Source of the DNA: an uncultured bacterium | GTDB lineage: Bacteria > Patescibacteriota > Minisyncoccia > Phycocordibacterales > CAINVO01 | Reading direction: 5' to 3' | NCBI GenBank assembly: GCA_903854195.1 | Contig: CAINVO010000017.1 | Location: 1-35,298 of the forward strand | Length of the DNA stretch: 35,298 bases | Part shown: piece after piece, positions 1-35,298 of the stretch | Position numbering within the stretch: position 1 is the first letter of the stretch | Layout of the letters: every line of letters begins with the position of its first letter | Translations under genes and position numbers: made by a program | The notes under the pieces: generated by a model | What the model was told of the DNA's origin: nothing | Database searches by the model: none | Seen by the model: the letters and a program-made list of their open reading frames with translations, nothing else

Positions 1-159
1 ATCTGCTTTAGATATTCCCCATACTGTGACTGATACAATGACTACTGCAACTAAGACTCTCAGTGTTTCGCTGAAGAAACTTCTTTTTTTGAAGACTACC
101 TTCTCTACTAGTATTACTTTAGGTTGTTCTTTTTTTCTTAAGTCTAGTAAGTTTTTCAT
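1..159 (-). CDS. N-terminus of a membrane-anchored protein, truncated by the window edge (MKNLLDLRKKEQPKVILVEKVVFKKRSFFSETLRVLVAVVIVSVTVWGISKAD...)
   Basis: Read by eye on the minus strand: ATG at 159..157, open to position 1, basic N-terminus then one hydrophobic segment. Not in the ORF track because it is truncated. Confidence 0.65.
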   Translation of the reverse strand, partial: MKNLLDLRKKEQPKVILVEKVVFKKRSFFSETLRVLVAVVIVSVTVWGISKAD

Positions 160-311
160 GGGTAGATTAAAAAGCAATTTATACATGTATTATAACATTT
201 GGACAGGTTTTTTAAAAATCAAAACCCTTGAATAATCGTAAAAATTGTCCACAGAAAAATACTTGGTAAATTTTTTACTTTTTTTAAAAAAATTTAACTT
301 ACAGCGAAAAA

Positions 312-872
312 CTAAATCGTTCTATATACAAAATACGACAAGCAGGCTAGAAGTATTGCGGCCCACAAAAAGATTTTTATAGTTATCAAAAGCCAATGAA
401 AAGGATGAAAAATAAAAATTATAGCAAGAATAACCGCGAGGGATTGTAAAACCATTTTAAGCTTACCTTCCCATTGAGATGGCACAATAACACCATTTTT
501 TTTGTTTCTGTACCATGCCTCTATCATTATTCCAAGTTCTAACACTAAAACGATAATAGGTATTGGCCACCCGATAATCCTTGGTAAAACAATTAAAGCA
601 GTGCCGGTAATTAAAATTTTATCTGCAAGTGGATCATATAAAGTTCCCCAATCTGTGATTTGCGCGCGAGTCCTTGCGAGCGCGCCATCCACAGCGTCAC
701 TAAAAGTCGCAATTATAAGCAAAATTACACCAACTAATAAAAACTTTTCATACAAACAAAAGAAGACAACTGGAGTTAAGATAAAACGTACCCAGGTAAT
801 TTGATTTGGTGTTATCCATTTTGGAAACACTCTTAATAAGGTTGAGGATATAGCTTGATCAACGATTTTCAT
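312..872 (-). CDS. pgsA: CDP-alcohol phosphatidyltransferase family protein (PgsA-like)
   Basis: Motif DAVDGALARTRAQITDWGTLYDPLADK matches the CDP-alcohol phosphotransferase signature D-x2-DG-x2-AR...G-x3-D-x3-D; several TM segments. Confidence 0.9.
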   Translation of the reverse strand: MKIVDQAISSTLLRVFPKWITPNQITWVRFILTPVVFFCLYEKFLLVGVILLIIATFSDAVDGALARTRAQITDWGTLYDPLADKILITGTALIVLPRIIGWPIPIIVLVLELGIMIEAWYRNKKNGVIVPSQWEGKLKMVLQSLAVILAIIFIFHPFHWLLITIKIFLWAAILLACLSYFVYRTI

Positions 873-883
873 TTCCTACTATA

Positions 884-1828
884 TTACCCCTGATTTCTAA
901 GAGCAGCAATACGCTCTTCTGTTGGAGGATGTGTATTAAATAGATTTGAAATTTTGGATCCAAAACCTTTTCGAGTATCAGTTTTTTCTCCACCCACAGA
1001 CGAGTCACCCCCGAATGGATTACTAATATACAAATGCGCAGTAGCGTTACTTGCACGACGAAGAGGTATCTCTGATCCGACAACAGATATTTTTTCAAGA
1101 GCAGAAGCAAGACCTTCTGGATATCTTGTAAGAAGTGCTCCACTCGCATCAGCAAGGAATTCACGTTTACGTGAAATAGCGAGCTGTATTAATGTTGCAA
1201 AAATTGGGGACAATACAATAAAAATGATGCCGATAATTGCCAAAGGATTTCCATCCCGACTTTCCCTACTCCTTCCACCACCAAACATTGAACTCCTAAT
1301 AAAAATATCCGCAGCGAGAGAAATAAAACCAACCAAAACAACAACCACTGTCGATAATAAAATATCTCTATTGCCAATATGTGACAACTCATGTGCAAGA
1401 ACACCCTCGAGCTCTGTTTTATTTAGGATCGCAAGTAACCCTGTAGTAACAGCCACTGCTGCGTGTTCTTTATTTCTTCCTGTAGCAAAGGCATTTGGGG
1501 ACTGATCGTTAATAATATAAATTGCTGGAGTTGGAAGCCCTGCAGTGATGGCAAGATTTTCCACAATTCTTTTTAACTCTAAGTGATCTGGATTATGTTC
1601 TGGGTCTATTGCAATCGCCCCGCTGCTAACTAAAGCTATTTTATCTGCATACCAATAACTAGTAACGTTCATTACCAGACTAAAAATAATAGCGAAAAAT
1701 AAAATACCAGGATTATTATAGTAATAACTAGCAAAAAACCCAACCGCAATAACCACAGCGAAGAAAACTGCCATGAGTAGCCAAGTCCTCCAAACATTCT
1801 TAGATTGTTGAGTATAAAGTGTTGCCAT
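884..1828 (-). CDS. htpX: M48 family zinc metalloprotease HtpX-like
   Basis: HELSHIGNRD (HExxH), N-terminal TM pair, FNTHPPTEERIAAL C-terminal motif typical of HtpX. Confidence 0.95.
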   Translation of the reverse strand: MATLYTQQSKNVWRTWLLMAVFFAVVIAVGFFASYYYNNPGILFFAIIFSLVMNVTSYWYADKIALVSSGAIAIDPEHNPDHLELKRIVENLAITAGLPTPAIYIINDQSPNAFATGRNKEHAAVAVTTGLLAILNKTELEGVLAHELSHIGNRDILLSTVVVVLVGFISLAADIFIRSSMFGGGRSRESRDGNPLAIIGIIFIVLSPIFATLIQLAISRKREFLADASGALLTRYPEGLASALEKISVVGSEIPLRRASNATAHLYISNPFGGDSSVGGEKTDTRKGFGSKISNLFNTHPPTEERIAALRNQG

Positions 1829-1888
1829 TACAAAAATAGATTAATAGAAACTATAAATTACTTCTTGTTTTTTTAAACTAAGAGTTTA

Positions 1889-2485
1889 TTAAAACTTTAC
1901 TTCTACTGCATTTTTTGCAGCAGCGTCTTCCTCTGTCAAACCAAACATTTCCATTTTTGAAAAATGAAAACTACTTGCAACAATATTTGATGGGAATGAT
2001 TCTGTTGAAATATTTAAATCTCGAACTGTACCATTGTAGAAACGACGAGCTGCTTGTATTTTATTTTCTGTATCTGAAAGTTCTCTCTGTAGATCTAAAA
2101 AGTTTGTATTAGCTTTTAGATCTGGGTAAGCTTCAGCAATTGCAAACAATGACTTTAGAGTTCCAGACAGAGCTTCTTCGGCCTGAGCTTTTTGTGCAAG
2201 GCCTCCTGTAGATGCGGAAGCTCCGGCACCAGCAATAGCAGGAGCTTGCATAGCAGCAGATCGGGCAGCAGATACTTTTTCAAATGCCTCACTTTCATGG
2301 GTAGCATATCCCTTTACTGTATTTACTAGATTTGGAATCAAATCATAACGACGTTTAAGTTGTACATCTATATCTGCCAAAGCCTCTTTAGCCTGGTTTG
2401 TAAGACGAACAAGGCCGTTAAAAGCAATAACCAACCATAGAACCAAAAGCACCACCACTACTAATACAATTATAGAAATTGACAT
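1889..2485 (-). CDS. lemA: LemA family protein
   Basis: N-terminal TM, YDLIPNLVNTVKGYATHE and ARRFYNGTVRDLN motifs; adjacent to htpX as in many bacteria. Confidence 0.95.
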   Translation of the reverse strand: MSISIIVLVVVVLLVLWLVIAFNGLVRLTNQAKEALADIDVQLKRRYDLIPNLVNTVKGYATHESEAFEKVSAARSAAMQAPAIAGAGASASTGGLAQKAQAEEALSGTLKSLFAIAEAYPDLKANTNFLDLQRELSDTENKIQAARRFYNGTVRDLNISTESFPSNIVASSFHFSKMEMFGLTEEDAAAKNAVEVKF

Positions 2486-2559
2486 GTTTTTTATATTAAA
2501 TAATTAAATAAATTCACTAAAGTGACCCCAAGGTCAAACGTTTGATAACAATGAGACTA

Positions 2560-2919
2560 TTATATACCCTGACTAGTCGAAGTCGAGGAAGTTCCAACTG
2601 ACTCAGATCCACGCTGAGGTATACTGCCCGTCGAAGATGAACTAGACAAGACAGGAACAATTTCAGCTGTGCCCGTCTGCCCTGATCCATTTATATATCT
2701 CAACCTAGGACCAGATGAGTCCTGTCCATCGTCAGTTGATGTGGATTGTAATAATATGTCTTTGTCTAATGGTGTATACCTTGGTTCCCCTATTTTTATT
2801 ACAGAAATGACCAGACCCACAACCACGATAAAAATGGCGACTATAGAAATAATGGCTAAATAAAACTTACTTTTAAATATTTTATTGAACATATATTTTG
2901 ATTTATTGTTGTAAATCAT
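2560..2919 (-). CDS. Hypothetical single-TM protein with Ser/Thr-rich low-complexity C-terminus (likely start at 2892)
   Basis: ORF with one TM helix and low-complexity SSSSSTGS/SVGTSSTSTSQ tail; internal Met (MFNKIF) is a better start. Confidence 0.5.
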   Translation of the reverse strand: MIYNNKSKYMFNKIFKSKFYLAIISIVAIFIVVVGLVISVIKIGEPRYTPLDKDILLQSTSTDDGQDSSGPRLRYINGSGQTGTAEIVPVLSSSSSTGSIPQRGSESVGTSSTSTSQGI

Positions 2920-2985
2920 ACCATTAAACCTAGGCTTTTTGAACTGTTTGCATTATCTAAGGTTTATGCTATATTGGTGGAATTG

Positions 2986-3216
2986 ATGCAAACATTAGTC
3001 TCCGTATTACCTTACATACAGATTGTATTGGCCGTCATTCTAATCGTGGCTATACTTATCCAACATTCAGACGCTAGCACTGGCGCCGCTTTTGGAGGTG
3101 GTGACGCAGCTTCCCTACATCGCACACGACGAGGACCTGAACTATTCATATTTATCTTTACGATCGTTATTGCTGTACTCTTTATTGCATCATCAATTTT
3201 TGCACTTATTGCATAA
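2986..3216 (+). CDS. secG: Preprotein translocase subunit SecG
   Basis: Two TM helices around the GAAFGGGDAASLHRTRRGPE loop. Track ORF starts at TTG 2974; ATG at 2986 is preferred. Confidence 0.85.
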   Translation: MQTLVSVLPYIQIVLAVILIVAILIQHSDASTGAAFGGGDAASLHRTRRGPELFIFIFTIVIAVLFIASSIFALIA

Positions 3217-3286
3217 ATCGTTAATCCATCATTATTTTAAAAAATAAAAATTTTCGTTTGAAAATTTTCTGTTAAATAATCTTAAA

Positions 3287-5023
3287 ATGAATCAAAAAAT
3301 ATCCAAAGCGATTGCTTCGTTTTCGCTGACTGAGAAATTTCTTTTCAGTATCTTCGCAATTCTCATTGTAGGTAGCACCCTGCTTATTCTTTGGAATATC
3401 AACAATCAGTTCATGGTAACCGTGCCAGTGAGAGGTGGAACTATCCAGGAAGGTATTATTGGTTATCCAAGACTTATCAATCCACTACTTTCATATACAG
3501 ATGCAGGAAACGACATGACTACCCTTATTTATTCTGGATTAATGAAGGCCACACCTGATGGTAATCTCGTACCAGATCTTGCTTCTTCATACAATATTTC
3601 AAACGACGGTCTAACTTATGATTTTACTTTAAAAGACAATCTTACTTTTCAAGATGGGACACCTCTTACAACCGACGATATAGAATTTACAGTGCAAAAG
3701 GCACTTGACCCTGTTTTAAAAAGTCCAAAGGCAGCCAACTGGGAAGGTGTAACAATTAAAAAAATAAATTCAAAAGAGATTCAATTTATATTATCAAAAC
3801 CCTATTCTCCATTTCTTGAAAATACAACTTTAGGTATTTTACCTAAGCATTTATGGAAAAATATTGACAGTGATTTATGGAGCTTAAGTTCTTACAATCA
3901 AGAACCTATTGGATCAGGACCTTACTATATAAAGGATGTTAAAAGGGACCAAAATGGTTTGTACGAATATTATCACCTTACCCCATTTTCACATTATGCA
4001 CTTGGAGAGCCATATGTTGGAAACATCATTATTCGTTTTTATACAAATGAACAAGACTTGATCAATGCGTACGACAGTGGAGAAATAAACACCATGGGTG
4101 GAATATCATCAACCAACGCTTCCATTTTAAAAAATAAAGGGGCAGACATAGTTACAACACCTTTGCCACGTACTTTTGGAATATTTTTTAATCAAAGCCA
4201 ATCTCATGTACTTTTAAATAAAGAAGTTCGTCAGGCATTGAACATGTCGATCAACAGACAAGACATAGTCAATGATGTACTAAACGGATACGGCATCGTC
4301 GAAACAGGAGCACTTCCTTCAAGTATTTCTGGTTCAACATTAGACTCATCTACATCATCAGGGGCAGTAAGTTCATCAGAAACACAAGATCAACTTATAT
4401 CAGATGCTCGCGCTCTTTTAATAAAAAATGGTTGGGCACCAGATACAAACGGGATCATGGAAAAAACAACAAAAACTGGAAAGACATCTTCCACTCAAAT
4501 ATTGCAGTTTTCTATCTCAACATCTGACTCCCCAGATCTAAAACACACAGCAGAGCTAGTGCAGAGTATTTGGAAAAAAGTTGGAGCAGATGTAACCGTA
4601 AAAGTTTTTGAGTTAAGTGACCTAAACCAAAGTGTAATTCGTACAAGAAATTACGACTCCCTACTTTTCGGTACGGTAGTAGGACGTGACTTGGATCTAT
4701 TTGGTTTTTGGCACTCATCACAAAGAAATGATCCTGGCCTAAACATTGCGATGTATGCAAACATTAAGGCAGACAAACTTCTCGAAGACGCAAGAAGTAC
4801 ATCGGATATGAGTCAAAGACTTAATGACTACAACTTGTTTGAGAAAGAAATCGACAATGACATTCCCGCAGTGTTTCTATATTCCCCTGATTACATTTAT
4901 GTAAAACCAAAACCCTTAGAGGGAATAGTTTTGGGAAATATAACGGTCCCAGCTGAACGATTCCTAAATGTTCAGTCATGGTACAAAGAAACCGAGAGAG
5001 TTTGGACCATATTCGCAAAGTAA
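3287..5023 (+). CDS. ABC transporter substrate-binding protein, family 5 (peptide/oligopeptide), membrane anchored
   Basis: SBP_bac_5 style features: GYPRLINPLLSYTDAGNDMTTLIYSGL, DGLTYDFTLKDNLTFQDGTPLTTDDIEFTVQKALDP, EPIGSGPYYI; N-terminal TM. Confidence 0.9.
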   Translation: MNQKISKAIASFSLTEKFLFSIFAILIVGSTLLILWNINNQFMVTVPVRGGTIQEGIIGYPRLINPLLSYTDAGNDMTTLIYSGLMKATPDGNLVPDLASSYNISNDGLTYDFTLKDNLTFQDGTPLTTDDIEFTVQKALDPVLKSPKAANWEGVTIKKINSKEIQFILSKPYSPFLENTTLGILPKHLWKNIDSDLWSLSSYNQEPIGSGPYYIKDVKRDQNGLYEYYHLTPFSHYALGEPYVGNIIIRFYTNEQDLINAYDSGEINTMGGISSTNASILKNKGADIVTTPLPRTFGIFFNQSQSHVLLNKEVRQALNMSINRQDIVNDVLNGYGIVETGALPSSISGSTLDSSTSSGAVSSSETQDQLISDARALLIKNGWAPDTNGIMEKTTKTGKTSSTQILQFSISTSDSPDLKHTAELVQSIWKKVGADVTVKVFELSDLNQSVIRTRNYDSLLFGTVVGRDLDLFGFWHSSQRNDPGLNIAMYANIKADKLLEDARSTSDMSQRLNDYNLFEKEIDNDIPAVFLYSPDYIYVKPKPLEGIVLGNITVPAERFLNVQSWYKETERVWTIFAK

Positions 5024-5081
5024 AAAACAAAATAAATATTTAAAAATTAAAAAAATAATTAGCAAAAAATAAATTAAAAAA

Positions 5082-7232
5082 ATGAACAGCAACACAAACA
5101 ACAGTACTGGCGGAACAGCAGAAGGAGGAAGACCAGCAACACAAACTGGCACACCACATTCAGTGGCTGCACGACCTCGTAGAACATACCACGGAGCCCT
5201 ACCTACAAGATCTGGAGGCAGAAGCCAATCATCACCTTCAGCTTCCAGCAGACCTTTAAATCAACAGTCACATCCTACGCAGAATACAACTTCACCAACA
5301 CAATCAACTGGATCAGTTCAAACTGCACCACATAATTCAAACCAAAATGTAGGACCATCGACAGACGGAAGATCAAAACTACATGCACGTAAAGAAAAAA
5401 TGCCTCGCAGAAACTTTGGAGGTGGAAATAGATCTGGTGGATCAGCAGGATCACGCGGAGGCCAACATGGCGGAAATGGTATGGGTGGAAATGATAAGAA
5501 AGAAAATATCGCTATCCCCCCACTAGCTCCAGGAAATATTCGCATTATTCCACTTGGAGGAGTAGAAGAGATCGGTATGAACATGACAGTAGTTGAAATT
5601 GGTGAAGAAATAATTGTCATCGATGCTGGATTTAAATTTAAGGACACAAACACACCGGGTATTGATTATATTTTACCAAACACAAAATATCTTGAGGAAA
5701 GAAAGCACAAAGTAAAAGGTATAATTATCACTCACGGACACTTGGACCACATCGGCGCTTTACCATTTATTATGGATCGTATTGGTAACCCGCCTCTTTA
5801 CACAAGAAATCTCACTGCCTTGATGCTTAAAAAACGTCAGTCAGAATTTCCTCATCTTCCACCTGTAGATTACAAAATTGTAGAAAATAATGATCAGCTA
5901 AAAATTGGTGAAATTTCTGTACAGTTCTTTGGAGTAACTCACAGTATTCCTGATTCAATGGGTGTTATTATCAAAACTCCATATGGTCTCATTGTAAATC
6001 CTGGAGACTTTAAACTTGACCATACAGATGGAAAAGTTTCAGCAGAAGAGGAAAAGTCATACTCAGTATTCAACAATCAGAAAGTTCTTCTATTTTTGGG
6101 TGAATCAACAAACATCGAAAACCCAGGATTTTCTACACCAGAACATACCGTACAAGAAAACCTAGAAGAGATTGTGAGAAATATCAACGGCCGACTCATC
6201 ATGGCCATGTTCGCTTCACATATTCACAGAATTGCTCATATTGTAAGAGTTTGTGAAAAATATGGAAAAAAACTTGTTATCGAAGGACGCAGTATGAAAA
6301 ACAACATTGACATCACTATTGCTGCCGGTCTTTTGACTGTAGGAAAAAATGTCATCATCAATCCTCAGGACATCGAAAACTATCCACCAGAAAAAGTTAT
6401 TGTACTTTCTACAGGTGCTCAAGGAGAAGAATTTGCTTTCCTTAGTAGACTTGTAAATGGTCAGTATAAAAATTTCAAACTAAACGAAAAGGACACTGTT
6501 CTTCTTTCATCTTCAATCGTTCCTGGAAACGAAAATGCCGTACAAAAATTAAAAGATGGTATTGCTCGTACCGGTGCTCGAATTATGCACTACCGAACAT
6601 CTGATGTTTATATTCACTCAACTGGTCACGGAAACAGAGGTGAAATTGAATGGCTACACAGAAAGCTCAATGCAAAGTTTTTTGTGCCACTTCATGGACA
6701 TCATTACATGCTTAGACTTCACTGTGAACTCGCTGAGCAGCTCGGCATGCCTAAGGATCATATAGTTCTACCAGATGACGGTAGTGTAATTGAAATACAG
6801 GACAATGGAGAAAAACTTGTTCGTTTGCCAATGAAAGCTCCAAACAACACAGTGATGGTTGACGGATTCACTATCGGAGATATTCAAGATGTAGTTATTC
6901 GTGACCGACAAATTCTTTCTCAGGACGGGATCTTTGTTATCATCGCCCTAGTAAACGCACAGACGGGCAAACTGAAGAAGTCTCCGGACATCATTTCTAG
7001 AGGATCAGTATACCTACGTGAATCACAAGAACTTTTGCGTCACGCGCGTTTTCTAATCAAAAAAACAATCGAAGACAACACAGGTGGTGGCCCACGAGGA
7101 ACAACATCTCCACAATCAAATCAAATCAATTTTGATTATGTAAAGGATGCTGTATCAGATGCAGTTACAAAATATCTTTTCCAAGAAACAGCAAAACGTC
7201 CGATCGTTATCCCTGTGATTCTTGCAATCTAA
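5082..7232 (+). CDS. rnj: Ribonuclease J (beta-CASP metallo-beta-lactamase RNase) with ~140-aa disordered N-terminal extension
   Basis: ITHGHLDHIGALPF (HxHxDH), PLGGVEEIGMN, LSTGAQGEE, FVPLHGHHYML; Gly/Arg/Ser/Gln-rich N-terminus. Confidence 0.92.
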   Translation: MNSNTNNSTGGTAEGGRPATQTGTPHSVAARPRRTYHGALPTRSGGRSQSSPSASSRPLNQQSHPTQNTTSPTQSTGSVQTAPHNSNQNVGPSTDGRSKLHARKEKMPRRNFGGGNRSGGSAGSRGGQHGGNGMGGNDKKENIAIPPLAPGNIRIIPLGGVEEIGMNMTVVEIGEEIIVIDAGFKFKDTNTPGIDYILPNTKYLEERKHKVKGIIITHGHLDHIGALPFIMDRIGNPPLYTRNLTALMLKKRQSEFPHLPPVDYKIVENNDQLKIGEISVQFFGVTHSIPDSMGVIIKTPYGLIVNPGDFKLDHTDGKVSAEEEKSYSVFNNQKVLLFLGESTNIENPGFSTPEHTVQENLEEIVRNINGRLIMAMFASHIHRIAHIVRVCEKYGKKLVIEGRSMKNNIDITIAAGLLTVGKNVIINPQDIENYPPEKVIVLSTGAQGEEFAFLSRLVNGQYKNFKLNEKDTVLLSSSIVPGNENAVQKLKDGIARTGARIMHYRTSDVYIHSTGHGNRGEIEWLHRKLNAKFFVPLHGHHYMLRLHCELAEQLGMPKDHIVLPDDGSVIEIQDNGEKLVRLPMKAPNNTVMVDGFTIGDIQDVVIRDRQILSQDGIFVIIALVNAQTGKLKKSPDIISRGSVYLRESQELLRHARFLIKKTIEDNTGGGPRGTTSPQSNQINFDYVKDAVSDAVTKYLFQETAKRPIVIPVILAI

Positions 7233-7263
7233 ATATCTCAACTGTTAGTGTATAATATTGTGA

Positions 7264-8463
7264 ATGGATAAAATGCTACAACAAATAAAAAGCATTCGCA
7301 TTTTTACTGAAATATATATTGCTGTCTTATTACTCTCCTTTCACGACTTATTCATTTACTTCATAAATTCAACATATCTCTCAAGTTATGTTGGTGAAAA
7401 AACCGTTGGACTTATATACACAATAGGCTCTATTTTCACTATTTATGTATTTTTAAATGCCTCAAAAATACTCAATAGATTTGGAAATTTCAAAACAACA
7501 ATCATTTCAACTCTAGTTGAAATGATTGCCTTACTTGGGATAGGCTTTGCTCCATTCATCACATCACACGCAGGCCTAGCAATGGCAATAATTATACTTT
7601 GCTTCATAATGCACAGTGTTTCATCATCTCTTCTTTATCTTAATCTAGACATCTTTATTGAAAAATTTTCAAACGATGCACAAACAGGTAGCATTCGAGG
7701 TATCTATTTATTGATGACAAATATTCCACCAATAATAACACCAGTTATTACGGGGATTATCTTAATCAAACCTGATTACTGGAAAGTATATTCTATAGCT
7801 GCTTTATTTCTTGTACCTTTTGCAATAATGATAATTTCATCATTAAAAGATTTTAAAGATCCAACATACAGTGAATCAAAAATAACTGACACGGCACGTA
7901 AATTTTGGGCAAACCTAGATTTACGAAATATATTTATAGATACTTTTTTGCTTAACTTTTTTTATGCATGGATGGTTATCTACACGCCCATTTATCTACA
8001 TACACACATAGGATTTAGCCTTGTAGAAATAGGTGCGATGTTTAGCATTGTACTTTTACCATTTATTATTTTTCAATTACCCCTTGGAGCTTTAGCAGAT
8101 AAAAAAATTGGCGAGAAAGAAATTTTAATTGCTGGATTTTTAATCATGGCCTTCTCTACAATCATAATCCCCAACCTTCAGTCTGCTGACTTTTTCCTTT
8201 GGACTCTTGTTTTGTTTATTACTCGTATTGGAGCAAGTTTTGTGGAAGTGTCATGCGAGACTTATTTTTTTAAAAAAGTTGATGCGAGTGAAGCGAACCA
8301 TATTAGTTTCTTTAGACTAACAAAGTCACTACCCTATTTAATTGGGCCAGTTTTTGTAACAATAATATTACTTTTCTCGGACATGAGATATAGCTTTCTT
8401 GTTCTCGGTGGAATAATGCTTGTAGGTGTTCGCTACGCTTTTATGATAAACGACACTAGATAA
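7264..8463 (+). CDS. MFS transporter
   Basis: About 12 hydrophobic segments, LGALADKKIGEKEILIAG loop typical of MFS. Confidence 0.8.
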   Translation: MDKMLQQIKSIRIFTEIYIAVLLLSFHDLFIYFINSTYLSSYVGEKTVGLIYTIGSIFTIYVFLNASKILNRFGNFKTTIISTLVEMIALLGIGFAPFITSHAGLAMAIIILCFIMHSVSSSLLYLNLDIFIEKFSNDAQTGSIRGIYLLMTNIPPIITPVITGIILIKPDYWKVYSIAALFLVPFAIMIISSLKDFKDPTYSESKITDTARKFWANLDLRNIFIDTFLLNFFYAWMVIYTPIYLHTHIGFSLVEIGAMFSIVLLPFIIFQLPLGALADKKIGEKEILIAGFLIMAFSTIIIPNLQSADFFLWTLVLFITRIGASFVEVSCETYFFKKVDASEANHISFFRLTKSLPYLIGPVFVTIILLFSDMRYSFLVLGGIMLVGVRYAFMINDTR

Positions 8464-8500
8464 AGGCTCAGACAGCCTCCACAGGAGGATGACAGCGATC

Positions 8501-9766
8501 TTATTTAATAACTGTATCACTTGTACCTACTGTAACATTGATTCTTGATGGACTAACCTTACCAAGATTTATATATGAAGGGTAATGCACTAGGTCTTCC
8601 GACAAATCTACTGAGTATGTACCAGTTGCATAGCTACTCATATCAATAATCAAGTGAACATCTCTAGTTGGATCCAAGGTGCTTATGTCTCTTGTATCTC
8701 CAGACAAAGTCAAAGTTGCATCGCTTGGTGTTGTCTTTTTAATCTCAAGACCTGGAGCCACAGATTTGAACTCAATAGGTACAGAAAAATCTTCTGTAAT
8801 TACTACAGTTTGCGCACCGACCAAAAACCAAAGAATGGTAGCTAACACTAGAGAAACTATTTTTAGAACAAAATGATTCAAAATAAAATACTCCCAAGTT
8901 GATTTGTATTCATTTGGATTTTCACCCATGAACTTTTTTATAATATGTGAAAGTTGTTCACCAGAAGCAACACTTCGTATATTGCCAGCCTCCACAACAG
9001 AAACAACACCTCTTTCTTCTGACACAACAATTGCCAAACAATCTGTTCGCTCTGTTATACCAATAGCCGCACGATGTCTCGTACCAAAACGTGAGAAATC
9101 TTTAAAATCTTCAGCTAAAGGTAAATGTAGTCCGAAAGTTTTTATTCTTTTATTTTCAACAAGAAGTGCCCCGTCATGTCCTGGGGTTGTATCATCAAAA
9201 ATACTTAAAATAAGTGGGGTAGATACTTGTCCGTCTAATGGAAAACCTCCTTCAACAACGTCGTCTAGTGGATACTCACCAGACAAAACAATAATACTTC
9301 CAAGTCTACGTTTTGCCATTTCCATTACAGCGTGAACTATAGAATCAGTAACTTCTTCAGTAATATTTATTGCTCTTTTTGACAAGCTTCCACGTGACAG
9401 CGCAAACCACTTAAAAAATCTTCGAATCTCACGCTGAAAAACAATAACAAAAATAACTATAAAAAATGTAATCAGTGGACTTAAAATCTGACGAGTTAGG
9501 GTTAAATTTAAAAATCGAGCAACAGCACTAATTAAAAAAATCCCCCCAAAGGTACCAAGGATGAAATAGGACCTAGTCTGCTTAATAAAAACCAAAACAA
9601 AATACATCAAAACAGCAACAACAAGAATATCTATAATGTCCTTAAACTGTATAAGATCAGATAATCGAACAATTCCACTCCATAGACTATTAGAAAAGGT
9701 TGAGACTGAAGCTAGTTGGGTAAGTGACGGAATTTTAAATAATGTTGAAAGTGAAAAATTGGACAT
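8501..9766 (-). CDS. cdaA: Diadenylate cyclase (CdaA/DisA_N) fused to a C-terminal TM plus YbbR/CdaR-like domain
   Basis: N-terminal TMs, GHDGALLVENKRI (DGA motif), GTRHRAAIGITERTD (RHR motif); after ~280 aa a further TM (VLKIVSLVLATILWFLVGA), then a YbbR-like stretch (VPIEFKSVAPGLEIKKTTPSDATLTLSGDTRDIS...LIIDMSSYATGTYSVDL). Confidence 0.9.
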   Translation of the reverse strand: MSNFSLSTLFKIPSLTQLASVSTFSNSLWSGIVRLSDLIQFKDIIDILVVAVLMYFVLVFIKQTRSYFILGTFGGIFLISAVARFLNLTLTRQILSPLITFFIVIFVIVFQREIRRFFKWFALSRGSLSKRAINITEEVTDSIVHAVMEMAKRRLGSIIVLSGEYPLDDVVEGGFPLDGQVSTPLILSIFDDTTPGHDGALLVENKRIKTFGLHLPLAEDFKDFSRFGTRHRAAIGITERTDCLAIVVSEERGVVSVVEAGNIRSVASGEQLSHIIKKFMGENPNEYKSTWEYFILNHFVLKIVSLVLATILWFLVGAQTVVITEDFSVPIEFKSVAPGLEIKKTTPSDATLTLSGDTRDISTLDPTRDVHLIIDMSSYATGTYSVDLSEDLVHYPSYINLGKVSPSRINVTVGTSDTVIK

Positions 9767-9824
9767 GTTGTTTCAGAACTTAGATAAAAATATTAAGTTA
9801 TTCTTACCTATTTAGAGTAGCAAA

Positions 9825-10889
9825 TTATTGAAGACCTGCGCAAGTATTGAAAGTTCTTACCGAAAGGTTGTATGTATCGATATCATTTTTCAATGCGGCG
9901 ACATTTGAATTGTAGGTACTAATTAGATTGTTGTATGCTTTTATTGTATCTCTATAACCTGGAGTTGAATTATCTATCTGATTTATGGCATCTTTCTGTT
10001 GGCTGAGTTGTGACTCTAAACTTGTAACGTATGACTTCAATTGATCTATTTTATTTTTTAAGGCTGCATCTACTGCTGGACATGAAGATACCGGCTTACC
10101 AAATTCCTGTACAGCAATCCAAGTTGATTTACCATTGTACATTCCTCTTCCAACGGCCACTCCTATTTCCTGAAAACGAGCATCTAGAATATTCGCTCTA
10201 TGATCAGGACTATTCATCCAAGCAATCATCACAGCTTGGTCATTATTAAAGTCTCCCAAAGCAAGATTTTCACCATCCACGATATAGGTGTAACCAACTT
10301 GGTTTGCAAGATCTGTCGGACCAATACCGGTTGGAGAAACATGGGCAAAATATTGCTTCGCAAACAAATCATCAAGTTTTGTTTTAGCTGCTTGATCCAA
10401 TTTTGAATTTTCTGAAAGAGTACCCACATTTCCAACGGTTTGACGATTATAATTTGTGATATCTATAATCCCTTTAATGGTAAGGCCGTAGCTTTCCATA
10501 GACGGCAGAGTAAGACTCTGAGCTGACAAGCCTTTAATGTCAGGCAGATTGGCTACGTTAATAATGGAACCTGATGACTGATTTTTACTTGTCTGCTTAG
10601 ATGCAGATGATGCCCCCCAAGAACTATTGTCTCCGGACTGAGTATTATCAAAATTCACAGATCCAGATGATGCCACGTCAATATTTACAGGCCTAAAAAA
10701 ATTTGAAAAATTTAATTCAACAAACTTAATAATTGGCAATTCAAAAGAAGGCAAATCTATAGTTGGAAATTTGAACGAAGCAAGTTGAGGGACAGATGAA
10801 CCATTCCACGATGAAAGATTTTGTTCAATAGTAAGACCGATAGCCCCGATCAAAAATAAAATAATTAGACCTCTAATCAGTGCGTACAT
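9825..10889 (-). CDS. CAP/SCP-domain extracellular protein with C-terminal coiled coil
   Basis: YFAHVSPTGIGPTDLANQVGYTYIVDGENLALG..WMNSPDHRANILDARFQEIGVAV matches the bacterial CAP domain; N-terminal TM; heptad-like C-terminus. Confidence 0.88.
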   Translation of the reverse strand: MYALIRGLIILFLIGAIGLTIEQNLSSWNGSSVPQLASFKFPTIDLPSFELPIIKFVELNFSNFFRPVNIDVASSGSVNFDNTQSGDNSSWGASSASKQTSKNQSSGSIINVANLPDIKGLSAQSLTLPSMESYGLTIKGIIDITNYNRQTVGNVGTLSENSKLDQAAKTKLDDLFAKQYFAHVSPTGIGPTDLANQVGYTYIVDGENLALGDFNNDQAVMIAWMNSPDHRANILDARFQEIGVAVGRGMYNGKSTWIAVQEFGKPVSSCPAVDAALKNKIDQLKSYVTSLESQLSQQKDAINQIDNSTPGYRDTIKAYNNLISTYNSNVAALKNDIDTYNLSVRTFNTCAGLQ

Positions 10890-10895
10890 ATGGTG

Positions 10896-11795
10896 TTATT
10901 GTATCATAGCCTCTATGCATAAAAAAAGTGGTATTTCTTTTCTTGCAACATCTTCGACTTCTCCCCTTTTAGTTTTTTCACTTTTTTTATGAGAAATCCA
11001 TTCTTCAAGTTTTGTAATGGCCATACCATTTTTAGACAAAGCTTTTACGTAAAACTGTAAAGGTCTATGGAACGAGATTGTACTCGGGCTCTTTGGATCA
11101 CTAGGGTGGGCCAATATTTTAGAAGTTGATTCTGAAATATATGAATCCAATCTACGATACTGAACATTATTTTTATCGTCATACCCCCAACTTGAAGTCT
11201 TAGGTATACGGAAACATGGATGATTCATGACTATAAAAAAATGACCCCCCGTGCGCAGAACCCTTTTGACTTCGGTAAAAACAGCATCAACCTCTTTTAT
11301 ATTTTGAATAGCCAAAATAATAGTAACAACGTCAAATGAATCATTTTTTAACGAAGTTAACTGATCCGCCTTTCCTACAAAAAAGTCTTGGCCTTTGTTT
11401 TTATTTTTTGCTATATCAATAAGAGATGGTGAAGAATCTATTCCAACAACCCTTGCACCAAGTGTTCTAAACGCACCAGAAAAAAATCCTTGACCACATG
11501 CAAGATCGAGAACATCCTTTGTGCCCTTAGTGTTTTTTCCTATCTCAGCGGGGCTTAATGCCCCCGAAACCAAACGAAGAATATTAGGTAGCACAACTTT
11601 CTGATGATAACTGTCATCAGACTCTAAATGCTTATCGTACCAAGGAGCCACACTTTCCCATGATGTGTCTTTTATTTTAGGAGAAGAGACCAAACTACCC
11701 TGCTGAATCTTTTTATTTAGCGGGCTTTGCTGCTTTGGTTGTCTTTTTTGCTGCTGGTTTAGATTTTTTCTGTTCGGATATTTTCTTTGAAACAT
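10896..11795 (-). CDS. Class I SAM-dependent methyltransferase
   Basis: VLDLACGQGFFSGAFRTLGARVVGIDSSPSLI motif I. The start is uncertain: the track ORF overlaps the upstream gene by 83 bp; a TTG at 11693 (LVSSPKIKDTSWESVAPWYD) would remove the overlap. Confidence 0.85.
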   Translation of the reverse strand: MFQRKYPNRKNLNQQQKRQPKQQSPLNKKIQQGSLVSSPKIKDTSWESVAPWYDKHLESDDSYHQKVVLPNILRLVSGALSPAEIGKNTKGTKDVLDLACGQGFFSGAFRTLGARVVGIDSSPSLIDIAKNKNKGQDFFVGKADQLTSLKNDSFDVVTIILAIQNIKEVDAVFTEVKRVLRTGGHFFIVMNHPCFRIPKTSSWGYDDKNNVQYRRLDSYISESTSKILAHPSDPKSPSTISFHRPLQFYVKALSKNGMAITKLEEWISHKKSEKTKRGEVEDVARKEIPLFLCIEAMIQ

Positions 11796-12153
11796 TTTTT
11801 GTAGCTTTTTGTAGTTCTTTTTTAATATTATTCCAATGTGAGTGAAGATCCTTTAAAACTTCTTCAACTTCTTTTTGATCAATGTTCTTTGCTGCTCTAT
11901 ATTTTTTTGCAACACTATCTATGATTTGGGCATACTTTTCTTCATTAACTTCTTTAAGTCCTTCAAGCTTTTCTAGAACTTCCCCTTTAACCTTTAATGC
12001 CCAACCCTGTACTTTTTTTACACCTTTTTTACCTTGTTTTGTTCCATAGAGGAAATACATACCTGCAACTGTAGCTACCGCAAAACCCAAAAGACCTGCA
12101 GCTTTTACTGCACTACTCTCTGTTCCCTTTTTATCAGTTGTTTGATTTGCCAT
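11713..12153 (-). CDS. Hypothetical membrane-associated protein with Lys/Ala-rich (histone H1-like) tail
   Basis: Gly/Ala TM near N-terminus (GLLGFAVATVAGMYFLYG), helical body, tail KKSKPAAKKTTKAAKPAK. Confidence 0.65.
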   Translation of the reverse strand: MANQTTDKKGTESSAVKAAGLLGFAVATVAGMYFLYGTKQGKKGVKKVQGWALKVKGEVLEKLEGLKEVNEEKYAQIIDSVAKKYRAAKNIDQKEVEEVLKDLHSHWNNIKKELQKATKNVSKKISEQKKSKPAAKKTTKAAKPAK

Positions 12154-12256
12154 TTTTGTATTTTAATTTTTAATTATGTAACTTTTTTAATAATTTTTTA
12201 CTATCTACAATTTATAAATTGTTATAGCCTGTTTACCAACTTTTATTCGGTGACAT

Positions 12257-12589
12257 CTACTCATCATCCTCATCTCTATCATCTTTTGCTTTTTTGGAAC
12301 GTCTACTCCTTTTAAGATTTGAAGCTACCCCAAAAACAGTGAGCATGCCCTTAAGAAAACCTGTTGCCATTTTACCTTTTGTTAATATTTCTTCTCTAAG
12401 GTCATGAACATCCTCGAGAATGATTTCTCCTTCCTTTTTTACCTTCTCCGACAATTCTTGTACATTTTTTAAAATACGCACAATGTAAACCCCAGCAACT
12501 ACTAATATAATCCCGATAATAATAAAGCCAATTGAACTAATCATAAAAAACAGATTGGCGTGAATAATTGATTGATCAACGATGTTCAT
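12257..12589 (-). CDS. Hypothetical single-TM protein
   Basis: N-terminal TM, charged C-terminus KRSRRSKKAKDDRDEDDE; overlaps the kinase gene by 14 bp in the same direction, suggesting translational coupling. Confidence 0.6.
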   Translation of the reverse strand: MNIVDQSIIHANLFFMISSIGFIIIGIILVVAGVYIVRILKNVQELSEKVKKEGEIILEDVHDLREEILTKGKMATGFLKGMLTVFGVASNLKRSRRSKKAKDDRDEDDE

Positions 12590-13109
12590 ATGTTGAGATT
12601 ATATCACAAATCTTTTCTACGACATCTTCAGGGCAAGAATGAGTCGTGTCTATAATATGATCGAAGTTTTCATCCGCATCATACCTACTAATACCATAAT
12701 ATTGTCGAAATCTTTCCAAATGTGCCGCCTCCCTAAGGTTTGTTTCTTTTAAAGCATGCTCCAAGGATACTTGATCACGAGACACGACCCTACCAACCCT
12801 TGTATTAAAATCACAATCAAGCTTTATTTTTATTGAATCTGAGATAAAAAACCAAGCTAGCCGGCTTTCAGCAACAAAATGGTCATGAGTACAACCATAC
12901 TCTTTCATTTTATTATCTAGTGCACGATCCAAAGAATCATCTTTTAAACAAAAAACCTCAAACTCTGACAGTGTTAGACCTCTAGACTTGGCTTCCTCTC
13001 TGTATAAATTTCCTGAGGAAATAAAATCAGCTCCGAGCTTTTTTGCTAGGAGCTTTCCGACTGAGCTTTTGCCTGCACCAGCCAAGCCAAATATAGTTAT
13101 TTTTGCCAT
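12576..13109 (-). CDS. Cytidylate kinase-like P-loop nucleotide kinase
   Basis: ITIFGLAGAGKSSVGKLLAKKLGADFISSGNLYRE: P-loop and substrate-binding region of the archaeal-type Cmk/AdK-like family. Confidence 0.8.
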   Translation of the reverse strand: MAKITIFGLAGAGKSSVGKLLAKKLGADFISSGNLYREEAKSRGLTLSEFEVFCLKDDSLDRALDNKMKEYGCTHDHFVAESRLAWFFISDSIKIKLDCDFNTRVGRVVSRDQVSLEHALKETNLREAAHLERFRQYYGISRYDADENFDHIIDTTHSCPEDVVEKICDIISTYEHR

Positions 13110-13111
13110 GA

Positions 13112-13459
13112 CTAATGATACGACATCATCAAATTGAAGGCAAATAAGATTAAAACTACAAAAAACATATTAACGACGATTGCAGAAAATATTAAAAAAG
13201 AAAGAGAAGTTTTCTTTGGATAAACTGTGACAACAGATACCGATCCTTTTTTTAGAGGCGGAAGAAAATCATAGGTCGCAACAATATGTTGATGAATATC
13301 AGTCTCACTTAATCGAAGTTCAGTATAAGCATCATTAATTTCTTTTTTACTATAACCCATTCTCAAAAGGCTTTCTCCAATCTCGAGCGGTTTATGCTTA
13401 CTTTGAAGTTTTATTTTAAATAAAGAAATTATTTCTTTATTTTTTAGGCTCTCTTTCAT
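13112..13459 (-). CDS. Hypothetical protein with C-terminal TM
   Basis: Compact ORF between neighbouring genes in the same orientation; helix-turn-helix-like SLLRMGYSKKEINDAYTEL then a TM. Confidence 0.55.
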   Translation of the reverse strand: MKESLKNKEIISLFKIKLQSKHKPLEIGESLLRMGYSKKEINDAYTELRLSETDIHQHIVATYDFLPPLKKGSVSVVTVYPKKTSLSFLIFSAIVVNMFFVVLILFAFNLMMSYH

Positions 13460-13480
13460 TGATAGTATTTTATCATATTT

Positions 13481-14179
13481 TTATTTAAGAAGTTGTCCGT
13501 TTGCACATGCGGCATCTGACCACAAACCAATTTTTCTCTTCCGTGCCAGCTTTTCTTCTTTTTTAAAATCTTTTTGATAAAGATACGGAACACTATATGT
13601 ATATTCATAAGCGTAACCTTGCTCAATCATATATCGGTTAAAGAAAAATTCTGACGAAGATGTAGCAACCGCGACAGACAAAGAACTGCTTGATCTACTC
13701 AAGATACTATTAGCTGGGTTTTCCAAATATACGTATTCGAGATACCGGCCATATTTATCAACCACATCCTGACTTATATCACTTTCGATTCGAATAGTGG
13801 CCCCATCAAGTAGATCATGTGCCTTTTTTGAAGCTTCCAAACCAAAACATTGCACTGTTTTTCTTGGATCAACTGTTTCTGGAGTATTAATCCCTATCAG
13901 CCGCAGTTTATACGACTCATACATACCAGCAATAGTTGAACTACCACCTTTTTCCATAAGATTTTTAACCACGACAGTGTCCCCATCAATCACCCTATCT
14001 ACTTTATAGAAACCATTCAGTCTCTTGGGGATTACCTTATTTTTAGCACCACCATTAAAATTTATTTGTTTGTTTATCATTTTTAGAACTGGCTGAGCAA
14101 AATAGATAATGCCCAATAATAAAATGCCTCCAATAAAAAACACAAAAACATGCTTCCAATACTTCCCGCTAAATATCAT
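13481..14179 (-). CDS. Thermonuclease (SNase-like) family protein, membrane anchored/secreted
   Basis: VDRVIDGDTVVVKN, LRLIGINTPETVDP, VDKYGRYLEYVYL; N-terminal TM. Confidence 0.9.
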   Translation of the reverse strand: MIFSGKYWKHVFVFFIGGILLLGIIYFAQPVLKMINKQINFNGGAKNKVIPKRLNGFYKVDRVIDGDTVVVKNLMEKGGSSTIAGMYESYKLRLIGINTPETVDPRKTVQCFGLEASKKAHDLLDGATIRIESDISQDVVDKYGRYLEYVYLENPANSILSRSSSSLSVAVATSSSEFFFNRYMIEQGYAYEYTYSVPYLYQKDFKKEEKLARKRKIGLWSDAACANGQLLK

Positions 14180-14269
14180 TACAAAATAATACTGTACACT
14201 AATAAAATTTAGTCAAAATATTGCTAAATATATCCATAAAACCAAAAAATTGATACAGAAAAACCTACT

Positions 14270-14300
14270 TTGACTTTTCAAATAAAACCTATACTATGCT
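14270..14300 (+). promoter_or_regulatory. Possible sigma70 promoter region for the MarR-HlyD-HlyD-MFS operon
   Basis: TTGACT at 14270-14275 followed by TATACTATGCT (14290-14300); spacing 14 or 19 depending on the -10 chosen, so not ideal. Confidence 0.4.
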
Positions 14301-14312
14301 TATATAAAGTAC

Positions 14313-14325
14313 TTAGCTTAGCTAA
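14313..14325. promoter_or_regulatory. Palindromic operator candidate TTAGCT-T-AGCTAA (MarR/SlyA-type)
   Basis: Perfect 6+1+6 inverted repeat, 40 bp upstream of the MarR-family gene; closely resembles the described SlyA consensus TTAGCAAGCTAA. Confidence 0.6.
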
Positions 14326-14365
14326 ATATTAGTAATAATAAGTAAAGTGCACAATATACATAAAA

Positions 14366-14812
14366 ATGGATAAATTAATTTCGCAAATATTTGGTTTTTC
14401 TAGGGTGCTTCGAGAGCAAATACACTCTGGGGAAACAAGCAAGGATATAGAAAATTGCTCTTTTTTACACATAAAAACGCTCGATTTCATTGCTGACAAG
14501 AAACAACCATCAATGAAAGAAGTTGCAGAGAACCTACATATTGCCTCCCCCACTGCCACAAGCATCATAAATAGACTAGTTAAGAATGGCGATCTGCTCA
14601 GAATAAATGACCCGACAGACAGGAGAATTGTTCGCCTAAAGATAACAGTTGAAGGTAAAAAAAGATTATTGAGCGGAATAAAGAAAGTAAAGATTAATAT
14701 GAAAAAAGTACTTAACATCCTAACATTATCTGAACAGACAGAACTCGAGAAAATTTTAGAAAAAATAATTAAAAATCATAATAGCGAAGCTGATAAAATT
14801 ACCAAAAAATAA
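14366..14812 (+). CDS. MarR family transcriptional regulator
   Basis: Winged HTH: QPSMKEVAENLHIASPTATSIINRLVKNGDLLRINDPTDRRIVRLKITVEGKK. Confidence 0.92.
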   Translation: MDKLISQIFGFSRVLREQIHSGETSKDIENCSFLHIKTLDFIADKKQPSMKEVAENLHIASPTATSIINRLVKNGDLLRINDPTDRRIVRLKITVEGKKRLLSGIKKVKINMKKVLNILTLSEQTELEKILEKIIKNHNSEADKITKK

Positions 14813-14820
14813 ATACAAAA

Positions 14821-16386
14821 ATGAAAAAGTTAAAAACAATTTTAGAAAATCCAAAGTATGTTATCGGCTCTAGTGTGGCCATCTCCATCATTATTCTTCT
14901 GGTGGGATTTTATTTTCTTTCAGGAAAAAGTGATCGTTTCGAAACAATAGCCGTCCAGAAAAAAAATATTTCAGAAAAGATAGTTGCCACTGGAAACGTA
15001 TCCGCTCAGCAAAACGTCTTATTAGCGTTTTCCACAACAGGCACAGTAACCTCCGTACCCACAAAAGTTGGTGACCATATAAATAGTGGTGAGATTTTGG
15101 GTAGTCTTGATTCGAGTGCATTAAACGCTGAACTTGAAGGAGCGAGAGCAGATGTGGTTGCAGAACAAGCCAATTTAGCAACAATGATGAAAGGTTCGAG
15201 ACCTGAGGAAGTTGTTATATATCAACAGCAAGCAGACAGTGCAAATTCTGCTTATCAAACTGCCCTAAAAAATGCATTCCTACAATCACAAGATGCTGTT
15301 AGAAATAAATCAGATAATATTTTCCGCGACCCACAGGGATCAAACCCTGAAATTGCTGTGAACGTTAAAACTCCATCTGTAGAAAAAGATATAAATTTTA
15401 AAAGACTACAGCTTACAACTAAATTTTTAACATGGAGTGATCTAATAAATAGTCAGGCAAATACACCGACATCAACGGTTCAGGACATATACGGTACTAC
15501 TAAACAAAATCTAAATTTTGTTAAAAACTTTTTAGACGAGATTGGAGGAGTTGTTACAGACCTTGCCACAAATAATTCTGGTCTATCTTCGGCACAAATA
15601 AACTCAGACCTAATCACGATAAATTCCGCCCAGACAGAAATAAATAATGCCATTGCATCTCTAGACGGAACACAATCTGCATACCTTACTGCAGAAGATC
15701 AACTTATTCTTAAACAATCAAGCGCAACACCAGAGGCAATTACAGCTGAACAGGCAAAAATTAGTAAGATGCAATCAATTGTAGATAATTATCAGAGTCA
15801 GATAAATCATACAGTAGTCATTGCGCCATTTAGTGGAACTGTAACTAAAGTTGACCCAAAAGTTGGAGAAGTTTTTTCAGCAGGAGTACCTGCCTTTGGC
15901 CTAATTGGTGACGGAGGATATAAGGTTGAAGTTCAGGTAACTGAAAATGACTTGGCAAAAATATCTTTAGAAAACAAAGCAACTATTACTCTAGATGCAT
16001 ATGGAACAGATACTCTATTCCCCGCAACAGTCGTAAATATTGATCCAGCTGAAACTACAACTAATGGGATTAATAGCTACAAGGTTACTTTATATTTTGA
16101 CAACAATGACAAGGACGGTCGTATTCATTCAGGAATGACGGCAAATGTCCTTATTGTGGCAAAACAATCTTCTGGTGTATTGGTTGTACCTACAAGTGCA
16201 GTTATCACACGCGGAACAAATAAAATTGTTTTAACCTTAACATCTGGTAGTAAAAATTTTACAGAAAAAATTATTACAACTGGTATCACTGGAGCAATTG
16301 AAGGAGACAACTCTGGAGTAAGCTACACCGAAATTACTTCTGGATTATCAGACGGAGATTTAGTGGCAAAATTTGGTAATCAATAA
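14821..16386 (+). CDS. HlyD/RND-type efflux periplasmic adaptor-like protein
   Basis: NVSAQQNVLLAFSTTGTVTSVPTKVGDHINSGEILGSLD and VVIAPFSGTVTKVDPKVGEVFSAGVPAFGLIG lipoyl-like halves; N-terminal TM; long helical region between. Confidence 0.88.
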   Translation: MKKLKTILENPKYVIGSSVAISIIILLVGFYFLSGKSDRFETIAVQKKNISEKIVATGNVSAQQNVLLAFSTTGTVTSVPTKVGDHINSGEILGSLDSSALNAELEGARADVVAEQANLATMMKGSRPEEVVIYQQQADSANSAYQTALKNAFLQSQDAVRNKSDNIFRDPQGSNPEIAVNVKTPSVEKDINFKRLQLTTKFLTWSDLINSQANTPTSTVQDIYGTTKQNLNFVKNFLDEIGGVVTDLATNNSGLSSAQINSDLITINSAQTEINNAIASLDGTQSAYLTAEDQLILKQSSATPEAITAEQAKISKMQSIVDNYQSQINHTVVIAPFSGTVTKVDPKVGEVFSAGVPAFGLIGDGGYKVEVQVTENDLAKISLENKATITLDAYGTDTLFPATVVNIDPAETTTNGINSYKVTLYFDNNDKDGRIHSGMTANVLIVAKQSSGVLVVPTSAVITRGTNKIVLTLTSGSKNFTEKIITTGITGAIEGDNSGVSYTEITSGLSDGDLVAKFGNQ

Positions 16387-16396
16387 AAATAAAATT

Positions 16397-17107
16397 ATGA
16401 CAAACGATACATTAAATAAAAATTTAGAGAAAATAGAGATGGAAGAAGAAAAATTAGAAAAACTTGTCGTAAAGGAGGGGGTTGAAATAAAAAGTCTCGG
16501 TAAAAAAGTGCAGATTTTAACAGGCTTAATTGCTATTACAATCATCGCAGCAACCGCAGGTTTACTATACCTTAATATTTCTTCATCACGAATTTACACA
16601 GATGCGGCAACAATATCTGGTGCAGTATCTGACCTTACCCCTACTGTTGCAGGGACACTTCAAGAAACTATGGTGAACGTTGGTGACAAAGTTGATGCAA
16701 ATACTATTGTTGCTCGAGTTGGTACAGAACTTATAAAAACGAAAAATGGTGGAATTGTTACTGACGTTCAAAACAACATAGGTAAAACATACAATCCTGG
16801 ACAGGAAGTTGTTGAAATAGTTGATCCATCATCTCTTAGAGTAGTTGCACACATTGATGAGAACAAAGGACTTAGTGATATAAAAGTAGGTCAATCAGCA
16901 GTATTCACGGTTGATGCATATGGTTCTCAAAAATTTAGCGGGGTGGTTGATGAAATAACACCAAGCGCAAGACAAACAGATATTGTGTTTAATATTTCAG
17001 ACAAAAGACAAATCAATCAATTTGATATAAAAATACGTTACAACACTGATCAATATCCAGAACTTCAAAATGGTATGTCGGCGAAAGTTTGGATTTATAA
17101 AAATTAA
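16397..17107 (+). CDS. Second, short HlyD/EmrA-like adaptor lacking an evident coiled-coil hairpin
   Basis: TM, then ASTISGAVSDLTPTVAGT-like biotinyl-lipoyl motif, then beta-barrel domain. Track ORF begins at 16373, but ATG at 16397 avoids overlap with the upstream gene. Confidence 0.8.
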   Translation: MTNDTLNKNLEKIEMEEEKLEKLVVKEGVEIKSLGKKVQILTGLIAITIIAATAGLLYLNISSSRIYTDAATISGAVSDLTPTVAGTLQETMVNVGDKVDANTIVARVGTELIKTKNGGIVTDVQNNIGKTYNPGQEVVEIVDPSSLRVVAHIDENKGLSDIKVGQSAVFTVDAYGSQKFSGVVDEITPSARQTDIVFNISDKRQINQFDIKIRYNTDQYPELQNGMSAKVWIYKN

Positions 17108-17116
17108 AAAACAAAA

Positions 17117-18679
17117 GTGTCTGACTCACTAGAAATTAAAAAAGAAGACCTTGAAAGTGTGATTGAAAAAGATCCTGCTTTGAATGTCGATGAACCGAAA
17201 GAAAAAAGCTCTCTAAAATGGCTTATCCTTTTGACTGTAATTATAGGAACTTTTCTTGGTCGCCTTGATCAGACTATTGTAAACCTTGCTTTACCAAAAA
17301 TAATTTCTGACTACGGCATTAGCGTTTCTGCGGCAGGTTGGATTGCCACTGCTTATATTTTGGCCAATGCCATATTTGTGCCTATCTGGGGAAAGCTTGG
17401 GGACACAATTGGCCGAAAGAAAGTTTACATGATGGGATTTTCTATTTTTATTTTTGGTTCAGTTCTTGCAGGTCTTGCTTGGAACCTTTCATCAATGATT
17501 GTTTTTAGAATCATTCAAGCAATTGCAGCTTCTGCCGACTACCCAACGGCTATGGCAATTCTTGCTGTAACATTTAAACATGGAAAAGAACGTGCTCAAG
17601 CACTTGGAATATGGTCATCATCGTTTGCAGCCGCCTCCGTTTTTGGACCTCTAATTGGAGGACCCCTTATTGATAATTTTGGCTGGCGTTCTGTTTTTAT
17701 GATCAACCTTCCTGTCGGAATTATTGGAATGGCTATGGCTTACATATATATAAATGAATCAGTGTCAGAAAGAGCTACAAAAGTTTTTGACTGGTGGGGA
17801 GCCCTTGCACTTGGAGCATCACTTGGATCATTAGTTTTAGTTTTAGACCAAGGACTTGATTGGGGTTGGACTTCCCTACCCATTATCGGATTGTATATTG
17901 CAACCCTAGCTTTTGGTATTCTTTTTGTGTGGATTGAAAAAGGCCACCCCGAACCAATTGTTGATCTTAAATTTTTCAAAAATAAAATTTTTGTAAGCGC
18001 TCTAGTAAACAACTTCGTAGTATTTATGGGGATGATGGGTAGTTTGTTTTTGATACCTATTTTTGCACAAACATTTTTGGGATACAGTGCTACCGAATCA
18101 GGATACCTTTTTATACCTATGGCCTTTTCATTAATGGTGGCAGCACCGATTGGCGGATCATTTACAGGAAAAGTTCAGCCCAGATATATTATTTTTTGGA
18201 GCACATTAGTTGCTGCCATTGGTCTATATCTCTTTGTCAGAATTGATCCACGCTCCGGTGCAATCGACATTATAGTACCTCTAATGATTATGGCTGGAGG
18301 ACTTGGCTTTGGAATGGCACAACGTACTAATGTTGTTGCCAGCGCAGTTCCCCAACATGAAATAGGCGTTGCTTCCTCCGTTTTGGCCCTCATCAGAAAC
18401 ATTGCAGGAGCTTTTGGTATCGCCGTGTTTGGCACAATTCTTAGTGTTGGAGTAAAAAATAAAGTTGCTGAAATAGTTTTAAATAGCACCTTAAAAATAC
18501 ACACAACCAAAGAGTATGCTCAAGCTATAGGCCTAATAAATCTTCGAGCAGAAATATCTGCATATACAAATGTTTTCATAACCTCAGCTGTCATAGTTTT
18601 TATAGGTGCCTTCCTTGCCCTACTCATGAAGGTTGATAAAAAAGATGAAAGAAATGACATTGAAGTTTTTGTGGAGTAA
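17117..18679 (+). CDS. DHA2 family MFS multidrug transporter (EmrB/QacA-like), GTG start
   Basis: LDQTIVNLALPKI motif, GKLGDTIGRKKVYMMG motif A, ~14 TM segments. Confidence 0.92.
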   Translation: MSDSLEIKKEDLESVIEKDPALNVDEPKEKSSLKWLILLTVIIGTFLGRLDQTIVNLALPKIISDYGISVSAAGWIATAYILANAIFVPIWGKLGDTIGRKKVYMMGFSIFIFGSVLAGLAWNLSSMIVFRIIQAIAASADYPTAMAILAVTFKHGKERAQALGIWSSSFAAASVFGPLIGGPLIDNFGWRSVFMINLPVGIIGMAMAYIYINESVSERATKVFDWWGALALGASLGSLVLVLDQGLDWGWTSLPIIGLYIATLAFGILFVWIEKGHPEPIVDLKFFKNKIFVSALVNNFVVFMGMMGSLFLIPIFAQTFLGYSATESGYLFIPMAFSLMVAAPIGGSFTGKVQPRYIIFWSTLVAAIGLYLFVRIDPRSGAIDIIVPLMIMAGGLGFGMAQRTNVVASAVPQHEIGVASSVLALIRNIAGAFGIAVFGTILSVGVKNKVAEIVLNSTLKIHTTKEYAQAIGLINLRAEISAYTNVFITSAVIVFIGAFLALLMKVDKKDERNDIEVFVE

Positions 18680-18683
18680 AAAA

Positions 18684-18711
18684 TTGACAATATCCAATAT
18701 ATAGCTAATAT
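18684..18711 (+). promoter_or_regulatory. sigma70-like promoter for the ADP-ribosylglycohydrolase gene
   Basis: TTGACA (18684-18689), 16-nt spacer, TAATAT (18706-18711). Confidence 0.5.
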
Positions 18712-18743
18712 CAAGAGTAGAAAATCAGAGTTAGAATTGAAAT

Positions 18744-19793
18744 ATGCAAAATATAACCTTAGAGAAGATCAAGGGGTGTTTGCTTGGTGCACAAATTGGC
18801 GATGCCCTAGGCATGCCGGTTGAAACCATGTCACACTCCGAAATCATACTCCTAAACAACGGGCAAGGTGTTGTGGGCTTTACTGACCCAATACAAAGCA
18901 GGATTCCCCAAATGGCAAAGTTGAGAGCTGGTGATACCACCGACGATTGGCAACTGACAGCAGTAGTGGCCGAGTCCATTATTGCAAGACAAAGTTGGAA
19001 CAAAGCTGATTGTGCTCAAAAACATGCGGACGCCATCAGAAAAAGCACCTTCGGTTGGGGTAAAACCACCGAAAATGCTATCCGTGACCTGATCAACAAA
19101 AAAAGACAGGTCGGCAGCGTCCCTGAGAACCTTGGCCCCAACAAGGGTTGTGGTAATGGCATCGCTATGAAAATTTCACCAATGGCAATTTATATGGCGA
19201 TTGGCGGGAAAGGAATATTCGGTGACATGTGTATGGAAATCTCGTATCTCACGCACCCCGATCCGAGAGCTGGATTTGCGGCCTTCGCGGTGGCACTTGT
19301 CATCCGTCACGCCCTTGAATCACAGATCTACGAGAACACCAATCCTGAAAACATCCTGACAAATGTTATCAATCAGGTGAGAGTTCTGGAAAAAGAATGC
19401 GGAGAATGGCGTTACAATCCAGATACCGTATCTGGACGATTGGAAAAAATCTTACCGCTCATCGGTAAACCAGATCAAATCCGCCAGGAACTCGGTAGTG
19501 GCTTTATTGCCACAGAAACTGCAGCCTTCACCATCGCCACATTTTTGTCTCACCCGACAGATTTTCGCGCTGGTGTACTTGAAGCCATTAATGCTGGTGG
19601 CGACACCGACACGAACGCATCCATAGTGGGTGCAATGATTGGCGCAAACCTGGGCTGTGAAGAAATCCCCAAAGAATGGAGGGAGTTCCGAACTGAATAC
19701 CAAGAGTCATATTTCCTCGCGACCAAGCTCAATGAGCTTCAGGAAAGACTGACCAAGGCATCGTTCCAAAGCCGAACCGAAACTAGTCGATAA
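18744..19793 (+). CDS. ADP-ribosylglycohydrolase (DraG/ARH-like) family protein
   Basis: GCLLGAQIGDALGMPVE, GDTTDDWQLT, C-terminal AINAGGDTDTNASIVGAMIGANLG metal-binding motif. Confidence 0.92.
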   Translation: MQNITLEKIKGCLLGAQIGDALGMPVETMSHSEIILLNNGQGVVGFTDPIQSRIPQMAKLRAGDTTDDWQLTAVVAESIIARQSWNKADCAQKHADAIRKSTFGWGKTTENAIRDLINKKRQVGSVPENLGPNKGCGNGIAMKISPMAIYMAIGGKGIFGDMCMEISYLTHPDPRAGFAAFAVALVIRHALESQIYENTNPENILTNVINQVRVLEKECGEWRYNPDTVSGRLEKILPLIGKPDQIRQELGSGFIATETAAFTIATFLSHPTDFRAGVLEAINAGGDTDTNASIVGAMIGANLGCEEIPKEWREFRTEYQESYFLATKLNELQERLTKASFQSRTETSR

Positions 19794-19820
19794 CGACAGG
19801 ACAAAAAGTCAAAAATAGAA

Positions 19821-19860
19821 AAGCGCGGTACCCATTTGATGGGTACCGCGCTTATTTTTT
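19821..19860 (+). terminator. Intrinsic terminator, 15-bp perfect stem
   Basis: AAGCGCGGTACCCAT-TTG-ATGGGTACCGCGCTT followed by ATTTTTT. Confidence 0.92.
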
Positions 19861-20578
19861 ATCTTATTTCCTCCCACTCATCTACGGCGGAATGTTTTAA
19901 GAAAAAAACAGAAAAAGCATTAAGAAACCAAGTTGAAAGCAACTTAGGCCAACCAACCTTATGTGCTCTACGTCCAGTGTGGTACACAACCATATCTAAC
20001 ATGCATTTTGTTTTACCAATTTTAGACAATCGATTAAAAAATTCATAATCCTCGCCCGCCACCAGTTTTTCATTTAATCCTCCAAGTTTTTTATACGCGG
20101 TAACTCTCATCATTTGAAACTCACCAGCCGAAACACCAATTCCAAAAATATTATTTAAAATAAAATGAAGTCTATTCAAATATCCGAAAACTAAAAAATC
20201 TCCAGTAGTCTGCATTTCTGGAAAAACTTTTATAGCTACGGTGAAAGCTACAAGACCCGGATCTGCATCAAATTTTTTTACAGCAGTGCTAAAAAAACTA
20301 TCTGCATCTAGAAAATAATCATCGGCATCGAGAAAAACAATATAATTTCCTTTTGCAATTGCCGCACCACTATTACGCCCAGCTGCTATTGTCTGACGGG
20401 TTTCACCTTTATATTCCACAACTTTTGCTCCATGTGCCCGAGCAATTTCTATAGTCTTATCACTACTTTTTCCATCTGAAACAATTATTTCTTTTTCACC
20501 TTTATATTTTTGGATACAATCGATAGTCTTTGCAAGAACTTTTTCCTCGTTTAAAGTTGGAATAATGAATGAAATCAT
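19859..20578 (-). CDS. Family 2 glycosyltransferase
   Basis: MISFIIPTLNEEKVLAKTI, YIVFLDADDYF (DxD), GEDYEFFNRL. Confidence 0.9.
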   Translation of the reverse strand: MISFIIPTLNEEKVLAKTIDCIQKYKGEKEIIVSDGKSSDKTIEIARAHGAKVVEYKGETRQTIAAGRNSGAAIAKGNYIVFLDADDYFLDADSFFSTAVKKFDADPGLVAFTVAIKVFPEMQTTGDFLVFGYLNRLHFILNNIFGIGVSAGEFQMMRVTAYKKLGGLNEKLVAGEDYEFFNRLSKIGKTKCMLDMVVYHTGRRAHKVGWPKLLSTWFLNAFSVFFLKHSAVDEWEEIR

Positions 20579-20592
20579 TTTTTAAAATTTAT

Positions 20593-21207
20593 TTATAATT
20601 TTAAGGACCCTTCCTTAATATATTTACGGACAAAAACAGTAAAACCATACGCTAAAGCACATAGGAACAAAACTCCAACAGCAAGAAATACTTCTTTAAA
20701 GCCTTTAGCAATTTGAGAATAAAACTGCCCAAACCAGTAACCAACTGAAAGCAATACTGTAACCATAATTATTTCACCTAATGCATTTATGGCTATATAT
20801 TTTTTTATAGGGATCTTGCTTGCACCTGCTGCAACAATAGTCACAAGCGCCAAACCAAAACCAATTGTAACCTTAGAACCAAGAAGTATTTTTGTTTGGT
20901 GTTCAGTTAAAAGTTTTTTCATTTTTTCAAAAAGGTCAGCAGTGACACCAAAAAATTTTCCATTTTTACGTATCAATGGCTCAGCAAAATAATATCCGAC
21001 AGCATACCATCCAATATCCGCCAACAGGTCACCTAAAACCAGTACTGTAAAAAGTGGAACTAAACTGAATACATCAAATCGAAGAAAAAATCCTGCTGCA
21101 ACCATCAAAATAGGACCTTCTATTATTGCCCCTATAAAAACCAAAAAATATTTGGTATAGGAAGCCAGGGTTAGGGCATATATAAGCACTTCTGGTAGTT
21201 GTTGCAT
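20593..21207 (-). CDS. DedA/SNARE-associated (VTT domain) family membrane protein
   Basis: Several TMs; EGPILMVAAGFFLRF, LGDLLADIGWYAVGYYF, GEIIMVTVLLSVGYWFG. Confidence 0.8.
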   Translation of the reverse strand: MQQLPEVLIYALTLASYTKYFLVFIGAIIEGPILMVAAGFFLRFDVFSLVPLFTVLVLGDLLADIGWYAVGYYFAEPLIRKNGKFFGVTADLFEKMKKLLTEHQTKILLGSKVTIGFGLALVTIVAAGASKIPIKKYIAINALGEIIMVTVLLSVGYWFGQFYSQIAKGFKEVFLAVGVLFLCALAYGFTVFVRKYIKEGSLKL

Positions 21208-21258
21208 ATTATTTTAAAAAATTTATATTTAGGTTAGTCAGATAAAATATCAAAACTA

Positions 21259-22545
21259 TTACCTAATTTTTGTAATATCTCTAGAATAAAATAATCCAAG
21301 TGTCCACTCATTCAAAATGTAAAAACGTTTACGCCAAGAGAAGAACTTAAATAAATAAATCGTTCTCCACATCCACCAAGCAAACTTTCCACTAATCTTC
21401 ACTCCCCCAACATCTCCTACTGCATACCACTTTCCAATTGAAACAAGTGACCCCTTTGATTTATATTTGAATATTTTCAGTTTGTTATCATTACCATATA
21501 TAGTCGACATAACATTTTGGAAAACAATATTTGCTTGTTGTGTTGCAACTTGGGCAAGCATTGGTGCTGGCGTTCCATCTCCTCCAGTAGATGTATCCCC
21601 TAGTACAAAAATATTTTTTGATGCTCGCAAAAAACTGTCTACTATTATCCTTCCAGATGGATGTCTGTTTACTCCCTGAATATCTAATATTGAAGGCTTT
21701 ACCCCAGCCACCCAAAGAGTAAGTCCCGACGGAATTTTTGTTGTATGGTCTTCCAAGCCAATGGCCACAGCACTCTTTATTTCAACAAAATCTTTTCCAA
21801 CACTAACTACCGATGTCGCAATTTTTACATTTATATCTTTTTTTATAAGTTCATTGAAAGCCGTCTTTCTAAGTTTGGGATGAAACTGAGACAACAAATC
21901 TGGAGATGAAGCAAGCAAAGTTATACTGACATCTTCTTTTAAAATTGAAAAACCATAAGAAGGTAGGAGTGTTTTAAAAACCAACTCTGAAAGCTCTGCG
22001 GCTATTTCCACACCAGTAGCACCGCCTCCTACAACAACAAAGGAAAGCATTTTTTTACGAAGATCTGAATCATGCACAATTGATGCATCTTCAAAGGCAT
22101 CAATTATTTTTGACCTCAGGGTCAACGCGTCTAAAAGATTTTTTAGAGTAAGGCTATTTTCTTCAGCGCCTGGTGTCCCATAAAAATTTGTTTCTGCACC
22201 AGAAGCCATCACTAGATAATCGTATACTATCTGACACTTGTCCGTAGTTATTGTTTGAGATGCAGTGTCGATTGATTTTACTGATCCTTGGAGCACCGCC
22301 ACACCTAAAGGCTTACCTGTTGATCTTGAAGGCTTAAAGATCTGCCGAAGTGGCTCTGCTGCTGATGCATGAGAAAGCCCACCAGTTGCAACTTCGTGCA
22401 AAAGAGGTGTAAATAGAAAATAATTCGTGCGATTGATGATAGTAACTTTTATCTTGCCTTTCTTGGCCAATTTTTCTAGTTTTCGTGCAGTATAAATTCC
22501 ACCAAACCCCCCGCCAACAATAACAATATGTGGAATATTCATCAC
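21259..22545 (-). CDS. NAD(P)/FAD-dependent oxidoreductase, type II NADH dehydrogenase-like
   Basis: HIVIVGGGFGGIYTARKLEKL, FTPLLHEVATGGLS, VVVGGGATGVEIAAELSEL, NIFVLGDTSTGGDGTPAPMLAQVATQQA. Confidence 0.9.
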   Translation of the reverse strand: MMNIPHIVIVGGGFGGIYTARKLEKLAKKGKIKVTIINRTNYFLFTPLLHEVATGGLSHASAAEPLRQIFKPSRSTGKPLGVAVLQGSVKSIDTASQTITTDKCQIVYDYLVMASGAETNFYGTPGAEENSLTLKNLLDALTLRSKIIDAFEDASIVHDSDLRKKMLSFVVVGGGATGVEIAAELSELVFKTLLPSYGFSILKEDVSITLLASSPDLLSQFHPKLRKTAFNELIKKDINVKIATSVVSVGKDFVEIKSAVAIGLEDHTTKIPSGLTLWVAGVKPSILDIQGVNRHPSGRIIVDSFLRASKNIFVLGDTSTGGDGTPAPMLAQVATQQANIVFQNVMSTIYGNDNKLKIFKYKSKGSLVSIGKWYAVGDVGGVKISGKFAWWMWRTIYLFKFFSWRKRFYILNEWTLGLFYSRDITKIR

Positions 22546-22623
22546 AACATTATAAACAATTAAGACAACTAAATAAAGCTAAAATCAAGCCTTTTTCCCA
22601 TTTTATGCTATACTGCCCACATT

Positions 22624-23472
22624 ATGAAAAAAGTACCCGTGCCAGTAGAGCCAAAAAACACGTATCCTATGAGAATAAACAAATACCTTGCTCTCAAGGG
22701 TTATTCCACTCGTAGGGGCGCAGATGAGCTTATAGAGAAGGGTCGTGTGCTAATAAATGGCCGTCTAGCTGAACTTGGATCAAAGGTTATTGAAGCTGAT
22801 GTGATCGAAGTCAGAAACAATAGAAAACCTGAAAGTTATGCATATTATGTATACAACAAGCCGTCAGGAGTCATTACTCACTCCCCACAACTTGGAGAAA
22901 AAGACATAAGAAATTCCCTACGTATTTCAGAAAGAAGCCCTAAAAATAGCTTTTCAAAATCAGCTGGCCCAGAAAATGGAAAGACAAAACTACCAGGACC
23001 GATTGAAGCTGATATTTTTCCAGTTGGAAGACTTGATAAAGCATCCAATGGACTGATGATCCTTACAAACGATGGCCGTATTACAGACCGCCTACTCAAC
23101 CCTATTCACACACATGATAAAGAGTATGTGGTTACCACTCTAAATACACTTCGTTCAAACTTTGCAAAACAAATGGAATCAGGTGTTGAAATAGGTAACA
23201 ATGAAGGAAATAAGGACAAAGAAGAATCATACGTCACAAAACCCTGCAAAGTAGAAATCATAAACAACAAGACATTTAGAATTATTCTAACAGAAGGAAA
23301 GAAACATCAAATTCGCCGTATGTGTTCAGCCTTGCACAATGAAGTTGATGAGCTTAAAAGACTCCGTGTAGCCAACATAAAGCTTGGATCACTTGGCATA
23401 AATCAATACAGAAAAATTACTGGAGAAGAACTCAGTGAATTCTTAAAATCTCTTGGTTTAAAAAATAACTAG
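22624..23472 (+). CDS. S4-domain rRNA pseudouridine synthase (RluB/RluF-like)
   Basis: MRINKYLALKGYSTRRGADELIEKGRVLINGR (S4 domain), PVGRLDKASNGLMILTNDG catalytic motif, EGKKHQIRRM. Confidence 0.92.
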   Translation: MKKVPVPVEPKNTYPMRINKYLALKGYSTRRGADELIEKGRVLINGRLAELGSKVIEADVIEVRNNRKPESYAYYVYNKPSGVITHSPQLGEKDIRNSLRISERSPKNSFSKSAGPENGKTKLPGPIEADIFPVGRLDKASNGLMILTNDGRITDRLLNPIHTHDKEYVVTTLNTLRSNFAKQMESGVEIGNNEGNKDKEESYVTKPCKVEIINNKTFRIILTEGKKHQIRRMCSALHNEVDELKRLRVANIKLGSLGINQYRKITGEELSEFLKSLGLKNN

Positions 23473-23499
23473 TCAGAAAAAGGCCGACAAAATAAGGAC

Positions 23500-23567
23500 G
23501 GTAAATGGAACTCCTAAAACACAAAATCGCCCATGACTAGGAGGCGATTTTGGTAGACTTATTTACC
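23500..23567 (+). other. Structured intergenic RNA candidate (nested helices)
   Basis: Outer GGTAAAT (23500-23506)/ATTTACC (23561-23567); inner CAAAATCGCC (23522-23531)/GGCGATTTTG (23543-23552); CTCCT (23511-23515) can also pair with AGGAG in the loop region. May only be a terminator region. Confidence 0.4.
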
Positions 23568-23808
23568 CTATTAGTATCAACTGCAATTGGTTTAAGTAGC
23601 TTTACAATTTTTATTTTATTATTTTTTAGTTGTTTTTGTTTTTATTTTTCCTTTGTTTTTTATTAGATTAAATTAATATCGAATAAATACTTATTATTTA
23701 TCACTAGTAATTTACTCTGTAATTTTATTGCTAATAACTCGACCCTCACCTATTGATACATTCCTATATTCAGAATATTTCTTGACATTTTTATAAATTA
23801 TTTTGTAT

Positions 23809-24657
23809 TTATTGTGCAGGCTCATCATCAGAACTTGTAGCAACTTTTGTAATACCAAAAGCGTGTATTTCATTGCCTACAATGTCTCCAGCAATAAACA
23901 CTCTGTCTCCTATTTGAATAAAACCTGCAGTCTGAATTTCTGGAGGTAACACAACTCTCAAATCTTGGCTGCCAGAAAGTGGCTTAAAATCAGTACCTGT
24001 AGCTATACCTATATCTGTAGTGGAGGCAATTCCGAAATCACTGTCATTATCAGATTTTTCATCTGAAAGAATAAAGCCGTCAGTAGTCGTAGAGATAACA
24101 TTTCCTCTAAAAACACCTTGGTTCTTTGGGGGTGTACGCAAACCGTGATAAAAACCACCAAGCATTGGCCCAAATAAAGGCATGGGGTTTTTTCTTTCTT
24201 CCCTATGTAAAATATCGCGATGAATTGAGGTTGTTGTAATCAAACACCCAGCAGCAATAACAATTACCGAACTCCCGACAACCAAATAAAGCAGTGGGCT
24301 CCTATATCCAAAAGTAAATTTCTTCAAAAGCCAATCAAGAGAAGCCATAAGAAGAATATCTATTGCAAACAAAAGCCAAGGAAAAGCCAAAATAAATAAC
24401 AATATTCCTCTAAATCCGAATCCGAGTAAAAGCATTCTTCCACTAATTACCAAACCGAAAAATATAAAACTTATAATAAAGGCAGATATCAAAAGAATAA
24501 ATAATGCCACCAAGCACAAAAGAGCCACTTTTAAAGTGAAGAAAACCTTTGGTCTCATGCTGATCTGACCCTCTTTTATTTTTTTAAGCAATTCCTCATG
24601 ATTGTTTGCCGTATCATGATTGATTTCGTGATTATGATTTTCGTTGTGATTATTCAT
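23809..24657 (-). CDS. Multi-TM hypothetical protein with His-rich N-terminus, paired with an ECF sigma factor (possible anti-sigma/regulator)
   Basis: N-terminus MNNHNENHNHEINHDTANNHEELLKKIKEGQISMRPK, several TMs, extracytoplasmic C-terminal beta-rich region (VFRGNVISTTTDGFIL...IQIGDRVFIAGDIVGNEIHAFGITKV). Confidence 0.65.
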   Translation of the reverse strand: MNNHNENHNHEINHDTANNHEELLKKIKEGQISMRPKVFFTLKVALLCLVALFILLISAFIISFIFFGLVISGRMLLLGFGFRGILLFILAFPWLLFAIDILLMASLDWLLKKFTFGYRSPLLYLVVGSSVIVIAAGCLITTTSIHRDILHREERKNPMPLFGPMLGGFYHGLRTPPKNQGVFRGNVISTTTDGFILSDEKSDNDSDFGIASTTDIGIATGTDFKPLSGSQDLRVVLPPEIQTAGFIQIGDRVFIAGDIVGNEIHAFGITKVATSSDDEPAQ

Positions 24658-24683
24658 GTTTTTATTTTTTCTTCATTTTTTCC

Positions 24684-25328
24684 TTACTCACTTGGTTCGT
24701 ATTTTAGACCTAACTTTTCATATACCTTTTTTAATGCCTCTTTTCCTCTTTTTAAACGTATGCCTACTGTACCTGTCGGTATACGCAGGACATCAGATAT
24801 CTCCTTATACCCCAAACCTTCTATGTAATATAGAATCATTATTTCTCTATATTGAGGGGAAACCTGATCAAGACCTTTCTCTATCATGATCTTCATTTGC
24901 TTTTGTTCCCTCTCAGCATTTGATGGGTCCTCGTATATTGGATGAGAAACGAGTGTATCTAAATCAAAAAAATGAAGTGAATCCTTAAGACTTTTTTTCA
25001 GACCGTTAACAAAAGTATTATGAGCAATACGATATATCCAAGGGGAAAATTTTTGTGTTGCATCAAAACCTTTAATATTTTTATACACTTTTATAAAAAC
25101 ATCTTGAACAAGGTCTTCTATGTTGTCAGGATTTGAAAGGAACCTTCTACCATAACGAGTAAGCTTTGCATCATATCGGGACATTAGCATCCCGAAACGC
25201 TCTGAATTTCCACTTTGAACGAGCAGGGCGAGCTCTTCGTCTGTCATTTCTAGTTCATTAGCCGTTTCCTCTGAAACCTCTCCTATTTTCTCCTTTGGCA
25301 TTTTTCCCTCTTTTTCTGTGGAGCTCAT
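24684..25328 (-). CDS. RNA polymerase sigma factor, sigma-70/ECF family
   Basis: NIEDLVQDVFIKVYKNIKGFDATQKFSPWIYRIAHNTFVN (region 2) and QYREIMILYYIEGLGYKEISDVLRIPTGTVGIRLKRGKEALKK (region 4). Confidence 0.95.
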   Translation of the reverse strand: MSSTEKEGKMPKEKIGEVSEETANELEMTDEELALLVQSGNSERFGMLMSRYDAKLTRYGRRFLSNPDNIEDLVQDVFIKVYKNIKGFDATQKFSPWIYRIAHNTFVNGLKKSLKDSLHFFDLDTLVSHPIYEDPSNAEREQKQMKIMIEKGLDQVSPQYREIMILYYIEGLGYKEISDVLRIPTGTVGIRLKRGKEALKKVYEKLGLKYEPSE

Positions 25329-25458
25329 TTGTGGTATTTAAATACTATTACAAAAACGGCTAATAAATATTTCAACCTTTAATTTAGGGCTTAAATTTAA
25401 GACCTAACTATAAAATCAATTATACACCCTTAAACACCTTAACAACCTAGATACACTG

Positions 25459-26826
25459 CTATATGCCCCGATCAATAACCTTAACAGATGCCCCAATCTT
25501 AGATAGTCTCCCTGCAATATCTTCATACCCACGGCGAATAGCATAAACATTTCGGAGAACCGAAGTTCCCTCTGCAGCAAGCATAGCCACCATTATCATA
25601 GTAGATGGTCTAAGTGCTGGTGGGCATATAATCTGAGTACCCTTGAGCTTTGTAGCTCCTTGTACATATACTCGGTGTGGATCAGCAAGAGTAATGTCTG
25701 CACCAAGCCTATTGAGCTCCGTAAAATATATCGCACGGTTTTCCCACATCCAATCGTGAATCATTGTGTTACCTTTTGCTTGTGTGGCAATAGGTACAAA
25801 AAAAGGAAGATTATCAGTGTTTATTCCTGGGTATGGCTGGGCATGAATCTTGTCGTGAAGAGAATGAAGCACCGATGGAAAAACTGTAATATCACAAAGT
25901 TTAGTTCCCCCATTTTTTGCTTTATAAATCTTTGAGGATTCATATTTCAAACCCATTTTTTCTAATTTCAAAAGTTCTAACTTTAAAAAATCTATTGGGC
26001 AACGTCTAACTGTGAGCTTAGACTTTGTCACAATAGCCGCTGTCAAAAACATCATAGACTCTGTTGGGTCTTCACTATTTGAATATTCTATTGGTATGTC
26101 TATTTTTTTTAGACCATGAACAGTGAGAGTGGTTGTACCAATACCCTCAATCTTTACGCCAAGCTTCTCAAGAAAAAAACAAACCTCTTGAACTTGGTAA
26201 TTTGGTGTTGCAAAATCAATTGTAGTTTTACCAGGTAGTCCTGCTGCAGCCATGATTATATTTTCAGAGGCAGTATCACTGGACTCATACATTACAACTT
26301 CTCCAGCCTTCATTTTTGAAGCATCAATTTGGTATTCAGTATCAGTTGTATTTATCTCTACACCAAGATGTTCAAGTCCATACTGATGAGCAGCGATTGT
26401 TCTCTTCCCCATTTTGCATCCACCAGCATGAGGAATGCTAAACTTTTTTTCTGAGTGAATCATAGGACCAATAAACATAAGCACTGATCTAATACGGCTA
26501 GATGCCAAACTATCAATTTCACCCATCTTAAATTTCTTAGGTGGAACAATCTCTAAAGTATGTTCCCCATTCCATTCAACAGAAATACCAATACTCTTCA
26601 TTACTTCGATGATTCGGTTGATTTCTTCGATGCGAGGAATACCATGTAATACTGTTTTTGATTTATTTAAAAGTGAAGCACAAAGTAGTCCAAGAGCACC
26701 ATTTTTTGATGTATTTGTAGTAATCTCTCCATGCAACTTTTTACCCCCAACTATCTCAAAATCATCAGTTTCCAAGTCCTTGTATGTCTTTGCAGGAATT
26801 GCCTTTTTATTGTTTGTTTTGCTCAT
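25459..26826 (-). CDS. murA: UDP-N-acetylglucosamine 1-carboxyvinyltransferase
   Basis: EPSP-synthase fold; NTSKNGALGLL (Lys-Asn pair), AGGCKMGKRT with the Cys retained at the catalytic loop, SNSEDPTESMMFL, ALRPSTMIMVAMLAAEGTS. Confidence 0.9.
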   Translation of the reverse strand: MSKTNNKKAIPAKTYKDLETDDFEIVGGKKLHGEITTNTSKNGALGLLCASLLNKSKTVLHGIPRIEEINRIIEVMKSIGISVEWNGEHTLEIVPPKKFKMGEIDSLASSRIRSVLMFIGPMIHSEKKFSIPHAGGCKMGKRTIAAHQYGLEHLGVEINTTDTEYQIDASKMKAGEVVMYESSDTASENIIMAAAGLPGKTTIDFATPNYQVQEVCFFLEKLGVKIEGIGTTTLTVHGLKKIDIPIEYSNSEDPTESMMFLTAAIVTKSKLTVRRCPIDFLKLELLKLEKMGLKYESSKIYKAKNGGTKLCDITVFPSVLHSLHDKIHAQPYPGINTDNLPFFVPIATQAKGNTMIHDWMWENRAIYFTELNRLGADITLADPHRVYVQGATKLKGTQIICPPALRPSTMIMVAMLAAEGTSVLRNVYAIRRGYEDIAGRLSKIGASVKVIDRGI

Positions 26827-26881
26827 TTTTTATGTGTTTAGGAGGCTATTTTAACATTTGGTTTGGTAATAGCAAAACAAA

Positions 26882-26921
26882 ATAAAACACCCCTTGCCGA
26901 TATCGGCAAGGGGTGTTTTAT
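26882..26921 (-). terminator. Intrinsic terminator, 40-bp uninterrupted perfect palindrome
   Basis: ATAAAACACCCCTTGCCGAT|ATCGGCAAGGGGTGTTTTAT; followed on the minus strand by TTTGTTTTGC, immediately downstream of the 26928..28286 gene. Confidence 0.85.
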
Positions 26922-26927
26922 CTTTTA

Positions 26928-28286
26928 TTACCTCCAAGAAAAAGCCGGCAGAATATTCATTATTGAACGAAAATCTGATGAGCTATTATTATTTTGATTT
27001 ATGACTTGAGGAAAACTTGGTTGATAGTTTGACTGCTGGTATGGTTGCTGATACATAGGCTGATATGAAGAAGTCTGGTAGTTGGAAGGTTGATAATTAT
27101 TTTGTGGTTGATATGTATATCCTCCACTATTTGTTGTGTTATCTGTAGACGACATTAATTGCCATCCTCCACCTGTACTGTAATTATTGCCTCCGTTGTA
27201 GTTATATCCATTATTGTAGGTATAGCCACCATTGTAGCCATTATTATAAGTATTGTTGTATCCATTATTATTTCCATTGTAGTTATAATATGAACCATTG
27301 TATGGATAATAATTGTTGTAATTGTTATACCCATTATTGTTGTTACATCCATTTGGAAAATAGTTTACTCCACAAACACCTCCTCCTGATTGATTTGTAA
27401 CAGTGACATATAGAGTACCGCAGGCACTTGTACCTGTATTTGAACAAACAACTATACTTGCATTTCCAATTGAATTTCCATATAGACTAAGTGAACTTCC
27501 TGTAATTGTACCCTGCACCAAAGAAGAATTTTGAGAAATGTAATAGTAATTATTTGCTCCACCAGAAATGGTTACATAGTTTGTTTGACCAACATTAAGG
27601 GTGACATTATTTTGACTAAAATAAATCTGACCTTGTGATGAAGAATTTTGAACTACCACATAAATATTTGCACAAGAACTATTGCCGTTTGAACAAACAA
27701 CAATGGTTGCATTTCCTACCGCACCACCTGTTATATTTATTTGATTATTAACAACAGAAGCATAAGCTACCGATGAGTTTGAATTACTTGATACATAGAT
27801 TGTACCGATGTTGTAACTAGTATTGTAAGCAGTGATAGTTCCAGACTGTCCTGGAATCAAAGTTATACTATTCTGACTAAGAGAAAGTGTACCGCCAGAT
27901 GTGCCGTTGTAATATGGCCATGGAATTGAAACAGATTGCAGACCATCAACTACAACATATGTAGATGCCCCCCCTGGAATATTATAAGTACTACCAGACA
28001 AAACTGTTGAGAAAAAGCCGTTTGCGTTTGTTGTACCAATAACTCCAAGTGATTGAACACTAGAGTTATTTGCAATATTTAAATAGTAAAGCTGAACACT
28101 TGCAGTTGCATCTCCATTTACGTTTACTGTAACAGAATTACCGCCAGCATTACTTAATGACAAAGTCGGAATAGTAGACGCCTTCGCCTGATCAACAAAT
28201 GAACCTGAAAATGATAAAGTGAAAATAGCCCCTAAAATAAAGCTAAAAATGGCTATTTTTTTTGTGATTTTTGTGTAGTTTTTCAT
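26928..28286 (-). CDS. Secreted protein with two Ig/BIG-like repeats and an Asn/Tyr/Gln-rich low-complexity C-terminal region
   Basis: Signal peptide-like N-terminus; two related segments each ending ATIVVCSNGNSSCANIYVVV / ASIVVCSNTGTSACGTLYVTV; then (Y/N)-rich repeats and QPxYQ-type repeats. Confidence 0.8.
   Translation of the reverse strand: MKNYTKITKKIAIFSFILGAIFTLSFSGSFVDQAKASTIPTLSLSNAGGNSVTVNVNGDATASVQLYYLNIANNSSVQSLGVIGTTNANGFFSTVLSGSTYNIPGGASTYVVVDGLQSVSIPWPYYNGTSGGTLSLSQNSITLIPGQSGTITAYNTSYNIGTIYVSSNSNSSVAYASVVNNQINITGGAVGNATIVVCSNGNSSCANIYVVVQNSSSQGQIYFSQNNVTLNVGQTNYVTISGGANNYYYISQNSSLVQGTITGSSLSLYGNSIGNASIVVCSNTGTSACGTLYVTVTNQSGGGVCGVNYFPNGCNNNNGYNNYNNYYPYNGSYYNYNGNNNGYNNTYNNGYNGGYTYNNGYNYNGGNNYSTGGGWQLMSSTDNTTNSGGYTYQPQNNYQPSNYQTSSYQPMYQQPYQQSNYQPSFPQVINQNNNSSSDFRSIMNILPAFSWR
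26970..27370 (-). repeat. Tandem-like low-complexity coding repeat (Asn/Tyr/Gly then Gln/Pro/Tyr/Ser)
   Basis: Recurrent ATTGTTGTA/CCATTATTATA/GTAGTTATA units on the + strand, encoding YNNYNNYYPYNGSYYNYNGNNNGYNN... on the minus strand. Boundaries approximate. Confidence 0.75.
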
Positions 28287-28373
28287 ATTTTTATACAGCC
28301 CTATTTTACCCTAAAACATGATTTTGTCAAGGGTTTTCGTGCTTTCGTGGGCTTTTTTTGGTACCATTCAATA

Positions 28374-30002
28374 ATGCTTATAAAACTTAAATCCATCTCA
28401 AAAACATTCGGAACAAGAACGATTCTAGACCGAGTTTCTTTTTCTATAGAAAAAGGTGACAAAATCGCTTTAGTTGGAACTAACGGATCTGGAAAGTCTA
28501 CCCTATTAAACATTCTAGCGGGAATAACAGAACCAGAAGGTGGAGAAATAGAAAGAAGTAAGGACCTAAAGGTTGCGTACGTTCAGCAAGAAATTGCACC
28601 GAACAGCATACACAGCAAAACTGTGAACGATTTCCTTGAAAATCCTCTACTGAATGTGCCGAACGAAGCAGAAGAATCTTACAATCTTGGAGAATCAACT
28701 ACCTACCCGCATGAAGTTAAGGAAATATTGAATGGTCTTGGCTTCCACATCAACCTAAATATTGGAATAGAAAAACTAAGTGGAGGAGAGCGCACAAAAA
28801 TAATGTTAGCAAAGGCCATTCTTGAAAAACCAGATCTATTACTTATGGATGAACCCACAAACAACCTTGATATCCCCGCCCTTATTTGGCTTGAGGAATT
28901 CATAAAAAAATCCCAACTTACTTTTTTAATAGTTTCTCATGATATAACTTTTTTAGACAACACAGTCAATAAAATTTTACACATTGATGAAAAGTCTGGA
29001 AAATTTGAAACATCAAAGGGTCTTTATAGTAATTTTTTAAATTCCTTAAAAATTGAGAAAGATAAAATCCTAGATCAGTACACTGCCCAACGTGAAGAAA
29101 TATCACGACTAAAATCTTCTGCACACAATATTCGTGAGGAAGCATTAAAAGCCGGACGAGCAGAGGCGTCTGACACTGACAAATTACTATTAAACTTCAA
29201 GAGAGACAGAAGCACTAAAGGCATGTCAAAGGCCAACAAACTAGACAAAAAAGCTGAGGATATGAACATTATCGAGAGACCGCCGAAAGACAACCCATTT
29301 ATTATTGCTTTAGATCCATCTCGAACCCCACATCAGGAAATTATCAGATTGGAAAAAGCAGAAATACATAAAACTGAGAAAAAAATTTTTGGACCTTTTG
29401 ATTTATCAATAAACTATGGAGACCGAATTTGTTTTGTTGGTGGAAATGGTTCTGGCAAGACTACCCTATTATCACTACTTACGGGTACAGATTTACCAGA
29501 CATTGGAATAGCCACTATAGGCAAAGGATTGATTATTGGAAATTTAATGCAGCACCACGAGCATATCCCTCAAGATGAAATTCTTATTTCATATATTCAG
29601 AAAGAATCTGCTATTGAAGAAAATGAAGCCTTCAATATCTTAGAACACTTTAATCTTCCAAAGGATCATGCACGTGAGAAAATTGCGGGCCTAAGCCCTG
29701 GTGAGCGCGCTAGGTTGTCATTGGCAATTTTTTCATCACGACATGTAAACACCCTTGTTTTAGACGAGCCGACAAACCATTTAGATCAAGATGCTTTGGA
29801 AGCTTTGCAAAATGTTTTGAAAGAATATGAAGGCATTGTTTTAATTGCTTCGCATGACAGAACATTTATAAAAGAAACGAGGATTGATGTTTTTTATGAA
29901 TTAAAAGATGGAAAACTTTTTAAAATTGGTTCGTTTGAAAAATATCTTGAACAGGCAGAAAAAGACGCATCTAGAATGCTGAGCATGATGAAAAAATATT
30001 AA
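28374..30002 (+). CDS. ABC-F family ATP-binding protein
   Basis: Two NBDs: GTNGSGKSTLLN / LSGGERTKIMLAKAIL / LLMDEPTNNLD and GGNGSGKTTLLS / LSPGERARLSLAIF / LVLDEPTNHLD. ATG 28374 preferred over track start 28347. Confidence 0.95.
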   Translation: MLIKLKSISKTFGTRTILDRVSFSIEKGDKIALVGTNGSGKSTLLNILAGITEPEGGEIERSKDLKVAYVQQEIAPNSIHSKTVNDFLENPLLNVPNEAEESYNLGESTTYPHEVKEILNGLGFHINLNIGIEKLSGGERTKIMLAKAILEKPDLLLMDEPTNNLDIPALIWLEEFIKKSQLTFLIVSHDITFLDNTVNKILHIDEKSGKFETSKGLYSNFLNSLKIEKDKILDQYTAQREEISRLKSSAHNIREEALKAGRAEASDTDKLLLNFKRDRSTKGMSKANKLDKKAEDMNIIERPPKDNPFIIALDPSRTPHQEIIRLEKAEIHKTEKKIFGPFDLSINYGDRICFVGGNGSGKTTLLSLLTGTDLPDIGIATIGKGLIIGNLMQHHEHIPQDEILISYIQKESAIEENEAFNILEHFNLPKDHAREKIAGLSPGERARLSLAIFSSRHVNTLVLDEPTNHLDQDALEALQNVLKEYEGIVLIASHDRTFIKETRIDVFYELKDGKLFKIGSFEKYLEQAEKDASRMLSMMKKY

Positions 30003-30038
30003 ACACGCAGCATAGATTTTAAGATATAATAAAACCAT

Positions 30039-31928
30039 ATGTGGAAAAAAATTGAGCCTTATTTGGCTATTGATTCATTAGTAGCGATTACGGTTTTAAT
30101 TGTTGCTGCCATTTCTGTTTATTATAAATTTTATTTTCCTGAGACATTTTGGTCTAAAACCTGGATTGAAATTCTTTTTTACCTAGTAATTGTTGGGTCA
30201 ATTCCATTAATCATTGATCTTTTTAAATCCATAATGCGTCGTCAGTTCGGAGTAGATATTATTGCTATTGTTGCAATTATTTCCTCTCTCGCAACACGCG
30301 AGCTCCTTGCTGCGGCTGTGGTACTCTTGATGCTTTCTGGTGGAAAATCATTAGAGAAATACGCAAAGGGGCGGGCGCGCGACTCACTTGAAAAGTTATT
30401 GCATCGCGCGCCCGCCCTCGCCCACGTCCTCAATGATGGACAAATAAAAGATGTCCAAGTAAAAGACGTAAAAATAGGAGACAAAATCATCATTAAACAA
30501 AATGAAATTATTCCTCTGGATGGCACCATTCTCGAAGGATCATCCACAGTAGATGAGTCCATCATAACCGGCGAACCAATTCCTCGAGACATTTCTCCAA
30601 AAGATAAAGTTCTAAGTGGTACAGTAAATGGTGATCAAATATTAACAATAGAAGTGACTTCGACTTATGAAAAAAGTTCTTTTTACGGAATAGTTAGACT
30701 TGTAGAACAAGCCGAAAAAGAAAAGGCTCCAACCGTTAGACTTGCAGACCGCTACAGTGTAGTTTTTACTGTTATCACTTTTATTATGGCCGGAATTGCA
30801 GCTTCTTTTGATCTCAAACTTGGTGTCGCAGTACTTGTTGTAGCCACACCCTGCCCTCTTATTCTTGCTGCGCCAATTGCTTTTATCGCAGGCATGAGCA
30901 AATCAGCCAAGAAAGGAATCATTGTAAAACACGGTGGAGTGTTTGAAGAAATGGAAAAAGTTGGTGCTTTCTTTTTTGACAAAACAGGAACACTGACTTT
31001 TGGTTTTCCATCCGTTAAAGAAATCATCGTACACTCTTCACACCACTCACCTCAAGACATACTGCAATATGCTGCCTCCATTGAACAATTTTCCAACCAC
31101 ATTCTTGCCCAAAGTATTTTACAAAAAGCAAAAGAAGATCATGTCATTTTAGTAATACCGACAGATGTCAAGGAAACAGTTGGTGGTGGAGTGATTGGTT
31201 ATATCAATAGCAAACGCTACACTCTCGGCAAAAAAGAATTTCTTGAAAACAATAAAATCCCTCTTTCTGACTATATTAAAAACCAAAGCAACAGTAAAAA
31301 CACTTTGATGTATATTGCCGAGGACGACGAGATCATCGGAACAATTCTTTTTTCTGACAAAGTTCGCGAGAACTCTGCTGATGTTATAAGAAATATTCAT
31401 ACCCACAATAATGCTTTTCATTCAGATAAAAATCCTAAAAACAAAAAGAATGAAATCGAAACCATCATGGTCACAGGTGACGAAGCTTCACGTGCAGAAG
31501 AAATCGGTAAAGCTTTTGGTTTTACAAAAATAATTTCAAAATGTTTACCTGAACAAAAGCTTTCGCTAGTAAAAGAATATGAGAGTCGTGGTGTGCACGT
31601 TGCAATGATTGGTGATGGAGTAAACGATGCTCCAGCTCTTGCCTCGGCATCAGTAGGTATTGCCCTTGGCTCACACGGTGCAACAACATCTACGGATACA
31701 GCTGATGCAGTCATCATGGTAGATGATATTGGAAAAATTTCAGACCTTATTAACATCAGTCACAACACTCTTAAAATTGCCAAACAATCTATCTTTGTCG
31801 GTATAGGGCTCAGTGTAGTGGCCATGGCAGTCGCCTCTCTTGGTTACCTTCCACCAGTCTACGGAGCACTTCTCCAAGAAGTGATTGACACTGTAGTTAT
31901 TTTAAATGCCTTGAGAGCCCTACGTTAG
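30039..31928 (+). CDS. P1B-type heavy-metal translocating P-type ATPase, no N-terminal HMA domain
   Basis: VVATPCPLILAAPIAF, FFFDKTGTLTFG, MVTGDEASRAEEIGKAFG, MIGDGVNDAPALASASVGIALG. Confidence 0.93.
   Translation: MWKKIEPYLAIDSLVAITVLIVAAISVYYKFYFPETFWSKTWIEILFYLVIVGSIPLIIDLFKSIMRRQFGVDIIAIVAIISSLATRELLAAAVVLLMLSGGKSLEKYAKGRARDSLEKLLHRAPALAHVLNDGQIKDVQVKDVKIGDKIIIKQNEIIPLDGTILEGSSTVDESIITGEPIPRDISPKDKVLSGTVNGDQILTIEVTSTYEKSSFYGIVRLVEQAEKEKAPTVRLADRYSVVFTVITFIMAGIAASFDLKLGVAVLVVATPCPLILAAPIAFIAGMSKSAKKGIIVKHGGVFEEMEKVGAFFFDKTGTLTFGFPSVKEIIVHSSHHSPQDILQYAASIEQFSNHILAQSILQKAKEDHVILVIPTDVKETVGGGVIGYINSKRYTLGKKEFLENNKIPLSDYIKNQSNSKNTLMYIAEDDEIIGTILFSDKVRENSADVIRNIHTHNNAFHSDKNPKNKKNEIETIMVTGDEASRAEEIGKAFGFTKIISKCLPEQKLSLVKEYESRGVHVAMIGDGVNDAPALASASVGIALGSHGATTSTDTADAVIMVDDIGKISDLINISHNTLKIAKQSIFVGIGLSVVAMAVASLGYLPPVYGALLQEVIDTVVILNALRALR
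30369..30417. repeat. GC-rich 14-bp perfect inverted repeat inside the P-type ATPase gene
   Basis: GGGCGGGCGCGCGA (30369-30382) and TCGCGCGCCCGCCC (30404-30417), 21-nt loop, in otherwise AT-rich sequence. Confidence 0.85.
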
Positions 31929-31936
31929 TTTAAAAA

Positions 31937-33157
31937 TTACACTACAAACTTCACAAAAATCTTTTTTCCAATTTTTAAAGTAATGGGAGCAGAAATTTGA
32001 AACAAATGATCAGTAATTTTTTCATCCTTTTCTAGATCCTTAATAGCACCTTCCTCTAGCAATCTTCTTACTTGTGATTTCGATTCAACTAGATTATTAG
32101 CAACCAAAACATCAGCAATCAGAGCACCAACATCAACTTTTATTTCCTGTACTTCGCTTGGGATTTCTTTTTTACTGAAAGTATTTTTCCAGCTTTCCTC
32201 TGCAAAAACAGCAGCTTCCTCTCCGTGATACATTTTTACTATTTCGTGAGCGAGTTCAATTTTTATATCTCTAGGATTCTCTCCTGCAATTAATCTTTTT
32301 TTCTTTTCCTCTATTTCTTCGAGAGACAAACGAGTGCAATCAATAAATGTTTGAACAACACCCTCATCTGTCATAGCCATTGTTTTTCCAAACATACTTT
32401 CTGCAGACTCATTGAGACCGATACCTGTTCCCAAACTTTTACTCATAAGTTTCTCTCCAGTCACCGGATTTACTAAAAGTGTTGTGGTCATTACCATTTT
32501 TTCATGATCAAGATAACGTCTTGCCAAAGTGCGTCCAGCAAGCATGTTGAAAGTCTGGTCCGTTCCTCCAATCTCTAGGTCGACTTTCAAAGCAACAGAA
32601 TCGTATCCTTGCAACAATGGGTAAAAAAATTCACTGACAAAAAGAGGTTTGCTTTCTTTAATTCTCTTCTCAAACATATCTCTCTCAAGCATTTGCTGCA
32701 CTGTAAAGTTGGATCCAAGCTCTACAATCTTTTCAAAGCTAAGTCCTGAAAGCCACTCACTGTTAAATTTAAATTCGATTGGATTTTCCTTATTTTCAAA
32801 ATCCAATATTTTTCCAATTTGGTCTTTAAAAGATTTTAGATTTACATTTATTTCTTCCCTACTAAGTTGTACACGTGCAGAAGTCTTGTCACTAGGATCT
32901 CCTATCATGGCTGTAAAGTCCCCCACTAGAACAATAATCTTGTGACCGAGTTTGTGAAGACGTTCAAGTATAAGATAATTAGTTGAGTGACCAAGGTGAA
33001 CATAGTCAGCAGTTGGATCAATACCTACGTATATAGAGATTTGTTTACCAGACAAAAGGAGCTCTTTTAGAGATTCTTTTTTAGGATAAATGGTATCAAT
33101 AGATCTTGATAGAATCTCATCTATTTCTTTATTATCAACAGAAATTTTGTTAGTCAT
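31937..33157 (-). CDS. tyrS: Tyrosyl-tRNA synthetase
   Basis: YVGIDPTADYVHLGHSTNYLIL (HIGH-like), VALKVDLEIGGTDQTFNMLAGR, KLMSKSLGTGI (KMSKS), C-terminal S4-like domain. Start moved from 33271 to ATG at 33157 (MTNKISVDNKE). Confidence 0.93.
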   Translation of the reverse strand: MTNKISVDNKEIDEILSRSIDTIYPKKESLKELLLSGKQISIYVGIDPTADYVHLGHSTNYLILERLHKLGHKIIVLVGDFTAMIGDPSDKTSARVQLSREEINVNLKSFKDQIGKILDFENKENPIEFKFNSEWLSGLSFEKIVELGSNFTVQQMLERDMFEKRIKESKPLFVSEFFYPLLQGYDSVALKVDLEIGGTDQTFNMLAGRTLARRYLDHEKMVMTTTLLVNPVTGEKLMSKSLGTGIGLNESAESMFGKTMAMTDEGVVQTFIDCTRLSLEEIEEKKKRLIAGENPRDIKIELAHEIVKMYHGEEAAVFAEESWKNTFSKKEIPSEVQEIKVDVGALIADVLVANNLVESKSQVRRLLEEGAIKDLEKDEKITDHLFQISAPITLKIGKKIFVKFVV

Positions 33158-33186
33158 AGGGTTATCGTAGCAAAAAATACTCTCGT

Positions 33187-33215
33187 TGACAAAACAAAAC
33201 CCGACCTGTATCCTT
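33187..33215 (+). promoter_or_regulatory. Near-consensus sigma70 promoter driving the T-box leader
   Basis: TTGACA (33187-33192), exactly 17-nt spacer, TATCCT (33210-33215). Confidence 0.7.
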
Positions 33216-33250
33216 TTCACTAGAAGTTTATTAAATAAACAAAATCTTAT

Positions 33251-33512
33251 ATTAAGGTCCCTTGTGAGCAATCACTAAGGGATTGGGCCTTAATGCTTTG
33301 TGAGACATGTTGTGTTTAGTTATGTCTCACAAAAAGGTGACTCTGCAATAGTGGAGATCCGGATGCCTCCGTAATCATGGGCAAATCATTGTCGGTTGTT
33401 CACGTTTCAAAGCGCGATTCAATGTCTGAGGTGATAAGAAAAAACTAAGGTGGCACCGCGGAAACCCGCCCTTATTACGCAAGGACTTTTTCTTGTTTAA
33501 TGAGGGCGGGTT
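33251..33512 (+). promoter_or_regulatory. T-box riboswitch leader (tRNA-sensing transcription attenuator)
   Basis: T-box core TAAGG(33446-33450)-TGGCACC(33451-33457)-GCGG(33458-33461)-AAAC-CCGC(33466-33469)-CCTTA(33470-33474) forms the canonical antiterminator with a 7-nt bulge; mutually exclusive with the downstream terminator. Upstream CGGA-TGCC-TCCG (33360-33371) resembles Stem III. Two further hairpins lie at 33251-33294 and 33297-33333. Confidence 0.88.
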
Positions 33513-33515
33513 TTT
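33463..33515 (+). terminator. T-box intrinsic terminator
   Basis: AACCCGCCCTTATTA (33463-33477) pairs with TAATGAGGGCGGGTT (33498-33512) with one G-U, followed by U-tract (TTTTT 33511-33515); 5' arm overlaps the antiterminator 3' strand. Confidence 0.9.
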
Positions 33516-33568
33516 ATTATGCCCGCAAAACACAACAACAAATAAACTAATAGTCCGTTCTTTAGAAT

Positions 33569-34381
33569 ATGAAAACATTAAATGTACCTAGCGAATTCCT
33601 GGCCAAATTTAAATTCGATCCAAGAAAAATTGGAATGATTGGGTGTGAGCGTGAATTTTTTCTCACAAACATCCACGGGGAAATTAAACCTCTTGCAGTT
33701 AAAGCTCTTGAAATTTTACCTTGTGGAAAAATGAGCATATACAGCTATGAACTTTCAGCCTGTCAACTTGAAGCTCATATCGGACCAGTTGAAATAGACG
33801 ATTTCTACGGAGCCCTGATGAATGTTCACGTACCGATGATTCAGGAACTTTTGAATCATGGCATCGGTGCCGACTTTCGTACTGTGGGGCCAAAAGATAT
33901 TCCGTTGGATATTTACCCTGATCCTTCTGGTAGATACCAGAAAATCACAAAGGAAATGCCAGAGGAAATACTCCGTGCCGCTTGTCGTGTCACCGGTACT
34001 CATTTCCATGTGGGAATGCCCGATCACGAAACTGCGCTCACTGTCTACAACGAAGTGATTAAGGATTTCGAATACTTTCGTAGTATCGGAAACTTAAGCA
34101 ATGGAAAAAGAATGTCCATTTACCACACCATGGCCAAGGATAATATTCCAAGGCACTACAATGACTGGGAAGAACTGCATGACTACTATTCCAAAAATGG
34201 ATACCAGGATGATCCAAGGAGATGTTGGCATCTGATACGCATTTCTGCCCATGGCACGATTGAGTTTCGGATGTTCGACAACACAAACGATCTTGATCTT
34301 GTTTATACATGGGCAAGAAAATGCTCGGTAGCGTGCAAAAAAGTTCTTGCAAGACTGAATCTTATTGAAGATTTGCTCTGA
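33569..34381 (+). CDS. Compact GCS2-type carboxylate-amine (glutamate-cysteine-like) ligase, 270 aa
   Basis: MIGCEREFFLTN, SYELSACQLEAHIGPVE, RVTGTHFHVGMPDHETA, HGTIEFRMFDNTNDL match the GCS2/YbdK family pattern; shorter than typical YbdK. Confidence 0.75.
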   Translation: MKTLNVPSEFLAKFKFDPRKIGMIGCEREFFLTNIHGEIKPLAVKALEILPCGKMSIYSYELSACQLEAHIGPVEIDDFYGALMNVHVPMIQELLNHGIGADFRTVGPKDIPLDIYPDPSGRYQKITKEMPEEILRAACRVTGTHFHVGMPDHETALTVYNEVIKDFEYFRSIGNLSNGKRMSIYHTMAKDNIPRHYNDWEELHDYYSKNGYQDDPRRCWHLIRISAHGTIEFRMFDNTNDLDLVYTWARKCSVACKKVLARLNLIEDLL

Positions 34382-34398
34382 AAGACACTCCCCAACCA

Positions 34399-34429
34399 AA
34401 TGGGGTGTTGATAGCATCAACACCCCATT
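34399..34429 (+). terminator. 14-bp perfect hairpin downstream of the GCS2-like gene (weak U-tract)
   Basis: AATGGGGTGTTGAT-AGC-ATCAACACCCCATT, followed by CCTTAAAATTAA, so terminator status is less certain. Confidence 0.65.
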
Positions 34430-34506
34430 CCTTAAAATTAACTTGTTGTTTTATCAACAATTGAAACATTATAAGCCGATAATTAAAACAAAAAATAAAT
34501 GACGTT

Positions 34507-35298
34507 ATGAAAACAGACAAAGAAAATAAAATGAATAAAAAACCCTATGTATTGATAAACGCAGCCACACATGGCGACGAAGAGATCGGTATTTCGGTTA
34601 TTAATATATTAAAAAAGTTAAAAATCAAAAATGGAAAGTTGGTCTTTAATATTGCAAACAAAAAAGCCCACAAACTCAAGAAAAGATTTATAGACCAAGA
34701 CCTAAACAGAAGCTTTCCAGGAAACCCAAATGGAAATCATGAAGAAAAAATAGCAACAAAAATCCTACCAAAAATTCAAGCAGCAGATATCGTTATTGAT
34801 ATCCACTCCACAACTAGCCAACTCAAAGACGCAATGATAGTGACAAAACTGGACTCACAAACAAAGAAAATGATTGGTGTAATAAATCCAAAATATTTAC
34901 TGTGTATGAATATTACTAAAAATAATGCGTTGATATCCGCAGCAAAAATTGGATTAGCATTTGAATATGGAAAAGATGCGAATAAAAAGGTAATTGAGAA
35001 AACAGCAGACGACATAAAGAAACTGCTTGAGTACCTAGATATGATTAATTCAAAAAAGGAAATCAAAGCGACTAAAAACATGGCGCCCCAGAAAACTGAG
35101 TATTTTAAGATCAATAAACATTTTTCTAAACATAATGGCGATCATCTCTCACCAAATATTAAAAACTACCAACTTGTAAAAAAGGGTGATGTGGTCGCAG
35201 TCAATGATGGCCAGAAAATACTAACAAAGGAAGACTTCTACCCTATCCTATTCGGAGAAAAAAACTATGAAAACATTTTTGGTTTTATGGGCAGGAAA
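34507..35298 (+). CDS. AspA/AstE-like (succinylglutamate desuccinylase/aspartoacylase) zinc-dependent deacylase, truncated by the window edge
   Basis: Read by eye, open to the window end: INAATHGDEEIG (HxxE), DQDLNRSFPGNP, IVIDIHSTTSQ. Absent from the ORF track because it has no stop in the window. Confidence 0.8.
   Translation, partial: MKTDKENKMNKKPYVLINAATHGDEEIGISVINILKKLKIKNGKLVFNIANKKAHKLKKRFIDQDLNRSFPGNPNGNHEEKIATKILPKIQAADIVIDIHSTTSQLKDAMIVTKLDSQTKKMIGVINPKYLLCMNITKNNALISAAKIGLAFEYGKDANKKVIEKTADDIKKLLEYLDMINSKKEIKATKNMAPQKTEYFKINKHFSKHNGDHLSPNIKNYQLVKKGDVVAVNDGQKILTKEDFYPILFGEKNYENIFGFMGRK

Follow-up and report, generated by a model that had tools for sequence, protein, structure and literature searches.

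Toward the end of the window, as we call the whole 35,298-nt stretch of DNA that was analyzed, a leader of about 290 nt (within 33186–33569; all coordinates are on the plus strand) precedes a gene for a compact YbdK/GCS2-like carboxylate-amine ligase of 270 aa (33569–34381) and a gene for an AstE/AspA-type deacylase (34507–35298; PF24827, 1.4e-20), which runs to the contig end. The leader is headed by a sigma-70-like promoter (33186–33214), with TTGACA at 33186–33191, a spacer of 17 nt and TATCCT at 33209–33214, and its intrinsic terminator lies 56 nt 5′ of the ATG of the ligase gene. The deacylase gene is conserved beside the ligase and belongs to the same unit, which adds to the initial annotation. 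Adjoining the ligase is also the sole tyrS of the genome, a gene that is found near the ligase in two other loci (L182, L189) as well.

Working parts of the leader

A short Stem I of 46 nt (33250–33295), supported by covariation in 13 leaders, consists of a lower helix (33250–33257 with 33288–33295) and an upper helix (33258–33267 with 33272–33282), separated on the 3′ side by a one-sided bulge of 5 nt, UUGGG (33283–33287). It is followed by a variable linker hairpin (33297–33333), Stem II (33339–33359) and the Stem IIA/B pseudoknot region, CCGG-AUGCC-UCCGUAAUCAUGGGC (33359–33382). Helices 4 and 5 of our alignment, which represent Stem II and the IIA/B elements, are conserved; the pairs of IIA were counted, while the IIB pseudoknot was read by eye only. 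The antiterminator (33447–33474) pairs AAGGTGGCACCGCGG (33447–33461) with CCCGCCCTTA (33465–33474) and carries the UGGC (T-box) bulge, and the terminator with its U-tract occupies 33460–33521, the hairpin itself spanning about 33460–33513. The folding energy is -8.3 kcal/mol for the antiterminator on its own and -35.8 kcal/mol for the terminator, and both elements require the strand CCCGCCCUU, as a T-box demands. The leader as a whole folds at -108.6 kcal/mol, against -76 kcal/mol for shuffled sequences (z = -6.2). Among relatives, the apical part of Stem I differs in both length and sequence, and the double T-loop end is accordingly absent. Indeed, the interdigitated T-loops of the long Stem I are missing from the window leader, but these define a long subclass rather than the T-box family, and known T-boxes with a short Stem I are also devoid of them.

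The Rfam gathering score for the T-box family (RF00230) is 93 bits, and a default Rfam scan at this score gave no match. The RF00230 search proposed in the initial annotation did return a match to 33289–33476 in a covariance-model scan with relaxed thresholds (E = 5.6e-5), but at 30.3 bits, below the gathering score. This score reflects curation, being set for T-boxes with a long Stem I, and does not mark a biological feature; none of the T-box matches in 199 genomes of the order reached it, including those 5′ of aspS, ileS and thrS; low RF00230 scores are therefore normal for the lineage. The placement of Stem I by RF00230 was rejected as misaligned: its first position falls within the 3′ strand of Stem I, and the linker hairpin is mistaken for Stem I itself. 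The true start, at about 33250, lies 5′ of the start of that alignment.

In the alignment of the 13 leaders, all of the Trp class described below, 91.4% of cells were paired, compared with 36–58% in slid controls, and 67 cells were doubly changed, compared with 21 after shuffling; both Stem I and Stem II covary strongly. A covariance model built from this alignment (R1) located a leader just 5′ of the ligase gene in 18 of the 45 ligase loci, with E-values between 1e-15 and 1e-23 (two of the 18, in genomes G061 and G149, are training members of R1). In all 18, an antiterminator and a terminator have a strand in common, and a UGGN bulge sits in the terminator-excluding antiterminator of the window leader and of 18 other ligase leaders. 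At one ligase locus (L184), the T-box is cut by the contig edge. About half of the ligase loci are without a T-box, and the ligase is thus not always under T-box control; the leaders of these T-box-less ligases gave no matches to other Rfam families except tRNAs. Members with a T-box are scattered over the ligase tree; the 11 changes, of which at least 4 are forced, mean that the T-box was repeatedly gained or lost.

By its working parts, the window leader is a T-box. The initial annotation had proposed as much, and homologous loci, covariation and the kept competition between antiterminator and terminator bear this out; the promoter, the antiterminator and the competing U-tract terminator that it described were all confirmed in the sequence, and the search that it proposed, for the same leader plus ligase in related genomes, is answered by the 18 loci above. 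That an intrinsic terminator alone resembles a T-box by chance, for which one could cite the RF00230 score below the gathering score, has a negligible probability in view of the covariation, the conservation across loci and the recurrence with the ligase and trp genes. Like the transcriptional class of RF00230, the leader has a specifier bulge in Stem I, Stem II, IIA/B elements and a UGGN antiterminator competing with a U-tract terminator; it differs in its Stem I of only about 46 nt without a double T-loop end, and in its host, a member of the Patescibacteria. According to a review (PMC7583486), a long Stem I is generally required for transcriptional control, and T-boxes with a short one mostly act on translation; a transcriptional leader with a short Stem I is thus unusual. 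The class II T-boxes of Actinobacteria, in the account of Sherwood 2015 as cited in PMC7583486, are translational, with a short or intermediate Stem I; going by that account, they resemble the window leader in a short Stem I without the elbow-binding end and differ in having a ribosome-site sequestrator, where the window leader has a terminator and a specifier in a one-sided 5-nt bulge.

Amino acid read by the leader

The initial annotation did not name the amino acid that is read; on the sequence evidence, it is tryptophan. One group of leaders has GGUCC-hairpin-GGGRUUGGGCC in common, and leaders of this class stand 5′ of the ligase in the window genome, G149 and G061 (and in G074, split over a contig end), 5′ of trpB in three genomes (G032, G111, G076) and 5′ of trpE in G103 (by Pfam), while in G024 the leader is followed by an LMW-phosphatase-like gene and then a trpD-like gene (Glycos_transf_3). 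R1 detects a leader in 31 of the 399 genomes of the order, and its new members, whose downstream genes were named from their translations, lie 5′ of trpS (G160), trpB (G144), trpE (G289, G397, G311), the ligase (G376) and others. The Stem I bulge is UUGGG, or CUGGG in some members, with UGG plus G invariant in trp-gene and ligase leaders. The tRNA-Trp genes of the examined genomes end in GCCA, or in G73 where CCA is not encoded; the UGGC of the window pairs fully with G73 of its own genome's tRNA-Trp, and the UGGU of four Trp-class leaders forms only a wobble with it. We base the assignment on the invariant UGG bulge, the trp-gene leaders of the same class and the fit between UGGC and G73.

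The base 5′ of UGG is U or C, and UUG and CUG are both leucine codons, so that the bulge could be read as leucine. We consider this very improbable and rejected it on the regulon, as the same leaders stand 5′ of trpS, trpB, trpE and trpD-like genes; moreover, the UGGC of the window fits the G73 of tRNA-Trp, while tRNA-Leu normally carries A73. The TBDB convention, by which the specifier comprises bases 2–4 of the bulge as counted from its 3′ end (PMC7778990), likewise picks UGG (33284–33286).

Tryptophan genes also surround the ligase itself. A TrpRS gene is present in at least 13 ligase loci; two TrpRS genes exceed the trpS cut-off in each of G061, G149 and G376, and one does in the window genome. 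tRNA-Trp occurs in 7 ligase loci, against four other tRNAs across all ligase loci scanned, and since G149 and G376 have another tRNA-Trp elsewhere, the copy in the cluster is extra. In these seven loci (L165, L170, L171, L174, L178, L180, L184), the tRNA-Trp has a divergent body and is mostly beside TrpRS. An extra tRNA-Trp beside an extra TrpRS is also a feature of the tRNA-Trp/TrpRS-A operons of CPR bacteria, which are archaeal-type with A73 (PMC5370408); unlike those, the TrpRS of the ligase loci exceeds the bacterial trpS cut-off, and the tRNA mostly has G73 and stands beside the ligase pair. No trpB over the cut-off was found in any of 11 ligase genomes checked, including the window genome, so they look like tryptophan auxotrophs.

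Several Trp T-boxes were seen in other surroundings. In L111 (G329), one precedes a GNAT-like gene and AstE adjoining TrpRS, perhaps with an acyltransferase replacing the ligase; in L117 (G243), one is followed by genes for an amino-acid dehydrogenase and for an aminotransferase, which may constitute a route to tryptophan from indolepyruvate. A family of proteins of about 265 aa lies 3′ of Trp T-boxes in four genomes (L019, L035, L053, L120); the member in L035 has no Pfam match, and in two cases a histidine-phosphatase-like gene comes next.

The ligase and its amidohydrolase partners

The reading frame at 33569–34381 was confirmed, with its ATG at 33569. NCBIfam YbdK/GCS models match the protein (5.9e-11), but at 38–42 bits against cut-offs of 176–409, and YbdK/glutamate-cysteine ligase models match six of six family members (best 4e-16), all below their cut-offs; the protein is thus a relative, and not a member, of these named families. 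PF04107, which the initial annotation had suggested as a check, left the window protein unmatched but matched two of six family members (best 2.1e-7), and Amidoligase_2 (Pfam) matched the window protein at 0.002. With the predicted structure (pLDDT 86.9), a fold search placed YbdK (1tt4/1r8g) on top (E = 2e-8, TMq 0.66–0.70), followed by plant glutamate-cysteine ligase and then glutamine synthetases, while a phmmer search of the PDB yielded no real relative. By profile and predicted fold, then, this is a compact ligase of the YbdK/GCS2 superfamily, and the family assignment made earlier stands on the NCBIfam models, the two PF04107 members, the predicted fold and the homologous loci. The ExE, HxHxG and GTIEFR-type motifs are invariant, which suggests that the enzyme is active. 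The predicted fold and these motifs are common to the YbdK/GCS2 ligases (PDB 1r8g, 1tt4; TIGR02050; PF04107), but those are about 370 aa long, compared with 250–270 aa in the window family, which falls far under the NCBIfam cut-offs and, unlike them, stands under Trp control with an amidohydrolase as partner.

The family was found in 12 of the 399 genomes of the order (one only marginally) and, with an alignment as query, in 45 loci of genome_contigs, nearly all from Patescibacteria, in agreement with the CPR lineage proposed initially; a single-sequence query of genome_contigs gave no match. An amidohydrolase of one of six kinds is present in 37 of the 41 CPR ligase loci. The AstE/AspA-type gene predominates (26 of the 41, nearly all directly 3′ of the ligase), followed by M20 (4), gamma-glutamylcyclotransferase (3), N-formylglutamate amidohydrolase (2), class-II GATase (1) and class-I GATase/C26 (1). 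Six kinds of amidohydrolase beside one ligase point to an amide that is both made and cleaved, probably with glutamate. In two loci with an M20 partner (L141, L146), a conserved two-hairpin leader (TATCCC...GATAGTC..ACTGCCTGCAC..GGCAGT..CTGTCGC), which has no Rfam match, lies 5′ of the ligase.

The thiol synthesis suggested in the initial annotation found no support, because regulon and neighbors point to tryptophan and not to cysteine. Membership of the GCS2 superfamily would accord with gamma-glutamylcysteine-type thiol synthesis under amino-acid control, yet the specificity is Trp, no thiol-pathway partner occurs among the recurrent ligase neighbors, and the protein falls short of YbdK-type enzymes by some 100 residues and scores far under the NCBIfam cut-offs; we therefore regard it as improbable.

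A proposed tryptophan switch and its setting in Patescibacteria

We consider it very likely that the leader controls transcription of the ligase and the AstE/AspA-type hydrolase as a T-box responding to tRNA-Trp, and hold the enzymatic step with less confidence. From the elements described above, we infer tRNA binding and switching as follows. When uncharged tRNA-Trp accumulates, UGG of the Stem I bulge would pair with its anticodon CCA, and UGGC of the antiterminator with the GCCA at its 3′ end; with the tRNA so bound, the CCCGCCCUU strand would be unavailable to the terminator, and RNA polymerase would read into both genes. With charged tRNA-Trp, the antiterminator would not be stabilized and transcription would stop 5′ of the genes. 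In other words, the pair is probably switched on when the cell is short of tryptophan. The ligase may form an amide, probably gamma-glutamyl, and the neighboring amidohydrolase may cleave such amides, as a module for supplying or using tryptophan in a bacterium that has no trpB. This is our favored reading of the enzymes, although weaker than that of the switch, and ligation under tryptophan shortage offers no obvious way to gain tryptophan.

A serious rival, though a distinctly less likely one, is that the unit is part of a resistance or production island for a TrpRS-blocking compound: the T-box would register the inhibition, the ligase and the hydrolase would alter the compound, and the more complete versions would add a second TrpRS that is insensitive, along with a second tRNA-Trp. 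The second TrpRS in G061, G149 and G376, the second tRNA-Trp in G149 and G376 and a nearby chorismate-mutase/methyltransferase fusion are consistent with this, but the window genome has one trpS and, within the contig, nothing beyond the ligase-AstE unit; no match to a known inhibitor pathway turned up, and ordinary trp genes elsewhere are under the same T-box class. The fusion recurs beside TrpRS and ligase in six loci (L153, L159, L164, L167, L174, L178). A still more speculative idea, which we think unlikely, is that Patescibacteria harbor a tryptophan-linked island not described before, with the ligase/hydrolase pair at its core. In its fuller form, with its own second tRNA-Trp, TrpRS and methyltransferases, the island would amount to a dedicated Trp-tRNA pathway that uses the T-box as its sensor and either produces a small molecule derived from tryptophan or confers resistance to one.

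T-boxes have been described mainly from Firmicutes and Actinobacteria, yet they are common in Patescibacteria. The window genome has a second one, 5′ of thrS. Within the order, RF00230 matches at E ≤ 0.01 occur in 60 of 199 genomes, none over the gathering score, mostly 5′ of aspS, ileS, thrS and serS (read from translations); in a sample of the phylum, matches at E ≤ 1e-4 occur in 121 of 365 genomes, 12 of them over the cut-off. About one-third of sampled Patescibacteria genomes thus match the family, most of them under the Rfam cut-off and hence easily missed. The T-boxes of thrS, ileS, aspS and serS in Patescibacteria (L016–L089) seem to hold their specifier (ACC, AUC, GAC, AGC) in a tiny apical hairpin loop, as in GUGG-CUACCAA-CCAC 5′ of thrS, with UGGA, UGGU or UGGC as the discriminators predict. 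A literature search covering neither preprints nor most subscription journals found no paper joining T-box and CPR, and with that coverage we claim no priority.

The tRNA-Trp switch proposed here, 5′ of a glutamate-ligase-like enzyme and an amide-cleaving partner, belongs to a candidate-phyla bacterium with a tiny genome. Its short Stem I and terminator make it a natural minimal transcriptional T-box, and the codon that it reads ties tryptophan to an uncharacterized ligase family. The extra tRNA-Trp/TrpRS pair near the ligase makes a tRNA-linked pathway in these symbionts testable.
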